Shown: piece after piece, positions 1 through 64,000 of the stretch
Layout of the letters: every line of letters starts with the position of its first letter
Position numbering within the stretch: the first letter of the stretch is position 1
Assembly (NCBI RefSeq): GCF_900149685.1
Contig: NZ_LT702999.1
Location: 1,240,001-1,304,000 of the forward strand
From: Erythrobacter sp. Alg231-14
GTDB lineage: Bacteria; Pseudomonadota; Alphaproteobacteria; Sphingomonadales; Sphingomonadaceae
DNA: 64,000 nt
Direction: 5' to 3'
Translations under genes and position numbers: made by a program
The notes under the pieces: generated by a model
The model's input: only the letters and a program-made list of their open reading frames with translations
Database searches by the model: none
Told to the model about the DNA's origin: nothing

Positions 1-323
1 TCCGTTGGTTGCTTGAAAAAACAGTCCTGCCCAAGCCCGGCGAAGGACCAAGCCCGAAAGAGCAGCTCGAAGGCGGTTATGACATGATGTTTCTTGGCAC
101 AACGGCCAAGGGCGAGAAAATCCGTTGCCGCGTAACCGGCGATCGTGATCCCGGCTACGGCTCCACCGCCAAAATGTTGTCGCAAGCAGCCGTGTGTTTG
201 GCGAATGATGTTCCGGCCGATACGCCGGGCGGATTTTGGACCCCGGCGACGATCTTCGGGGATACCTTGATCACCAAACTGGAAGATCACGCCGGGCTGA
301 CGTTCACCCTGCTAGACGACTAA
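1..323 (+). CDS. Saccharopine dehydrogenase-like / trans-acting enoyl reductase family protein, C-terminal part
   Basis: This is the 3' end of a gene that begins before the window: the reading frame is open to the first base and stops at 321-323. About 107 residues are visible. The tail with GDPGYGSTAKMLSQAA, then GGFWTPATIFGD and a closing GLTF resembles the C-terminus of the large saccharopine-dehydrogenase-like NAD(P) oxidoreductases (also called trans-acting enoyl reductase family). The nucleotide-binding N-terminus is outside the window, so substrate and cofactor cannot be judged. It converges on the FAD oxidoreductase with about 55 bases between them. Family assignment is by remembered motif only. 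Confidence 0.7.
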   Translation, partial: RWLLEKTVLPKPGEGPSPKEQLEGGYDMMFLGTTAKGEKIRCRVTGDRDPGYGSTAKMLSQAAVCLANDVPADTPGGFWTPATIFGDTLITKLEDHAGLTFTLLDD

Positions 324-377
324 CCTTTGTGAGCGGCCGCGAAGGCAAGTGGGGACCAATTCGCGCAGATTGCGACG

Positions 378-1613
378 CTAATACCGTTGGATCGTTGCGA
401 AGTCTCGATCGGGTCGATAGGCATCAAGCGCCGCGACCGTGTGCCCGTTCAGGATTTCTTGCGCGGTCATCTTCCCGATGATCGGTGCCAACGATACGCC
501 GCTATGCGTAATGGCGAGATAGGCGCCCGGTTGTTCGGGAGAGAACCCGATAACGGGGTGACCGTCCAATGGGAGTGGCCGCCATCCGATAATGACTTCC
601 TCCATTTCTGCGGTTGATAGCGCCGGGACATACCGCACCGCCACGTCTAGAATTCTGCGCGCGTGCTGGCCGGCAAAATCCGCGTTCGGAAACGATGTGG
701 GCCGATCGGCAAGTCGCGCAGCATGCGCTTCGTTTTGAGGGGCACCGCCTTGTTCGCCAAGGACGACGCGACCATCGCCGCGTTGGTGAATATGCACGCC
801 GGGTGCAACGATGATCGCGTCGATCATGGGCGGCATGGGCTTAGTGATCGCAACAACGCCCGGCGTTGTGCGTTGAGGGATATGGATACCCGCCAATTGT
901 CGCGTTGCGTCGGGATCGGCCCCGGTGGCCAACACGATCGTATCGCACTCCAAATCACCGTTGGTCGTGGTGAGTATCGTTGTGCCATTCGCGGTGCGAA
1001 ATTGGCTGATCGCTTCGCAATTGGTTTCGACCGTGGCCCCTGATGCGATTGCCTGATCCATAAGTGTCCGGGTTGCCAATACTGGATCCAGCGCACCATC
1101 GTTCGGCGAAAATGCTGCTGAAGTTAAATCCCCAAACGCGACACCGGGCTCCATCGATTGCAGCTCATCGCGTGCAATCATGCGCGCGGGTTCGCCCCAC
1201 TCGACCTGTTCGTCGATCTGCCTTGCCAGTTTTTGTTGACGCTCTTCGCTGCCGAACCATTCGATAGAACCGGCCCACTTTATCGGTAGGCCAGCTTCGG
1301 CTTCCAGCTCTTTCCATCCTGCTAGACCGAGCTGATTGAGCCTGTGGTAATGGCGCGGCTGTTTTGCCCAACTGGCGTTCAACCAAGCGAACGTGCCGTG
1401 GCTTGCGCGGCTGGCCAATCCGTTGCGTTCCAATACGGTGACCTGCGCCCCGCCTTGTGTGAGGTAATATGCAATCGCGGCGCCTATGATCCCTCCCCCA
1501 ATCACGGCCACGCGCGTTTTCCCATTCACGGTCGGGCCGCCGCACGCGCTGGCCAATGTGCCCGCCGCGGTTAGCGCCAATGCATCGCGTCGGGTCATGC
1601 CAGATTTGGGCAC
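378..1613 (-). CDS. FAD-dependent oxidoreductase (DAO / glycine-oxidase-like), exported lipoprotein-type N-terminus
   Basis: The 411-residue protein has a twin-arginine-like leader (TRRDALALTAAG, residues 7-18) ending in a lipobox-like LASAC (Cys24). A Rossmann motif GGGIIG (39-44) follows, with an acidic residue near 62 for the FAD ribose. The C-terminal IGWRPLPLDGHPVIG is typical of the D-amino-acid oxidase/dehydrogenase superfamily. Members oxidise amines or amino acids. Substrate here is unknown. The start is GTG at 1613, chosen because GGAGAG lies 7 bases upstream; an internal ATG at 1598 is the alternative. Export by Tat with bound FAD is inferred from the leader. No obvious operon partner. 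Confidence 0.85.
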   Translation of the reverse strand: MPKSGMTRRDALALTAAGTLASACGGPTVNGKTRVAVIGGGIIGAAIAYYLTQGGAQVTVLERNGLASRASHGTFAWLNASWAKQPRHYHRLNQLGLAGWKELEAEAGLPIKWAGSIEWFGSEERQQKLARQIDEQVEWGEPARMIARDELQSMEPGVAFGDLTSAAFSPNDGALDPVLATRTLMDQAIASGATVETNCEAISQFRTANGTTILTTTNGDLECDTIVLATGADPDATRQLAGIHIPQRTTPGVVAITKPMPPMIDAIIVAPGVHIHQRGDGRVVLGEQGGAPQNEAHAARLADRPTSFPNADFAGQHARRILDVAVRYVPALSTAEMEEVIIGWRPLPLDGHPVIGFSPEQPGAYLAITHSGVSLAPIIGKMTAQEILNGHTVAALDAYRPDRDFATIQRY

Positions 1614-1870
1614 TGCGTTACTCTCCGATCAAAGGTTCAGTCCGTTCAATCAGGGTCTAGACGAAGGACAAGATCCCGCCAAACTGCATGTCGAACAATC
1701 GACGAGTGGTAGCCTGCCGATCAAAACACTCGTCCAAGCGCATTTTGGCCAAGAACGGCTCAAATCCGGCAATAATGGCTAGGGTGAAGGCTGCGCTATG
1801 TGATAAGGTTTCACCGAATTCACACAGGCCATTTCTCAGCACTGCAACTCAAAAGAAGCAACCTGAACCG

Positions 1871-2083
1871 ATGCAAGATGAACCGGATCAAACGCCAGAG
1901 CCTAGCGAGCAGACGCAAAAGCCCCGGCAACGTGACCAACAATTCATGAAGCAGATTCACTCGCGAAGCCTCAACAAGCCAAGCGTGAAGCGGATTAGAC
2001 TTCGTGAAAAACAAATTGCCATCGCGATAATGGTGATGCTCGCTCTCACGATCTGTGTTGCGCTGATTTATATGATTGTTTGA
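1871..2083 (+). CDS. Small single-pass membrane protein, unknown function
   Basis: A 70-residue protein is predicted. The first half is hydrophilic, rich in Pro, Gln and Glu, then basic (KRIRLREKQ). The C-terminal third is one hydrophobic segment (IAIAIMVMLALTICVALIYMIV shape), so it is probably a tail-anchored inner-membrane protein. An upstream in-frame extension to 1688 exists, but the ATG at 1871 begins the part that looks protein-like. No family is recognised. It is flanked by a 257-base gap on the left and about 215 bases on the right, so it appears monocistronic. Confidence 0.5.
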   Translation: MQDEPDQTPEPSEQTQKPRQRDQQFMKQIHSRSLNKPSVKRIRLREKQIAIAIMVMLALTICVALIYMIV

Positions 2084-2298
2084 GGCCGCCGAAAAACGCC
2101 CTTAGCGCAATTTTTTGGCCTATGCGGCATTGCCTCGCCCAGTCTCGCATCTCAATCGCCAGCCTACCGCAAAATGGTTCGGTTGGAACAAACAGACGAT
2201 AGAACCACCGCCCCAGCACGACGTGCTTGGCATCTGTTTGGGGATGGCCAGGGGCTGAGGCTGGATTGCACAGTCTTCGCGTTCTAGAGTGATCCTGC

Positions 2299-2898
2299 AT
2301 GAAACGCGCAATTGTCTATGTTCTGTTCGGCCTCTTTGGCCTCAGCCTTGGGGTGTACACCGCTTTAGCAATGTCGGGATTGTTGCCGGGCGACCGGCGA
2401 TCAACCGACGGGATCGAGATCAACGGTTGGACAGGCGATCTGGCGCAGGGTTCATCGGACGCGTCGCCGTATCTGCGGGCTCGTATTGCGCGGCACGGAT
2501 TGCTCGCATTGGCCAAGACAGAGGCGATCTATTTTATCCGGAACACGGACCGTGATGGCCAACCGTTAACTGAAGAATGCACCTATCGCGTATCGGGTGG
2601 ACCAATTCCGGCAGGTTGGTGGTCGATCACACTTTACAATGAGGACAACTTTCTACCCGACAACGACGACGAAGCGTTAAGCTTTGATGCTACGCAATCG
2701 GGCGGAGGAGATTGGTCGGCGATCATCTCCGCTGCGTCACCTGCCGAAGATGGCAATTGGATTTCCAGCCGAAACGCGGGCAAATTCGACCTCACCTTGA
2801 GGTTGTATATGCCCGAAGATCGCGCCCTTACCGATCCAGAACAGGCCATTCCCACCCCAAACATTGCACGGTTGCAGTGTGAAGGGAAAGCGTCATGA
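2299..2898 (+). CDS. DUF1214 domain protein, first pair
   Basis: This 199-residue protein opens with a hydrophobic signal/anchor (residues 4-24) and continues as a DUF1214-type beta domain. Recognisable pieces are EAIYFIRNTDRDGQPL, the CTYRVSGGPIPAGWWSITLY core, and SAASPAEDGNWISS followed by FDLTLRLYMP near the C-terminus. The domain is likely periplasmic and membrane-anchored. Function is unknown. Its stop codon overlaps the start of the next gene (ATGA at 2895-2898), which indicates translational coupling with the DUF1254-type partner. A second copy of the same pair follows at 3474-4618. Confidence 0.8.
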   Translation: MKRAIVYVLFGLFGLSLGVYTALAMSGLLPGDRRSTDGIEINGWTGDLAQGSSDASPYLRARIARHGLLALAKTEAIYFIRNTDRDGQPLTEECTYRVSGGPIPAGWWSITLYNEDNFLPDNDDEALSFDATQSGGGDWSAIISAASPAEDGNWISSRNAGKFDLTLRLYMPEDRALTDPEQAIPTPNIARLQCEGKAS

Positions 2899-3413
2899 AA
2901 AACTTCATTGGCCCCATCCTCTTTGCCCTGCTGATCGCCGTCATCGGCCACGTTTCCGTGCTCCACTTCGCGCCGAACATCATCATGGATCGTGCGATGA
3001 CTATGCTTGAGGTACGCGGTGCAGAATTGCACACTTTCTTCCATGGTGAACGCACGACGCCGCAATCGCAAAGCGTGGTGCGACCATCGCCGGATCTTGC
3101 ATACTCCGTGTGCCTGTTTGATCTTGAACAACTTGAATCCGGACTTGAGGTGAGGATGGCGGCCACGCCGAACTATGCCTCGCTCTCGTTCTTCGATGAT
3201 CAAACCAATAACTTCAAAACCATCCGTGGGAATGGCGAAGAGATCACGGTGACACTTGCATCGCCAGATACAACCATCAGCGATGCAGAAACTATCGTTT
3301 CGTCCAGCCTTAAAGGTCTTATCCTGATCAGACGTCTGGCCCCTACCGCAGAGGATTTTCGTCTCGTCTCGGCGATTTCGCAGAATGATTTTTGCCGGCC
3401 GGTGGATCGTTGA
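2895..3413 (+). CDS. DUF1254 domain protein, first pair
   Basis: The 172-residue product has an N-terminal membrane segment (about residues 5-27) and a compact domain containing VVRPSPDLAYSVCLFDL and TPNYASLSFFDDQTNNF. This matches the short DUF1254-type proteins that accompany DUF1214 proteins in sphingomonads. In the large single-chain proteins of this family DUF1254 precedes DUF1214; here the two domains are separate and in the opposite gene order. The ATG overlaps the upstream stop by four bases. Biochemical role is unknown. Confidence 0.78.
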   Translation: MKNFIGPILFALLIAVIGHVSVLHFAPNIIMDRAMTMLEVRGAELHTFFHGERTTPQSQSVVRPSPDLAYSVCLFDLEQLESGLEVRMAATPNYASLSFFDDQTNNFKTIRGNGEEITVTLASPDTTISDAETIVSSSLKGLILIRRLAPTAEDFRLVSAISQNDFCRPVDR

Positions 3414-3473
3414 ACGTTCGCTCTTTGTTGATGTCGCTTGCCAAATGCGGTTCGTGAGTAATAGCTGTCGTTT

Positions 3474-4073
3474 ATGAAACTCGCCGCTTCCCTTTTTATC
3501 ACGGTGATTGCTGCGGGCACCGGGGCATGGCTGGGATTTGGCACAGCCAAAACGCAGATCAACGCCGGAGATTCGATCTTTGACACGTTCGAACAGACCG
3601 AGGCAGGATGGTTCTTTTCCGATGATATCGGATCGTCGGACGCCGCACCGATAGAGCGCGCCCGCGTCGCAGTTGGTGGACCTTTGGGACTATCGTCAAG
3701 CGAAGTGCTCTATTTCGTGGCCCTCCATGACAGCGCGGGTCGGCGGCTCAATTCACTCTGCACGTATCGCGTCAAAGGCGCGGCCATCGACACCCGTTGG
3801 TGGTCCCTAACTTTGTATGACAGCAACACGCAGAATTATGTGACGAACAGCGCAAATCGATCAAGCTGGAACAGCGCAGCCATTGCCAAAGGCGACGATG
3901 GATCTTGGCTTATAACTGTGTCTAGCGATCCGAGCGAAGGCAATTGGCTGCCCAGTCAAAGCGCGGCAAATCAACCGTTCGAGTTAAACCTTCGGACCTA
4001 CAATCCGAGCGCAATAACACGCCGGAACGCACCCAATATCGCTTTGCCAATTGTGGACCGGATTGCATGTTGA
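3474..4073 (+). CDS. DUF1214 domain protein, second pair
   Basis: This is a paralogue of the 2299-2898 gene and has the same 199-residue length. It shares the layout: hydrophobic N-terminus (residues 3-23), EVLYFVALHDSAGRRL, CTYRVKGAAIDTRWWSLTLY, SDPSEGNWLPSQ, and a C-terminus ending in cysteine. Sequence identity to the first copy is clearly partial, so the duplication is old. It overlaps the next start by seven bases (4067-4073), again linking it to a DUF1254-type partner. Function is unknown. Confidence 0.78.
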   Translation: MKLAASLFITVIAAGTGAWLGFGTAKTQINAGDSIFDTFEQTEAGWFFSDDIGSSDAAPIERARVAVGGPLGLSSSEVLYFVALHDSAGRRLNSLCTYRVKGAAIDTRWWSLTLYDSNTQNYVTNSANRSSWNSAAIAKGDDGSWLITVSSDPSEGNWLPSQSAANQPFELNLRTYNPSAITRRNAPNIALPIVDRIAC

Positions 4074-4618
4074 AAAGGTCCGCCGCCATATGGATCGCGA
4101 TCTGGTTGATCGCTGGCACAGCTGGCTTCTTCGGCGGCAAAGCCTTCACCATCCACCAAGCCCCACGATTGGTGATGTCGACGATTGAAGATATCGTTGT
4201 TCAACGCGCAGGCGGTTGGAACACGTGTTCCCACAATCGCCAATTTGGCCCCGTTCATGGCGGTGCAAAGCGTGCGAACCCTGATAGCGTCGTGACCATT
4301 ATGGCCTATGACCTGTCATCTGGCCCGGTCCGAGTGTCCGGGGAAACATGGCCCGATTATTGGTCACTGTCGCTGTATCAGCATAATTCCGACAACTATT
4401 TTGTTGTAAATGACCGCCAATTGCCGAACTCCGAATTTGATTTCGCCATCAGCTTGCCAGAGCATTCCGTCGACGAGACTTCAGTGCAGAGGATTGATGC
4501 CCCAACTGCAAAAGGCGTGATGCTGATCCGCCGTTTCGTCAAAGAGGAAGCGGACATGGCCGGAATTCTGGAAAACCAAGACAGCATGCAATGCGGACCT
4601 CTGGAATCGCAACTTTAA
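4067..4618 (+). CDS. DUF1254 domain protein, second pair
   Basis: The start ATG at 4067 overlaps the preceding stop, giving 183 residues that begin MLKRSAAIWIAIWLIAGTAG, a membrane anchor. The frame is open further upstream, but that stretch is the previous gene read in another frame. The body has VVTIMAYDLSSGPV and PDYWSLSLYQHNSDNYFVVND, which parallels the first DUF1254-type copy, and a Cys near the end (MQCGPL). It has the same membrane anchor plus extracytoplasmic domain design. Function is unknown. Confidence 0.75.
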   Translation: MLKRSAAIWIAIWLIAGTAGFFGGKAFTIHQAPRLVMSTIEDIVVQRAGGWNTCSHNRQFGPVHGGAKRANPDSVVTIMAYDLSSGPVRVSGETWPDYWSLSLYQHNSDNYFVVNDRQLPNSEFDFAISLPEHSVDETSVQRIDAPTAKGVMLIRRFVKEEADMAGILENQDSMQCGPLESQL

Positions 4619-5008
4619 TGTCTGAGCATGTCCGGCGGACGCATCGGAACGCCGAAACTGAACCCTTTGTTTTAGAGATCACGGCCGCGTTTAAGAGGAC
4701 GCCGCCCAAGGCCTCTGCATAGGTCATGCGGTCTTCTATCGCTCGCGATGGAAGCCAGCCTAGCCGCACACCGATGCTAGCACTTATATCCAGCAAAGCC
4801 GCCGGTCCTTTGCGATTTCCAGAACGCTGATGCGAAATGAGAAAGTACTCGAAAATTCAAAACCTATCGGGCTGAACGCACCAAACAGGGGGCAAACAAC
4901 GGCCATTGAGATGGCCCGATAGACAGCCGCCGCGCCTGTCTATACCCACGAAAGCAGGGATCGAGGAAAAGGAAAGGCGCGGCGTATCAAAGGCCGTGAC
5001 ACATCACG
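4619..5008. other. Intergenic, no gene recognised
   Basis: About 390 bases separate the second DUF1254-type gene from the transporter gene. Open frames here lack a ribosome binding site and protein-like sequence. The promoter for the transporter-uxuA pair is expected here, but I cannot point to a convincing -35/-10 pair. Confidence 0.5.
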
Positions 5009-6262
5009 ATGACGGACATAGGAAAACCCATCGGTTGGCGTGCCAAGCTTGCCCTCTTCCTTCCTGGAATATTCCTCATCGGTTTCAATATTGGCACCGG
5101 CAGTGTGACGACTATGGCGTCGGCCGGAGCCAATTATGGCATGGCGCTCTTATGGACCGTGCTTATTTCCTGCGCCGCCACGTATTTGATGGTTGCGACA
5201 TACGGCCGGTACACATTGGTCACCGGAGAGACGGCGCTAGAGGCGTTTCGCAAACATATTCACCCCGCCGTCGGTCTGTTCTTCATCGCTGCTCTTGGCA
5301 TTGGCGTTTTCGCGAGCCTGATGGGCGTAATGGGGATCGTCGCCGAGATAAGTTATGAATGGTCAAAGACGTTTATTTCGGGCGGGATCGAACCGATCTA
5401 TTGGGCCGCGTTCTTCTGCTCGATTGCCTATTATATCTTCTGGAGTGGGCGCACACAGATATTTGAACGCATCCTCGCCGTGGTGGTAGCCATTATGGGC
5501 GCCTGTTTCGTACTCAATTTTTTCATCCTCATGCCGCCGGTATCCGCGATGGCCGCGGGGCTGGTGCCTTCGGTGCCCGACGTCGGATCCAGCGAAACCG
5601 GACCTCTGCTTTTGATCGCCTCCATGGTGGGCACAACCATTTTCTCAGGTCTGTTCATCATGCGCACCACATTGGTGAAAGAGGCAGGTTGGAACATCGC
5701 CCACGACAAACAACAACGTCGTGACGCCGCATTCGCAGCGATCATGATGTTCGTCATCAGCGCGTCGATTATGGCGGCGGCGGCGGGCAGCCTTTTCGCA
5801 GAAGGCATCGCTCTGGATAAAGCATCGCAAATGATCGGTTTGCTCGAACCGCTCGCCGGGCCATTGGCCGTTTCAATTTTTGCAATCGGCATCATTGCCG
5901 CCGGGGTCTCTTCGCAGTTCCCCAATCTCATCCTGATCCCTTGGCTGTTGTGCGATTTCCGCAGCACACCGCGAGATATGACCCTGTGGCAATACCGTCT
6001 CTTCGTCGGAATCATTTCTCTGCTGGGTCTGGTCGTGCCGCTGTTCGACGCGAGGCCCGTTTTGGTTCTGATCTTGAGCCAAGCGTTCAACGTTGTGCTG
6101 CTTCCCGTTACGGTCGCTTGCATTCTCTATTTGGGTAACCGTGCCGATTTGATGGGGAATTATCGCCATTCATGGCGCACAAATGCCGGACTTTGCGGGA
6201 TTTTACTCTTCTCTCTCGTCACCGGCTATATGGGCTTTCAAGGCCTGTTGAGCATGCTTTAA
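5009..6262 (+). CDS. Nramp-fold membrane transporter with non-canonical metal site
   Basis: The 417-residue protein has about eleven hydrophobic segments and the general look of the Nramp family (LPGIFLIGFNIGTGSV in helix 1, AGANYGMAL, TYGRYTLVTGETALEAF). Canonical Nramp proteins bind Mn/Fe through DPGN in helix 1 and a Met-containing MPH motif in helix 6. Here the equivalent places read NIGTGS (27-32) and GTTIFSG (208-214), so the known ligand residues are absent. The gene ends 13 bases before uxuA, suggesting one transcript. It may carry an organic substrate, a different ion, or supply the metal of UxuA; the sequence does not decide. Confidence 0.75.
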   Translation: MTDIGKPIGWRAKLALFLPGIFLIGFNIGTGSVTTMASAGANYGMALLWTVLISCAATYLMVATYGRYTLVTGETALEAFRKHIHPAVGLFFIAALGIGVFASLMGVMGIVAEISYEWSKTFISGGIEPIYWAAFFCSIAYYIFWSGRTQIFERILAVVVAIMGACFVLNFFILMPPVSAMAAGLVPSVPDVGSSETGPLLLIASMVGTTIFSGLFIMRTTLVKEAGWNIAHDKQQRRDAAFAAIMMFVISASIMAAAAGSLFAEGIALDKASQMIGLLEPLAGPLAVSIFAIGIIAAGVSSQFPNLILIPWLLCDFRSTPRDMTLWQYRLFVGIISLLGLVVPLFDARPVLVLILSQAFNVVLLPVTVACILYLGNRADLMGNYRHSWRTNAGLCGILLFSLVTGYMGFQGLLSML

Positions 6263-6275
6263 CGGAGGGAAGGTT

Positions 6276-7466
6276 ATGCGCGAATCCTGGCGTTGGTTTG
6301 GGCCAACCGATCCGATCAATCTCGAAGAAATCCGCCAAACAGGTGCAACTGATATCGTCAGCGCATTGCACGATATTCCAATCGGTGAACCATGGCCGCG
6401 CGAGAGCATCGCGGCGCAACGCGCCATGATTGAACAAGGCAACACTCCCGGTTCCAATCTGCATTGGACAGTGGTTGAAAGCATTCCGGTGCACGAGGAT
6501 ATCAAGCTCGCCGCCAACGGGCATGAGATTTATGTCGATGCCTGGATTGAAAGCATGGAAAACCTTGCGGCGGAGGGGATCAAAACGATCTGCTACAACT
6601 TCATGCCCGTGATCGACTGGACAAGAACGGATTTGCGGCACCGCCTGCCGAATGGCGCCTACGCATTGAAGTTTGATCAAGACCGCTTTGCAGCGTTCGA
6701 TCTGTTCATTTTGAAGCGTGTGGGCGCAGAGGCGGATTATGACGCGGAAGAATGGGCGCGAGCGAAAACAGCGGTTGATGCAATGTCACAACAAGAGATC
6801 GGCACCCTCACCCAGACCATAATCGCTGGATTGCCGGGAAAGATGACCGATGCCTATTCGCTCGAAGATTTTCGCGCCATCTTGGCGCGGTATGACGGGA
6901 TTGATCACAATCAATTGCGCTCAAATCTGATTGGATTTCTGGAACGCGTTCTTCCCGCCGCCGAAAAACTTGATGTGAAACTCGCCATTCATCCCGATGA
7001 TCCGCCATGGGATATGTTTGGATTACCGCGCGTTATCTGCACACCCGCTGATCTGGAAAAACTGTTTGAAGCCGCGCCCAGTGCATCAAACGGCATAACC
7101 TTATGCGTTGGCACCTACGGCAGCAGGCCAGACAATGATTTGCCTCAAATGGCGCGCCGTTATCGCGATCGCATCCATTTCGCACATCTGCGAGGTGTTT
7201 CGCGCGATCCAAAGGAACCGCGTACTTTCATCGAGGCAAGCCACCTTGATAGCGACATCGACATGTTAAGCGTGATCCGCAATTTGCTGGTGAATGAGCG
7301 GGCAACAGGCCGTGAAATCTACATTCGACCCGATCATGGTCATTTGATGATGGGCGACGTTTCTAAGAAAACCAATCCGGGCTATTCTGCGATCGGCCGG
7401 ATGAAAGGTCTTGCCGAAATTCGCGGGGCAATTCGCGCGCTGTCCGCGAATGTCGATCCGATTTGA
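6276..7466 (+). CDS. uxuA: Mannonate dehydratase
   Basis: This 396-residue TIM-barrel enzyme dehydrates D-mannonate to 2-keto-3-deoxygluconate in hexuronate breakdown and needs Fe2+ or Mn2+. Supporting motifs are MRESWRWFGPTDP at the N-terminus, GIKTICYNFMPVIDWTRTDL, LAIHPDDPPWDMFGLPR, IHFAHLRG and IRPDHGH, which carry the metal-binding His and Asp residues. Length fits the family. A GGAGG-like site (AACGGAGGGA, 6261-6270) precedes the ATG. No other hexuronate gene (uxaC, uxuB, kdgK) is visible, so the rest of the pathway would lie elsewhere. It is probably co-transcribed with the transporter. Confidence 0.92.
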   Translation: MRESWRWFGPTDPINLEEIRQTGATDIVSALHDIPIGEPWPRESIAAQRAMIEQGNTPGSNLHWTVVESIPVHEDIKLAANGHEIYVDAWIESMENLAAEGIKTICYNFMPVIDWTRTDLRHRLPNGAYALKFDQDRFAAFDLFILKRVGAEADYDAEEWARAKTAVDAMSQQEIGTLTQTIIAGLPGKMTDAYSLEDFRAILARYDGIDHNQLRSNLIGFLERVLPAAEKLDVKLAIHPDDPPWDMFGLPRVICTPADLEKLFEAAPSASNGITLCVGTYGSRPDNDLPQMARRYRDRIHFAHLRGVSRDPKEPRTFIEASHLDSDIDMLSVIRNLLVNERATGREIYIRPDHGHLMMGDVSKKTNPGYSAIGRMKGLAEIRGAIRALSANVDPI

Positions 7467-7536
7467 AGCAAGAACCACGCTTTGCGTCGAGATTCACGCC
7501 ACACCGGAAAAGTTTCCTAAAGCTGCGGCCTGATGC

Positions 7537-8502
7537 CTAACCAGATGCCGTGTTCGATGGTGTCAGGACTGCGTGCGCTTCTCTGATGCTTTTGAGCGCA
7601 ACTGCTCTCATCGCTTGCACCTTCGACGGGTCAAGGCCCCAATTGTCCATGCTGCAATTTCCTGCGGCCGCGACATACGCTTGCCATAGGGCAAACCTGA
7701 ATGGATCGACATGCCGCCGTGCCGAATAGGCGTTTAGGAAGCATTCCGAGCCCCAATCGCCATAGGCGTACCTAAACTCCAAACAGGCGCAGGCCACATC
7801 CGATTGCGGATCACCGATCGCCGCATCTTCCCAATCGATCACTCCTACAATCCGGCCATCGTCCCAGACAATGTTGGCGGGCCAGTAATCTCCGTGAAGC
7901 AACACACCATTTCCAGAGAACGCAGCCGAACGCATATGCGAAAGAAGCGATCGCAAACCTTCCCACTCGGCGTTGTCCGGCAGGAAGTCTAACAATTCCG
8001 GGACGGGATCAAACCGAGGCGGCAATTCCGGAAGCGATACTGTTGCCACCTCGTGGATCGCAACCAGCTTTTCAGCCGCAGTTGTTATCCGCGCTTCGAC
8101 CTCAGATGAGGGTATCTCCGTCGCCCCCTCAATGTATTCCAACACAACATAGGGGAGTTGGCTCACGCCGTTTTCGCCGCCCTCACCATCGCCAAAACCG
8201 AACGGTTTGGGCACCGCAAATCCAAGGGCAAGCAGGCTGTCGAGCAACTGATATTCGAGAGCCGCCCCGTGTCCATTATGATTGCTGCCGTGCTCCCGCA
8301 AAACGAGCCGAATTCGGCTGCGGTCCGCGTTCTCAATGTCGATTAGCGTGGCATCGGCTGAGACCCCGCCAGTCAACGGAGAGACGCTTTGGATCTCCGC
8401 GTCTGGAAAGTGCACAGACACCAGATCGACGAACCTGTCATTTGGATTCAAGACTGCCTCCCAGAACGCGCTGTGATTACTTCTACGTCCCAATTGATAC
8501 AA
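7537..8502 (-). CDS. APH-type phosphotransferase of unknown substrate
   Basis: The 321-residue protein has the aminoglycoside/choline kinase fold. The catalytic loop is HGDYWPAN (203-210) and the metal-binding segment is IDWED (222-226) followed by GDPQSDVACACLEFRY. An N-lobe ending in YVVLEYIEG (118-125) precedes the hinge. These enzymes phosphorylate small hydroxylated compounds, and most chromosomal copies are not drug-resistance genes. It stands alone between convergent uxuA and a 320-base gap. Antibiotic resistance should not be inferred. Confidence 0.8.
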   Translation of the reverse strand: MYQLGRRSNHSAFWEAVLNPNDRFVDLVSVHFPDAEIQSVSPLTGGVSADATLIDIENADRSRIRLVLREHGSNHNGHGAALEYQLLDSLLALGFAVPKPFGFGDGEGGENGVSQLPYVVLEYIEGATEIPSSEVEARITTAAEKLVAIHEVATVSLPELPPRFDPVPELLDFLPDNAEWEGLRSLLSHMRSAAFSGNGVLLHGDYWPANIVWDDGRIVGVIDWEDAAIGDPQSDVACACLEFRYAYGDWGSECFLNAYSARRHVDPFRFALWQAYVAAAGNCSMDNWGLDPSKVQAMRAVALKSIREAHAVLTPSNTASG

Positions 8503-8823
8503 TCAGAATGGCCAAATCTGCAAAGGTGGACCCAATAATAGACGGCGGACTCCCAGTCCAATTGGCAACCTTAGTAGCTCCCCCCTGATTGCAGGCTTTC
8601 GGACAAGTTTACGGTTCCAACGGATTGCATTGGTTGCCGCGTCGTCGGAATTGACGATTATTTGACGGTATCGCGACCTTGGGGCCGTTGACCCGGCATC
8701 CCACCCCCGAATATCAACGATCACAGGGAATTCGCACAGATTCACACCCTTAATGACGGCTCGCAAAACTGCGTCGCCGCTGGCGGGGAAGCTGTGTCTG
8801 CGTGAAATTTGGGGGGAATTGCC
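8503..8823. other. Intergenic between divergent genes
   Basis: This stretch of about 320 bases lies between the kinase (minus) and the small secreted protein (plus). Open frames on the minus strand give basic, low-complexity translations with no start signal. Only promoters of the two flanking genes are expected, and none stands out. Confidence 0.45.
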
Positions 8824-9081
8824 ATGAAGATTACCGCAGCCAGCATGTTCATTATCGCCGCTTTGGCGGTGGCCTCGGCCAACAGTGTTGCCGCCCCGGC
8901 GCAGGCCAGTGTCGCCGCAAGCATGCAAGTTGATATTCCGACGATGCAAACGGGATCGGATCTGCAAAGCGCAAATCAATCCGGTTGTGCGAAATGGCAG
9001 GAATTCACCGCAGGCTTCGGCCTTAAACCCTCACACGCCAATCTTGATCAACGCTCTGATGTCGGAATGCCGGATTGCTGA
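8824..9081 (+). CDS. Small secreted protein, unknown function
   Basis: An 85-residue product begins MKITAASMFIIAALAVASA, a good Sec signal peptide with likely cleavage after AAPAQA or nearby. The mature part is about 55-60 residues, contains SGCAKWQEF and ends in PDC, so it has two cysteines that could pair. GGGGGAA (8812-8818) sits a few bases before the ATG. No family is recognised. It lies about 180 bases upstream of an ABC transporter whose permease is fused to a peptidase; a link is possible but unproven. Confidence 0.5.
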   Translation: MKITAASMFIIAALAVASANSVAAPAQASVAASMQVDIPTMQTGSDLQSANQSGCAKWQEFTAGFGLKPSHANLDQRSDVGMPDC

Positions 9082-9221
9082 TTTAAGATCGAACATGCGA
9101 TCACCAATATCGGACGCATTTTTGCGGTGTGAGGTGGGACGTTGCGGCGTTGGCCTCTAACATCGCAACAGCTGGTGCTGGGACGAACGGCGCATACGGA
9201 TCGACGTGGGTGCTGTACCTC

Positions 9222-9227
9222 TATACT
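9222..9227 (+). promoter_or_regulatory. Possible -10 box of the ABC transporter operon
   Basis: TATACT lies 38 bases before the ATPase start codon. No clear -35 element is seen at the right distance, so this is only a candidate. Confidence 0.25.
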
Positions 9228-9264
9228 ACACCTTGCTATCGCGTCCTAAATGGAGGGATCCCGA

Positions 9265-10164
9265 ATGCTCGAACTTAAAAATGTCACGCATGTCTACGGC
9301 AATGGCACCCGCGCACTGAACAACGTGTCTTTGGAAGTGCCCAAGGGGATGTTCGGACTTTTGGGACCCAACGGCGCAGGCAAGAGCACGCTTATGCGGA
9401 CTATTGCGACTTTGCAGACACCCACAGAGGGTTCCATTGTCTTCGACGACATCGACGTTCTGAAGAACCCTGAAAAACTGCGCGAAACACTTGGCTATCT
9501 GCCGCAGGATTTCGGCGTTTATCCGCGCGTTTCGGCGTACGATATGCTGGACCATATGGCCGTGCTCAAAGGCGTTGCCTCATCGTCCGAACGCAAAGAT
9601 ACGGTGGAAACCTTACTGGCTCAGACCAACCTTTGGGATGTGCGTAAGAAAGCGATTGCAGGCTTTTCAGGCGGCATGCGCCAACGTTTTGGCATTGCAC
9701 AGGCTTTGATCGGCAATCCGCAGCTCATCATCGTTGACGAGCCGACCGCCGGTCTTGACCCCGAAGAGCGCAATCGTTTCCTCAACCTCTTGGCCGAAAT
9801 TGGCGAGAATGTGGTGATCATTCTTTCGACTCATATTGTTGAAGATGTCGCAGATCTGTGTCCGAACATGGCCGTTATCGTATCGGGCGAAATCAAGCTT
9901 GAGGGTGCCCCAAAACAGCTCATCGAAAAAGCACGAGGCACCGTTTGGGCCAAAACGATCGAACGCGCCGACCTACTATCGGTGAAAGACACGCATGAAG
10001 TAATTTCAACCCGTCTTTTCGCCGGACAGACCATCGTTCACGTGCTGTCTGACACTGACCCGGGCGACGGATTTGTAAATGTCGATGGCGGGCTAGAGGA
10101 TGTCTATTTCTCCACTCTCGCACATTCGCGCCGCAAGGTTCCCTCCGCAACTGTTGCAGCCTGA
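9265..10164 (+). CDS. ABC transporter ATP-binding protein
   Basis: This 299-residue ATPase has Walker A GPNGAGKS (34-41), the signature FSGGMRQ (134-140) and Walker B IIVDEPTAGLD (155-165), followed by the H-loop STH. It resembles ATPases of ABC-2 type exporters. The start ATG at 9265 is preferred over 9250 because GGAGGGA (9252-9258) lies six bases upstream. Twelve bases separate it from the permease/peptidase gene, so the two form one transporter. The C-terminal 80 residues after the Walker region are a small accessory domain. Confidence 0.92.
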   Translation: MLELKNVTHVYGNGTRALNNVSLEVPKGMFGLLGPNGAGKSTLMRTIATLQTPTEGSIVFDDIDVLKNPEKLRETLGYLPQDFGVYPRVSAYDMLDHMAVLKGVASSSERKDTVETLLAQTNLWDVRKKAIAGFSGGMRQRFGIAQALIGNPQLIIVDEPTAGLDPEERNRFLNLLAEIGENVVIILSTHIVEDVADLCPNMAVIVSGEIKLEGAPKQLIEKARGTVWAKTIERADLLSVKDTHEVISTRLFAGQTIVHVLSDTDPGDGFVNVDGGLEDVYFSTLAHSRRKVPSATVAA

Positions 10165-10176
10165 GGGAGCGCGCTC

Positions 10177-13100
10177 ATGTTTGGCAAGATCACTGCATTT
10201 GAACTGCGTTACCAACTGCGCAATCCTGTTTTCTGGGTTGCCGCCGTTATCTTCTTTCTGCTGACATTTGGCGCTGCGACCAGCGACGATATCCAAATCG
10301 GGGGTGGCGGAAATATCAACGCCAACAGCCCATTGGCAATTGTCCAAACACATTTGGTTTTGACGCTGTTTTTCATGTTTGTGTCGACGGCGTTTGTCGC
10401 AAATGTGATTGTGCGCGACGATGAAAGCGGCTTCGGGCCAATGGTCCGATCAACACAGGTGCGCAAATTCGATTATTTGCTGGGCCGTTTCACCGGCGCT
10501 TTTCTTGCCGCTGCGCTCGCATTCGCAACGGTTCCGCTTGCCATTTGGCTCGGTTCATTGATGCCATGGGTCGATCCGGAAACCATTGGTCCGAACAAAC
10601 TTGCCTATTATGCGAGCGCCTATTTCGTGTTCGCATTGCCTGGCCTGTTCATGGTCTCAGCGCTGTTCTTTGCCATCGCCACCATGACCCGCTCGATGAT
10701 GTACACCTATGTTGCGGTGGTTGTGTTCCTTGTCCTTTGGACCGTCTTGATAGCCACGGTGCAAGGTCGACCGGATCTACAAGACACGGCGGCTTTGTTT
10801 GAACCATTCGGCCTTGGCGCTTTGTCCAACGAAACCCAATATTGGACGGCATCGGAATCCAACACGACACTGCCCCCGCTCGAAGGAAGCATCCTCGCAA
10901 ACCGCCTAATCTGGACCGGTTTTGCGCTCGTCATGCTTGCTCTTGCCTATTGGCGTTTTAGCTTTGCCGAGAGAGGCGTTTCCAATCGCAAACTGCGCAA
11001 GCAGGAGAAGAAACAGGAAAAGCTAAACAGAATTGAGCCGAAGACGGTCGATGTTCTTCCGGCCCTCCAGCCGGACAAAAGCGCGTGGGCCCGGCTTGTC
11101 ACCCGCACCCGTTTCGAAGTTGCTCAGGTGGTCAAACATCCGGCATTTTTCGTTCTGATCTTAATCGGATTGTTCAACACGACCGGTGGGCTGTTCCTTG
11201 GCAATGACCTATATGGAACGCCAAGCCTTCCACTCACATTCACAGTCATTCCGATCCTGCAAGGCGGGTTCAGCATCATCCCGATTATTATCGCGATCTA
11301 CTATGCGGGTGAGCTGGTTTGGCGCGACCGTGATCGCAAGATGCATGAATTGATCGATTCCACCTCCGTCCCGGGATGGAGTTATATGGTGCCCAAGACT
11401 GTGGCGGTCGCCATTGTCTTGTTCACCGCACTTTTGGCCAGTGTTGTATCGGCCATGTTCGTTCAGATGATACGTGGCGTAACGCCCGAGTTTGGCAAGT
11501 TCTTCGAATGGTATTTGCTACCTCAATCTGTCGACATGTTGATCCTCGCAATTCTTGCGGTCTTCGTTCAGGCGCTGAGCCCCAACAAGTTTATCGGTTG
11601 GGGGATCATGGTCGTCTACATTGTCGCCCAAACCGTTCTGTCCAATTTGGGCTTTCAACATCCGTTGTATCTTTACGGAGCGACCGGCGGGAACCCTGTT
11701 TCCGATATCAATGGCAACGATGTCGGCAATGCGCTTGGATGGGGGCTTAGGCTCTATTGGGGCGCGGTTGCCCTTGTGTTGGCCGTGCTTGCCCATTTGT
11801 TGTGGCGTCGCGGCACGGAAACGGCGCTGAGCCCTCGCCTAAAACGCTTGCCGGCTGGGCTAAAAACATCCGCTGGCGGTGTGCTTGCTGTGGGGCTGCT
11901 GACCGCGGTTGCCTCTGGCGGGTATTTGTTCAATCAGATGAACCAGGTTGAACAATACCGTACCAGCGATGACGGTAACGCACAGCTCGCCGCCTACGAG
12001 AAAAAGTATCTCCAATACGAAACTGTGATCCAACCAACCGTAACCGAGGTGGACATCACGGTTGATCTCTACCCTCAAGAAACGCGCATGGAAGCGAGCG
12101 GGCGCTATGCGATCGTCAACGACACCGACGAAACGATCGAAGTTTTGCACGTGCGCTTGCCCGACCCCAATGCTGAGATTGTCGATATTCAAGTCGGCGG
12201 CGCATCGATCGAGATGAATGATGAGGAGTTTAAGTACCGCATCTATCGGTTTGACGAACCACTTGCACCCGGCGCGACAAGCGAACTGACGTTTCAAACG
12301 CGTCGTTGGCAGCGCGGGATTCGTGCACGCGGCAACGATACGCGCCTAGTTAAGAACGGTACGTTCCTCAACAATTCGGAATTTGCTCCGCAAATTGGGA
12401 TGAACCGATCCGGCCTTTTACAAGGTCGCGCAACGCGCCGCGAATATGATTTGCCAGCAGAATTGCGCCCCGCGCCGCTGGGCGATGAGGCATCGCGTCA
12501 ACGCAACTATGTCGGCGCAGACTGGGTCACCGCCAACATTACGATCACAACTGATGCGGGGCAGACGCCCATTGCGCCGGGTGTGCGTGTTTCCGACGAG
12601 ACAGTGGCCGGACGGCGCACCGCACAGTTCGTTTCGGAAAACCCGATCCTGTCGTTCTTCTCAATCCAATCGGCCGAATACGAAATCGCAACGCGCGATG
12701 TCGATGGAGTTGAGTTGCAGGTCTATTATCATGCTGCGCACAACGCCAATGTGGAACGCATGCTCGATGGGCTTGAGGAATCGCTCAACTATTACCGCGC
12801 GAATTTCGGTCCTTACCAATTCCCGCATGCACGCATCATCGAATTCCCCGGTTATGCGAGCTTCGCTCAGGCTTTTGCCGGGACGATGCCGTATTCCGAG
12901 AGCATTGGCTTTGTCGCCGATTATGCTGAGGAAGGGGACATTGATGGGGTGACCTATGTCGTCGCTCACGAAGTCGCTCACCAATATTGGGCGCACCAAA
13001 TCATAAGCGCCGATCAACAAGGCGGAACGATCATGGTCGAAACCATGGCGCAATACTCCGCTATGATGGTGATGAAGGCCATCTATGGTGAAGACCAGAT

Positions 13101-13755
13101 GCGGCGCTTCCTCAAATACGAGCTTGATCGCTACCTAACCTCACGGGGCAGCGAAGTGATTGAGGAATTGCCGCTCGTTTCAGTCGAGAACCAGGGCTAC
13201 ATCCACTACCGCAAAGGCGCAGTTGTGATGTATCTGCTGCAGGATCGTCTGGGTGAGGATCGCGTCAATGCAATGCTCTCTGATTTGCTCGACCGTTACC
13301 GTTTCAAAGGCCCTCCCTATGCCATCTCCACCGACTTGGTTGAGGGCTTCGAAAGCCTTGCTCGCAATGCAGAAGAGCGCCAATTGGTCGAAGACCTGCT
13401 GCGGAATATCACGCTGTATGACCTGAAGGTCGAAGACGCAGAAAGCCGGCAATTGCCAAGCGGTGATTGGGAAACAGTGATGACGGTTGAGGCGACCAAA
13501 TTTTATGCTGACGGAGAAGGTGTTGAAACCGAAGCGGCTCTTTCCGATCAGATCGAAATCGGAGCTTTCACCGCGAGGCCGGGACTTGGTGCCTTCGACA
13601 ATTCCAACGTTTTGTTGATGGAACGCCGCCCAATCGAAAGTGGCACGCAACAGGTCAGAATTATCACAAAGGACCGGCCAGAATTCGTCGGGGTCGATCC
13701 CTACAATAAATATATTGACCGGAACTCGGACGATAATGTCTTGGAGACAAGCTGA
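10177..13755 (+). CDS. ABC-2 type permease fused to M1-family metallopeptidase domain
   Basis: This 1192-residue polypeptide is a natural fusion. The N-terminal half has two blocks of about six hydrophobic helices each (within residues 15-270 and about 320-570), separated by a charged linker rich in Lys and Glu (about 270-300). From about residue 600 it is extracytoplasmic and resembles M1 aminopeptidases, with zinc motif HEVAH (931-935) and a downstream Glu at 955 in VETMAQYSA. Two departures from classic M1 enzymes are visible: 19 rather than 18 residues between HExxH and Glu, and no GxMEN motif (the segment reads GTMPYSES). Fusions of this type are known in proteobacteria. The substrate is unknown. 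Confidence 0.9.
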   Translation: MFGKITAFELRYQLRNPVFWVAAVIFFLLTFGAATSDDIQIGGGGNINANSPLAIVQTHLVLTLFFMFVSTAFVANVIVRDDESGFGPMVRSTQVRKFDYLLGRFTGAFLAAALAFATVPLAIWLGSLMPWVDPETIGPNKLAYYASAYFVFALPGLFMVSALFFAIATMTRSMMYTYVAVVVFLVLWTVLIATVQGRPDLQDTAALFEPFGLGALSNETQYWTASESNTTLPPLEGSILANRLIWTGFALVMLALAYWRFSFAERGVSNRKLRKQEKKQEKLNRIEPKTVDVLPALQPDKSAWARLVTRTRFEVAQVVKHPAFFVLILIGLFNTTGGLFLGNDLYGTPSLPLTFTVIPILQGGFSIIPIIIAIYYAGELVWRDRDRKMHELIDSTSVPGWSYMVPKTVAVAIVLFTALLASVVSAMFVQMIRGVTPEFGKFFEWYLLPQSVDMLILAILAVFVQALSPNKFIGWGIMVVYIVAQTVLSNLGFQHPLYLYGATGGNPVSDINGNDVGNALGWGLRLYWGAVALVLAVLAHLLWRRGTETALSPRLKRLPAGLKTSAGGVLAVGLLTAVASGGYLFNQMNQVEQYRTSDDGNAQLAAYEKKYLQYETVIQPTVTEVDITVDLYPQETRMEASGRYAIVNDTDETIEVLHVRLPDPNAEIVDIQVGGASIEMNDEEFKYRIYRFDEPLAPGATSELTFQTRRWQRGIRARGNDTRLVKNGTFLNNSEFAPQIGMNRSGLLQGRATRREYDLPAELRPAPLGDEASRQRNYVGADWVTANITITTDAGQTPIAPGVRVSDETVAGRRTAQFVSENPILSFFSIQSAEYEIATRDVDGVELQVYYHAAHNANVERMLDGLEESLNYYRANFGPYQFPHARIIEFPGYASFAQAFAGTMPYSESIGFVADYAEEGDIDGVTYVVAHEVAHQYWAHQIISADQQGGTIMVETMAQYSAMMVMKAIYGEDQMRRFLKYELDRYLTSRGSEVIEELPLVSVENQGYIHYRKGAVVMYLLQDRLGEDRVNAMLSDLLDRYRFKGPPYAISTDLVEGFESLARNAEERQLVEDLLRNITLYDLKVEDAESRQLPSGDWETVMTVEATKFYADGEGVETEAALSDQIEIGAFTARPGLGAFDNSNVLLMERRPIESGTQQVRIITKDRPEFVGVDPYNKYIDRNSDDNVLETS

Positions 13756-14064
13756 CACTGCGCCGTAATTCAAAACGACAATAGCTTAGCATGCGCAAAG
13801 CTGCGGGAATGCTTACCAAAAGGACAAGCACTCCCGTCGTCTGGTCCGGCGGCATCGGCACGCGCAGAAGGCAGAATGGAGCGACAATGCTTGCCCCAAA
13901 CGAACCGTGAGCCAAGAAGCATGGGGCAATGAACCGTCAGAACGCGTCACTGATAACCAGGTCAGTGGTCAGCGCGTCAGAGAGGATCTGATCGCCAGAA
14001 TTATGGCCGTGGCATAGGTTACAATGGCGCGATCAAACCCCGACCTGCGATATAGGGTTCAACG
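13756..14064. other. Intergenic between convergent genes
   Basis: This 309-base gap lies between the permease/peptidase and the acyl-CoA dehydrogenase. It contains a short dyad CACTGA-N8-TCAGTG (near 13948-13967) but no poly-T terminator that I can defend. A minus-strand frame at 13664-13915 has some hydrophobic residues but overlaps the peptidase gene and lacks other support. Confidence 0.4.
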
Positions 14065-15258
14065 CTAGAGTTCTGAAAAGGCCTTTTCTTTATCGACCCG
14101 CACATCCTGGGGCAGGCCTAACACGCGCTCTGCGATGATGTTCTTGAGGATTTCATCGGTCCCGCCAGCGATCCGCAAACCGGGTGCGTACATAAAGCTC
14201 TGCTGGAAAATCGCGGCAGCAGGCGCCTTATCTTGATCCGTAATCAACCCGTAATGGTCCTGCATCTCGATCGCGCTGTTAGTGATATCCTGCAAGTGGT
14301 TGGCAGTGATAATCTTGCCGATGCTGTTTTCCGGTCCCGGCGTCTCCCCCTTCGAAAGCGCCGTTTGCGTGCGGAATTTGGTCAACTTGTATCCTTGCGC
14401 TGCGACGTACCAATCGGCGAGTTTCTGGCGGAATGCACTATCCGACAAAGAGCCGGAACCGCGCGCATAATCCATGATCTCTTTCCAGTCCGGACCCGGC
14501 GAACCGCCTACGGCTAGACGCTCATTCATCAGCGTCACAAGCGCGACTTTCCAACCCATGCCGGGTTCGCCCAAGCGGTCTGTATCGGGAACGCGGACAT
14601 CGGTGAAATACACTTCGTTGAAGTCGCGGCCGCCAGAGGCCTGATGGATCGGGCGCACTTCCACGCCCTCTTGCTTCATGTTGACGATGAACATCGTCAG
14701 ACCTTTATGCTTGGGCACATTCGCGTCAGTCCGCGTCAGGACGATACCGTAATCGGAAAACTGCGCCCCTGTGGTCCAAACCTTCTGACCGTTAATCACC
14801 CAATCGTCGCCATCCTTGACGGCCTTTGTTTTAAGACCTGCGACATCGGAACCCGCGGCGGGCTCTGAGAACAGCTGGCACCAGATTTCCTCGCCCACCA
14901 ATGCGGGTTGAACATAGCGCTTTTTGTGCTCGTCACTGCCAAAGGCGATGACTGTCGGCACACACATGCCAAGCCCGATTGAGAAGGGCGATGTTGGCGC
15001 GTCAAATTTGGTCTCTTCCTGATTCCAAATCACCTGTTGCATGGGCGAACCGCCGCGGCCGCCAATTTCCTTTGGCCACGTGATTTGAGCGAAACCGCCT
15101 TCGGCCTTGATTTTCTGCCAGGCTTTGGCCCGCTCAAGAAAGCCTCCGCTTCGGTCACGTGAGCTGCTGTCAGTCGTCTTTGGCTGCAGATGCTTGGAAA
15201 GAAACGCGTTCGCTTCGGCGCGGAATTCCGCTTCTTCTGGGCTGTCTTGAAAGTCCAT
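14065..15258 (-). CDS. Acyl-CoA dehydrogenase, large-partner type
   Basis: The 397-residue flavoprotein shows the acyl-CoA dehydrogenase order: N-terminal helical domain, the middle beta domain with QLFSEPAAGSDVAGL and INGQKVWTTGA, then the C-terminal helical domain with GGTDEILKNIIAERVLGLP. It oxidises acyl-CoA thioesters at the alpha-beta bond using FAD. It lies 28 bases downstream of a second, shorter family member, an arrangement known from heteromeric (alpha2beta2) acyl-CoA dehydrogenases that act on bulky substrates such as steroid side chains. Substrate is not determinable from sequence. Confidence 0.9.
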   Translation of the reverse strand: MDFQDSPEEAEFRAEANAFLSKHLQPKTTDSSSRDRSGGFLERAKAWQKIKAEGGFAQITWPKEIGGRGGSPMQQVIWNQEETKFDAPTSPFSIGLGMCVPTVIAFGSDEHKKRYVQPALVGEEIWCQLFSEPAAGSDVAGLKTKAVKDGDDWVINGQKVWTTGAQFSDYGIVLTRTDANVPKHKGLTMFIVNMKQEGVEVRPIHQASGGRDFNEVYFTDVRVPDTDRLGEPGMGWKVALVTLMNERLAVGGSPGPDWKEIMDYARGSGSLSDSAFRQKLADWYVAAQGYKLTKFRTQTALSKGETPGPENSIGKIITANHLQDITNSAIEMQDHYGLITDQDKAPAAAIFQQSFMYAPGLRIAGGTDEILKNIIAERVLGLPQDVRVDKEKAFSEL

Positions 15259-15286
15259 GTGTCTGATCTCTTTCTAAATTAAAGCC

Positions 15287-16402
15287 TTAGCCAACATTCT
15301 TGCGTTCGAGCGCCGTCACCAGCTTCTCTTTCCAGACCGCCGGGCTGCCTGCTTGCACGGCCAGCAATTTGGCGCGCCGCAGGTGCAAATGGCAATCTGC
15401 CTCCCAAGTGAAGCCCATCCCGCCATGCGTCTGGATGTTTTCCTTCGAAGCAAACCAATACGCTTCGGAAGCGGCTATGCGAGCAGCGGCGGCCGCTTCG
15501 GGTAGTTCTGGAGCAGCAGTCGAAAGCGCCCAAGCCCCGTAGTAGCAATTGGATCGCGCCACCTCGTTCTTCACATACATATCGGCCAATTTGTGCTTGA
15601 TGGCCTGATTGCCGCCAATCGGCCGGCCAAAGGCAACGCGCTCTTTGGCGTACGTATTGGCCATTTCGAGGCAAACCGAGGCCCCGCCCAATTGTTCAAA
15701 CGCCAGCAAGACTGCCGCACGGTCGAGCACTTGCTCATACAGTGCCAAGCCTTGTCCTGCATCTCCCAGTCGCTCGGCCGCTGCGCCGTCAAAATTAATC
15801 TCTGCGTGGCTGCGCGTTGGCTCAATCGTGCCGAGCGAGCTGCGCGAAACACCCGCGCTGTCGAGCGCGACAAGGACCAGAGATTGGCCAGATCCCTCTT
15901 GCACCAGTACAACCGCATGGGTTGCGATATCGCCGTCGGTGACCGGAATTTTGGTGCCGCTCAAATTGCCGTCTGTGAAAGAAGCGTTGATCCGCGCAGC
16001 CGTAACAGCGCCTGGGCCTTCGGATGCCGCGATAGTACCGATGATGGAGCCATCAGCCACACCAGGTAGCAGAGCCGCCTTTTGCTCATCGTTGCCACAC
16101 AGCTTCAGCGCTTCGGCAAAGAAGAAAGCGCTTGAGCCGAACGGCACCGGCGCGAGCGCACGGCCCAATTCTTCCGCGATCACGCACATTTCGAGCATGC
16201 CAAGGCCAAGCCCGCCAAACTCCTCGGGAATGGCCGCGCCCAACCAACCCATTTCGACTACATTTTGCCAAACGCCAGCATGATGGGTCATCGCATCATC
16301 ATCCAGCACTTCGCGCACTTGTTTCGTCGTGCACTGCGCGCTCAAGAACTTCCGCGCTTCTTCACGGAGGAACTTCTGGTCGTCAGAAAAATCAAAGTTC
16401 AT
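15287..16402 (-). CDS. Acyl-CoA dehydrogenase, small-partner type
   Basis: A 371-residue family member encoded just upstream of the previous one. It has EFGGLGLGMLEMCVIAEELGRALAPVP in the N-terminal domain, a weakly conserved flavin-contact region (IAASEGPG replaces the usual TEP motif), FGRPIGGNQAIKHKLADM and IQTHGGMGFTWEADCHLHLRR. Such divergence is typical of the partner subunit in heteromeric dehydrogenases. AAGGTGG lies upstream of the ATG. The pair is probably one operon. A similar pair occurs at 49355-51774. Confidence 0.88.
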   Translation of the reverse strand: MNFDFSDDQKFLREEARKFLSAQCTTKQVREVLDDDAMTHHAGVWQNVVEMGWLGAAIPEEFGGLGLGMLEMCVIAEELGRALAPVPFGSSAFFFAEALKLCGNDEQKAALLPGVADGSIIGTIAASEGPGAVTAARINASFTDGNLSGTKIPVTDGDIATHAVVLVQEGSGQSLVLVALDSAGVSRSSLGTIEPTRSHAEINFDGAAAERLGDAGQGLALYEQVLDRAAVLLAFEQLGGASVCLEMANTYAKERVAFGRPIGGNQAIKHKLADMYVKNEVARSNCYYGAWALSTAAPELPEAAAAARIAASEAYWFASKENIQTHGGMGFTWEADCHLHLRRAKLLAVQAGSPAVWKEKLVTALERKNVG

Positions 16403-16731
16403 TTGGCAGCCACCTTATATTGCAGTCGTGGTAGATCACTTGGCGACGCGCAACGCAAGAGATTGGCACTCACATATTTAGGAGTGACCGAAGCCCGCCT
16501 GCCGCTGTTTGATTTGCCGATCGTTGAACGATTTGATGCTCAGGATGTGAACCTTGCCAGCGTCGCACGAAATTTCGGAACAACCACCACGCAGCGACAC
16601 GCAATGAAATGCGCGACCTTGCGGAATCATTGGAGAGCCGGATTGAGAGGTAATACTTGTCAAAAATATACCCTGTTGCGACCTATTGCGATACAGTAGT
16701 CATAGTAAGGTCAGGGAAGATGGAGATCGTA
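16403..16731. other. Intergenic, divergent promoters expected
   Basis: This 329-base region lies between the dehydrogenase operon (minus) and a small plus-strand gene. It is more AT-rich near 16655-16710. No gene is supported here; the open frame covering 16265-16699 is mostly the antisense of the dehydrogenase. Confidence 0.45.
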
Positions 16732-16998
16732 ATGTCAATGACACAAGACCAGCAAAAGAGATTGATCGCGGCGATGTTACGGCCATTCAATCAAGCTGCT
16801 CTGGACGCTCCCATTCCAGCGGGGCGCACCATGCGTGAAGAGTTAGAGTTGTTAGCTTTCGATTCTATTTATTCGCAAACTGCGGTTGATTCAGTTGGGC
16901 GACTCCAAATGGATATGATGCAAGAGATCAAGCAAGAGCTTATTCTGATGGGCTACGAGTTCGGCAACTCCTTAGGCGACACAGGGACCGCCCATTAA
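16732..16998 (+). CDS. Small cytoplasmic protein, unknown function
   Basis: The 88-residue product starts MSMTQDQQKRLIAAMLRPFN and is predicted to be largely helical, with no signal peptide or membrane segment. The ATG at 16732 is favoured by GGAG at 16722-16725; an ATG at 16720 is possible. Composition is less GC-biased than neighbouring genes (many AT-ending codons such as TTA, GAT), which hints at a different history. I do not recognise a family. It is followed by the convergent tRNA-Ser gene. Confidence 0.5.
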   Translation: MSMTQDQQKRLIAAMLRPFNQAALDAPIPAGRTMREELELLAFDSIYSQTAVDSVGRLQMDMMQEIKQELILMGYEFGNSLGDTGTAH

Positions 16999-17082
16999 CA
17001 GCGCTACCGGCAACGGTTTAGCACATCCTTTGGCACAACTAGGCGTCTAACGGCTCAAAAAGCCTAGCTTTCCGGTAGTTTG

Positions 17083-17172
17083 TGGCGGAGCGGGTGGGAT
17101 TCGAACCCACGAAAGAGTTGCCCCTTTACACACTTTCCAGGCGTGCGCCTTCGACCACTCGGCCACCGCTCC
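17083..17172 (-). tRNA. tRNA-Ser (anticodon GGA)
   Basis: On the minus strand the sequence folds as a class II tRNA of about 90 nt. The acceptor stem GGAGCGG pairs with CCGCTCC, discriminator G and an encoded CCA (17083-17085) follow, the T-loop reads GGTTCGAATCC, and a long variable arm is present. The anticodon loop CTGGAAA gives GGA, reading UCC/UCU serine codons. The D-arm begins TGGCCGAGTGG, typical of tRNA-Ser. Confidence 0.95.
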
Positions 17173-17254
17173 GCATGCCTGATTAGACAAGAACGCGCGG
17201 ATAGACTGACCTTGCCTCTTTCGCAAGCGCGTTTCGGGTGGCAAACACTTCTCT

Positions 17255-18607
17255 ATGAAAAAACTTGCTCTTGGCCTTGCCGCGCTCACCATTCCCGCAA
17301 TCGCCTTAGCGCAGGCGGAAACCGAAGATCCGGCATCTGCAGATCAGCCAGCGACCACGTTCGCGCAAGATGAACCAGCCGCAGCGCCCAGCCCCAATGA
17401 AATCGTAAACGGCGCGCCTGCGGAGGAATGGATCACCATTGCCGCTGAAGACTTGCTGGTGATGACACTGGCGCCCGATAGCGCGGGGAATGAGCGGACG
17501 GTGATCCTGCAATTGATGCCCGCGCCGTTTAGCCAAGGGTGGGTGGAGAACATCCGCACCCTCGCCCGTGCCCAATGGTATGACGGGGTCAGCGTAAATC
17601 GCGTGCAGGACAATTACGTCGTCCAATGGGGCGATCCGGGGCATGACAATCCGGAAAGCGGCGAGGCGGAGACGAAGGCTCTGCCCGAGGGGCTGAATGT
17701 GATGGGGGAGGAGGATTACTCCATCACAGCCGAAGCTCTCGGTGAGGCCTCCATCAATCAAAACAACATCGAAGAGATTAGGGCACATACACCAGCAAAT
17801 GTTCTTCTGTATGCTTCTGATGCTGCGCTACAAAGCATTTTGTCCAATCCGGCTAGCACCGAGATTGAGCGACGCGAAGCCATGACCACCTACTTAGAGT
17901 TGACAAGGGGCGTTTCAGCCGCAGCCGAACTTAGCCCGAGCGAATTGGCGAATATCTTGATACGAAGTACACAGACGACAACGGCGCCTGAGGGTTTTCA
18001 CCAGAGGGATAGTCAAACCGAGTGGGTTGAATTCTGGCGTGGTTGGCCGTTGGGCAATTATGAGATTGGGCCTTGGCGCAACAAGAATGACGAAGTTGTA
18101 GAAGCACCAAGAATTCCGCGTGCGGAGGCTTACGAGCAAGGGATGTGGCGAGACGTGCAGGAAAGCAGGTTCTGGCCCGTCCACTGCTACGGCATGGTCG
18201 GCGTTGGCCGAAACTACTCGCCCGACACTGGTTCCGGCGCAGAGCTCTACACCGTCATCGGCCATGCACCGCGCCATCTTGATCGGAATATCGCGCTCGT
18301 CGGCCGCATCATCAGCGGGATGGAGCACCTTTCCTCCATGACGCGCGGCACCGGCGCTTTGGGTTTCTACACCGAAGACGAAGCGCATTTGCGCACGCCG
18401 ATCCAATCGATCCGCGTCGCTAGCGACTTGGCAAAGGACGACCAACCGCGCTTCGAATATCTCTCCACCGATGGCGCAACCTTCGCCGCCTATGCTGAGG
18501 CCCGCGCCAATCGCCGCGATCCGTTCTTTATCGTGCCAGCGGGCGGCGCCGACATCTGCAACATCCCTGTGCCAGTGCGCGCAGTTGAAGACGCTGAGGC
18601 CGAGTGA
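17255..18607 (+). CDS. Secreted cyclophilin-type peptidyl-prolyl isomerase with a large insertion
   Basis: The 450-residue protein has a Sec signal peptide (MKKLALGLAALTIPAIALA). Cyclophilin-like elements are RTVILQLMPAPFSQGWVENI, then AQWYDGVSVNRVQDNYVVQWGDP, and the distal VHCYGMVGVGRNYSPDTGSGAELYTVIGHAPRHLDRNIALVGRII. Between them lies an unusually long segment (about 17750-18010) whose codon use is less GC-rich and which looks unrelated to the fold. It should act on periplasmic protein folding. It is followed by a DUF1905 gene with an overlapping start. Confidence 0.8.
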   Translation: MKKLALGLAALTIPAIALAQAETEDPASADQPATTFAQDEPAAAPSPNEIVNGAPAEEWITIAAEDLLVMTLAPDSAGNERTVILQLMPAPFSQGWVENIRTLARAQWYDGVSVNRVQDNYVVQWGDPGHDNPESGEAETKALPEGLNVMGEEDYSITAEALGEASINQNNIEEIRAHTPANVLLYASDAALQSILSNPASTEIERREAMTTYLELTRGVSAAAELSPSELANILIRSTQTTTAPEGFHQRDSQTEWVEFWRGWPLGNYEIGPWRNKNDEVVEAPRIPRAEAYEQGMWRDVQESRFWPVHCYGMVGVGRNYSPDTGSGAELYTVIGHAPRHLDRNIALVGRIISGMEHLSSMTRGTGALGFYTEDEAHLRTPIQSIRVASDLAKDDQPRFEYLSTDGATFAAYAEARANRRDPFFIVPAGGADICNIPVPVRAVEDAEAE

Positions 18608-18921
18608 GCGACACCGTTTCGGCCAAACTCACGCTCACCCGGTGGAGCGGCGATCGCGGGACGTATCACCTCGTGATCTTCACCGGCGACGCTGCCGAGG
18701 CTTTGACCATGCACGCCACACTGCATCGGTTGGAATTTGGACGATCGCGTGGGTTTGGCTCCATCAAAGTGACGGCGCGCATTGGCGAGACGATTTGGAA
18801 GACATCGGTCTTCCCACAAAACAAACAGGCCGAATGGGTCCTGTTGATTAGCAAGAAGGTTATGCGGTCAGAGGGGATAGACCTCGATGACGTGATCACG
18901 GTCGCGGTGACGCCGGTCTGA
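18604..18921 (+). CDS. DUF1905 domain protein
   Basis: A 105-residue protein starting at GTG 18604, which overlaps the preceding TGA by four bases (GTGA). The beta-rich sequence with HRLEFGRSRGFGSIKVTARIGETIWKTSVFP and the ending LDLDDVITVAVTP-like pattern fits DUF1905, a small barrel-like domain of unknown function often found near YdeI-type proteins. It has no signal peptide, so it is cytoplasmic although its coupled neighbour is secreted. It converges on the chemoreceptor gene with 19 bases between. Confidence 0.8.
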   Translation: MSDTVSAKLTLTRWSGDRGTYHLVIFTGDAAEALTMHATLHRLEFGRSRGFGSIKVTARIGETIWKTSVFPQNKQAEWVLLISKKVMRSEGIDLDDVITVAVTPV

Positions 18922-18940
18922 TCGGCGCTAGATTGCGTAT

Positions 18941-20791
18941 TTAATGCGATTGCGTTTGAAGGTTGGCTTCCCCAGCCTCCAGATCGCGCGCGGATCGGCG
19001 CACATCGGCGATGAACCGACCTGCTTTTCCACGCAGATCATCGGCATGATCGCCAAGCGCCTTTGCGCTCGACACGACATCTTCGGCGGCGCTTCCGGTT
19101 TCTCGGCTGGCTTCGCGCAAACTGCCCAATCGCTCTTCAACTTGCGATGAGCTGGAGGCGACGGTTTCTATGTTTCTGGCCAATTCCTCGCCAGAAACGG
19201 ATTGTTGATCGACGGCGGACGCAATCATCACCGATGCTTTTTCCAGTTCCCCGATGTGATCGACAATTCCTCGCAAGTCGCCCGCACTGGATCGGGTGAA
19301 ATCCTGCATCGCGCTAATCTTTTCGGCGACTGAACTTGTGGCGTTGCTTGTTTGCATGGCCAATTCTTTCACCTCGCTTGCGACAACGGCAAAACCGCGC
19401 CCCGCCTCCCCGCCGCGCGCGGCTTCGATAGAGGCGTTTAGGGCCAGCAGATTGGTGCGTTGCGCGATGGTTTGGATCATTCCCGCGATCTCTCCAATTT
19501 CAAGCGCGGCGTTTGAAAGATCGGTCATCTTGGTGTTTGCGGTGGTGACCAATTCGCTGGCGTTGCGGGCCAATTGTGCGGATGCCGCAGCCTGCTGGCT
19601 GATTTCGGAAATGGAATGAGAAAATTCGTCGGTGGCGGCTGCGGCGGCAGTCACATTCGCGGTCGCGCTTTCCATCGCGTCTGCTGCACGCTGGGCCTGT
19701 CCGCTTGATCCTTCTGCCAATTCCCCCATCTGGCGAGAGGTCGCCTTCAACTGGGTTGAGGCGGTCGATACAGCCGTGATTACGTCACCGACGGACACCT
19801 CAAAGCCATCGGCCAACCCTTCGAGCAATTGCCGTTTGTCGCGCCGCAAGTCGCGCAGTTGTTCGGCGACCAATTGTTGTTGGGCCAATTGCTTTTCGGC
19901 GTCTTGGGCGCGGGCATCAGTCAAATTGCGCAATTTCAACATACTCGACCGAAACACGGTCAAGGATCGGGCCATGGCGCCGATTTCATCGCGGCGATTG
20001 CGGCCGGGAATGGGCGATTCCGCGTCGCCATCGGCGACTTCTTGCATCGCTTGCGTCATGTTTGTGATGTGCCCCACGATGTTCGCAATCAAAGCCCGCG
20101 CGCCGAATATCGTTGCAAGGAAAGACACAAGGATCAGGCCCGCACACGCAATAAACCCAACCAAAATGGCGTCCAAAATCCAGGTGATCTTGCCTTTGGC
20201 ATAGGTTTGCGCCGCGTTAAAAACACCGCGCAACTCCGCGGCGTGTTCGGCTGTACGCTGTTCCAATTGTTCAATGTCTTGGCTCGACGAATTCACGTCC
20301 AAAGACCGAATGACGGCGATCTCCCCCTCTGCTTGATCGTGAAGCCACGCGATGTTGGCCATAATGTCGTCGGGATAAAGATCCGCGCCAACGGTCATTG
20401 CTTGTGACAAATCATCGCGCGCCTGCACGATTTCTTCCGCTGCGGAATCCAACTTTTCAGGGTCAGATTGATCCACAGCATCGGACAAATCCCGTGCCGC
20501 TTGCGCCATCGCAAGGCTTCCATGCGCGACCAAAATCTCCGCCCGCACGCGGTCGGCGTGTTCCGTGCCCGCTTGGCCAAAGAACCCAAATTGACCAAGC
20601 ATCACGCAGGCCACCAAGAAGGGAATCAATGCCGCCCCGAATACGACCGCGCGCAATTTCGCGCTGAGCGATCGGCTTTGAAAGGCGGCGTCCCACCAAT
20701 TGATGGCGGCATCCGGCAGGGCATCGCCCTCTTCATCAAAGGTGCTGGTATCACCCGAAACCGGGTCCATGTCGATCGTATGCGCGTTCAT
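18941..20791 (-). CDS. Methyl-accepting chemotaxis protein
   Basis: About 616 residues from the ATG at 20791 (20803 is an alternative; a TTG further upstream at 20860 is less likely). A cytoplasmic N-terminal stretch of about 45 residues precedes the first membrane helix, then a mostly helical sensor domain, a second helix ([20 protein letters not shown]), a HAMP domain ([24 protein letters not shown]), and a signalling domain with [32 protein letters not shown]. No CheR-binding pentapeptide is visible at the C-terminus and no other chemotaxis gene is nearby. The long N-terminal extension before the first helix is unusual. Confidence 0.9.
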
Positions 20792-20912
20792 ACTTCGGGC
20801 CATCTTTGTTGCAAAGCCCGTGGATAGGAGCAATTCCCACCCAAACGGAGCGATGACCAATGGCTAGGATTGGGTGTTTAAGTCGTGGTTACGCGCCACT
20901 TAACGATAATAC

Positions 20913-21269
20913 CTAGTTTTGGATAATCTCTATCCGATTGCCGAATGGGTCCTCTGTAAAGAACCGGCGTATTCCCGCGATCGGCTTATCGTCCAACACC
21001 GGATATCCAGCCGTCGCCAAGGACGCGCGCATTCCGTCCAATTCGTCCACCAAAAGCGCGGGATGCGCCTTGCAAGCGGGTTTGAAATCGGGATCGACGC
21101 CGACATGGATGTTCGCCGATCCACTGGTAAACCAGCACCCTTTGGGTGACAGAACACCTGGTTTGGGAACCTCACGCATACCCAAGAGATCGACGAAGAA
21201 ACGCCGGGCGGAATCCTCACCGCCATCGGGAATTGCGATTTGGACATGATCGAGGCCGGTCACAGGCAT
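20913..21269 (-). CDS. VOC-family (glyoxalase-like) protein
   Basis: The 118-residue protein, starting MPVTGLDHVQIAIPDG, has the single-domain vicinal-oxygen-chelate fold: His in the first strand (DHVQIAIP) and a closing FFTEDPFGNRIEII with the metal-type Glu. Function could be a small-molecule lyase, dioxygenase or resistance-type binding protein. The start at 21269 avoids overlap with rsh, which ends at 21286, 16 bases upstream. The two genes may share a transcript. Substrate is unknown. Confidence 0.8.
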   Translation of the reverse strand: MPVTGLDHVQIAIPDGGEDSARRFFVDLLGMREVPKPGVLSPKGCWFTSGSANIHVGVDPDFKPACKAHPALLVDELDGMRASLATAGYPVLDDKPIAGIRRFFTEDPFGNRIEIIQN

Positions 21270-21285
21270 CGTGATCCCCGCTCCT

Positions 21286-23376
21286 TCAAATGCGATCCGC
21301 TTGCGCGACCGCATCGCTTGCCCGCAGCGCGCTCAATATCCGCGTAAGGTGGGCGAGATCTTGGACTTCTGCGTCGATTTCATAGGTGGTGAACGGGTGA
21401 TCCAATTGCGTTTGCAGAAGGCTGGTAACGTTGATTTTATTTTGCGCAAAAATACCCGCCATCTCTGCCAAAGTGCCCGGTCGATCATAAATCGTCACAG
21501 TTAAACGACCGATCGCCCCGTGTGATCGCCTCCCCCAGTTGAGGTCCAACCAATCGTTATCCACACCGTTGGCCAATTCCAGACAATCAATCGCATGCAC
21601 GGCGACACGTTGTCCCTTCCGACGCAATCCAACGATCCGATCCCCCGGAACTGGATGGCAGCATTCGGCCAATTCAAACGCGACACCCGGCGTCAATCCG
21701 CGGATTGAAATTTGGCGTTCATGCCGGGACCATTCTTCGTCGTCTTCAAACTCCGCGGTGCAGCCGGGGACCAAAGCCTCCATGACTTCGCGATCGGACA
21801 ATTTGGCCGAACCGATCGCAAACATCAGATCATCGGGTTCATCCATTCCCAACCGCTCCACCGCCGCGCGGATGGCTTTTTTGCCGATGCGTGCGGGCAC
21901 TCGGCTGGATATTTCGTCAAAGAGTTTGGACCCGATTTCCGCCACTTCATCGCGTTCTTTTAAACGCACCGCTCGCCGGATGGCCGCGCGCGCCTTGCCG
22001 GTGATCACAAAGCCCAACCACGACATTTGCGGCTCTGCATTGTTGCCTTTGATGATCTCAATCACATCGCCGTTCACCAATTGCGTGCGCAGCGGCATAT
22101 GGCGCCCGTTGATCTTTGCCCCGACGCACGCAAGGCCCAAATCGGTGTGCACGGCAAAGGCAAAATCGACCGCAGTCGATCCCTTGGGCAATTGGAACAA
22201 CGCGCCTTTCGGAGTGAAAGCGAAAATGCGATCTTGATACACCGCCAATTTGGTGTGCTCTAACAACTCTTCGGCGTCGTGGCTTGCATCGACGATTTCG
22301 ATCAAATCGCGCAACCATGCGATTTGCCCGTCCGCTTTGTCAGATTGTTTGTATGCCCAGTGCGAAGCCAGGCCGAACTCGTTCAAACTGTGCATTTCGC
22401 GGGTGCGGATTTGCACCTCAACCCGCATCGAGTTTTCATACATCAACGACGTGTGGAGCGAACGATAGCCATTGTTTTTCGGCGTTGAGATGTAGTCTTT
22501 GAATTTGCCCGGCAGAAATTGCCACGTCGTGTGCAAGATACCCAATGCCTGGTAACAATCCGCCTCGCTTTGTGCGATCACCCGAAACGCCATGATGTCG
22601 GTGACCTGTTCAAAGCTGACATGGCGTTCCGACATCTTTTGCCAAATCGAAAAGGGATGCTTTTCGCGGCCCATCACTTCGACGTTCAAACCAGCCTCGG
22701 CCAATGCCTGTTTGATGTTCAGTGCGATGGCATCGACTTGTCCGCCATCGGATCCGCGCAACTCCTCCAGACGTTTGGTGATGGTGGTGTATGCTTCGGG
22801 CTCAATCTCTCTGAACGACAGCGCCTGCATCTCGCGCATATATTCATACATGCCGACCCGTTCCGCCAACGGGGCGTAAATATCCATGGTCTCACGAGCA
22901 ATGCGCTGGCGCTTTTCCGGCTTTTTGATGAAATGCAGCGTGCGCATATTGTGCAGCCGATCCGCCAATTTGACCAACAAGACGCGGATGTCTTCGGACA
23001 TAGCAAGCAGGAATTTGCGCAGATTTTCCGCCGCGCGTTCGTTTTCCGGCATTGCCTCAATTTTGGAGAGCTTTGTGACGCCATCGACCAATCGAGCGAC
23101 TTCCGGCCCGAAATGTTGCTCGATATCCTCGATCGTGACCAATGTGTCTTCGACCGTGTCGTGCAGCAACGCGGTGATGATGGTTTCTTGATCCAATTGT
23201 AGATCAGTCATCAAGCCAGCCACCTCGATCGGATGGCTGAAATATGGATCGCCGCTGGCCCGCTTTTGCGCCCCGTGTTTTTGGACGGTGTAGACATAGG
23301 CGCGGTTAAGCAGCCCTTCGTCGGCATCGGGATCGTAGGTTTTTACCCGTTCAACAAGTTCATATTGGCGCAGCAC
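21286..23376 (-). CDS. rsh: Bifunctional (p)ppGpp synthetase/hydrolase
   Basis: The single Rsh protein of alphaproteobacteria makes and degrades (p)ppGpp. In order: HD hydrolase domain (YFSHPIEVAGLM, ALLHDTVEDT, KLADRLHNMRTL), synthetase domain with GKFKDYISTPKNNGYRSLHT (the KFKD is the RxKD-type motif of bifunctional enzymes), TGS domain (RIFAFTPKGALFQLPKG), a zinc-finger-like region with CCHPVPGD, and a C-terminal ACT domain (YDRPGTLAEMAGIF). Start is set at GTG 23376 because VLRQYELVERVK matches the family N-terminus; ATG 23427 is an alternative. About 696 residues from the GTG. Confidence 0.95.
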   Translation of the reverse strand: MLRQYELVERVKTYDPDADEGLLNRAYVYTVQKHGAQKRASGDPYFSHPIEVAGLMTDLQLDQETIITALLHDTVEDTLVTIEDIEQHFGPEVARLVDGVTKLSKIEAMPENERAAENLRKFLLAMSEDIRVLLVKLADRLHNMRTLHFIKKPEKRQRIARETMDIYAPLAERVGMYEYMREMQALSFREIEPEAYTTITKRLEELRGSDGGQVDAIALNIKQALAEAGLNVEVMGREKHPFSIWQKMSERHVSFEQVTDIMAFRVIAQSEADCYQALGILHTTWQFLPGKFKDYISTPKNNGYRSLHTSLMYENSMRVEVQIRTREMHSLNEFGLASHWAYKQSDKADGQIAWLRDLIEIVDASHDAEELLEHTKLAVYQDRIFAFTPKGALFQLPKGSTAVDFAFAVHTDLGLACVGAKINGRHMPLRTQLVNGDVIEIIKGNNAEPQMSWLGFVITGKARAAIRRAVRLKERDEVAEIGSKLFDEISSRVPARIGKKAIRAAVERLGMDEPDDLMFAIGSAKLSDREVMEALVPGCTAEFEDDEEWSRHERQISIRGLTPGVAFELAECCHPVPGDRIVGLRRKGQRVAVHAIDCLELANGVDNDWLDLNWGRRSHGAIGRLTVTIYDRPGTLAEMAGIFAQNKINVTSLLQTQLDHPFTTYEIDAEVQDLAHLTRILSALRASDAVAQADRI

Positions 23377-23609
23377 AATTTGAATATGTGCCGAGCAAGG
23401 CAGCGGGGCAAGCGCGTTGTTGGGCATGTTCGCATTAATGTGAGGATCGGCGCGATGTGTGATGCGAAATCGCATCGCATTGGGCCTCATCGCCCTAAGA
23501 CGCATCGCACTTGTTCCCATTAATGGATGCTTCGTAATTCCGCCCCCGCGCAATCATACGTAGTCGGGCTGCAATCCGGTTTGAACGGCGGATGCGGTAC
23601 TCGGGTTAG

Positions 23610-25034
23610 ATGGACACCGCCGCCCTCATAGATGACCATACAAACGGGCTCTTTACCGGCGTGTCCGACACCGGAAGAGACAACGCAAAACTTGCGATCT
23701 TTTGCAGCGGCACCGCGTTCGTCTTGGCGATGGCGGAAACGGTCACATCAATTTTTGATCGCTTTCCCGTTCCTCTTTCGCTCCCAATCTTTGGAATGAT
23801 GACGGTGGCGATCGGTTCACGAGAGATCGCCGCCCGTTCACGATTGAGCCAACAAACCCGCCATAACGCATCGTCACGCCGCGAATTGGAGGCCAAAAAC
23901 CGTTGGTTTTCCGTAACCGAGGCGCATGCGCGGGTCGGCCATTGGCGATTAGACCTGACGACAAACGAAGTATTTTGGTCCGATGCGACTTTTGCGATCC
24001 ACGGATTGAAACCATCGCATCCGCCCAGTTTGAACGATGCCATCAATTTCTACCACAAAGACGATCGCTCTTATGTTGTTCAAACAATCGAGCGAGCCCG
24101 CGAAACCGGCCAACCGTACAATTTTCGGGCTCGTATCATCACGCCCGGCGGCGAAACGCGGCACGTCGAAGCAGCGGCGAGTGTGGAATGCACCTCCGAT
24201 GGCACCCCCGCGGCCCTATTCGGTGTTGTCAAAGACCGCACCGGCGAGGAGGCAATGCAGGCCGATTTGCGGCAAGCCCGCGATCAGGCGAACGCCTTGG
24301 CCAGCGCCAAGGGACAATTCCTATCGCGGATGAGCCACGAAATCCGCACGCCGATGAATGGGTTGCTGGGCTTTGCCGAATTGTTGGAACTGAGCCAGTT
24401 GAGCGCCGAGCAAAGACGCCATACTGAATTGATTATTGGCTCGGCCAAGTCGCTTCAATTGCTGCTCAACGACATTCTAGATTTGAGCAAGATAGAAGCT
24501 GGCAAACCCGATATACGTTACGGCGAAACCGATGTGAGCGCTGCGCTTCAATCGGTGATCGCGACATCTGCGAAACTAGCCCAGCACAAAGGGATCAAGC
24601 TGGTGACTGACATCGGACCCGGCGTGCCGCCAAAGATCAATGTTGATGCTGCGCGATTGCGGCAAATCCTTTGCAACCTTGTGTCCAATTCGGTGCGCTT
24701 CACTGATACCGGCATCGTGTCATTGGCCGCGAGCAAAGATGGGGACGGTCTGAGCTTCTCAGTCACTGACACCGGCGCCGGGATTGAACCGCATCGGCGC
24801 GACTCCATTTTCACATTCTCCAACCAAGATCAAAGCAATCCCACGGATTTGAAGAACGGCACAGGGCTTGGCCTCGCAATGAGCCGCCAATTGGCACGAT
24901 TGATGGGCGGTGATTTGACCGTGCGGAGCGAATTTGGACAAGGATCGATCTTTACATTGACCCTGCCGGATCACGCGGATCACGTGCTAGCAAGCACCGC
25001 CTCAGACTCCCAAGATGTCGCCCACAAAGCGTGA
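23610..25034 (+). CDS. PAS-domain sensor histidine kinase
   Basis: The 474-residue kinase has two weak hydrophobic stretches near residues 25-70, a PAS domain (about 100-215, with VGHWRLDLTTNEVFWSD and VEAAASVECTSDGTPAALFGVVKD), a HisKA domain with the phospho-His in SHEIRTPMNG, and an ATPase domain with NLVSNSVRF, DTGAGIEP and GTGLGLAM. It resembles the front part of hybrid kinases but no receiver domain follows. No response regulator lies beside it, so its output partner is unknown. It is divergent from rsh. Confidence 0.9.
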   Translation: MDTAALIDDHTNGLFTGVSDTGRDNAKLAIFCSGTAFVLAMAETVTSIFDRFPVPLSLPIFGMMTVAIGSREIAARSRLSQQTRHNASSRRELEAKNRWFSVTEAHARVGHWRLDLTTNEVFWSDATFAIHGLKPSHPPSLNDAINFYHKDDRSYVVQTIERARETGQPYNFRARIITPGGETRHVEAAASVECTSDGTPAALFGVVKDRTGEEAMQADLRQARDQANALASAKGQFLSRMSHEIRTPMNGLLGFAELLELSQLSAEQRRHTELIIGSAKSLQLLLNDILDLSKIEAGKPDIRYGETDVSAALQSVIATSAKLAQHKGIKLVTDIGPGVPPKINVDAARLRQILCNLVSNSVRFTDTGIVSLAASKDGDGLSFSVTDTGAGIEPHRRDSIFTFSNQDQSNPTDLKNGTGLGLAMSRQLARLMGGDLTVRSEFGQGSIFTLTLPDHADHVLASTASDSQDVAHKA

Positions 25035-25135
25035 CAAAAGAGCCAGCCGAGGCACAGTCTCCATAATCACCTCAATCAAACACCAAAGCCGTTCAATGGG
25101 CGTTCAAAGCCGGACAAGCGCGGCTAAGCGGGGCA

Positions 25136-25993
25136 TCACCCCCATGTTGCGCGAGGCGGCAGGCTCATCAAAATCGCATCAATGTTCCCGCCGGTTTTCA
25201 GGCCGAAAATTGTACCGCGATCATAGACCAAATTGAATTCAGCATAACGGCCCCGATACTCAAGCAACGTTGCCTCATCCGCGTCAGTGTAGGGATCGTT
25301 CATCCGCTCGAGCACCAATTTGGGATACACATCCAAGAACGCTTTGCCGACATCTTGAGTAAAGGCGAAATTACGCGCGAATGTTTCGTCATCGTCGCAT
25401 TCAAGGTGGTCGTAGAAAATTCCGCCCGCGCCGCGATGGGTTTCGCGATGTGGGATGTAGAAATAGTCGTCCGCCCATTGCTTGTATTTGTCGTAATACG
25501 CCGGATCATGCGCGTCGCACGCCGCGCGAAGTCGGGCGTGAAATGTTTCGATGTCTGTGTCGTTTGGAATAGGCGGATTAAGGTCAGCACCGCCGCCAAA
25601 CCATGCTTTCCCCGTGGTCAAGAAACGCGTGTTCATGTGCACTGCTGGAACATGTGGATTGTGCATATGGGCAACCAAGCTAATGCCGGTCGCCGTGAAA
25701 CCGGGATTGTCCGCATCCGCGCCGTTCACACTGCTGGCGAATTCTTTGGCAAAGCTGCCGCGCACGGTTGATACGTTTACACCAACCTTTTCGAACACTT
25801 TGCCCTTCATCAGACCCTGAACGCCGCCGCCCGGATCGTCATTGCCTTCTTCGGTGCGGTTCCATGGCGTGTATTGGAACGACGCATCCGAACCTGCCTC
25901 GCGTTCAATGCTCTCAAAACTTGCGCATATTTGGTCGCGCAAGCTTTCAAACCATGTCTTTGCCTGGCGTGTTTGACCGGCCCAATCGCTCAT
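25136..25993 (-). CDS. hemF: Oxygen-dependent coproporphyrinogen III oxidase
   Basis: HemF converts coproporphyrinogen III to protoporphyrinogen IX with O2 in haem and, in phototrophs, bacteriochlorophyll synthesis. The 285-residue protein has the family motifs GGGVQGLMKGKVFEKVGVN, HMHNPHVPAVHMNTRF, WFGGGADLNPPIP, HRETHRGAGGIFYDHL and YAEFNLVYDRGTIFGL, including the conserved His and Asp of the active site. Length is normal. It stands alone on the minus strand between the sensor kinase and the pdeM-like gene. Confidence 0.96.
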   Translation of the reverse strand: MSDWAGQTRQAKTWFESLRDQICASFESIEREAGSDASFQYTPWNRTEEGNDDPGGGVQGLMKGKVFEKVGVNVSTVRGSFAKEFASSVNGADADNPGFTATGISLVAHMHNPHVPAVHMNTRFLTTGKAWFGGGADLNPPIPNDTDIETFHARLRAACDAHDPAYYDKYKQWADDYFYIPHRETHRGAGGIFYDHLECDDDETFARNFAFTQDVGKAFLDVYPKLVLERMNDPYTDADEATLLEYRGRYAEFNLVYDRGTIFGLKTGGNIDAILMSLPPRATWG

Positions 25994-26163
25994 GAAACTT
26001 CCCTCAATTGACGCGCGGAGACCAAGACCAACGCAGCGAAAGTGTCAACGGGAATTGGCACAGATCATTCACGGCAAACCCAAACTTGCAGGAACACACC
26101 GGATCGCACCGTTTCGCCAAAGCGGCTCTTGCAAAACCGGCCCCAGCAGGTCACACGCAACAA

Positions 26164-26955
26164 ATGGTTCCCGTTTCGTTCGCACCAACCAACCACGCAG
26201 AAATGCAGTTCGCAGGGCAGGAATTCGCCTTGATCAAAAGCACGGCTGTGTCGTGGACGTTGTATTGGCCGAATGAGCGCGCTTTGTTGGTTGCGGATTT
26301 GCACTTGGAAAAGGGCAGTTGGTACGCACAGCATGGTCAGATGCTGCCCCCGTATGACAGCCGCGAAACACTGGAGAGGGTCGCCAATGCAGTCAAAGCA
26401 ACCGGGGCACGGCGATTGATCACTTTGGGCGATAATTTCCATGATGAGGCGGGCACGAGGCGGCTTGATGATTGTGCGACCGATATGCTCGAAACGTTGA
26501 CCCGGTCGATTGATTGGGTGTGGATCACCGGCAATCATGACGAAGAGATTGTCGACAAGAATGGCGGCGCGTTTGGTGCGCAGGTCATGCCGGAATTGGA
26601 CATTGGCGGGATCATCTTGCGACACGAGGCAAAACCCGGAGAAACCCGTGCGGAAATGTCAGGGCATTATCATCCCAAAATGCGCGTGACCGTGCGCGAC
26701 CGCCACATCGCCCGACCTTGCGCGGTGGTTGCCCGATCGGCCAGCACCGAACGAATGATCCTTCCTGCCTTTGGCGCTTACACCGGCGGCATGGACGCCA
26801 ATGCGCCTGAAATCGTCAACGCGCTTTTGCCAGCGGAGCGGATTGATGCCGTTTTGCCTGCAAAAGCGAAGATGGTGACGTTCCCGATTTACCGCGCGGC
26901 CCAATCATCGGCCGACTGCGGGGCGCCATCGGGGCGTGATCTGCGACCGAATTGA
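26164..26955 (+). CDS. pdeM: PdeM-like metallophosphoesterase (ligase-associated DNA repair nuclease family)
   Basis: This 263-residue calcineurin-like phosphoesterase has all metal motifs: DLHLEKG (D-x-H), LGDNFHD (GD), TGNHDEE (GNHD) and SGHYHPK (GHxH). The pattern and length match PdeM, the phosphoesterase found with the bacterial ligase-associated DNA damage response genes. Those companions (Lhr-type helicase, exonuclease, ATP ligase) are not in this window, so it is an orphan here. Start ATG 26164 is inferred from family length; the longer frame to 26008 translates to unlikely sequence. Confidence 0.82.
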   Translation: MVPVSFAPTNHAEMQFAGQEFALIKSTAVSWTLYWPNERALLVADLHLEKGSWYAQHGQMLPPYDSRETLERVANAVKATGARRLITLGDNFHDEAGTRRLDDCATDMLETLTRSIDWVWITGNHDEEIVDKNGGAFGAQVMPELDIGGIILRHEAKPGETRAEMSGHYHPKMRVTVRDRHIARPCAVVARSASTERMILPAFGAYTGGMDANAPEIVNALLPAERIDAVLPAKAKMVTFPIYRAAQSSADCGAPSGRDLRPN

Positions 26956-27072
26956 CACAATCCGAGCAGAAGATCGCAAGAAGGGGATGGCGCGCGCAAC
27001 AAATGGCAAGACTCTTCTGGTGTTTGCGCCGTGCCGCCCTTACATAAAGCGCATACAGACTCAGGCTGATAC

Positions 27073-27087
27073 AGGAGAAAACACATA
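27073..27087 (+). promoter_or_regulatory. infC ribosome binding site and AUA start codon
   Basis: AGGAG at 27073-27077 is followed after seven bases by ATA (27085-27087), which is in frame with infC. The first ATG (27109) has no Shine-Dalgarno sequence at a usable distance. The spacing points to the ATA as the true start. Non-AUG initiation of infC is a known basis of IF3 autoregulation. Confidence 0.65.
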
Positions 27088-27627
27088 GCCCGTCCACCTA
27101 GGCGATCGATGGCCCCGCCCGTTAAAAGCGGCCCTCGCTACGACAATTTCATCCAAGTTCCCAAAGTCCGCGTCATTGATGACGAAGGCGAGAATCTTGG
27201 CGTAATGTTCACCCGCGAAGCGATGGAGCAGGCCAATGAAAAGGGCCTAAACCTCGTCGAAGTGTCCCCCAACGCGGACCCGCCGGTGTGCAAATATCTC
27301 GATGTCGGCAAATACCGGTTTGAGGCGCAGAAAAAGGCCAACGCCGCGCGCAAATCGCAAAAGACGCAAGACATCAAAGAAGTCAAAATGCGTCCCAACA
27401 TCGACACGCATGATTACGATGTGAAAATGCGCAACGTGAACAAATTTATCGACAACGGCGATAAAGTGAAAGTCACGCTGCGTTTTCGCGGTCGTGAAAT
27501 GGCGCACCAGCATTTGGGCATGGATCTGCTCAAACGGGTTCAAGAAGACATGGCGGAAACCGCCAAGATCGAAGCGTTCCCCCGGTTGGAAGGTCGACAA
27601 ATGTTGATGGTGCTGTCGCCGAAATAG
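27085..27627 (+). CDS. infC: Translation initiation factor IF-3, probable AUA start
   Basis: IF-3 binds the 30S subunit, discriminates against non-canonical start codons and prevents premature 50S joining. From ATA 27085 the protein has 180 residues (172 from ATG 27109). The N-domain ([27 protein letters not shown]) is followed by a Lys-rich linker ([24 protein letters not shown]) and the C-domain ([34 protein letters not shown]). The eight extra residues (ARPPRRS after the initiator) are basic and lie directly after a well-placed ribosome site. An intrinsic terminator follows 27 bases after the stop. rpmI and rplT are not downstream. Confidence 0.93.
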
Positions 27628-27654
27628 AGCGGTCAACACCACTGAAACGAGCAA

Positions 27655-27684
27655 AACGGGCGCCCAATGGGTGCCCGTTTTTCC
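27655..27684 (+). terminator. Intrinsic terminator of infC
   Basis: An 11-bp stem (AACGGGCGCCC with GGGTGCCCGTT, one G-T pair), 3-base loop, and a T-rich tail (TTTTTCC) follow the infC stop. Confidence 0.85.
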
Positions 27685-28043
27685 TTGTGGAACATACATT
27701 TCTGCACTGACCGACCCAGATCACACGGCAAACAGGGCCATCCGAACGCCAACCCATTCGTCGCCGACGAACAACAGGTGTGTTCGACAAATAACACACT
27801 GCGTCCGATTGGCGGGAACAAATCTAGGGGCTTGTGAGCTATACACTAAGTTACGAGGCGCGGGTCCGGTCAAAATTCAACCCGCCCGTTGGGAGGCTTT
27901 GAATTGATCCCCCAATCAACCGGACCCGTTTCTCGGACCGTTCGTTAAACGCCCGCCCTTGGGCACCGCCCCAACCATCGGGCATTGAAACAAAAACGGC
28001 TTCCCCGAAGAAGCCGCCCTAATTTTGAGAAGGACCGCAAGAG
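27685..28043. other. Intergenic with structured elements upstream of the DUF547 cluster
   Basis: This 360-base region has no convincing gene. It holds a long dyad (27861-27928), described separately, and a second hairpin CGGCTTC-N6-GAAGCCG (27997-28016) followed by CCCTAATTTT, only 27 bases before the first DUF547 gene. The second hairpin could be a weak terminator or leader structure. Confidence 0.5.
27861..27928 (+). ncRNA. Candidate structured RNA (three-way junction)
   Basis: CGGGTCCGGT (27861-27870) is perfectly complementary to 27919-27928, closing a 68-base domain. Inside, ATTCAA (27875-27880) pairs with TTGAAT (27899-27904) around a loop containing GGGAGG, and TTGAT (27904-27908) can pair with ATCAA (27915-27919), though the shared bases mean not all pairs form at once. 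The strand is assumed from the downstream gene. I match it to no known RNA family. Confidence 0.35.
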
Positions 28044-29180
28044 ATGATCCGACTTCAGGCCCTGACAAGTGTTGCACTTGGCGCCGCTTCGGCGATCGCC
28101 CTTAGCTCCGCGCCCGCCGCTGCACAAACCACCGCCGGCGCAAACGATTCAGCCTATGCGACATTCACCCCCAGCGACACGCCCAACAGCGATGGGATCG
28201 ATTATTCGATCTGGGACGAAGCGATGAGCAATCTGGTCATTTCGATGGGCCCGTCATTGCGCGAAACCGCCGGGCGCCCGGTCCCCGGTTTGGGCACTCG
28301 GCGTCAATATGGGCACATTTCGCGCTATCGCCTCGAAGGGTCGCGGATCATGTTCAGCTTCCTCGACAGCGACGTGATCTCAAGCTTTACTGAATATCGT
28401 CAGGATCTCGAAAACACCGCTTCGATCATCGATATTCAAGCGCTAAACCGCAACGAACAACTCGCCTATTGGATCAACCTTCATAATGTTGCGATGATCG
28501 AACAGATCGCCAACAATTGGCCGGTTCGCCAGCCGCGCGACATCGAAATCAACGGTGTTCCATTGGACGAGGCACGCTTTATCACGGTTGAAGGCATCGC
28601 CCTTTCTCCGCGCGACATCCGCGAACGCATCGTGTTTGCGAACTGGCGCGATCCGCGTGTGATTTATGGTTTTTGGCGTGGCGAAATTGGCGGCCCATCC
28701 ATTCAACGCGAGGCGTTCAACGCCGACAACGTATCCCGCTTGCTTGATCGTGGTGCGCGTGATTTTGTGAACTCACTGCGCGGAACGCAAAAATCCGGCG
28801 ACACGCTTCAAGTGTCAGAATTGTTCGAAGAGGCGGCACCGTTCTTCTTCTCCGATTTTGAATCCGACCTGCGTGCCCATTTGTCGCGGTTCGCCAATGC
28901 AGACACGGCCGCTTTGCTGTCGGGCACGACACAAATCGACGCCAGCGTGAAAGAATACGACATTGCAGATTTGGCCGGTGGCGTGCGCGAACCGACCTAT
29001 TCGAATGTGACATCGGCCGATGGCACGTCGCAAAGTTTCCGCATCCCGCAAAGCATGCAGCGCCTGCTGCAACAGCGTGAGCAGAAATTCCAGCGGATCA
29101 TCCGCGAAGGTCGAACCGGCACAGTCACCTTCTCGAACATCACTTTGCCTGGTGATCCAGAAGACAACGAAGTCGAATAA
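28044..29180 (+). CDS. DUF547 family secreted protein, copy 1
   Basis: A 378-residue protein with a Sec signal peptide (residues 1-28, ending SSAPAAAQ). The DUF547 domain is recognised by NEQLAYWINLHNVAMIEQIANN and SPRDIRERIVFANWRDPRV. In typical DUF547 proteins the next segment holds a cysteine-containing NCGxxSCP-like motif; here it reads VIYGFWRGEIGGPSIQ, with no cysteine. The C-terminus is LPGDPEDNEVE. AAGGA precedes the ATG by nine bases. Two paralogues follow in tandem. Periplasmic location is inferred; activity is unknown. Confidence 0.85.
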   Translation: MIRLQALTSVALGAASAIALSSAPAAAQTTAGANDSAYATFTPSDTPNSDGIDYSIWDEAMSNLVISMGPSLRETAGRPVPGLGTRRQYGHISRYRLEGSRIMFSFLDSDVISSFTEYRQDLENTASIIDIQALNRNEQLAYWINLHNVAMIEQIANNWPVRQPRDIEINGVPLDEARFITVEGIALSPRDIRERIVFANWRDPRVIYGFWRGEIGGPSIQREAFNADNVSRLLDRGARDFVNSLRGTQKSGDTLQVSELFEEAAPFFFSDFESDLRAHLSRFANADTAALLSGTTQIDASVKEYDIADLAGGVREPTYSNVTSADGTSQSFRIPQSMQRLLQQREQKFQRIIREGRTGTVTFSNITLPGDPEDNEVE

Positions 29181-29207
29181 TCTCGTTTCGACATCGGCAC
29201 AGAAAAT

Positions 29208-29240
29208 GGCCGTCAAACCCATTGGGTTTGGCGGCCTTTT
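29208..29240 (+). terminator. Intrinsic terminator after DUF547 copy 1
   Basis: A 13-bp stem, GGCCGTCAAACCC with GGGTTTGGCGGCC (one G-T pair), a three-base loop and a TTTT tail. Confidence 0.8.
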
Positions 29241-29329
29241 CGTTATGATCTGAGATGTTTGGTGAATTCAGGCGATTGAAACATCGCACACAATGCACCA
29301 TCAAATGGACCAATTGAAGGAAGATGACG

Positions 29330-30517
29330 ATGCAAGGTCCCGCGTTCAAATTGGGTGCAACTTTGGGTGTTGCCCTTACCACTGTTGGTGCGCCGCTTGC
29401 CGCGTCTGATGAGGTGCATCCATCCGTCCTTGTTTCTGTTGCGCAGGCGGCATCGGGCCCTGCGACAGGGACAACAGCGAACACCGCGCCGGCTGCCAAT
29501 CCGTTTTCCATCTTTACGCCCACACGCAACCCAATCCGGCATCGCATTGATTACGAGTTCTGGGACTTTGCGCTCAAGAACCTTGTGATTTCGATGGGAC
29601 CATCCACGCGCGACACTGCCCGCCCGCCGGGCGACGTGTTGGGATCTCGCATCCGACAGGGGCACAATTCCCGCTATCGTTTGGAAGGGGCGATGGTCGG
29701 CTTTTCATTCATGGATGAACAGGCGATCAGCGGTTTGGCCGAATATCGCCGCGATCTAGAAAGCGTGGCCGACACGCTCGACATTGGCTCCCTGCCCCGC
29801 AACGAACAACTGGCCTATTGGCTGAACCTTCACAATGTCGCGTTGATGGAACAGATCGCGTTGAATTGGCCCGTGCGCCAACCGCGCAGCATCGAAATCG
29901 ACGGCGTGACGCTTGACGAGGCGCGCTTTATTGCGGTCCGCGGCATCGACATGAGCCTGCGCGACATCCGCGAACGGATCGTGTTTGCCCATTGGCGTAA
30001 TCCCAAAGTGATTTACGGGTTTTGGCGCGGCGAAATTGGCGGGCCAGCGTTGGAACGGGACGCATTCACCGGGGACAATGTCAGTTCCCTTCTCGATCAG
30101 GCGGCGGAGGATTTCGTCAATTCGCTGCGCGGAACGCAGAAGAATGGCAGAAATCTCGACATCTCCACCCTGTATGGTGACACCGCCCCATTCTATTTCC
30201 CCAATTTTGACGCCGATATCCGCGAACACATTGCCGAATACGCGAATGAAGAAGTCACCGATATCCTTGGCCGAACATCCGTCATCCGCGCCTCTATCCG
30301 CGAATGGGATATTGCCGATTTGTCGGGCGGTTCGCGCGGCGCCAATTACCTCGCCGCCAGCCGACCCGGCCTATCTATAGGCGCGGCCCAATTGCTCGCC
30401 CAAAGACAGCGGAAGTTTCAGATTTTGGAGTTGCGCGGGGATACGCGCCGCGGCCAGGTGTTCTTTTCAAACATACGTCTGCCGGGCGATCCCCCCAACG
30501 CCAACGCCGTAGAATAA
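29330..30517 (+). CDS. DUF547 family secreted protein, copy 2
   Basis: The 395-residue paralogue begins MQGPAFKLGATLGVALTTVG, a signal peptide. ATG 29330 is preferred to 29324 because GAAGGAAG (29316-29323) is then correctly spaced. It shares with copy 1 NLVISMGPSTRDTA, GHNSRYRLEGA, RNEQLAYWLNLHNVALMEQIALNWPVRQPR, YGFWRGEIGGP and FVNSLRGTQKNG, and ends LPGDPPNANAVE. The cysteine motif of other DUF547 proteins is absent here too. It is separated from copy 1 by a terminator and so probably has its own promoter. Confidence 0.85.
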   Translation: MQGPAFKLGATLGVALTTVGAPLAASDEVHPSVLVSVAQAASGPATGTTANTAPAANPFSIFTPTRNPIRHRIDYEFWDFALKNLVISMGPSTRDTARPPGDVLGSRIRQGHNSRYRLEGAMVGFSFMDEQAISGLAEYRRDLESVADTLDIGSLPRNEQLAYWLNLHNVALMEQIALNWPVRQPRSIEIDGVTLDEARFIAVRGIDMSLRDIRERIVFAHWRNPKVIYGFWRGEIGGPALERDAFTGDNVSSLLDQAAEDFVNSLRGTQKNGRNLDISTLYGDTAPFYFPNFDADIREHIAEYANEEVTDILGRTSVIRASIREWDIADLSGGSRGANYLAASRPGLSIGAAQLLAQRQRKFQILELRGDTRRGQVFFSNIRLPGDPPNANAVE

Positions 30518-30613
30518 CGTATCAATCGATTTTCGATCGTTCATCTTGGGTTGTAAAAGCGCCTGATAGCTTTTCCGCTGTGGGAATATTTATTGTCTAG
30601 TGGGAGACTATTG

Positions 30614-31837
30614 ATGACGGCTCGATCCAATCTTCGCCTGACTTCAGCTCTATTGGCTGTTGCCAGTTTAACGGCACCCCTCGCAGCAGAGACATCTGCC
30701 ATTCCAATCCCGGCCCAATCGCAATCGCGCGCAATCGCGCCCGACAATGCGACCACACAGCTGGCGCAATTCGCCCCGGATCAGGATCGCCGCGAACACC
30801 GCATCGATTACGAACATTGGGATGAGGCGCTCGCTTGGTTTGTTGTCCCCATGGGACCATCCATCCGACAAGGTGCGCCGCGTGTTGATCCGTTGGTCGG
30901 CACACGCAGGATTTATGGCCATGAATCGCGCTATCGCCTCGAAGGGAACCGGGTCGCGTTTTCATACCTGACCCCGCAGATTCGCCAATCGATCACCGAC
31001 TATCGCGCCGATCTGGAACAGATTGGGAGCGAACTTGATCTGTCTGCGATCCCTCGCAATGAACAGCTCGCCTATTGGATCAACCTGCACAATGTTGCCG
31101 TGATCGAAGCCTTGGCCGCGGAATATCCATTGGCCGAACCCAGCGCGCGCGGATTTGGCACGAACAACGCTGCATTGGATGATGCGATCCTCGTCACAGT
31201 CGATGGCGTATCGCTTTCACCGCGCGATATTCGCGAACGGATCGTCTATCCCAATTGGAGCGATCCGAAAGTCATGTACGGTTTTTGGCGCGGCACGATC
31301 GATGGCCCATCGATCCAACGGCTTGCCTATACCGGCGGCAATGTCGACGCGCTCTTGTCCCTTTCTGCAGAAGAATTCGTCAACTCCCTGCGCGGGGTGG
31401 AACGGTGGGGCGGCGCCTTGCGGGTGAGCCCGATCTATGACGAAGCAGCAGAATTCTACTTTGAGAACACCGACGCGCTTCGTGCGCATCTTTCCCAATT
31501 TGCGCGCGATGACGTCCGCGAATTGGTCAACGAAACCAGCGATGTCGCATACAAGCGGGTGGAAGGCGACCTCGCCGATCTTGCCCGCGGCGAACGCGAT
31601 CCTGGCGTCAATTTCATCTGCCAACAAGCCGGCGGCACACAGGGTGGCGATCCGCCCCGCGTCGGCAATGCCACATGCACGCCTACTCGGACCGTGCCCA
31701 ATCTGGCGATCCAACGTTTGATGGAAGAGCGCGCCGAAAAACTGCGCCGGGCCCGCAAACGCGGCATCCGCAGCGGCATGGTCATATTTGGCGATGGGCA
31801 ATACGTCGAAGGGGAAACCCCACCCGAAGTCGAATAG
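30614..31837 (+). CDS. DUF547 family secreted protein, copy 3
   Basis: The most divergent of the three copies, 407 residues, with signal peptide (residues 1-24, ending AAETSA). GGGAGA lies before ATG 30614. Shared features are IDYEHWDEALAWFVVPMGPS, GHESRYRLEGN, RNEQLAYWINLHNVAVIEALA, SPRDIRERIVYPNWSDPKVMYGFWRGTIDGPSIQ and FVNSLRG. It carries an insert with a cysteine pair (FICQQAGG and NATCTPTRT) lacking in copies 1 and 2, and ends GETPPEVE. Function is unknown. Confidence 0.83.
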   Translation: MTARSNLRLTSALLAVASLTAPLAAETSAIPIPAQSQSRAIAPDNATTQLAQFAPDQDRREHRIDYEHWDEALAWFVVPMGPSIRQGAPRVDPLVGTRRIYGHESRYRLEGNRVAFSYLTPQIRQSITDYRADLEQIGSELDLSAIPRNEQLAYWINLHNVAVIEALAAEYPLAEPSARGFGTNNAALDDAILVTVDGVSLSPRDIRERIVYPNWSDPKVMYGFWRGTIDGPSIQRLAYTGGNVDALLSLSAEEFVNSLRGVERWGGALRVSPIYDEAAEFYFENTDALRAHLSQFARDDVRELVNETSDVAYKRVEGDLADLARGERDPGVNFICQQAGGTQGGDPPRVGNATCTPTRTVPNLAIQRLMEERAEKLRRARKRGIRSGMVIFGDGQYVEGETPPEVE

Positions 31838-31863
31838 AGACAGGCGTCATTGAAGACAGGATT

Positions 31864-31897
31864 GGCCCGTCATCAGCGTCGCTGGTGACGGGCCTTT
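31864..31897 (+). terminator. Intrinsic terminator after DUF547 copy 3
   Basis: GGCCCGTCATCAGC and GCTGGTGACGGGCC form a 14-bp stem (one G-T pair) with a 3-base loop, followed by TTTC. Confidence 0.75.
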
Positions 31898-31970
31898 CGT
31901 GTCACCTTGCCGACCGCATCCTCACCCTGATACGTCGGGACATTGAAATGGTGAGAGGGACAAAAGCGGG

Positions 31971-33452
31971 ATGAGCCAGCCAACGATAAGCGCGCGCCGG
32001 ATCGGGTTGATCCTTGGCCCCGGCGCCTTTGCTCTTACCGCGCTGACCGCTGCACCATCGGGCATGTCGGATGTCGCATGGTTGGTCGCGGGCCTAACCG
32101 TGTGGATGGCCGCGTGGTGGATGACAGAGGCGGTGCCGTTGTCGGTGACCGCGCTGCTGCCATTCGTTGTCCTTCCATTGAGCGGTGTAATGACCGCCAA
32201 AGCCACGGCCAGCGCCTACTACGCGCCGATCCTGTTCCTATTGTTGGGCGGCGCGTTCATCGCTCTGGCGATTGAACGGACCGGGTTACACCGGCGGTTA
32301 AGTCTGGCGATCTTGAAAACCATCGGGTCGGACGGCGGGCAAGTGCGCTTACTGCTCGCCTTTATGATTTCGGCGGCGATCCTTTCGATGTTGATTTCGA
32401 ACACATCGACCGCGTTGATCATGATGCCGATGGCATTGGCCGTTTTGGCCGGCGGCATCGCCACGAAAGCGGGCGCATCCCCGAAAGATGACACCGCGAC
32501 CCTAGAAACCTCTGGCCTGTTCGGCGCGTTGCCGATGGGGATCGCCTTTGGGGCAACCATTGGCGGATTGGGCACGATTGTCGGTTCCCCGACCAACGGG
32601 ATCGCGGTGCAATTGTTGGACGATATGATCGGCCTAGAGATCAGTTTTGCGACATGGATGGCGTACGGCCTTCCGGTTGTGTTGATCGGCGTGCCGCTTG
32701 CCGCCTTTATCATTGCCAAAGTTCAACGGGTCGCGGCGCATCCGTTCGACGTTGCATCGGCACGCGCCTCCATCGACGACGCGTCGCCATGGTCGATCGC
32801 AGAGAAACGCTTGGTCCCTATCATCGCCATCACTTTTGCACTTTGGATGACCCGCCGATGGGTCGCACCCTATTTGCCGGAAAACAGTTGGACCGATGGC
32901 ACGATTGCGGTGATCGCCGCGCTTGCATTGTTCCTAATGCCGGATGGCACACGCGAAGAGGGAAAGCGGCGCCCCTTGCTCAAATGGAGCGAGGCCGACC
33001 GCGCGCCTTGGGGTGTGATCCTTATGTTCGGCGGTGGCTTGGCGTTGGCGGCTGGCATGCAGCAAAGCGGATTGGCTGCGTGGTTGGGCGAAGCGTTGTT
33101 GCCGCTGGACGCGGTGCCGTTGTTCCTGATGGCGCTGGCGATTGTGGCGATGGTGGTGTTGATCACCGAATTCGCCAGCAATGTTGCCACCGCATCCGCC
33201 ATTATCCCGGTCGTTGCCAGTTTGGCCGCCGCTCTGGGATTGGGAGAGGACGCCATTCTAATCGCAATGCCCGCCGCCCTTGCCGCCAGTTGGGGTTTCA
33301 TCCTGCCGGCGGGCACGGGCCCCAATGCGATTGCATGGGGCACGGGTCGGCTCACCATTGGCCGATTGGTGCGCGCGGGCCTTGTGCTCGATTTGATCGG
33401 GATTGTGATGATTGTCGGATTGGTTTGGGGAATGGCGACTATCGCGGGGTAA
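31971..33452 (+). CDS. DASS (SLC13) family anion:sodium symporter
   Basis: The 493-residue membrane protein has about twelve hydrophobic helices. It carries WMTEAVPLSVTALLPFVVLPLSGV near the N-terminus, the SNTSTALIMMPMALAV segment in the first half (the Ser-Asn-Thr clamp of the family) and TEFASNVATASAIIPVV in the second half. Such carriers import dicarboxylates, citrate or sulfate with sodium. The substrate cannot be fixed from sequence. It stands alone after the DUF547 terminator. Confidence 0.88.
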   Translation: MSQPTISARRIGLILGPGAFALTALTAAPSGMSDVAWLVAGLTVWMAAWWMTEAVPLSVTALLPFVVLPLSGVMTAKATASAYYAPILFLLLGGAFIALAIERTGLHRRLSLAILKTIGSDGGQVRLLLAFMISAAILSMLISNTSTALIMMPMALAVLAGGIATKAGASPKDDTATLETSGLFGALPMGIAFGATIGGLGTIVGSPTNGIAVQLLDDMIGLEISFATWMAYGLPVVLIGVPLAAFIIAKVQRVAAHPFDVASARASIDDASPWSIAEKRLVPIIAITFALWMTRRWVAPYLPENSWTDGTIAVIAALALFLMPDGTREEGKRRPLLKWSEADRAPWGVILMFGGGLALAAGMQQSGLAAWLGEALLPLDAVPLFLMALAIVAMVVLITEFASNVATASAIIPVVASLAAALGLGEDAILIAMPAALAASWGFILPAGTGPNAIAWGTGRLTIGRLVRAGLVLDLIGIVMIVGLVWGMATIAG

Positions 33453-33565
33453 CCGCATTGCGCATTCCGACGGGTGGCGAATGTTGCCCCGCCAAGACCA
33501 CGCATTCTTGGCCGCAACAACGCGTTCATCCATGCGCGACATCCACAAGAAAGCCGCCGCAAACC

Positions 33566-33581
33566 GGTTGCAACTGCAACC
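33566..33581. promoter_or_regulatory. Perfect dyad, candidate operator
   Basis: GGTTGCA-AC-TGCAACC is a 7-bp inverted repeat with a two-base centre, 134 bases before the PLP enzyme gene. The spacing and symmetry suit a dimeric repressor. No regulator gene lies nearby. Confidence 0.35.
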
Positions 33582-33650
33582 ATCTGGCGGTAATTGGTGC
33601 CCATTGCAGCGGCCTTTGGGGAGAGGCGCTTCTGCGGAGGTTAGGAGCGG

Positions 33651-33695
33651 GCGCCCCATTGGTCCTTTTGAACGGCCCCTGCCTTCCTGGGGGCG
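33651..33695 (+). promoter_or_regulatory. Leader with two competing hairpins before the PLP enzyme gene
   Basis: CGCCCC (33652-33657) and GCCCC (33675-33679) can each pair with the same GGGGGCG block (33689-33695), which ends just before the ribosome site AAAGGG. Mutually exclusive pairings of this kind are seen in attenuators and riboswitches. I cannot match it to a known class. Confidence 0.3.
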
Positions 33696-33714
33696 TTGAA
33701 AGGGATGCGTTAGC

Positions 33715-35043
33715 ATGACCGATAGACCCGTAGATCAAAACTCCGCCACCGACACACCCACTCCGCGCCGCAAGCCAAAGCCTGAGCGGACCAGCATCAA
33801 TGGCCGTCCTTTAAAGCCATCGACGCTGATGATGGGACACGGGTTTGACCCGGTCCTTTCGGAAGGGTCATTGAAGGCTCCGATCTTCCTTACATCCACA
33901 TTTGCCTTCCCCAGCGCAGCGGATGGCAAACGCCATTTCGAAGGGATCACCGGAAAACGCGAAGGCGGCGCAGAAGGCCTCGTCTATTCGCGCTTTAACG
34001 GCCCAAACCAAGAGATTTTGGAAGACCGTCTATCGGTCTGGGATGGGGCAGAAGACGCTCTCGCCTTTTCCAGCGGCATGACCGCCATCTGTGTTTTGAT
34101 GATGGCCTATGTTGGGCAAGGTGACGTGATCGTCCATTCCGGCCCGCTCTACGCCGCGACCGAAGGGTTCGTCGCCAAAGTGTTGGCCAAGTTCGGTGTT
34201 ACCTACATCGATTTCCCCGCTGGTGCGACGCGCGAAGAATTGGACGACGTTCTCAAACGCGCGAAATGCCAAGCGGGTGAGAACGGCGGAAAGGTCGCGA
34301 TGATCTATCTCGAAAGCCCCGGCAATCCGACCAACGCTCTGGTCGATATCGAAGCGGTGAAAGAAGCGCGCGACGCAAACCTCAAATGGGATTGCCCAAT
34401 CGCCATCGACAACACATTCCTCGGCCCGCTTTGGCAGCGGCCATTGGAGCACGGCGCGGACATCGTCGCCTATTCCTTGACCAAATATGTCGGCGGTCAT
34501 TCCGATCTTGTCGCGGGCAGCATCGCAGGCGCGAAGAAATGGATGGATCCGGTTCGGGCGCTGCGCAACACAATGGGCGGCATCGTCGATCCCAACACCG
34601 CGTGGATGTTGCTGCGTTCATTGGAAACGGTGGAGTTGCGGATGCAGCGCGCTGGCGAAAACGCGGCCAAAGTTTGCGCCTTCCTGAAAAGCCACCCCAA
34701 GGTCACCGGCCTTGGCTATCTTGGCGACATCACCGATGCCCGGCAACAAGACATCTATGACCGGCATTGCCTAGGTGCTGGCTCGACATTTAGCGTGTTC
34801 ATCAAAGGCGGCGAGGCAGAGAGCTTTGCCTTCCTAGACAATCTGCAAATCGCCAAACTCGCGGTCAGCCTTGGCGGGACAGAGACGCTGGCCAGCCACC
34901 CGGCTAGCATGACTCACCTTTCGGTCGCTCCTGAACGCCGCACGGCTTTGGGCATCACCGACAGCCTCGTGCGCATCAGCATTGGGATCGAGGACCCCGA
35001 TGATCTGATCGCGGACTTTGAACAGGCGCTCGAACAGGTTTGA
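33715..35043 (+). CDS. Cystathionine gamma-synthase family PLP enzyme
   Basis: A 442-residue fold-type I PLP enzyme of the Cys/Met metabolism family. The cofactor lysine is in SLTKYVGGHSDLVAGS, and YSRFNGPNQEILEDRLSVWDGAEDALAFSSGM, PGNPTNALVDI and TETLASHPASMTHLS-like segments (GGTETLASHPASMTHL) are diagnostic. It is longer than classic cystathionine gamma-synthase because of an N-terminal arm and an insert around ITGKREGGAEG. It could be a synthase, gamma-lyase or sulfhydrylase acting on homoserine esters or methionine. AAAGGG precedes the ATG by ten bases. Confidence 0.88.
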   Translation: MTDRPVDQNSATDTPTPRRKPKPERTSINGRPLKPSTLMMGHGFDPVLSEGSLKAPIFLTSTFAFPSAADGKRHFEGITGKREGGAEGLVYSRFNGPNQEILEDRLSVWDGAEDALAFSSGMTAICVLMMAYVGQGDVIVHSGPLYAATEGFVAKVLAKFGVTYIDFPAGATREELDDVLKRAKCQAGENGGKVAMIYLESPGNPTNALVDIEAVKEARDANLKWDCPIAIDNTFLGPLWQRPLEHGADIVAYSLTKYVGGHSDLVAGSIAGAKKWMDPVRALRNTMGGIVDPNTAWMLLRSLETVELRMQRAGENAAKVCAFLKSHPKVTGLGYLGDITDARQQDIYDRHCLGAGSTFSVFIKGGEAESFAFLDNLQIAKLAVSLGGTETLASHPASMTHLSVAPERRTALGITDSLVRISIGIEDPDDLIADFEQALEQV

Positions 35044-35093
35044 GTTTCGCCGTCTCTTCCAAGGGGCCACGAACACGCACTCAACTTACGCAG

Positions 35094-35127
35094 TGAGGTC
35101 TCAATGACGCTTGTCTTTGAGACCTCA
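35094..35127. repeat. 11-bp perfect inverted repeat
   Basis: TGAGGTCTCAA (35094-35104) and TTGAGACCTCA (35117-35127) enclose a 12-base loop between the PLP enzyme gene and the SDR gene. There is no T-run after it, so it is either a factor-dependent terminator structure or a protein binding site. Confidence 0.6.
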
Positions 35128-35189
35128 TCACTGCACTCTCCTGCGAACAACAAATCAAAACGCACTCAGCGTTCGTAAGGGAGCCATCC

Positions 35190-36029
35190 ATGACCGACAC
35201 CAGAAAACCCGTCTTCCTAGTCATCGGTGCAGGAGCCGGAATTGGCGGCAGCACGGGCGCGCGATTTGCCGCCGGGGGCTATCACACGGTTTTGGCGCGA
35301 CGCTCTGACGAAGCGGGCCTTCAACGGATGATCGCCGAAATTGAGGCGGCTGGCGGCACAGCCTCTGGCACTTTGCTCAACGCATCCGAAGACGGCGCGA
35401 TTGAGGACTTGGTTGAACGCGTTGAGCGCGACATAGGCCCGATCGAAGGCGCGTTGTATAATCTTGGCGCACAGATCGGCAATCGTGAGCTTCACGACAC
35501 GCCGCACCGCACATTCGAATTGGGCTGGCGGCTGGGGTGTTACGGCGTTTTCCGTCTGGCCCATGCAATGTTCCCCGCCATGGTCGAACGCGCCAAAACC
35601 GGAAAACACGGCACATTGCTGGTCACATCGGCCACATCGGCGGTGCGCGGTAATGCGGGACAACACAGCCACGCCGCCGCAATGGGCGGTCGGCGGATGC
35701 TATGCCAAACGCTCAACGCGGAATATGGGCCAAAGGGCATTCACGTCGCGCATATCGTCGTCGACGGGGCGGTTGATGCGCCGGACACATTGGGCAAATT
35801 GTTGGGCGACAAATTCGACGCGTTTAAGGCCAGCAAAGGCGATGAGGGCGTCATCGACCCTGCCGCCATTGCCGAAACCTATTGGAACCTTGCCCAACAA
35901 CCGCGCAATTGTTGGACGCATGAAATTGATATTCGGCCATGGACCGATGTGGCGTGGTGGAACGACAATCCCAGCCCGCAAATCAATTCGACCGCGGCCA
36001 ATCCGGGATTTGCCGGGCCAAAGACTTAG
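35190..36029 (+). CDS. Atypical short-chain dehydrogenase/reductase
   Basis: The 279-residue protein has the SDR nucleotide motif GAGAGIGG (residues 11-18) and a Ser in VTSATSA. Where classical enzymes have Tyr-x3-Lys it reads GQHSHAAAMGGRRML, without Tyr or Lys, and the NNAG motif is replaced by YNLGAQIG. From memory this variant is shared by a group of proteobacterial SDR homologues, so it is probably not a broken gene. Classic hydride-transfer chemistry is uncertain. AAGGGAG lies seven to eight bases before the ATG. Its stop overlaps the stop of the convergent FMN reductase. Confidence 0.82.
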   Translation: MTDTRKPVFLVIGAGAGIGGSTGARFAAGGYHTVLARRSDEAGLQRMIAEIEAAGGTASGTLLNASEDGAIEDLVERVERDIGPIEGALYNLGAQIGNRELHDTPHRTFELGWRLGCYGVFRLAHAMFPAMVERAKTGKHGTLLVTSATSAVRGNAGQHSHAAAMGGRRMLCQTLNAEYGPKGIHVAHIVVDGAVDAPDTLGKLLGDKFDAFKASKGDEGVIDPAAIAETYWNLAQQPRNCWTHEIDIRPWTDVAWWNDNPSPQINSTAANPGFAGPKT

Positions 36030-36565
36030 CCCGCGAGTTTTCCAACCAGATCACGCAAAGCCGCGTTCAGATCGGCATCCGTTAGCGCGCCTGCTTCGCG
36101 GTCAAAGACTTTGCTGAATTCTGGGACGGACAAATGCCCGACCACATCGCCGCCAAAGCGCGGCGTTGCACCCACGGCAAATTCCAAAACAGATTGCGCC
36201 CCGCGCGCACCGTCCGATGTGGCAAGCAGCGCCATGCGTTTGCCTTGCCACACTTCGCGGCCCAAACGGCTGCACCAATCGAACAGATTTTTGAACGCCG
36301 CTGGATAGGCGCCATTGTGTTCAGGAAAAGCGATGATCACTGCATCGACCGATCCGATCTTCGCTAGAAAATCATGCGCCAATTGCGGGATGCCGCCCGC
36401 TTCTTCGCGGTCGGATTGGTAAAGCGGCATTTCGTAATCATGGATGTTCAACGTTTCGATCACCGCGCCTTCAATCACTTCGGCAGCAATGCGGCCGGCA
36501 TATTCAACGATCTGACGGTTGATCGAAGTGGACGAGTTGCTTGCGGCAAAAGTGAGAATTCGCAT
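36026..36565 (-). CDS. NADPH-dependent FMN reductase family protein
   Basis: The 179-residue flavodoxin-like protein has the phosphate-binding N-terminus ILTFAASNSSTSINRQI and the PEHNGAYPAAFKNLFDW motif characteristic of NAD(P)H:FMN/quinone reductases of the SsuE/ChrR type. It probably transfers electrons from NAD(P)H to flavin, quinones or metals. Downstream of the J-domain gene on the same strand with about 30 bases between. The stop codon overlaps that of the SDR on the other strand. Confidence 0.85.
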   Translation of the reverse strand: MRILTFAASNSSTSINRQIVEYAGRIAAEVIEGAVIETLNIHDYEMPLYQSDREEAGGIPQLAHDFLAKIGSVDAVIIAFPEHNGAYPAAFKNLFDWCSRLGREVWQGKRMALLATSDGARGAQSVLEFAVGATPRFGGDVVGHLSVPEFSKVFDREAGALTDADLNAALRDLVGKLAG

Positions 36566-36595
36566 GACAGTTCCTGTGTTGAGAAAAAGGTGCGC

Positions 36596-37129
36596 CTATC
36601 CGCGCCACTCGCGGCGATCTTCGGCCGCGCGCAGCACCTCATAGGCAACTTGCAGTTTTTGAAATTCTTGTGCGGCCTCTTCATCGCCCGGCTTTACATC
36701 GGGATGGACGCTTTTGGCTCTGACGCGATAGGCTTTTTTGATCGCCGCGAAATCGGCATCGGATTCCAATCCCAACACTTCCAGTGCCCGCATTTCATCG
36801 GCAGTCCGTGATCCGTCACCGGATCCAGTCCAACCGTAATGCGACGCCTCTGCATAGCCTTCGCTCTCCTGCCTTTCGGCTTTCGCGCGCTCGGCCTTTT
36901 GCTCTTTGTCGAGCCCTTCGAAATAGTCCCAACCTTTGTTGTATTCCGCCGCGTGTTTTTGACAGAAATACCAACGGTCCGGGCTGTTGGGTGATTTGGG
37001 CGCGGGGCACAGGCCCGGTTCGCCGCAACCATGGCGATCGCATTCGCGTTGAGCCACCGCCTCACGCGAGCTGTCGTAGGAACGCCAGCGCGGAAATCCC
37101 CAATCGTTTGAACGGCCTGCTTTCGCCAT
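36596..37129 (-). CDS. J-domain protein with C-terminal DnaJ domain
   Basis: In this 177-residue protein the J domain is at the C-terminus (about residues 108-176) with intact HPD in SVHPDVKPGDEEAAQEF. The N-terminal part has CDRHGC, GLCPAPK and WYFCQKH, a Cys/His arrangement that may bind zinc, then a charged region. Such proteins should stimulate an Hsp70 ATPase, with the N-terminal module choosing the client. The layout is common in alphaproteobacteria but poorly characterised. It is not linked to dnaK here. Confidence 0.87.
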   Translation of the reverse strand: MAKAGRSNDWGFPRWRSYDSSREAVAQRECDRHGCGEPGLCPAPKSPNSPDRWYFCQKHAAEYNKGWDYFEGLDKEQKAERAKAERQESEGYAEASHYGWTGSGDGSRTADEMRALEVLGLESDADFAAIKKAYRVRAKSVHPDVKPGDEEAAQEFQKLQVAYEVLRAAEDRREWRG

Positions 37130-37317
37130 TAGGCACAGCCTTCAATCGCGGGGATGATGATGTTTATCGTGCAGCTCACGCAGTTCATCTAATGCCAATG
37201 GCGACAATTGCAAAGGCGCGACAAAGGATTTGGGAACCGGTTGCAATCTAAAATGTTGCATTGCAATAGAGTGTTTACTTCGACGCGGCTATGACGCGCC
37301 GAAGCCAAGGGATGCAA

Positions 37318-37482
37318 ATGAGCCAACAACTGACAATTTCCAGCCTGTTTTCAGCGCTCGCCTTGGTAAGCTTGGCGTTGGTTGCGCGTGCGGGCACCGT
37401 GTTGGACACCGCTCAGAGTGAGCCTTCGTGGGTTCAATATGAAGCGGTTGAATTCCCGGCTTCGGACAACCGCGCCGCGTAA
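37318..37482 (+). CDS. Small putative secreted or membrane-anchored peptide
   Basis: A 54-residue product from ATG 37318 (or 56 from 37312) begins MSQQLTISSLFSALALVSLALVARA, which looks like a signal peptide or single membrane helix, followed by about 29 polar residues. Upstream lies an AT-rich repeat-like stretch (TTGCAATCTAAAATGTTGCATTGCAA). No family is recognised. It converges on pal with 54 bases between. Confidence 0.4.
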   Translation: MSQQLTISSLFSALALVSLALVARAGTVLDTAQSEPSWVQYEAVEFPASDNRAA

Positions 37483-37536
37483 ACCTTCCACGCCCGCCCC
37501 AACGATAGGAGCGAGCGCAGAAAATTCATTGATCGA

Positions 37537-38064
37537 TCAATTGATGATGATGCTGGCTGCGCGGCGGTTTTGTGCCCACGCGCTTGCGTTGGATGCCAAT
37601 GCAACGGGGCGCTCTTTGCCAAAACTGACAATGCGGATCCGGTTTGTGGCCACGCCCAAGCTGACGAGGTAGTTCTTCGCCGAATTGGCGCGCCGTTCAC
37701 CCAACGCCAGGTTGTATTCGCGGGTGCCGCGTTCATCGGTATGACCTTCGATGGTGAAGGTCAGTTGCGGAAAGCGTGCAAAATACTGCGCCTGTGCCTG
37801 AAGCGCGGCGGCATCGCTGCTGTCGATGTTGAAACGATCAGTGTCAAAATAGATGACCGCGGAACGGCCAACCGCATTTTCAAAATGCCCTTGCGTGCCA
37901 ACCGCGGGCCCTGCCGGCAAAGTGGGCGTTGGTGTCGCGGTTGGCGCCGGTGTGGTTACCGGTGGCGGCGGCAGCTCTTCGGGTGCCTTTTTCGAACAAG
38001 CACCAAGCGCAAGCGCGGATGTCAGCACAGCCGCAGTGGCCGTTTTGGAAAAGGAGAAAGTCAT
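37537..38064 (-). CDS. pal: Peptidoglycan-associated lipoprotein
   Basis: Pal anchors the outer membrane to peptidoglycan and is released by TolB during division. The 175-residue precursor has a lipoprotein signal with lipobox LGAC (Cys23), a Pro/Thr-rich tether (PPPPVTTPAPTATPTPTLP) and an OmpA-like domain with VIYFDTDRFNID and GHTDERGTREYNLALGERRAN, containing the Asp and Arg that hold diaminopimelate. Start ATG 38064 has AAGGAG-type sequence upstream. It is the last gene of the tol operon. Confidence 0.95.
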   Translation of the reverse strand: MTFSFSKTATAAVLTSALALGACSKKAPEELPPPPVTTPAPTATPTPTLPAGPAVGTQGHFENAVGRSAVIYFDTDRFNIDSSDAAALQAQAQYFARFPQLTFTIEGHTDERGTREYNLALGERRANSAKNYLVSLGVATNRIRIVSFGKERPVALASNASAWAQNRRAASIIIN

Positions 38065-38135
38065 CGTATTTGCTCTCCGAATTGGGCCAGACAATTTTTG
38101 GTCCGGCGCGTTGAAATTAAAAGGCGTGTCTTTGA

Positions 38136-39560
38136 TCAAGGACGGATGGGGCCCCATGCGGGATCCGATGCGTCAACCGGGGTCGGCAATCTCCTTTCAT
38201 TGCGCCCCGTCAGGTCGACTTGCCACAAGGACGATCGACCCGCATCGCGCGTTGTCCGGAAGAATTGAATGATCCGGCCATTGGGCGCCCACGTTGGGGC
38301 CTCATCTTGCCATCCGTCTGTAAGCACCCGAAGGTTACGCCCTGCAGGCGTCATAACTGCAACATTAAAATTGCCGGCGATCCGTGTGAAGGCGATTTGA
38401 TCGCCACGCGGGCTCCATTCTGGCGTGGCACAGCGGCCGCCGAAAAATGTGATTCGGCGTTGATTGGAACCATCGGCATTCATGACATAGCATTGTTGAG
38501 TGCCGGACCGATCGCTTTCAAAAACAATCCGTGTTCCATCGGGCGAATATGATCCGCCGATATCGATCCCCGGCGTGTTGGTCAGCCGGGTGGGCGTGCC
38601 GCCCGACACCGGAACGCGGTAAATGTCCGTGTTGCCCGCAACCGCCATAGAAAACAGAATATTGCGTCCATCAGGCGACCAACGCGGGGCGATGGTTGGG
38701 CTGCGATTTTCGGTGACCAATGTCTGACGCCCGGAACCAATGTCATAGACATAGATACGCGGGTTTCCATCAACATAGGAAAGGTAGAGGATTTTCGAAT
38801 AGTCCGGCGAATAGCGCGGCGTTAGCGCGGTCGCGCTGCCCAAAGTGAGGAACCGGTGGTTCGCCCCGTCGCTGTCCATCACAGCGAGGCGTTTAACCCG
38901 ATTATCCTTTGGCCCGGTTTCTGCGATATATGCGATACGGCTGTCAAAGAACGGATCTTCGCCGGTCAATCGAGCATAGATGAGATCGGAACATTTGTGC
39001 GCCGCGCGCCGCCAATCTGCTGGGCGCACTTCGTACCCTTCGCGGATCAATTCATCCTGAAGCGCGACATCATAAAGGTAGCACCCAACGACAAGTCGGC
39101 CATTGGCGTTGGCGTTGACAAATCCATGGACCAGCATCTCTGCACCGCGCCCGCCCCAACTGCTCCATGCAGGGTTGCGGATTTGTTGGAATTGCGGGCT
39201 AGGCAAACGATCCGGGCCGGTGGGCTCAAACAAGCCATTGTTGCGCAGATTTGCGGTGATGACCCGCGCGATTTCCCGACCCAATGCGCGCGTGCCATCG
39301 GCGTTGGCCGGTGTGGGCGCGTCACGATTTGTGGCAAATGCGGGGATCGCAATGCCCAAATCATCCCAGTTGTTTTCCGCCGTGACTGTGCCGCGCAATG
39401 GCCCATCATCGTCGTCGCCGTCGATGGCGATATCAGCGACGGCGCCGCCTTCGCCCAAAGGCTGATCCAGATCCGAAGTCCCCGCATCTTGTGCGAATGC
39501 GGGCGAAGCAATCAGCCCCACCCATGCAACCAGCGCGGTTAACAGCGTTGTCGTCTTCAT
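38136..39560 (-). CDS. tolB: Tol-Pal system protein TolB
   Basis: The 474-residue periplasmic protein has a signal peptide (MKTTTLLTALVAWVGLIASPAFA), an alpha/beta N-domain and a beta-propeller with repeated (Y/W)SPDG-type blocks: PRYSPDYSKILYLS, PRWSPDGRNILFS, GSYSPDGTRIVFESDRSG, PEWSPRGDQIAFTR and PTWAPNGRIIQF. An acidic insert after the signal (DIAIDGDDDDGP) is longer than usual. It binds Pal. ATG 39560 starts two bases after the tolA stop at 39563, so translation is probably coupled. Confidence 0.95.
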   Translation of the reverse strand: MKTTTLLTALVAWVGLIASPAFAQDAGTSDLDQPLGEGGAVADIAIDGDDDDGPLRGTVTAENNWDDLGIAIPAFATNRDAPTPANADGTRALGREIARVITANLRNNGLFEPTGPDRLPSPQFQQIRNPAWSSWGGRGAEMLVHGFVNANANGRLVVGCYLYDVALQDELIREGYEVRPADWRRAAHKCSDLIYARLTGEDPFFDSRIAYIAETGPKDNRVKRLAVMDSDGANHRFLTLGSATALTPRYSPDYSKILYLSYVDGNPRIYVYDIGSGRQTLVTENRSPTIAPRWSPDGRNILFSMAVAGNTDIYRVPVSGGTPTRLTNTPGIDIGGSYSPDGTRIVFESDRSGTQQCYVMNADGSNQRRITFFGGRCATPEWSPRGDQIAFTRIAGNFNVAVMTPAGRNLRVLTDGWQDEAPTWAPNGRIIQFFRTTRDAGRSSLWQVDLTGRNERRLPTPVDASDPAWGPIRP

Positions 39561-39562
39561 AT

Positions 39563-40387
39563 TCAAAGCCTTATGTCGAATTGCCATTCGAGATCGTCCC
39601 AGCGACTATAGAACTGCTCTGGCAAGTTAAAAGGGACAGCACTTCGAACCGCGCGAATTGCACGTTCACAATGCAGGCCAACTTGGGGTCTGTTGGATGC
39701 GGTGATGCTGTTGTTTTGGGTGCGACATGTCGGGGTGCCGCGCAACGTTCCATCTTGGTTTAGGCGCCATGAGACGGTCGAAACCAGCTTATCCGCGTCG
39801 ACCCCAGTGGGCGGATTCCAATTCGGTCGCAATTGACGCGTGATCGCCGATGCCAAAGCCGCGCGCTCCCTACGCCCAAATGTCGCCGCGGGTGGGCGGG
39901 TTTCATCGGTGTTGGTCGAATTGCCTGATCCACCCAAGAAATTGTCACCGATCCTGCTGCCGCCGGTGTTGCGCGGCGCGGGCGTGGTTTCCCGTGGACG
40001 ATCGGGCCGTGTGCGTGGTCGCGGCGGAGAGGTGTTTGTCGGGCGGGTTTGGGGCCGCGTTTGCGGCGTGGGGGCCGGCCGCGTTTGCGGCACCGGCGCG
40101 GGTCTGGGCGCGGTTTCCACCGGCTCAACCTGAGCGGGCTCTTCGGGTGGGGCCGGTTCCTCGGACAAGGTAGGCGCAATTGCCGCGCGACTTTCGGCCA
40201 CCGGTTCTGGTGCGGTGGCCTCAAGGCTGACTTCGGTCGCAAGACTAACCGTCATACGGTCGGGAGTGATGTCTTTGGGTGGGAACAGGGCGAATTGCAT
40301 CGCCAAAACGACCACCAACGCCACGTGCAGAACAATTGCGGCAATCAAGCCGATCCGTTCTTCAAAGCGAAAAGCTGTCTCTCCCAT
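39563..40387 (-). CDS. tolA: TolA-like envelope protein
   Basis: The 274-residue protein has one N-terminal membrane helix (LIAAIVLHVALVVVLAMQFALF), a long Pro/Arg/Thr-rich middle (residues about 60-150, many RP and PQTRP units) and a C-terminal globular domain beginning near ALASAITRQLRPNWNPP, as in TolA/TonB proteins. It links TolQR energy to the outer membrane. The ATG at 40387 is preferred to GTG 40390 on spacing from GAGGA. The middle region is extended rather than helical, unlike enterobacterial TolA. It lies between tolR and tolB. Confidence 0.9.
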   Translation of the reverse strand: MGETAFRFEERIGLIAAIVLHVALVVVLAMQFALFPPKDITPDRMTVSLATEVSLEATAPEPVAESRAAIAPTLSEEPAPPEEPAQVEPVETAPRPAPVPQTRPAPTPQTRPQTRPTNTSPPRPRTRPDRPRETTPAPRNTGGSRIGDNFLGGSGNSTNTDETRPPAATFGRRERAALASAITRQLRPNWNPPTGVDADKLVSTVSWRLNQDGTLRGTPTCRTQNNSITASNRPQVGLHCERAIRAVRSAVPFNLPEQFYSRWDDLEWQFDIRL

Positions 40388-40399
40388 CACGCGTCCTCG

Positions 40400-40846
40400 C
40401 TATGGCGCGGTAACTGAACCGTCGGTGACCAAAGCGATCGAGGTGAAGCCAGCGCGGCCCAATTCCCCCATCACCGCCATCACCCGGCCGTAATCAAGGC
40501 TCCTGTCGCCGCGAAGGACGATGTTGGGCAAACGCCCATCGCCGCCGCGATTCAACGCCGCCAACGCATCGGGCAATGCACCAGTGGGAACCGGCTCATT
40601 TTCAATGAAAATACGCCCTTGATTGTCGACGCTTATGGTCACTTGATTGGGTGTTTCTTCGACTGCATTGGCCCGGCTTTCGGGCAATTCGATTGGTACA
40701 CCCACGGCAGGCAACGTGACCGTCACCATAAAGATGATCAACAAGACCAGCATGACATCAACCAACGGAGTGACGTTGATTTCGGCCATTGCCGCGCGGC
40801 GATTGCGGCGGCCCCCTCTGCGGGTGTTGCTAAGCGACGCTCCCAT
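40400..40846 (-). CDS. tolR: Tol-Pal system protein TolR (ExbD family)
   Basis: A 148-residue protein with one membrane helix that contains the family motif INVTPLVDVMLVLLIIFMVT, including the essential membrane Asp. The periplasmic domain follows (VPIELPESRANAVEE, GRIFIENEPVPTGAL, LRGDRSLDYGRVMAVMGELG). It forms the proton-driven motor with TolQ. The start codon immediately follows the tolQ stop, so the two are translated together. Confidence 0.95.
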   Translation of the reverse strand: MGASLSNTRRGGRRNRRAAMAEINVTPLVDVMLVLLIIFMVTVTLPAVGVPIELPESRANAVEETPNQVTISVDNQGRIFIENEPVPTGALPDALAALNRGGDGRLPNIVLRGDRSLDYGRVMAVMGELGRAGFTSIALVTDGSVTAP

Positions 40847-41584
40847 TTAAACGCGATCCAATTCGCGGCTCAAACCGGCGTGAACCTTATCGGCAAAACG
40901 CTGCAACTTGGCCTCATACTGGTTCACGGTGTCGCTGAAACGGTTGTAGGCGATGACCGCGGGAATGGCCGCGAACAGGCCAATCGCTGTCGCGAACAAT
41001 GCCTCTGCGATGCCTGGCGCCACCACCGCAAGCGACGCGCTTTGTTGCGCACCGATTTGGAAAAAGCTGTTCATGATGCCCCAGACGGTGCCGAACAATC
41101 CCACAAAAGGCGCGACAGATCCCGTGGTTGCCAGAAAATTCAACCGTCCGGCCAATTCATCGGCCTCATGCGCGATTTGGCTTTCCATCGCCGCGCCGAT
41201 CCGTTGCCGCGTCGCATCGCGATCAACGGGAGTGTTTTTGGTGGAGCGTTTCCATTCATCCAAGCCCGCGCCCGCAACCCGTGCCGATGGCACTTGGCTG
41301 CGCATTTTCTTGCTCAAGGCCGCTTCGCGATCGCGCGTTTCCCAAAAATCTGCCTCATACCGGCGCGAACTTTTGTTGAGCCCACCCGATTTGAGCCAGA
41401 ACGACACAATGATGGTCCATGTCCAAACGCTGGCCAAAACCAACCCAACGATCACCGCTTTGACAACGATGTCGGAGTCCAGAAACAATTCAATCGGGTC
41501 CAACCGTGTTGGGCCGTTGGCAATCGCCGCCGCGTTTGCCGCAATTGGGCCGCTCACAGCCGCATTCAAAAATGCAAAAGGCAC
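40847..41584 (-). CDS. tolQ: Tol-Pal system protein TolQ
   Basis: The 245-residue protein has three hydrophobic segments: VVKAVIVGLVLASVWTWTII near residue 45, FLATTGSVAPFVGLFGTVWGIMNSF, and IAEALFATAIGLFAAIPAVIAYN. The last two hold the TolQ/ExbB/MotA motifs that line the proton path. Its long cytoplasmic loop between helices 1 and 2 is normal. It is encoded two bases after ybgC, the classic operon order. Confidence 0.95.
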   Translation of the reverse strand: MPFAFLNAAVSGPIAANAAAIANGPTRLDPIELFLDSDIVVKAVIVGLVLASVWTWTIIVSFWLKSGGLNKSSRRYEADFWETRDREAALSKKMRSQVPSARVAGAGLDEWKRSTKNTPVDRDATRQRIGAAMESQIAHEADELAGRLNFLATTGSVAPFVGLFGTVWGIMNSFFQIGAQQSASLAVVAPGIAEALFATAIGLFAAIPAVIAYNRFSDTVNQYEAKLQRFADKVHAGLSRELDRV

Positions 41585-41586
41585 TC

Positions 41587-42081
41587 TTACACTTCCTCTC
41601 TGGTCATAAATTCATCAAAGGCGGCGCGCCATTCGGCCGGTTGCCTGCGCGGGCGCCCTTCGAGAGTAATAAAGCCAACCCGCAGGCTCGCCTCGCACAA
41701 CACATCGTCACCACGTCGCGCGATTTGGTGCATGCGACAACTGGCCGCGCCCAACGCGGTGCACGTGGTTTCGATCACCACATCATCGTCCAACTTTGCT
41801 GGGCGCAGATATTTCAGATTGATCTCTGACACGGCATAGGCCCCGCCTTTGTCACGGTCAGGGTCGTCGCCGTTTTCGGGCGCAACGCCGCCGGCTTCAA
41901 TCGCGGCGCGTTGATCGATTTTCAGCATGCGCAACAAATCCGAACGCGCGCGTTCGAACCACCGGAGGTAGTTGGCGTGGTATGTGATGCCAGATAGATC
42001 GGTGTCCTCATAATAGACCCGCACGGCGTATAAATGCCGCGGTCCATCAAAAACACCGCCGGGAGGAGTGGGTTTAACCAT
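41587..42081 (-). CDS. ybgC: Tol-Pal-associated acyl-CoA thioesterase YbgC
   Basis: The 164-residue hotdog-fold thioesterase has VRVYYEDTDLSGITYHANYLRWFERARSDLLR, containing the catalytic Asp (YEDTD) and the TYHANYL helix start. It hydrolyses acyl-CoA esters and is linked with phospholipid metabolism at the Tol machine. It is the first gene of the tol operon; the 101 bases upstream, after the HIT gene, should hold the promoter. Confidence 0.93.
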   Translation of the reverse strand: MVKPTPPGGVFDGPRHLYAVRVYYEDTDLSGITYHANYLRWFERARSDLLRMLKIDQRAAIEAGGVAPENGDDPDRDKGGAYAVSEINLKYLRPAKLDDDVVIETTCTALGAASCRMHQIARRGDDVLCEASLRVGFITLEGRPRRQPAEWRAAFDEFMTREEV

Positions 42082-42182
42082 ACAATATCGACCTAGCGCA
42101 GAGTGGATTCGCTGAAAAGCGATGGTTTGGCTTTCGCTGCATGAACGGCGGTGAAACGAATCTGGCGTGCGACCAGACCCTT

Positions 42183-42578
42183 TTACCCGCGTTTGGCAAA
42201 TTCTGGAGCGATCATCGGCCCCAACTTTTGCCCGCCAAAAATATGGACGTGCAAATGCGGCACTTCTTGATGCCCATTTCGGCCGATATTCGCCATCAAA
42301 CGATATCCCGGTTCCACCAAGCCTTTTTCCCGCGCGACGATCCCCACCGCGCGAACAAAGCCGGCAATCTCATCCGCACTTGCAGTGGCGCTGAAATCGT
42401 CCCAGCTGACATAGCGCCCTTTCGGGATCACCAATGTGTGGGTCTCGGCCTGAGGGTTGATGTCTTCAAAAGCATAGGCCCATTCATCATCATAGACCGT
42501 CTTGGATGGAATTTCTCCGCGCAGGATTTTGGCAAAGATGTTGTTGTCATCATAAGGCAGCGTTGGATCGATGGGCAT
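42183..42578 (-). CDS. HIT family nucleotide-binding protein
   Basis: The 131-residue protein has the histidine triad HLHVH (108-112) followed by IFGG, and FAKILRGEIPSKTVYDDEWAYAFEDINP at the N-terminus. It belongs to the HinT branch, which hydrolyses adenosine phosphoramidates. It is the last gene of the histidine operon, 12 bases after hisE. This his-HIT association is common in alphaproteobacteria. Confidence 0.93.
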   Translation of the reverse strand: MPIDPTLPYDDNNIFAKILRGEIPSKTVYDDEWAYAFEDINPQAETHTLVIPKGRYVSWDDFSATASADEIAGFVRAVGIVAREKGLVEPGYRLMANIGRNGHQEVPHLHVHIFGGQKLGPMIAPEFAKRG

Positions 42579-42590
42579 GTATTCGCTCCT

Positions 42591-42908
42591 TTAGTCGGGT
42601 GTGCGGCTGGCTTTTTCGTCGAGACCCGATAGCCCTTCGCGCCGGTCCAATTCGGCCAAGACATCATCGAATGCGACGCCTTTGGCTTGCAGCAAGACCA
42701 TAAGATGGAACAGCAGATCCGCGCTTTCGCCAATCAACGCATCGGAATCTTGCGACACGGCGGCAATGACAGTTTCGGTCGCTTCTTCGCCGACCTTTTG
42801 CGCCATCTTTGATACGCCCTTTGCGTTCAATTTGGCGACATAGCTGGTGTCGGGTGAAGCTTTGCTGCGTTGCGCAATGGTCTGTTCGAGGCGTTCTAAC
42901 GTGGTCAT
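42591..42908 (-). CDS. hisE: Phosphoribosyl-ATP pyrophosphatase
   Basis: HisE cleaves phosphoribosyl-ATP to phosphoribosyl-AMP, the second step of histidine synthesis. The 105-residue MazG-like protein has KVGEEATETVIAA, with the metal-binding Glu residues, and GESADLLFHLMVLLQAKG. ATG 42908 (MTTLERLEQTIA) fits the family length; an upstream frame to 42935 does not. It is separate from hisI, which is not in this window. Confidence 0.94.
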   Translation of the reverse strand: MTTLERLEQTIAQRSKASPDTSYVAKLNAKGVSKMAQKVGEEATETVIAAVSQDSDALIGESADLLFHLMVLLQAKGVAFDDVLAELDRREGLSGLDEKASRTPD

Positions 42909-42955
42909 AAATTTATCCTTACACGCCGGGCGCAAGCAATCCAGCGATCCGCGTC

Positions 42956-43720
42956 TTAAACGCCGCGCGCGGGCAGACCCGCCGATCTGAGTGCGGCGTG
43001 CGCTTCTGAGATCGAATGGGTGCCAAAATGGAATATGGACGCGGCCAAAACCGCGCTGGCATGGCCATCACGGACCCCTTCGACCAAGTGGTCCAGCGTG
43101 CCAACACCGCCGCTCGCGACAACCGGAACGGCGACCGCATCGGCAATCGCGCGGGTCAATTCCAGATCGTAACCCGCCTGTGTTCCGTCGCCATCCATGG
43201 ATGTTACTAGCAATTCGCCCGCGCCCAATTCCGCAACCTTGATCGCGTATTCCAACGCGTCAATCCCTGTGGGTTTGCGGCCACCATGGGTGAATATTTC
43301 CCATTTCCCATCGGTCACTTTGCGCGCATCGACGCTGGCGACGACGCATTGGCTGCCAAACCTCTTTGCGATTTCCGCCACCAATTCGGGACGCGCAACA
43401 GCGGCAGAATTGATCGCGACCTTGTCTGCGCCGGCCAGCAACAGCGCGCGCGCATCATCGACACTGCGCACCCCGCCTCCGACCGTCATCGGCATAAAGC
43501 ACACTTCGGCGGTGCGTTTAACGATATCGAGCAGTGTTCCGCGCCCTTCGTGGCTGGCGGAAATGTCGAGGAAGCACAGTTCATCGGCACCCGCAGCATC
43601 ATAGGCGCGCGCCTGTTCCACCGGGTCGCCTGCGTCTTTGAGGTCCACAAAATTGACCCCCTTCACCACCCGGCCATCGGCCACATCAAGGCATGGGATA
43701 ACGCGGACGCGCACGGTCAT
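42956..43720 (-). CDS. hisF: Imidazole glycerol phosphate synthase, cyclase subunit
   Basis: HisF is the (beta-alpha)8 barrel that joins PRFAR and ammonia to make imidazole glycerol phosphate and AICAR. The 254-residue protein shows [20 protein letters not shown] (catalytic Asp11 region), [28 protein letters not shown], and [13 protein letters not shown] with the second catalytic Asp. The start ATG overlaps the stop of a small membrane protein gene by four bases (ATGA). HisH, its ammonia-supplying partner, is two genes upstream. Confidence 0.96.
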
Positions 43721-43986
43721 ACCGCTTGTCCCACATCGACCAAGACACAAGTCGCCTCGCCATTCGGGCAAACCGGCACCGCTTCTTCGACGGGTACTCT
43801 GCCCTGAAGCCACAACAGAGCGAATGCCATGTTGAGATACAGCACAATCGCCATCCAATATTTGTCGGGCGTGTCTTCTTTGGTCAGGCGATGGCGACCC
43901 AGCGCCGTTTTGCCCCGGCGCCAATCGACCACGACCCATGCGACCATCACAAATGCCGCGATCAACGCAATGTTGGCGATGGTCAC
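43717..43986 (-). CDS. Small two-helix membrane protein inside the his operon
   Basis: This 89-residue protein has hydrophobic segments [18 protein letters not shown] and [19 protein letters not shown] and a C-terminal tail with two cysteines ([15 protein letters not shown]). It starts at GTG 43986, overlapping the hisA stop (GTGA), and its own stop overlaps the hisF start (ATGA). It is thus translationally locked between two histidine biosynthesis genes. I recognise no family. A role in the histidine pathway is not implied by its sequence. Confidence 0.75.
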
Positions 43987-44711
43987 GATCGTTGACCCAT
44001 GGCAATCGCCGCAGCCAAATCCAGCTTACCTTCGTACAAAGCGCGTCCGGTGATCACCCCTTCGATCCCCTCATGCGCATGGATCGACAGGACGTGGATA
44101 TCATCCAGCCCCTTGACCCCGCCGCTGGCGATGACGGGAATGTCGACCCGCTGCGCCAATTCCACGGTCGCGTCGATGTTCACGCCTTTCAACAATCCAT
44201 CGCGCCCAATATCGGTGAACAACAGCGAGGCGACGCCCGCATCTTCGAACCGTCGGGCCAAATCGTGCACGGGGACATTGGACACTTCGGCCCACCCTTC
44301 GGTGGCGACCATGCCATCCTTTGCATCCACCGCGACCACGATGCCGCCTTCCCATTCGCGCGCCATTTCTTTGACGAATTCGGGATCTTTCAACGCCGCC
44401 GACCCCATGACCACGCGCGCAACGCCGAGGTTGAACCACCCTTCAACGGTTGCCGCATCGCGGATACCGCCGCCCAATTGCACATAGCCGGGGAACTGTT
44501 CGATGATCGCTTCGACCGCTTCGCGATTTTCGGTGCGTCCGGCAAAACTCCCATCAAGATCCACAACATGCAGATGTTCCGCCCCGGATTCGGCGAACAT
44601 CATCGCTTGGGCCGCGGGATCATCGCCGTAGACGGTGGCGCGCTCCATATCCCCTTCGGAAAGGCGCACAACTTCGCCAGCTTTAAGATCAATGGCCGGA
44701 AAAACGATCAT
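43983..44711 (-). CDS. hisA: 1-(5-phosphoribosyl)-5-[(5-phosphoribosylamino)methylideneamino]imidazole-4-carboxamide isomerase
   Basis: HisA isomerises ProFAR to PRFAR. The 242-residue barrel has [14 protein letters not shown] (catalytic Asp), [20 protein letters not shown], and [16 protein letters not shown] (second catalytic Asp). ATG 44711 (MIVFPAIDL) is the family start. It lies 52 bases downstream of hisH and overlaps the next small gene. Confidence 0.96.
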
Positions 44712-44763
44712 GAAACGAACTCGCAAAAGGAAGGCAAAGCAGGCGTGCCACAGGGATAAAACA

Positions 44764-45399
44764 TCATGGCTTCCACTCCAAAAAACGGCTCAGCGTGGCA
44801 AGGCCATAGGCTTGGCTTTTTTCAGGGTGATATTGGACGCCCAAAATATTGTCACAGGCGACCGCTGCGACCAACCCTTCGCCGTGATCGGTCATGGCCG
44901 CGATGTCCGACGGGTTTTGCGCAACGAAATGATAGGAATGGAGGAAATACGCCTCCCCCCCATCGATCACATCGTGATCTTTTGCATGGGGCAATGCCGC
45001 CACATCGTTCCACCCCATATGCGGCACTTTAATTGCGGGATCTTTTGGTTCGATCAATCGCACTTCGCCGGAAATCCATCCCAAACCCGGAGTAACACCA
45101 TGCTCCAATCCCGCATCGGCCAACAATTGCATGCCGACACAAATGCCCAAGAACGGCGCGCCGCCGACGCGGACGCGTTCTGTCATCGCCTCCACCATGT
45201 TTGGAATGGCGCGCAAACCCTCTGCGCACGCTTTGAACGAGCCCACCCCGGGCAACACAATCCGGTCAGCCGCGCGCACCACATTGGGATCGGCGGTGAC
45301 GATAACGTGCGCGCCCACCGCTTTCAAAGCATTGTGAACCGAATGCAGATTGCCCGCGCCGTAATCAATTAAGGCTACAGTGTCGGCGGTGTCAGCCAC
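44764..45399 (-). CDS. hisH: Imidazole glycerol phosphate synthase, glutamine amidotransferase subunit
   Basis: HisH hydrolyses glutamine and passes ammonia to HisF. The 211-residue class I amidotransferase has ALIDYGAGNLHSVHNALK, the oxyanion strand PGVGSFKAC, nucleophile Cys87 in FLGICVGMQLL, and the His/Glu pair in VQYHPEKSQ. Its start overlaps the 3' end of the YciI-like gene by eight bases. Confidence 0.96.
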   Translation of the reverse strand: MADTADTVALIDYGAGNLHSVHNALKAVGAHVIVTADPNVVRAADRIVLPGVGSFKACAEGLRAIPNMVEAMTERVRVGGAPFLGICVGMQLLADAGLEHGVTPGLGWISGEVRLIEPKDPAIKVPHMGWNDVAALPHAKDHDVIDGGEAYFLHSYHFVAQNPSDIAAMTDHGEGLVAAVACDNILGVQYHPEKSQAYGLATLSRFLEWKP

Positions 45400-45688
45400 T
45401 CAGCGCCTCTAAGCCGGGCCCAATGAAACGCGGTGTCCATTCGGTGATGGTGATGGTTGCGACATTGCCCACAAGGAACGGATCGGTTGCGGTTACGGCT
45501 TCTGCTTCGGCGCGATCGGTCGCGCGAATAAAGATTGTGCCGCTATCGCGCGGATTGTTTGGGCCCCATGCGAGGAAATGGCCGTTTTCATGGCCGGCCT
45601 TTAACCAAGCGAGATGATCTGCCAGCAAGACATCAACTTGTTCAATCGGAACCGTGTAGGTCAACGTCGCGATAAACACACTATCCAC
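45392..45688 (-). CDS. YciI-like protein in the his operon
   Basis: The 98-residue ferredoxin-fold protein has [28 protein letters not shown] and [32 protein letters not shown], with the His and Asp of the YciI active-site pattern ([12 protein letters not shown]). The GTG at 45688 is chosen because AGGGG is six to seven bases upstream; it overlaps the hisB stop (45681). The stop in turn overlaps hisH. YciI proteins are proposed hydrolases or dehalogenase-like enzymes; no histidine role is known to me. Confidence 0.85.
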
Positions 45689-46298
45689 CCAATTGCCCCT
45701 TTGTGCTTGGCACTGCGTCGCCTTTGCGGGGGTCGCGTTCAACCGCGATCCGCATTGCGCGGGCAAAGCCTTTGTAAATGCTTTCACAGATGTGATGATT
45801 GTTGCTGCCGTAGAGCAATTCAATATGCAGCGTTAGTCCCGCGGTCTGCGCGACCGAATGGAACCAATGTTCGATCAATTCCGTGTCCCACTCGCCCAGC
45901 TTTTCTTGCGTGAAACCCGCTTTCCAAACCACAAAAGGCCGCCCGGAAATATCAAGGGCAACGCGCGACAAGGTTTCATCCATCGGGGAATAGGCGCTGC
46001 CATATCGGCCAATGCCACCTTTGTCGCCCAACGCATCCGACAATGCCTGACCCAACGCGATCGCAGAATCCTCGGTCGTGTGGTGTTGGTCCACATGCAG
46101 GTCGCCCGTCACCTGCATCGTGACATCGATCAAGGAGTGTTTGGAAAACTGTTCCACCATGTGATCGAGAAAGCCGATGCCGGTGGAAACATCATAGGCA
46201 CCGGTTCCATCCAGATTGACGGAAATGGCGATGCTTGTCTCGGCGGTTTTGCGCGTCACAGAGCCAGTGCGGGTCGAGGAGTTTGGCGTGTTGCTCAT
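45681..46298 (-). CDS. hisB: Imidazoleglycerol-phosphate dehydratase (monofunctional)
   Basis: The 205-residue enzyme dehydrates imidazole glycerol phosphate. Manganese-binding motifs are [48 protein letters not shown] and [17 protein letters not shown]. There is no histidinol phosphatase domain, as in most non-enteric bacteria. It is the first gene of the minus-strand operon; the 130-base gap to sspB on the other strand should carry both promoters. Confidence 0.96.
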
Positions 46299-46428
46299 GG
46301 AACCCGGCTATAGCTGCGCAAAGACGCCGTGCAAGCGGGTGATTGCGATAAAACGCGCCGATAAACCATCAAAAGTGCGCACGAAACGCTTGACCCGCGC
46401 GACGCACACGGTCACGATTCACAGCATA

Positions 46429-46962
46429 ATGACCGATGATACCCCCGATAGCCTGATCCCGTATGATGAGATCGTCCAAGAAGCCCTGCGCGCCGTTGTC
46501 GGCCGTGTGTTGGGCGAAATTGAACGCGGGGGCAGCGAATTGCCCGGCACGCATCATTTTTACATCACCTTCAAAACCCACGCACAAGGCGTATCGATCC
46601 CATCTCATTTGAAGGAACGATTCCCCGATGAAATGACCATTGTTCTGCAGAACAAATTTTGGGAATTAGAAGTGCGCGATGATGGGTTTTCGGTTGGGCT
46701 GACGTTCAATCAAATTCCGGCCAAATTGGAAATTCCTTACGCCGCGATCACGGCTTTCGTGGATCCGGCGGTTGATTTCGGCCTTCAATTTCAAGCTTCG
46801 GCGACCGAAATGGCGCCCGAAGAGCATGACGATGCCGAAAATGACGGTGTCGGGTTGAGCGTTTCCGCCGACGGCGAAGACAGCGACACAAGCACGACAA
46901 GCGACAGCGACGAAGAGGACGGCTCCAACGTTGTCACTGTTGATTTCGGCCGCAAGAAGTAA
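46429..46962 (+). CDS. sspB: SspB family ClpXP adaptor (alpha type)
   Basis: SspB tethers ssrA-tagged proteins to ClpXP. The 177-residue protein has a compact domain (THHFYITFKTHAQGVSIPSHLKERFPDEMTIVLQNKFW; VGLTFNQIPAKLEIPYAAITAFVDPAVDFGLQF), a long acidic Ser/Asp/Glu-rich linker, and a conserved basic tail VVTVDFGRKK that probably docks on ClpX. Start ATG 46429 is by homology; the frame is open further upstream into the hisB promoter region. Confidence 0.88.
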   Translation: MTDDTPDSLIPYDEIVQEALRAVVGRVLGEIERGGSELPGTHHFYITFKTHAQGVSIPSHLKERFPDEMTIVLQNKFWELEVRDDGFSVGLTFNQIPAKLEIPYAAITAFVDPAVDFGLQFQASATEMAPEEHDDAENDGVGLSVSADGEDSDTSTTSDSDEEDGSNVVTVDFGRKK

Positions 46963-46976
46963 GCGTTGCGCCGATT

Positions 46977-47375
46977 ATGGCAAAAAGCGGATCATCAACG
47001 GATGATAAAGGGACGGCCAAAACCGCTGCCCGCAAAGTCCCACTGCCCAGCCCCGATGCCGGCACAAACCTATTGATCGCCGATATTGTGGTGCGCGGGG
47101 CATCGACCCTGTTTCGCAATGCAGTAGAAAAACGCGTGGCGAAAGCCAGCGTTGACGAAGACAGCGACGCACAAGACCTTTTGGATGGGCGCGCCGTTAT
47201 CACGACATTGGGGCTTTATGGAGCCAGCAAATTGGCGACCCGGTCGGTCCCCGGTTTGTTGATGGTTAGCGGGGGTTTGCTGGCCAAAACCCTTTATGAT
47301 CGCGGCAAAGCCCGCCAACGCCGTTTGGCGAAAGAGGCATCGCCGCCGGCGGGATCGCCAAACGACGCCGAATAG
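46977..47375 (+). CDS. Conserved hypothetical protein with hydrophobic centre
   Basis: The 132-residue product has a charged N-terminus (KSGSSTDDKGTAKTAARK), a central segment LIADIVVRGASTLFRNAVEK, another hydrophobic stretch (TRSVPGLLMVSGGLLAKTLY) and a basic C-terminus. It looks like a membrane-associated protein. The gene is 14 bases after sspB and is probably co-transcribed. I cannot name a family with certainty, though similar genes lie near sspB in related genomes as far as I recall. Confidence 0.7.
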   Translation: MAKSGSSTDDKGTAKTAARKVPLPSPDAGTNLLIADIVVRGASTLFRNAVEKRVAKASVDEDSDAQDLLDGRAVITTLGLYGASKLATRSVPGLLMVSGGLLAKTLYDRGKARQRRLAKEASPPAGSPNDAE

Positions 47376-47451
47376 AACCACGCCTACAATACCGGCGCAT
47401 TGGGTGCAGCTGCCCCTTGATTTTTAGCGGCATTTTGCGGCATCGGGGCCT

Positions 47452-48105
47452 ATGGGCGAACCAACATCAATTCCATCGGATCAGCTGCATCGGCGCGGCT
47501 TGCTGTTTATTCTCTCGTCCCCTTCGGGCGCGGGCAAGACGACTTTATCGCGGATGCTCTTGAAACAGGATGACGACATAAAGCTTTCTGTGTCTGTCAC
47601 CACACGCCCGCCGCGTCCGGGAGAGGTGGATGGTGTCCATTACCATTTTGTATCTGATGAAAAATTCGACGCCATGGTCGAAGAAGATGACTTTTACGAA
47701 TGGGCGCATGTATTCGATTACCGATACGGTACGCCAAAAGGGTTGATCCGGACCGGCCTCAAAGACGGGCAGGATTTCTTGTTCGACATTGATTGGCAGG
47801 GGACCCAGCAACTCTACCAAAAAGACCAACAAGACGTCGTCAGCGTCTTCATCCTTCCCCCCAGCCTGGATGAGTTGCGCCACCGATTGGAATCGCGCGC
47901 GCAGGACAGCGACGACGTGATCGATGGCCGGATGGAACGCGCCCGCGCGGAAATCAGCCACTGGGCCGAATACGATTATGTCGTGATCAATGACGACGTA
48001 AACGAATGTTTTGATCGTGTTCGCGAAGTGTTGGACGCGGAACGCATGCGCCGCACACGACAAACCGGGTTGATCCCATTTGTGCGAGAATTGATGGGCA
48101 ACTGA
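47452..48105 (+). CDS. gmk: Guanylate kinase
   Basis: Gmk converts GMP to GDP with ATP. The 217-residue enzyme has the P-loop SPSGAGKTTLS (23-33), the GMP-binding stretch SVSVTTRPPRPGEVDGVHYHFVS, EWAHVFDYRYGTPKG, and the lid region with RAQDSDDVIDGRMERARAEI. Length is normal. About 76 bases precede it, so it may have its own promoter. Confidence 0.96.
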   Translation: MGEPTSIPSDQLHRRGLLFILSSPSGAGKTTLSRMLLKQDDDIKLSVSVTTRPPRPGEVDGVHYHFVSDEKFDAMVEEDDFYEWAHVFDYRYGTPKGLIRTGLKDGQDFLFDIDWQGTQQLYQKDQQDVVSVFILPPSLDELRHRLESRAQDSDDVIDGRMERARAEISHWAEYDYVVINDDVNECFDRVREVLDAERMRRTRQTGLIPFVRELMGN

Positions 48106-48108
48106 TCT

Positions 48109-48441
48109 TTGCCGCATGAACTGATCATCGGGACATTAATTGGTGGCGCCCTTATGGGGACGGTGTTCTTCGCTGGCGCGTATTATTCCCTAAAAACTCG
48201 GCCAAACCGCGCAATATTCGCTGGGGCGTTGTCCTTGCTGGGATCGATCGGCTTCATAGTGTTCAAGGCTGGCGGTCCTATACCCGGTGATGCACTTGGC
48301 CAGTTTGCATCGATGGCCACGGGCGCGACATTCGCAATAGCGTTTTGGAGCTGGCGGACACTGGAAAGCGACAAACGCGATGGCCAGGCGGCCAATGGCG
48401 TCAATACAGACGCATTGGAAGATGACGCGCCCAACCTTTAG
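48109..48441 (+). CDS. Small membrane protein, unknown function
   Basis: This 110-residue product, if started at TTG 48109 three bases after the gmk stop, has three hydrophobic segments (IIGTLIGGALMGTVFFAGAYY, AIFAGALSLLGSIGFIVFKAG, ASMATGATFAIAFWSW) and an acidic C-terminus. The start is uncertain because only a weak ribosome site is present; an ATG at 48151 is a shorter alternative. It is followed by a strong terminator. Confidence 0.55.
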   Translation: MPHELIIGTLIGGALMGTVFFAGAYYSLKTRPNRAIFAGALSLLGSIGFIVFKAGGPIPGDALGQFASMATGATFAIAFWSWRTLESDKRDGQAANGVNTDALEDDAPNL

Positions 48442-48483
48442 CGCCTGCGACAATGCCCGGCTCACCAAAACAGACCGTTGAAT

Positions 48484-48519
48484 AAAAAGGCCCGCCGGAT
48501 CGCTCCGGCGGGCCTTTTT
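48484..48519. terminator. Bidirectional intrinsic terminator
   Basis: AAAAAGGCCCGCCGGA and TCCGGCGGGCCTTTTT form a perfect 16-bp stem with a TCGC loop. It has a T-run on both strands and lies between convergent genes. Confidence 0.93.
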
Positions 48520-48539
48520 AGTTTCCGTTGCGAACCCGC

Positions 48540-49343
48540 TTAGCCAGCTGGATCGTTGAAGACGCTGGGCAGAGATGCGTTCACCACGCCGCCATCCACG
48601 GTTAGTGTTTCACCAACCACGTAATCTCCGGCACGGCTGCACAGATAAATCGCCGCCGCCGCCATATCTTCGGCGGTTCCGATCCGTTTCGACGGGATCA
48701 TTGCGGCGCTTGCGTCGGGCGCGGATTTCGCTGCTTTGTTCATCTCACTTGGGAAAGCACCCGGCGCGATTGAAGTCACGATGATGTTGTCTTGAATCAA
48801 ACGCGCGGCCATCCGGCGGGTCAATTGAATGACGCCCGCTTTGGATGCTTGATAGGCGTAGGTTTCCCATGGGTTGATGCGTTGGCCATCAATCGAAGAC
48901 ACATGGATCACCTTTGCCGGGTGATCGCCCGCGCCACCCGCGACCAACAAATCATGCAGTTTCTGTGTCAGGAAGAACGGTGTTTTGACGTTCAAGTCCA
49001 TCGTCCGATGCCAACCCGCCTCGTTGAATTCGAGGTAAGGTTGACCCCACGCCGCGCCAGCATTGTTGATCAAAATGTCGAGCTTCTCTTCGCGCTTCGC
49101 CATTTCTTCGGCCAATGCGACCATGCCATCCATTTGCGACAAGTCGGCCGGGATGCCAAAGACTTTGTCTTCGCCAAATTCGGCGATCGTTTCCTGCATT
49201 TGTTCAACTTTGCGCGCCGAAATATACACGCGCGCGCAACCCGCGGCGAGCAATCCTTCAACGAACATTTTGCCAATGCCGCGCGACCCGCCAGTGACAA
49301 GCGCGACGCGCCCTTCGAGGCTAAAGAGTGAAGTGATATCCAT
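48540..49343 (-). CDS. Classical SDR family oxidoreductase
   Basis: The 267-residue enzyme has TGGSRGIG (17-24), NNAGAAW, catalytic Ser in HVSSIDG, and YAYQASK (Tyr-x3-Lys). The order and C-terminal VDGG are those of classical NAD(P)-dependent SDRs such as 3-hydroxyacyl-CoA or alcohol dehydrogenases. It is 11 bases downstream of an acyl-CoA dehydrogenase gene, so a beta-oxidation-type role is likely. Substrate unknown. Confidence 0.88.
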   Translation of the reverse strand: MDITSLFSLEGRVALVTGGSRGIGKMFVEGLLAAGCARVYISARKVEQMQETIAEFGEDKVFGIPADLSQMDGMVALAEEMAKREEKLDILINNAGAAWGQPYLEFNEAGWHRTMDLNVKTPFFLTQKLHDLLVAGGAGDHPAKVIHVSSIDGQRINPWETYAYQASKAGVIQLTRRMAARLIQDNIIVTSIAPGAFPSEMNKAAKSAPDASAAMIPSKRIGTAEDMAAAAIYLCSRAGDYVVGETLTVDGGVVNASLPSVFNDPAG

Positions 49344-49354
49344 GTGTCGTGTCC

Positions 49355-50494
49355 TTAATAGCCGCTGAGTTCAGCGACGCGGTTGGCGTGGAAATAGGCA
49401 TCGCCCAAGAATTCCTGAAGCGCTCGATCGCGTTTCATATAAAGGCCGATGTCGTATTCGTCGGTCATCCCGATGCCGCCGTGCATTTGCACGCCTTCTT
49501 TGACAGACAAGCCGGCGGTTTTGGCAACTTTGGCTTTGGCCACGCTGCTCATCAATTCGGCCTGTTCACTGCCCGCGTCGAGCAATTGTTGAGCCTTAAT
49601 CACGACCGCACGGGCCACTTCGACTTCTGAATACAGGTGGCTTGCCCGATGTTGCAGAGCCTGAAACTCACCGATCAATTGGCCAAATTGTTTGCGTTGT
49701 TTCAGGTAATCGATGGTCATATCCATCGCCCCGCGCGCAACGCCAACACCCTCGGCTGCGGCGCCAATGCGGCCAGCGGTCAACATTGCGTTGAGCACTG
49801 CGCGTCCGCCATCCAGTTCGCCAATCACCGCATCGCCATCGATTTCCACGCCGTCAAATTTGGTGTGGGTCGCCATGGAACTGTCAACCAAGCGCACTGA
49901 ATCGTGGCTCATATTGGCGGCGTCTTTAGGGACCGCGAACAATGTGATGCCGTCATCGTCTTCATCAGAACCGCTGGTGCGGGCGGCGACCACCAACATA
50001 TCCGCGCTAGCGCCTTGGATCACGAAGCTCTTCGAACCAGTGAGTTTAAACCCATTGCCCGATTTTTCCGCCTTAGTGGCGATCCGACCCGGCCGATGCT
50101 TCGCCGTTTCATCAACCGCCACGGCAAACACGCTGTCACCCGCAACAAGGCCGGGCAGATAGCGGCCTTTAAGGTCAGCCGATCCGTGTTTGAGTGCGGT
50201 CGCGGCCAAAACGGACGAGGTCAGAAATGGCGAAGGCGTAAGATTGCGGCCGATTTCTTCGAGCACGATGCCCGCTTCGACATGGCCCATACCCAATCCG
50301 CCGTCGTCTTCGTCCAGCAACATGCCGGTAAAGCCCATTTCGGCCATTTGTTTCCACAAAGCATGGCCAAATCCATCCGGGCAATCGCGGTCACGCCAAT
50401 GGCGCAGTTGTTTCGCAATGTTGCCTTCGTCGGCCATAAAACCGCTTGCGGTGTCGGCGAGCATCGCCTGATCTTCGTCATGATATAGGGGCAT
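49355..50494 (-). CDS. Acyl-CoA dehydrogenase, small-partner type (second pair)
   Basis: A 379-residue acyl-CoA dehydrogenase with LLDEDDGGLGMGHVEAGIVLEEIGRNLTPSPF at the N-terminus, degenerate middle region, RKQFGQLIGEFQALQHRASHL and VQMHGGIGMTDEYDIGLYMKR. Like the 15287-16402 gene it has a poorly conserved flavin-contact motif, as expected of the partner subunit in heteromeric dehydrogenases. Flanked on the same strand by its large partner upstream (86 bases) and an SDR downstream. Confidence 0.87.
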   Translation of the reverse strand: MPLYHDEDQAMLADTASGFMADEGNIAKQLRHWRDRDCPDGFGHALWKQMAEMGFTGMLLDEDDGGLGMGHVEAGIVLEEIGRNLTPSPFLTSSVLAATALKHGSADLKGRYLPGLVAGDSVFAVAVDETAKHRPGRIATKAEKSGNGFKLTGSKSFVIQGASADMLVVAARTSGSDEDDDGITLFAVPKDAANMSHDSVRLVDSSMATHTKFDGVEIDGDAVIGELDGGRAVLNAMLTAGRIGAAAEGVGVARGAMDMTIDYLKQRKQFGQLIGEFQALQHRASHLYSEVEVARAVVIKAQQLLDAGSEQAELMSSVAKAKVAKTAGLSVKEGVQMHGGIGMTDEYDIGLYMKRDRALQEFLGDAYFHANRVAELSGY

Positions 50495-50580
50495 GAATTG
50501 TCCCGTCCTCTCTTAGGAAATGTGTCGTTCGAACCGCGCGCGTTGTTTCGCGCGCGGTCCGTGCAATGCGATCGGTGCGA

Positions 50581-51774
50581 TTAGCCGCCCGGCAGTTCAA
50601 GAATGCGTTTGGAAATCACGTTCAACATGACTTCCGATGTGCCGCCTTCAATTGAATTTGCCTTGGTCCGCAACCAGCCGCGCGATGGCTTACCACCGCC
50701 GGTGTCTTCGCTGTCCCATTCCAGGCTGCGCGAACCGCCTACCGACATCATCAATTCGTGGCGGCGCTTGTTCAGCTCTGTACCGACATACTTCATCATG
50801 TTCGGTTGCGCCGGGTGACCTTTGCCGGACTTCATTTCGTCCATGAATTTCTCGCCCATCGCGGTGAAGGCAAGCGCATCGACATCAAACATCGCCAATT
50901 CGGCGCGCAATGCGGGATCAAGATCATCACCCGTTTTGGCCGAGTGGCGCTTCATCGCAGTGCCGATCGCGGCGGTGCGTTCGCCCCCACCCAGACCGGA
51001 AATCATTTCGCGTTCGTGGCCGAGTAGATATTTCGCAACATCCCATCCGCGGCCCACTTCGCCCACAAAGCCGGGGCAATCATCACCGTAGGATTTTGGC
51101 ACGGTCACATCGTCAAAGAATGTCTCACAGAACGGGCTGTTGCCGCTGATCAACAAGATCGGTTTGGTCGTGACACCGCCGCCATGCATGTCGAACAGCA
51201 TAAAGGTGATGCCCTTATACTTGTTGTCTTTATCCGTGCGCACGAGGCAGAAAATCCAATCGGCTTCATCGGCGTAAGACGTCCAGATCTTCTGACCGTT
51301 GACTGTCCAATGGTCGCCTTTGTCCTCACCAAAAGTCTGCATCGAGACGAGGTCAGACCCGCTGCCGGGCTCTGAGTATCCCTGGCACCAGCGAATTTCG
51401 CCGCGCGCGATCTCATTGAGAAAACGCTGTTTTTGACCTTCTGTGCCGAATTGCAGCAACGCAGGGCCAAGCATCCAGATGCCAAAGCTCGACAATGGCG
51501 GGCGGGCACCGATTGCGGCCATTTCCTGACGTAGGACCTTCGCTTCGGGTGCGCTCAAGCCGGCGCCACCATACGCCTTTGGCCAAGCAGGAACAGTGTA
51601 TCCTTTGTCGCGGCAGACTTCGAACCATGCCTTTTGCGCGTCGTTTTTAAACGTCGCGTTGCGTCCGCCCCAATAAACGTCTTCGTCGTCACGAACAGGC
51701 TCACGCATCTCTGCGGGGCAGTTCGCTTCGAGCCAGCTTCGGGTTTCGCTGCGGAAGTTTTCCAGATCGGACAT
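50581..51774 (-). CDS. Acyl-CoA dehydrogenase, large-partner type (second pair)
   Basis: The 397-residue enzyme shows GYSEPGSGSDLVSMQT (flavin/substrate motif), VNGQKIWTSYADEADWIFCLVRT, and EGGTSEVMLNVISKRILELPGG at the C-terminus. ATG 51774 is chosen over 51792. It is first in the minus-strand set ACAD-ACAD-SDR, with a TTACG-N4-CGTAA dyad about 40 bases upstream. Such pairs act on long or ring-bearing acyl-CoA in characterised actinobacteria; here that is inference. Confidence 0.9.
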   Translation of the reverse strand: MSDLENFRSETRSWLEANCPAEMREPVRDDEDVYWGGRNATFKNDAQKAWFEVCRDKGYTVPAWPKAYGGAGLSAPEAKVLRQEMAAIGARPPLSSFGIWMLGPALLQFGTEGQKQRFLNEIARGEIRWCQGYSEPGSGSDLVSMQTFGEDKGDHWTVNGQKIWTSYADEADWIFCLVRTDKDNKYKGITFMLFDMHGGGVTTKPILLISGNSPFCETFFDDVTVPKSYGDDCPGFVGEVGRGWDVAKYLLGHEREMISGLGGGERTAAIGTAMKRHSAKTGDDLDPALRAELAMFDVDALAFTAMGEKFMDEMKSGKGHPAQPNMMKYVGTELNKRRHELMMSVGGSRSLEWDSEDTGGGKPSRGWLRTKANSIEGGTSEVMLNVISKRILELPGG

Positions 51775-51813
51775 AGTGCCGGTACCTCTCAATTTATTAT
51801 CCCATATTGACGC

Positions 51814-51827
51814 TTACGTTATCGTAA
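51814..51827. promoter_or_regulatory. Dyad TTACG-N4-CGTAA, candidate operator
   Basis: TTACGTTATCGTAA is a 5+5 base inverted repeat 40 bases upstream of the acyl-CoA dehydrogenase start and overlapping the expected promoter (GATAAT-like -10 on the minus strand at about 51797-51802). It resembles TetR-family operators that control acyl-CoA catabolic genes. Confidence 0.35.
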
Positions 51828-52039
51828 TTTGCATGGCCGCCGCAAGCACATCTCGCGCCGACAAGCATGCCGTAGCGTCAATACAATTGGTTTGACGGTT
51901 TGCGTTGACGGCGCGCGGTTCGCGTATACGTTCGCGCGCAAGATTAAGGGCATAGGTTTGGGAGAACCAGCATGATCAGATTCGCCGGTACAATCGCTCA
52001 GTTTGAGGCGTTACCCCGCCTTAGTCAGCGTGCGACACC

Positions 52040-53476
52040 ATGAGTTTGATCCAAGGCAAGCTGCCCCTCCGGCTCAAATTGATCCATGGATTTGGTGCGG
52101 TTGCATTCGGTGTGAAAGACACCGGTTTTTCGTTCTTCCTGTTGTTTTTCTACAGCCAAGTTCTGGGCATGGATGCCGGCCTCGTCAGCGTGGCCTTGTT
52201 GTTGGCGTTGTTGGTGGATGCGGTGGTTGATCCGATCATCGGCAATTTGTCTGATCGTACATATTCGCGCTGGGGACGGCGCCTGCCATGGCTTTACGCA
52301 GCGCCCATTCCGCTGGCTTTTGCATGGGTGTTGTTGTGGTCACCTCCCGGCGGTGAAGCCCCCACCTTTATGGGTCTGCTGGGCATCTGCATAGCGGTGC
52401 GGTTGTTGTTGTCGGCATGCGAAGTCCCATCGATATCGCTGCTGCCGGAAATCACATCGGATTATGTCGAACGCACCACTTTGTTTCGGTTCCGGTATCT
52501 GTCCGGTTGGTTGGGCGGCATTTTGATGATGATTATCGCCTACGGCTTTTTATTCTCGGGCGATGGCGGTTTGTTGGAACAAGACGGTTACGTCACGTTC
52601 GGGATTGTCGGGTCAGTCCTTATGGTGATTTCGGTCATGGGATCCGCGCTGGGACAACACAAATTGGTCGCGCATTTGCCTGCGCACAAACCGACGCCGT
52701 TTTCATTGAAGGCATGCTTCGCCGAAATCTTCGAAGCATTCAGCGAGCGGGCATTCCTGTTTTTCGCAGCCGGCGGCTTGGCCGCATATATCAGCCAAGG
52801 GTTGAACTTCTCGCTGTCCAATTACCTCAACGTATACGTTTGGCGCTTGGATGCGACCAGTCTACCCGGCCTTCCCGAAAGCGTGACGGGCCTTAGCATT
52901 TATCCGCTTATCCTGTTTCTGTCGGTGTTGTTGATGTTCAACATTGTTGGCCCGATGCACGAAAAATTCGGCAAGCCAAAAAGCGCCGCGATCGGCGCAA
53001 TCGGCAGCACGGTATTGACCTTGATCCCTTATGGCGCGTTGTTGCTGGGGCTTTGGCCAGAATTGGGATCGCTCTCCTCGCTTATCTTGGTGTTTACCTT
53101 CCTCACCGTCGGCAACGCATTGGGTGTGGTGGTGATGGTGTCGGCGTCTTCGATGATCGCTGAAATCGTTGAGGCATATTTGGAGCGGACCGGGATGCGC
53201 GCAGAGGGCGCATTCTATTCTGGCAATTGGTTGGTGCAAAAATGCGCAACCGGTTTTGGCATCTTCTTGAGCGGCCAATTCCTCGCATTTTCCGCGCTGA
53301 CATCCGATGTCACACCGGACAATGCGGCGCCCGCTGTGATCGACTCATTGATCATCTTGTATGTCGCAACGACCGTTGTGTTGATGATGATTGCCGCGTT
53401 CTGGTTGGGCCGTTTCCCGATCAGCCGCGAAGACCACGAAGCCCGCATCGCTGCGCTCAGCGAACAAATAGACTGA
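52040..53476 (+). CDS. MFS transporter of the GPH (MelB-like) family
   Basis: The 478-residue carrier has about twelve membrane helices. The conserved N-terminal stretch GAVAFGVKDTGFSFFLLFFYSQVLGMD, then DAVVDPIIGNLSDRTYSRWGRRLPWLY with the charged Asp and the RWGRR loop, is typical of glycoside-pentoside-hexuronide cation symporters. Sphingomonads carry many such proteins beside catabolic genes, not always for sugars. Its position between two acyl-CoA dehydrogenase groups suggests uptake of their substrate. It is divergent from the 50581-51774 gene. Confidence 0.88.
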   Translation: MSLIQGKLPLRLKLIHGFGAVAFGVKDTGFSFFLLFFYSQVLGMDAGLVSVALLLALLVDAVVDPIIGNLSDRTYSRWGRRLPWLYAAPIPLAFAWVLLWSPPGGEAPTFMGLLGICIAVRLLLSACEVPSISLLPEITSDYVERTTLFRFRYLSGWLGGILMMIIAYGFLFSGDGGLLEQDGYVTFGIVGSVLMVISVMGSALGQHKLVAHLPAHKPTPFSLKACFAEIFEAFSERAFLFFAAGGLAAYISQGLNFSLSNYLNVYVWRLDATSLPGLPESVTGLSIYPLILFLSVLLMFNIVGPMHEKFGKPKSAAIGAIGSTVLTLIPYGALLLGLWPELGSLSSLILVFTFLTVGNALGVVVMVSASSMIAEIVEAYLERTGMRAEGAFYSGNWLVQKCATGFGIFLSGQFLAFSALTSDVTPDNAAPAVIDSLIILYVATTVVLMMIAAFWLGRFPISREDHEARIAALSEQID

Positions 53477-53568
53477 AACAAAATGAGAGCTTGGCGCGGC
53501 GGTATGGCTCTGCCACGGTCGCTTTCAACAGATTCGATTTCAATTAAGGACTAGAGAGGAACACCCCT

Positions 53569-54903
53569 ATGGATTTCCAACCGACAGAACGTCAGGCCTA
53601 TTGGCGCGACCGCGTGCGCGACTTTATCGAAACGCATGTTCGCCCCAATATGGACGTCTACAAAGAACAAGACGCCGCCGGCGATCGCTGGAAAGTCATC
53701 CAGATCATCGAAGACAAAAAGAAGTTGGCCAAAGAAGCCGGCATCTGGAACCTCTTCATGCCGCCCCGCAATGACGGCCACCATCACGTCGAAGAAACGT
53801 TTGAATTTGAAGGCCCTGGCCTGACCAACCTCGAATACGCTTTGTGCGCCGAAGAAATGGGCCGCATCGGTTGGGCATCGGAAGTGTTCAACTGTTCCGC
53901 GCCGGACACCGGCAACATGGAAGTGTTCCACCGCTACGGCACAATCGAACAAAAGGAACAGTGGCTTCGCCCGATCATGAACGGCGAAATCCGTTCGGCG
54001 TTCCTTATGACAGAGCCGTTCACCGCTTCGTCTGATGCCACCAACATCGAAACGCGGATGGAACGCGATGGCGATGAATATGTGATCAATGGCCGCAAAT
54101 GGTGGTCATCGGGTCTGGGTGATCCGCGTTGTAAAGTGTCCATCGTTATGGGCAAAACCGACTTTTCCGCCGGTCGCCATGCGCAACAATCTATGTTGTT
54201 GATGCCAAACGATGCGCCGGGCGTGAACATCATTCGCCACCTGCCGGTGTTTGGATATGACGATGCGCCGCACGGCCACATGGAAGTGGAAATGAAGGAC
54301 GTTCGCGTCCCTGTGACCAACATGCTTCTTGGTGAAGGTCGCGGGTTTGAGATCGCCCAAGGGCGCCTCGGCCCTGGCCGCATTCACCACTGCATGCGCA
54401 CCATCGGCGTCGCCGAAGAGGCGTTGGCAAAAATGTGCAAACGCCTTCAAGAACGCGAAGCTTTTGGCAAACCGATCTACAAGCATTCGGTTTGGGAAGA
54501 GCGCGTTGCGCGGGCCCGCATTGATATCGACATGACACGTCTGCTCTGCCTGAAAGCGGCCGACATGATGGACAAAGTCGGCAACAAATCGGCCAAGCAA
54601 GAAATCGCGATGATCAAAGTTCAGGCGCCGAACATGGCTCTGAAAATCATCGACGACGCGATCCAAGCCCATGGCGGCGGCGGCGTGTCGAACGATTACG
54701 GTTTGGCCAATGCCTATGCGCATCAACGCACATTGCGTTTGGCAGATGGTCCGGACGAAGTGCACGCGCGCTCAATCGCTCGGATGGAATTTGGCAAGCA
54801 TGTTCCAGAAGAAGGCCCAACGGCAAACGCTCTGCGCAAAGGTGGCAACGCCGCCAATGATGCAGGCGGCTTCAGCTCAGGCGACATGGGTGCAACCCGT
54901 TAA
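53569..54903 (+). CDS. ACAD10/ACAD11-like acyl-CoA dehydrogenase
   Basis: The 444-residue enzyme closely follows the dehydrogenase half of human ACAD11: [103 protein letters not shown] and [24 protein letters not shown]10/11 proteins work on 4-hydroxyacyl-CoA that has been phosphorylated by an attached kinase domain. Here that kinase is a separate gene two places downstream (56030-57103). The ATG follows AGAGAGG by about eleven bases. Confidence 0.92.
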
Positions 54904-54941
54904 TTCGGGCCCCATTTTCTGAACTAAAGCGAGAGGACAAT

Positions 54942-56030
54942 ATGGCAAAAGCAGCAATTCTGGAAACACCAGGTCAAGGTTTGACGATCGGCGACATCGA
55001 AGTCGCCGATCCCATGCCACACGAAGTATTGATCGACACGAAGGCTTGCGGCCTTTGCCATTCCGATTTGCACTTTATCGATGGTCACTACCCGCATGCA
55101 TTGCCCGCAATTCCCGGGCATGAGGCGGCCGGCATTGTGCGGGCCGTTGGCAGCGAAGTGACCACGGTAAAGCCCGGCGATCACGTCGTCTCCTGCCTCA
55201 GCGCGTTTTGCGGCACTTGCGAATTTTGCGTAACAGGCCGGATGGCTCTTTGCCTTGGCGGGGCGACCCGCCGCGGCAAAGGGGACGCGCCGCGCATCAC
55301 GCGCAGTGATGGTGCGCCGGTGGCGCAAATGCTCAACCTTTCCGCTTTGTCTGAACAGATGTTGATCCACGAAAATGCGTGCGTTTCGATTGATAAAGAC
55401 ATGCCGCTTGACCGCGCCGCTGTGATCGGTTGCGCGGTGACAACCGGCGCCGGAACGATCTTTAACGCGTGCAATGTGACACCGGGCGAAACCGTCTTGG
55501 TCGTCGGGTGCGGCGGTGTTGGTCTCGCGACCATCAACGCAGCCAAAATTGCGGGCGCAGGAAAGGTGATTGCCGCCGATCCTTTGCCGGAAAAACGCGC
55601 ATTGGCCGAAACATTGGGCGCGACCCATACGGTCGATGCTTTGGCCGATGACGTGGTCAAACAGATCATGGAAATCTCTGGCGGCGGCGTCGATTGGGGA
55701 ATTGAGGCCGTCGGGCGTCAGGCATCGGCCGATCTCGCCGTTGCCGCGTTGCGGCGCGGGGGCACAGCAGTGATCTTGGGCATGATGCCTTTGGATTGCA
55801 AAGTCGGCCTTGGTGCGATGGACCTTTTGGGCGGAAAGAAATTGATGGGCGCGATCATGGGGATGAACCACTTCCCCGTTGACCTACCGCGACTGGTGGA
55901 TTTCTACATGCGCGGCTTGCTCGACCTCGACACCATTATCGCTGAACGGATCAGCCTTGATGATGTGAATGCGGGCTTTGATAAAATGCGTGAAGGGAGC
56001 CACGCGCGCAGCGTGGTTATGTTCGACTGA
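54942..56030 (+). CDS. Zinc-dependent alcohol dehydrogenase
   Basis: The 362-residue MDR enzyme has the catalytic zinc site (Cys36 in KACGLCHSD, His60-Glu61 in PGHEAAG), structural zinc cysteines 90, 93, 96 and 104, and the nucleotide motif VVGCGGVGLATINAAKIAGA. It resembles class III-type and Rxyl-type dehydrogenases. The stop overlaps the next start by one base (56030), and the gene is 38 bases after the ACAD11-like gene, so all three genes are one unit. It may oxidise a hydroxy group on the same substrate. Confidence 0.92.
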   Translation: MAKAAILETPGQGLTIGDIEVADPMPHEVLIDTKACGLCHSDLHFIDGHYPHALPAIPGHEAAGIVRAVGSEVTTVKPGDHVVSCLSAFCGTCEFCVTGRMALCLGGATRRGKGDAPRITRSDGAPVAQMLNLSALSEQMLIHENACVSIDKDMPLDRAAVIGCAVTTGAGTIFNACNVTPGETVLVVGCGGVGLATINAAKIAGAGKVIAADPLPEKRALAETLGATHTVDALADDVVKQIMEISGGGVDWGIEAVGRQASADLAVAALRRGGTAVILGMMPLDCKVGLGAMDLLGGKKLMGAIMGMNHFPVDLPRLVDFYMRGLLDLDTIIAERISLDDVNAGFDKMREGSHARSVVMFD

Positions 56031-57103
56031 TGAGCATTGATTTTGACAAGGAAATGGTCGGCACAATTGAGGTGCCGGAAGCTGATAAACTTGACCTTGA
56101 AAAGTTGACTGCATGGTTCGAAGCCAATGTGGAAGGCTATGAAGGCCCGATCAGCTACACCAAATTCAAGGGCGGCCAATCCAATCCGACCTACAAAATC
56201 GAAACACCCGGCGCGAATTATGTTCTGCGCCGCCAACCATTTGGCAAATTGCTGCCATCGGCGCATGCGGTGGATCGCGAATACAAGGCCATGACCGGCC
56301 TGCACCCAACCGGATTTCCGGTGCCCAAGACATACGGGCTTTGCGAAGATCCGGAGGTTTTGGGGTCCAAGTTCTTTGTGATGAGCATGGCGGATGGCCG
56401 TTCATTGTGGAACGGTGCCCTTCCCGGCTGTTCAGTCGATGAACGCCGCGCGCTTTACAACGCTTTGATCGATACAATGGCGGATATGCACCTTAACGTG
56501 CCGGACGACATTGGTCTGGGCGATTATGGCAAGCCGACCGATTATTGCGCGCGCCAAATTTCGCGTTGGACGAAACAATACAAGCTGTCCGAAACCGAGC
56601 ACATGCCGCAAATGGAGCGGTTGATTGAATGGTTGCCGCAAACCATCCCTTCACAGCATGGATCATCGGTGGTCCACGGCGATTACCGGCTCGATAATGT
56701 GATTTTCGCCCATGATGAGGCCCGCGTGATCGCGGTGTTGGATTGGGAATTGTCGACGCTGGGCGATCCTATTGCCGATTTCAGCTATTTGATGCTCAAT
56801 TGGTTCCAACCTTCGGATGATGGTCGCGCCGGTTTAATGGGTCTTGATCTGGAAACCTTGGGCATTCCCACGGTCGAAGAGGCGGTCGAACGCTATGTCG
56901 CGCGCACCGGATACCCTGTTCCGCCCATGGATTGGTATTTTGCCTACAATTTGTTCCGGCTCGCCGGGATTATGCAAGGGATCAAGAAACGCGTCATCGA
57001 TGGAACCGCATCATCCGCCCATGCCAAAGCGATGAGCGATCGCGTATCACCATTGGTGGCAAGAGCGTATGAATTCGCGCTAGCCGCCGGGATGCCCGCC
57101 TAA
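56030..57103 (+). CDS. ACAD10/11-type APH-fold kinase
   Basis: The 357-residue protein has FKGGQSNPTY (46-55), LRRQPFGKLLPSAHAVDREY (66-85), HGDYRLDN (216-223) and VLDWE (236-240). These match the aminoglycoside-phosphotransferase-like N-terminal domain of ACAD10/11, which phosphorylates the 4-hydroxyl of 4-hydroxyacyl-CoA, and bacterial relatives such as the levulinate-pathway kinase LvaA. It is not an antibiotic resistance gene. Overlap of the start with the upstream stop shows coupling. Together with the 53569 gene it reconstitutes the fused animal enzyme. Confidence 0.88.
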   Translation: MSIDFDKEMVGTIEVPEADKLDLEKLTAWFEANVEGYEGPISYTKFKGGQSNPTYKIETPGANYVLRRQPFGKLLPSAHAVDREYKAMTGLHPTGFPVPKTYGLCEDPEVLGSKFFVMSMADGRSLWNGALPGCSVDERRALYNALIDTMADMHLNVPDDIGLGDYGKPTDYCARQISRWTKQYKLSETEHMPQMERLIEWLPQTIPSQHGSSVVHGDYRLDNVIFAHDEARVIAVLDWELSTLGDPIADFSYLMLNWFQPSDDGRAGLMGLDLETLGIPTVEEAVERYVARTGYPVPPMDWYFAYNLFRLAGIMQGIKKRVIDGTASSAHAKAMSDRVSPLVARAYEFALAAGMPA

Positions 57104-57322
57104 GCAACGAATGATGCGCGATCGGCGTTTGGGCGCTGGCCTGCATCGCTATCATCGCCCGCGTGGCGGGTTCGGCCTCCTTTTGTGGGCGGAGAACCGC
57201 GCGCGGTGCCGATGCCCGACGGTGCCGGGTCTTGCCGGGCCCGGTTCGGCTCGCTAGCAGCACACGCAACGACCCGCGCACGCATCATCAACGCGCGCGC
57301 CCCAAATTCATCCGGAGAATGT

Positions 57323-58159
57323 ATGACCGACACCCTAATCACCCAGATCGGAACGGCTTGGGAAAATCGCGCAGAAATCACACCCGGCAGCGATGTGCGC
57401 CATGCGGTTAGCGAAGCGTTGGCGATGTTGGACAATGGCGAGGCGCGCGTTGCTTCCCCCGATGGCAATGGCGGATGGGTCGTCAATCAATGGTTGAAAA
57501 AGGCGGTTCTGTTGTCGTTCCGCTTAAACGACAACCGCGTCATGGAAGACGCGGCCGGCGGCGATGCGGCCTATGACAAAGTTCCGATCAAGTTTGCCGG
57601 ATGGGGCGAAAACCGCTTTCGCGATGCAGGGTTCCGCATTGTTCCGGGCGCGGTTGTGCGCCGGGGCAGCTTCATCGGCAAAGGCGCGGTGGTGATGCCC
57701 AGTTTCGTCAATATCGGCGCCTATGTTGGCGAAGGGACGATGGTGGACACTTGGGCTACCGTGGGATCATGCGCGCAAATTGGTGCGAATGTGCACATTT
57801 CCGGCGGCGCCGGGATCGGCGGCGTACTTGAACCGCTTCAGGCAGAGCCGGTGATCATCGGTGACGGAGCCTTTATCGGCGCGCGCAGCGAAGTCGCAGA
57901 AGGCGTCCGCGTCGGCGAAGGCGCAGTCTTGTCCATGGGCGTTTATCTGGGTGCCTCGACCAAAATCATCGACCGGGCTACCGGCGAAATTCACATGGGC
58001 GAAGTGCCTCCCTATGCGGTGGTTGTTCCTGGCAGCCTGCCGGGTAAACCTCTGCCCGACGGCACACCAGGCCCATCGCTTTATTGCGCCGTGATCGTTA
58101 AAACCGTGGACGCGCAAACGCGCTCAAAAACCGGCATCAACGAATTGTTGCGCGATTGA
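57323..58159 (+). CDS. dapD: 2,3,4,5-tetrahydropyridine-2,6-dicarboxylate N-succinyltransferase
   Basis: DapD transfers succinate from succinyl-CoA to tetrahydrodipicolinate in lysine and diaminopimelate synthesis. The 278-residue protein has [19 protein letters not shown] in the N-domain, then left-handed beta-helix repeats ([50 protein letters not shown]) and [28 protein letters not shown] 57323 follows CCGGAGA. The 219-base upstream gap is GC-rich and holds no gene. Confidence 0.96.
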
Positions 58160-58182
58160 TCATCGGTTTGGCCGACGCGGGT

Positions 58183-59577
58183 TTAATCCTGCGTCGGCGA
58201 TGCCGTTTCAATTGGTGGCTGATCACTGACCTGCGCTGCATAGCGTTCCGCTTCGCGTAAGACGCGGATGGCGTTGCGGCTTGCGATCAATTCCATTTCG
58301 ACTTGGGAATATCCGCGGCGCGACAATTCGGCGAACAATTGCGGGTATCCGCCGACATCCTCAAAACCGACGGGTCCCGTCGGCATCCCATCAAAATCGG
58401 CACCAATGCCGATATATTCCACCCCGATCATCGCACGGATATGATCGATGTGATCAGCCATATGGCTGATCATTGTGGCGGGTTCGGGATTGGCGGCATC
58501 CCAATCATCCATCGCGGATGCAATCACATCGGGCTGTCCTTGAAACAGCGATTGCTGCCGCGCTTGTTCCGCTTCGCGTTCAGCGAACCAATCCCTGCGC
58601 TCTTCATTAAGAAATCCGGGCAATGCCACGACCATGACGATGCCGCCATTGTCCGGCAAACGGGTCAGCACGCTGTCGGGCACATTGCGCGCGTGGCCGT
58701 TGATGGCGCGGACGCCCGAATGGCTAAAAATCACAGGTGCACGCGCCGCATCCAACGCATCGTGCATCGCATCCTCACTCACATGGCTTAGATCAACCAA
58801 CATCCCGATCCGGTTCATTTCGCGGATCACATCCTTGCCAAATGCGCTCAACCCGCCATGTTCGGGGGCATCTGTTGCGCTGTCGGCCCATGGCGTGTTC
58901 CGGCTGTGGGTGATGGTCATGTACCGCGCGCCCAAGGCGTACATCTGACGCAGAACGCCTAGACTTGATCCGATCGAATGGCCGCCTTCCATGCCCAACA
59001 TAGACGCGACACGACCGTCGGCGATCGCGGCTTCGACATCATCGGCGGTTTCGGCGTAGCGCAGCGCTTCAGGATAACGGTCGATCAGGCGTTTCATCAC
59101 GTCGATCTGCTCCATCGTCATCTGCACCGCTTCGGGTTCAGACAGGCTGACAGGGACATAAACCGACCAATATTGTGCACCGACTTGGCCGGTGGCCAAT
59201 CGTTCAATATCGGTGTGCATGGCGCGCCCTTGCGGGTGGGTGTCGCCGGTCCCGCTTGTATCGGCGAAGTCGAAATCGTTGATTTGATTGCCAAATCGCG
59301 CGCGCAATTGGATCGGCACATCGTTGTGGCCATCGAAAACAGGCGCGATTTGCAACGCCGCTTCTGCCGCTTGAAGCGCAGGATCGACCTCTATTACGGC
59401 CTCGACAACCGCCTCTTCGACCACGCTGCCCTCTGCAGGATTCTCGGCAGTTTGAGCGGCCAAGGGAGCCGCAAAAGCGGCGCACAACGCAATCGCAGCA
59501 CACGTTGATGCCGCGAAACGAACTGGGTCAAAATGACGGCCGGAATTTCCTTCGAGTGGTCCAATGGCGAGTTGCAT
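58183..59577 (-). CDS. Membrane dipeptidase family (M19) protein, secreted
   Basis: The M19 zinc peptidase domain begins at IAPVFDGHNDVPIQLRARFG (the HxD pair). It also has MLGMEGGHSIGSSLGVL, YMTITHSRNTPWADSAT, MLVDLSHVSEDAM, PVIFSHSGVRAINGHARNVPD and IGVEYIGIGADFDGMPTGP, so all metal residues appear intact. The N-terminus from ATG 59577 has a signal-like hydrophobic stretch (FAASTCAAIALCAAFAAPLAAQ) and then an acidic linker with VVEEAVVEAVIEVDP. Starts at 59628 or 59646 are possible. It hydrolyses dipeptides or beta-lactam-like amides, probably in the periplasm. Confidence 0.88.
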   Translation of the reverse strand: MQLAIGPLEGNSGRHFDPVRFAASTCAAIALCAAFAAPLAAQTAENPAEGSVVEEAVVEAVIEVDPALQAAEAALQIAPVFDGHNDVPIQLRARFGNQINDFDFADTSGTGDTHPQGRAMHTDIERLATGQVGAQYWSVYVPVSLSEPEAVQMTMEQIDVMKRLIDRYPEALRYAETADDVEAAIADGRVASMLGMEGGHSIGSSLGVLRQMYALGARYMTITHSRNTPWADSATDAPEHGGLSAFGKDVIREMNRIGMLVDLSHVSEDAMHDALDAARAPVIFSHSGVRAINGHARNVPDSVLTRLPDNGGIVMVVALPGFLNEERRDWFAEREAEQARQQSLFQGQPDVIASAMDDWDAANPEPATMISHMADHIDHIRAMIGVEYIGIGADFDGMPTGPVGFEDVGGYPQLFAELSRRGYSQVEMELIASRNAIRVLREAERYAAQVSDQPPIETASPTQD

Positions 59578-59694
59578 GTTGGCGAATACTCCCGATAGTG
59601 CGCGCAAGAATTGGGCGGATGTGAACATCACAGATAGCGCGCGCATCAGATAATTGAAACGGGCGATACCGCGCCGATTTACAGGAGCACTCTC

Positions 59695-60099
59695 ATGATC
59701 AAGCAGCGATTGAAAACAGGGCTTCGATGGGTGTTGGCGGTTTTCTACGCCTTTGCTGGATACATGCACATCGTCGCACCTGCTCCCTTTCTGACCATCA
59801 TGCCGGATGCGATCCCCTATGCCGAGGCGATCGTCTTTTGGACCGGGATTGCGGAAATTGTCGGCGCGATTGCCTTGGTGCAACCGTTCAACCTGCGGCT
59901 CAGACAGGCGGGCGGCATTGGGCTTGCGCTTTATGCGCTGTGTGTGTGGCCGGCCAATATCAACCATTTGATGATGGATTTAGCGCGCGAGGATGGGGGA
60001 CTGGGCCTTGCCTATCACATCCCGCGCATGATCGCCCAACCGTTCATCATATGGTGGGCTTTATGGGCCGGTGATGTGCGCATCGGGCGACGGGCATAA
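59695..60099 (+). CDS. DoxX-like membrane protein
   Basis: The 134-residue protein has four hydrophobic segments and the DoxX pattern: YAFAGYMHIVAPAPFLTIMPD, AIVFWTGIAEIVGAIALVQP, and AGGIGLALYALCVWPANINHLMMDLA. The HIV...PD and GIxEIxGA elements are those of the DoxX/SURF4-like family. Members are linked to redox or sulfur chemistry, but most are uncharacterised. It is divergent from the dipeptidase. Confidence 0.82.
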   Translation: MIKQRLKTGLRWVLAVFYAFAGYMHIVAPAPFLTIMPDAIPYAEAIVFWTGIAEIVGAIALVQPFNLRLRQAGGIGLALYALCVWPANINHLMMDLAREDGGLGLAYHIPRMIAQPFIIWWALWAGDVRIGRRA

Positions 60100-60130
60100 T
60101 CCGCGCCGACGCAGCGATCATTGTTCGCAA

Positions 60131-60175
60131 GAAAAAGGCCGATGGGCAGCGCGCAATGCGATGCTCCACCGGCCT
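60131..60175 (-). terminator. Probable terminator of the SWIB gene
   Basis: Read on the minus strand, AGGCCGGTGG pairs with CCATCGGCCT (one mismatched or wobble position) around a 20-base loop and is followed by TTTTTC. It lies 40 bases after the SWIB stop codon. Confidence 0.6.
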
Positions 60176-60214
60176 ATAATTCTTTAAATCCACCCGTGGG
60201 GGCAGATGAAAGAT

Positions 60215-60466
60215 TTAGGTGAGGTGCTTAGAAACAGCAGCCGTCATCTTGAACATTGAGATCTGGTCTTTGCCGATCACAGCGCTAAGCTTGCCGTCTG
60301 GGTTGATCTGACGCTTGTCGTTGGCGTCCTGAAGGCTGTGTGCCTTGATGTATTCCCAAACTTTCGAAGTCACTTGAGCGCGAGTCATCGGGCCTTTGCC
60401 GATCACTGCTTCCAAATCACCTGACAATTGCACTGGTTTCTGCAGAGCATTGGTTTTTCCGGCCAT
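60215..60466 (-). CDS. SWIB/MDM2 domain protein
   Basis: The 83-residue basic protein consists of a single SWIB domain: LQKPVQLSGDLEAVIGKGPMTRAQVTSKVWEYIKAHSLQDANDKRQINPDGKL and IGKDQISMFKMTAAVSKHL. The domain is best known from eukaryotic chromatin remodellers and occurs in bacteria mainly in chlamydiae and some proteobacteria, where it may bind DNA. GGGAGAA precedes the ATG. Function is unproven in this lineage. Confidence 0.93.
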   Translation of the reverse strand: MAGKTNALQKPVQLSGDLEAVIGKGPMTRAQVTSKVWEYIKAHSLQDANDKRQINPDGKLSAVIGKDQISMFKMTAAVSKHLT

Positions 60467-60490
60467 AATTCTTCTCCCTTAAATGGCGGG

Positions 60491-61081
60491 TTAGTCGAAA
60501 TCATCTTCGTCGAATGTCCCGTCATCGGCCTCAATGCCGGTGAACGGGGCGTAAAGCACGTCACAACCTGTAACGAACCCTTTGATCGAAGCGATCAGTT
60601 CATCGCGGCTTGCCCCTGGCATCAATGTCAGAGGCAAATCGGTCGCGAATATTTGAAAGACGTAATGGCGTGTTTCACCCACAGGCGGGTCCGGCAAAAG
60701 CCATTCCGAATTGCCCGCACCGTTCTTGCCGGCGCGTGGGGGCAGTTCCCCTTCGAGCAATTTGCCGCGTTGTCCCGAAAGCCCCCAAACCAACCAATGG
60801 ATCGCTGGATCTTTACCAGCGTCGGTTGCGTCTTCGACGATCACAATCAATTCTTGTGATCCCGGGGGCGGCGCGCTCCATTCCAATGGTGGAGCGACGG
60901 CGTCTTCTTCTTTTGCAGTGAAGCAGGGGTCGAGCTCATCCCCGGCATCGAACGCCGGACTGGTCAAAGCGAATGAGCCGCGACCGAACGTCTTCGCATC
61001 GCCAAGGCTTGCAATCGCAAGACCAGGGTGACGCGCCACAGCGGGCACTTTCTTAGAGAGCCATTCTGGGAAATCAGTCAT
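60491..61081 (-). CDS. PEBP / YbhB-YbcL family protein
   Basis: The 196-residue protein has the phosphatidylethanolamine-binding-protein fold: FTAKEEDAVAPPLEWSAPPPGSQELIVIVEDATDAGKDPAIHWLVWGLSG, with the DPxxxHW and PPL signatures of the ligand site, then YVFQIFATDLPL. The C-terminus is strongly acidic (DDGTFDEDDFD). Start ATG 61081 (MTDFPEWLSKKVPAV) fits. The SWIB gene begins 24 bases downstream, so they may be co-transcribed. Confidence 0.9.
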   Translation of the reverse strand: MTDFPEWLSKKVPAVARHPGLAIASLGDAKTFGRGSFALTSPAFDAGDELDPCFTAKEEDAVAPPLEWSAPPPGSQELIVIVEDATDAGKDPAIHWLVWGLSGQRGKLLEGELPPRAGKNGAGNSEWLLPDPPVGETRHYVFQIFATDLPLTLMPGASRDELIASIKGFVTGCDVLYAPFTGIEADDGTFDEDDFD

Positions 61082-61376
61082 GATTCTGTTGTTCCATCCC
61101 TGCTTAAGTAGGGTGATCACCGGGGCAAAACGAGGGATGGCGACGCGATTTGCCCCGGTTTCTGAGGAAAACCCAAAAAAATAGGTGCAATTACAGCGAT
61201 CCCGCCCCCGCTCACCGGCGAGAAAGGCGTAAAAACTCGTCAAAGCACGGGCGAAATTGCGGCGAAATGGTTGCCGTTCATCGCATCGCAATGCATGTTC
61301 TGGCCATCATCCCCCCAACAGAGCCCGGATTGCCGGGCAATTGGTGGTCGCTATTGCTCGGAGTCGCATCCCTCTT

Positions 61377-62837
61377 ATGAAAATTGAACAGCCCGCTATC
61401 GACATTCGGATGGGCCGGATCGGCCGCACCGTATTGAGTGCAACGCTTGCATTGTCTTTGGCGGCATGCGGCGGCGGAGGGGGTTCTTCCAACACGGCAA
61501 CGGGCGGCGGTGGTTCGCAATCAACGGCGCAATGCGCAATCTCGAATCAAATCGCTTTTGCAGACGATGTGTTGGACGAATGGTACCTGTTCCCCAATTT
61601 GTTGGACAACACCGTCAACGCCAACAACTTCACCACAGTCCAAGACTTTCTAAACGCGCGCGTGGCGCCCGCACGCGCGCAATCGCGCGATAAGGGATTC
61701 ACATTCGCGACATCCATCGCCGAAGAAAACGCGCTGATCAGTTCCGGGTCGAGCGCCGGGTTCGGCATCCGATTGTCTTACGACACCGCCAATGATCGCG
61801 TGTTCTTGTTGGAAACGTTTGAAAGCGCGCCCGGATTTGCGGCGGGTATGGATCGAGGGACCGAATTGCTGGCCATCGGCACAGATGCGGGCAATCTACA
61901 ATCCATCGCTTCATTGATGGCCACGGGCGGCCCACAGGCCGTGATCGACGCGCTTGGCCCATCCAATGCAGGCGTGGCCCGGGTGATCCGGTTTGCCCAA
62001 GTGGACGGCACAATCATCGAAGCCAATGTCACGAAGACTGATTTCTCGCTTGACCCAATTTCCGACCGCTATGGCGCCCTGATCATCGATGATGGTGGGA
62101 AAAACGTCGGTTACCTTAATTTGCGCACCTTCATCATTTCCGATGCGGCGGATCAATTGCGCGATGCATTCCAATTGTTCAACGCCAACGGTGTGACCGA
62201 ACTGATCATCGATTTCCGTTACAACGGCGGTGGATTGGTCAGCGTGTCGGAAGTCTTTGGCGACTTGTTGGGACAGGGGCGCGTCGGCCAATTGTGGAGC
62301 AGGACGATCCTGCGCGATTCTAAATCATCCGAAAACTCCAACGAATTTTTCGAAAACGAAGCCAACGCGCTTCAAGCGACAAAGATAGCTTTTATCACAA
62401 CCGGCAACAGCGCATCGGCGAGCGAGTTGGTCATCAATTCAATGCTTCCATATCTTAATGCCGACAGCGTGGCGTTGGTCGGGGCGAACACTTCGGGCAA
62501 ACCCGTGGGTCAATTTGGCTTTGATTTCGATGCGTGTGATTTGCGCATTCGCGCTGTGACATTCCAAACGGTCAACGCCGATGAACAAGGCGACTATTTC
62601 ACCGGATTGGCGGGCACCGTTCCCAACACATGCCGGGCGACCGATGACATCTCAAACGCGTTGGGCGATGCGGATGAAGCCTCGGTTTCGACCGCGCTCG
62701 ATTTCCTTGCCGGGCGCAGTTGCACCGCTATCAGCGGCAAAACCGACGACACGTTGGCCCAGCGCGAGCGTGAACTTCAAGCGATGCGCCCCGAACAACC
62801 GAGCGCCGCGCAATTCGAGATACCAGGTCTGTTTTAG
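61377..62837 (+). CDS. S41 family (C-terminal processing type) peptidase lipoprotein
   Basis: About 486 residues from ATG 61377 (475 from ATG 61410). A lipoprotein signal ends LSLAACGGGG, followed by a Gly/Ser-rich tether. A PDZ-like region (GSSAGFGIRLSYD; ESAPGFAAGMDRGTELLAIG) leads to the S41 core GKNVGYLNLRTFI, LIIDFRYNGGG, and nucleophile Ser in TTGNSASASELVINSM. Probably a periplasmic-face outer membrane peptidase. No clear ribosome site marks either start. Confidence 0.87.
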   Translation: MKIEQPAIDIRMGRIGRTVLSATLALSLAACGGGGGSSNTATGGGGSQSTAQCAISNQIAFADDVLDEWYLFPNLLDNTVNANNFTTVQDFLNARVAPARAQSRDKGFTFATSIAEENALISSGSSAGFGIRLSYDTANDRVFLLETFESAPGFAAGMDRGTELLAIGTDAGNLQSIASLMATGGPQAVIDALGPSNAGVARVIRFAQVDGTIIEANVTKTDFSLDPISDRYGALIIDDGGKNVGYLNLRTFIISDAADQLRDAFQLFNANGVTELIIDFRYNGGGLVSVSEVFGDLLGQGRVGQLWSRTILRDSKSSENSNEFFENEANALQATKIAFITTGNSASASELVINSMLPYLNADSVALVGANTSGKPVGQFGFDFDACDLRIRAVTFQTVNADEQGDYFTGLAGTVPNTCRATDDISNALGDADEASVSTALDFLAGRSCTAISGKTDDTLAQRERELQAMRPEQPSAAQFEIPGLF

Positions 62838-62847
62838 GGCGCGTGTT

Positions 62848-63222
62848 CTAATGGTCGTTTTGCGCATCGCGCAAAGCAATCGCGGCGGCGATCACCGTAT
62901 CGGATGACGCCGGTTTTGCGATCAAAGGCGCATCCAAAACGCGCACATGCTCTTCGCGTCGATTGAGATCGCCAGAATGCAACAGAAACGGAATGCCCCG
63001 CTCCTTTAAAGCGCCCGCAACAGACACGCATGTTTGGCCATCGGCCAACGTCACGTCCAACACCGCCGTATCAATCGCCGTATCGCCATCAATGACCGCA
63101 AATGCCTCTTCGCAATTTGTCACGGCGTACACAGCGCATCCGCGATCATTGGCCGCAAATTCCAGATCCATCAGGATCAACGGCTCGTCTTCCAAAAGCA
63201 GGATGGAATGGGGGGCGCTCAA
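62848..63222 (-). CDS. Single-domain response regulator
   Basis: A 124-residue receiver domain: acidic pair in LLLEDEPLILMDLEF, the phospho-acceptor Asp in TAVLDVTLADGQ, and conserved Lys in PLIAKPASSD. There is no output domain. The start is TTG at 63222, eight or so bases after GGAGG, overlapping the kinase stop (TTGA). Such regulators partner HWE kinases in general stress or light responses. A frame open to 63276 exists but overlaps the kinase. Confidence 0.85.
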   Translation of the reverse strand: MSAPHSILLLEDEPLILMDLEFAANDRGCAVYAVTNCEEAFAVIDGDTAIDTAVLDVTLADGQTCVSVAGALKERGIPFLLHSGDLNRREEHVRVLDAPLIAKPASSDTVIAAAIALRDAQNDH

Positions 63223-64000
63223 TCCTTCCTCCTTACGGGAACGGTAATCGTCGCGCTTAGACCGTTTTCGGTCCATTCGCGCGCAATCGAACCGCGCGAC
63301 GTCTTAAGCAGGCGCTCAACAATGGCGGTCCCTGTGCCCAATTCGATCGCTTCGGGATCGACTTTCGGTCCGCCTGTTTCATCCCATTGTAGGATCAAAG
63401 CAGTGTCATCATCATTGACCCCCCAATCCACGGTGACTGCGCCCGTATCGACGCTCCACGCGCCGTGTTTGGTCGCGTTGGCGGACAATTCGTGCAGGAC
63501 AAGTCCAACGACGGAGATGATCGTGAAAGGCATGCGGATCCCGGCGCCCGCCATCGTCAATCGCGTCGCATCGCGATCATACGGCGATAAGACGGCGCGG
63601 ATGGCTTCGCCAATGTCGATGCTGCCGCTGGACGCGTCGTCCAATGTGGTTTCATAGGCACGGCCGAGCGCCTGAATGCGTGAGTTGATCTCGGCGGCTT
63701 CGTCTTGGATGCCGCGCGATCGACCCGTGACGTTCACGATGCCCGAAATCACCGCGAACATATTCTTCATCCGATGTGAAAGTTCGCGCGCCATATCCTT
63801 AGCGTGTTGCTCCTCCGCCCGCGCGGCGCGCACGTCGGACACATCCCATTGACTGCCAAAGAAATAGACCAATTCGCCCGTGTCGCTGTAAATTGGGCCA
63901 AGATGCAGCGCGTTCCAAAAAGTCGTGCCGTTCTTGCGATAATTGAGCAGTTCAACAACCACCACGTCTTCGTTCGCGATCGCTTTGCGGATGCGTGCGA
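63219..64000 (-). CDS. LOV/PAS HWE-family histidine kinase, N-terminus outside window
   Basis: The frame is open to the window edge. The visible N-terminal part, KAIANEDVVVVELLNYRKNG then TFWNALHLGPIYSDTGELVYFFGSQWDVSD, is the end of a LOV-type PAS domain; the flavin-binding cysteine motif would lie outside. The kinase core has ELSHRMKNMFAVISGIV (phospho-His), HELSANATKHGAWS and the HWE-type WDETGGPKVDP and GTGTAIVERLL. It probably senses blue light and signals to the coupled receiver protein. Confidence 0.9.
   Translation of the reverse strand, partial: ARIRKAIANEDVVVVELLNYRKNGTTFWNALHLGPIYSDTGELVYFFGSQWDVSDVRAARAEEQHAKDMARELSHRMKNMFAVISGIVNVTGRSRGIQDEAAEINSRIQALGRAYETTLDDASSGSIDIGEAIRAVLSPYDRDATRLTMAGAGIRMPFTIISVVGLVLHELSANATKHGAWSVDTGAVTVDWGVNDDDTALILQWDETGGPKVDPEAIELGTGTAIVERLLKTSRGSIAREWTENGLSATITVPVRRKD

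Follow-up and report, generated by a model that had tools for sequence, protein, structure and literature searches.

Introduction

Proteins with a DUF547 domain (PF04784) are found in bacteria and haloarchaea and, according to the literature on the family, also in plants. Widespread as the family is, the literature searched, mostly plant expression studies, yielded no function or activity for it, and no similar solved structure was found (see below); an apparent hit in the Klebsiella phage literature was a false match to DUF5476. Canonical members, about 300 aa long in the genus and taxonomic family of the window (RIHYAVNCASIGCPNL), carry the motif H-x4-C-x4-C (H207, C212, and C217 in the copy 1 numbering used below). 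Here we describe three tandem DUF547 genes from Erythrobacter sp. Alg231-14 in which this motif is replaced, and compare them with the rest of the family. The window is the whole stretch of DNA analyzed, 64,000 nucleotides of contig NZ_LT702999.1.

Results

Three tandem DUF547 genes between infC and a DASS transporter

The three genes follow one another on the forward strand, as do all features given below. Copy 1 (28044..29180) encodes 378 aa, copy 2 (29324..30517, with an alternative ATG start at 29330) 397 aa, and copy 3 (30614..31837) 407 aa when counted from ATG 30614, a start that lies 7 nt after a GGGAG sequence and is better than the TTG at 30593 of the listed reading frame. In a profile search the PF04784 domains of copy 1 (28437..28769), copy 2 (29789..30118), and copy 3 (31043..31381) scored 58.6, 53.8, and 55.9 bits, above the Pfam gathering cut-off of 27 bits, and the assignment of three consecutive DUF547 genes made in an earlier note from the sequence is thereby confirmed. 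They are the only DUF547 genes in this genome. Identity to copy 1 is 55% for copy 2 and 47% for copy 3, and the blocks that had been listed as shared (NEQLAYW-NLHNVA, YGFWRG-I-GP, FVNSLRG, and the final VE) indeed show no variation in the alignment of the three.

All three N-termini show a hydrophobic core and an AxA-like site, in copy 1 as a predicted signal peptide of approximately residues 1-27 (nt 28044-28124). This was seen with a simple script, and the proposed secretion thus stands as a prediction. Copy 1 is followed by a terminator with a 13-pair stem (29208..29236) and copy 3 by one with a 14-pair stem (31864..31894), both of which had been anticipated, while no comparably strong terminator was found 3' of copy 2. 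The copy 3 terminator separates the array from a gene for a DASS/SLC13-type Na+ symporter (PF00939, 31971..33452), and infC, encoding IF-3, lies upstream (27109..27627). In most Erythrobacteraceae loci the array sits between these two genes and holds 1-5 copies, so that the family is expanded as suggested. Upstream of infC the open reading frame 26008-26955 has no Pfam match at E 1e-5, and a similar frame (cluster 1) recurs near the array in relatives.

Loss of the cysteine motif and of other polar residues

Where canonical proteins have the cysteine motif, the window proteins read V-I-Y-G-F-W-R-G-E-I-G-G-P, with YGFWRG at 28665..28682, 30014..30031, and 31277..31294 in copies 1, 2, and 3, respectively; the alignment bears out the replacement in each of them. 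The motif was not found elsewhere in the three proteins either: copies 1 and 2 are devoid of cysteine, and copy 3 has its two cysteines away from the motif, both within a variable insertion in the C-terminal part. Orthologues of copy 3 (e.g. L052 7550, L054 7488, and L075 7638) again have two cysteines, unlike the copy 1 proteins, which are nearly all cysteine-free. With the position checked in the window copy, the recurrence makes a loop disulfide, and not the family motif, possible in copy 3 proteins.

Among the DUF547 domains sampled the motif is the rule. H207, C212, and C217 are present together in 63 of the 75 DUF547 domains from a genome sample across the phylum, and both cysteines are kept in 175/208 domains when the phylum and class samples are combined. 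Among 201 non-redundant domains both cysteines are present in 112, neither in 88, and a single one in only 1. Such pairwise gain and loss is compatible with a disulfide or with a site made of two cysteines; as the cysteines change together and H207 does not strictly accompany them, they could also make up a structural disulfide or belong to a metal/thiol site. Residue E193 accompanies the pair in 107 of 112 domains and occurs in 7 of the 88 domains that lack it. The idea that a strict Glu-Cys-Cys triad is lost as a unit, which had seemed to hold in 131 domains, was lowered to a tendency because of the 7 exceptions in this larger sample.

The cysteine loss pointed out in the earlier note is therefore real, but it does not stand alone. 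In the clade to which the window proteins belong (see below), E193, H194, R198, H207, C212, and C217 are all replaced, as are W175 and Y147 of the canonical set. E193 is mostly R, R198 has become Y or F, H207 I, C212 R, and C217 G; copy 1 reads DIRERIVF where canonical members have E193/H194 (IEH) and R198. The clade has its own fixed residues, S71, R73, R96-E98-G99, D191, Y208-G209, G213, N243-S244-R246-G247, H279, and D309, and H147 is conserved in most members, being tyrosine in the Gammaproteobacteria and in Emcibacter.

A widespread cysteine-less clade

The trait is not peculiar to the three window genes but belongs to an old clade across several orders. A scan of public genomes found members in Erythrobacteraceae, Parvularculaceae, Robiginitomaculaceae, Emcibacter, Kordiimonas, and Aestuariibacter, in Oceanospirillales and Lysobacterales MAGs, and in one MAG labelled Myxococcota; because the scan picked NEQLAY-like peptides, part of the conservation of that block is built in. 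All 56 alignment members (56/56) match PF04784. An order-level search gave a match in 82/301 genomes, with some canonical members counted in. In a domain tree calculated with the motif columns left out most cysteine-less domains cluster together, 71 non-redundant rows in the larger set, although this tree is based on 121 columns and has many open forks and limited branch support. Smaller, separate cysteine losses appear in other places, among them Legionella and the second copy of a planctomycete (L129). Judged from the sequences, the cysteine-less class is a widespread clade that reaches other Alphaproteobacteria and some Gammaproteobacteria and no oddity of one genome. The genus and taxonomic family of the window hold both kinds, the cysteine-less members being about 400 aa long.

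Parvularculaceae relatives have lipobox-like signal sequences, which fit residence in the envelope. Two canonical proteins from the same family and genus as the window (L006 and L007) carry twin-arginine and lipobox-like signals. Five DUF547 proteins lacking the canonical pair (L100, L104, L113, L126, and L020) have glycine-rich C-terminal tails, and some of these have two conserved neighbours in common (clusters 20 and 21). A Phycisphaerae MAG (L129, 4677-6719) has an adjacent DUF547 pair of which the first is canonical and the second is without the cysteine pair.

History of the array

In the tree, copy 3 splits from the lineage of copies 1 and 2, which diverged from each other within the genus. 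Each copy groups with its orthologues in other Erythrobacter genomes, and since these stand in the same order, the duplication predates many of the Erythrobacter species. The suggested triplication was thus not one equal event. Copy number has varied after the duplication, and broken copies occur in some genomes, namely split or interrupted copies in G1141 (one internal stop) and L074. The dN/dS values against orthologues are 0.08-0.20, and by this sequence measure the three genes are real and under purifying selection.

Neither the flanks nor distant neighbours suggested a partner gene; of 141 neighbour proteins outside Erythrobacteraceae, no more than 3 had any one Pfam family in common. A link to phototrophy was rejected, photosystem genes being present in 85/114 genomes of the genus and absent from the genome of the window, and so was one to rhodopsin (3/114 genomes).

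Predicted fold

AF2 models were confident both for copy 1 (pLDDT 93.6, pTM 0.92) and for a canonical member from L103 (pLDDT 90.9, pTM 0.83). Core helices and strands come in the same order in both models, and on the basis of this element order, as distinct from a superposition, copy 1 and canonical members share a predicted fold. The motif segment is mostly coil in both models and does not follow a clear strand as had been described. Foldseek gave no significant PDB counterpart for the copy 1 model (best E 0.94, probability 0.05) or for the canonical model (best E 1.8), bearing in mind that it can miss distant or permuted matches, and the structure prediction called for earlier was thus confident for copy 1, the protein modelled, but led to no known structure. 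Neither a papain/transglutaminase-like nor any other solved fold was thus matched significantly, and sequence searches of solved structures returned only chance matches to ribosomal proteins. Viral models gave no significant Foldseek match to copy 1, no relative was found on viral contigs, and NCBIfam and PHROGs contained no informative family.

Discussion

The reading that we tentatively favor, at slightly less than even confidence, is that the window genes are exported, probably non-enzymatic (pseudoenzyme-like) DUF547 paralogues. The three genes are paralogues of the cysteine-less branch of the family, and their products would be secreted by Sec and work in the periplasm or outer envelope. 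With less certainty, the chemistry of the canonical site may have been given up in the clade, and the kept fold with its clade-specific residues may bind an envelope ligand or partner; the site geometry and any pocket are proposed from residue conservation. The tandem copies might then provide dosage or slightly different binding specificities. The earlier suggestion of a non-catalytic or re-purposed family fits the loss of the wider polar set, but a catalytic role of the cysteines is hypothetical, and so, as the literature searched reports no activity of canonical members, is a loss of catalysis in the clade. Also speaking against this reading are the conserved polar residues H147, D191, H279, and R73, which could serve a different reaction, and the lack of a conserved partner gene outside Erythrobacteraceae. 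A more specific version, in which canonical DUF547 proteins have an active or metal/thiol site (putatively E193, H194, H207, C212, and C217, in a fold without solved counterpart) and the window genes are an old pseudoenzyme lineage of tandem exported binding proteins, we consider unlikely as a whole.

The cysteine pair could instead be a mere structural disulfide, lost by a clade that keeps the original family activity. The cysteines are both present or both absent in 200/201 non-redundant domains, the tree shows 8 or more switches from one state to the other, most DUF547 members look exported, and the Legionella clade drops the pair while keeping W175, Y147, R198, and mostly H207. We nevertheless hold this to be rather unlikely, as our clade is also without E193, R198, H207, and W175, more than the loss of a disulfide needs; some canonical members resemble Tat substrates, which are folded before export, and an independent-pairs test on supported branches was not significant (4 pairs: 3 same, 0 opposite, 1 no difference). 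That the clade consists of active enzymes with a rebuilt site, where H147 of NLHN, D191, H279, and R73 replace the canonical set, seems quite unlikely to us. Conservation of these residues in the clade is 0.85-1.00 and purifying selection on the genes is strong, but the tyrosine at position 147 in the Gammaproteobacteria and Emcibacter members speaks against such a site, and no fold relative with known chemistry was found. Finally, the patchy presence of the array (65/114 genomes of the genus) and the split or interrupted copies could mean that the array merely reflects tandem duplication and itself has little function; in view of the low dN/dS values and the conserved order of orthologous copies in different species we regard this as very improbable.

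Comparison with other DUF547 systems

On some plasmids a canonical DUF547 gene has a gene for a radical SAM protein or for a redoxin beside it; an archaeal DUF547 gene on a Halorubrum plasmid (L333) adjoins a redoxin gene. On the Acinetobacter portensis plasmid pJNE5-X3_NDM-1 (L336) a canonical gene lies between TVP38/FAD oxidoreductase and TIGR04283 arsenosugar-type glycosyltransferase genes, and the reading frames overlap, which suggests a common operon. Judging by these plasmid neighbours the canonical site may be thiol-related, but this is not transferable to the window genes, which belong to the same family but have neither of the A. portensis flanking genes next to their array.

The cysteine-less DUF547 proteins of Legionella (L102, L105-L110, L112, and L114) resemble the window proteins in lacking both cysteines and E193. 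They differ in being short (approximately 280-330 aa), in retaining W175, Y147, R198, and mostly H207, and in having lost the cysteines separately on the tree.

With canonical PF04784 members the window proteins have in common the NEQ(L)A..NxxN block, the order of structural elements, and a domain scoring over the cut-off. They lack E193, H194, R198, H207, C212, and C217, and their class is about 100 aa longer: an added segment follows the first helix, and the C-terminus is extended and ends in VE. Canonical and cysteine-less members sometimes co-occur in one genome, even in one array, and a large natural class devoid of the whole conserved site, set against the canonical members, offers a clean comparison for the role of that site.
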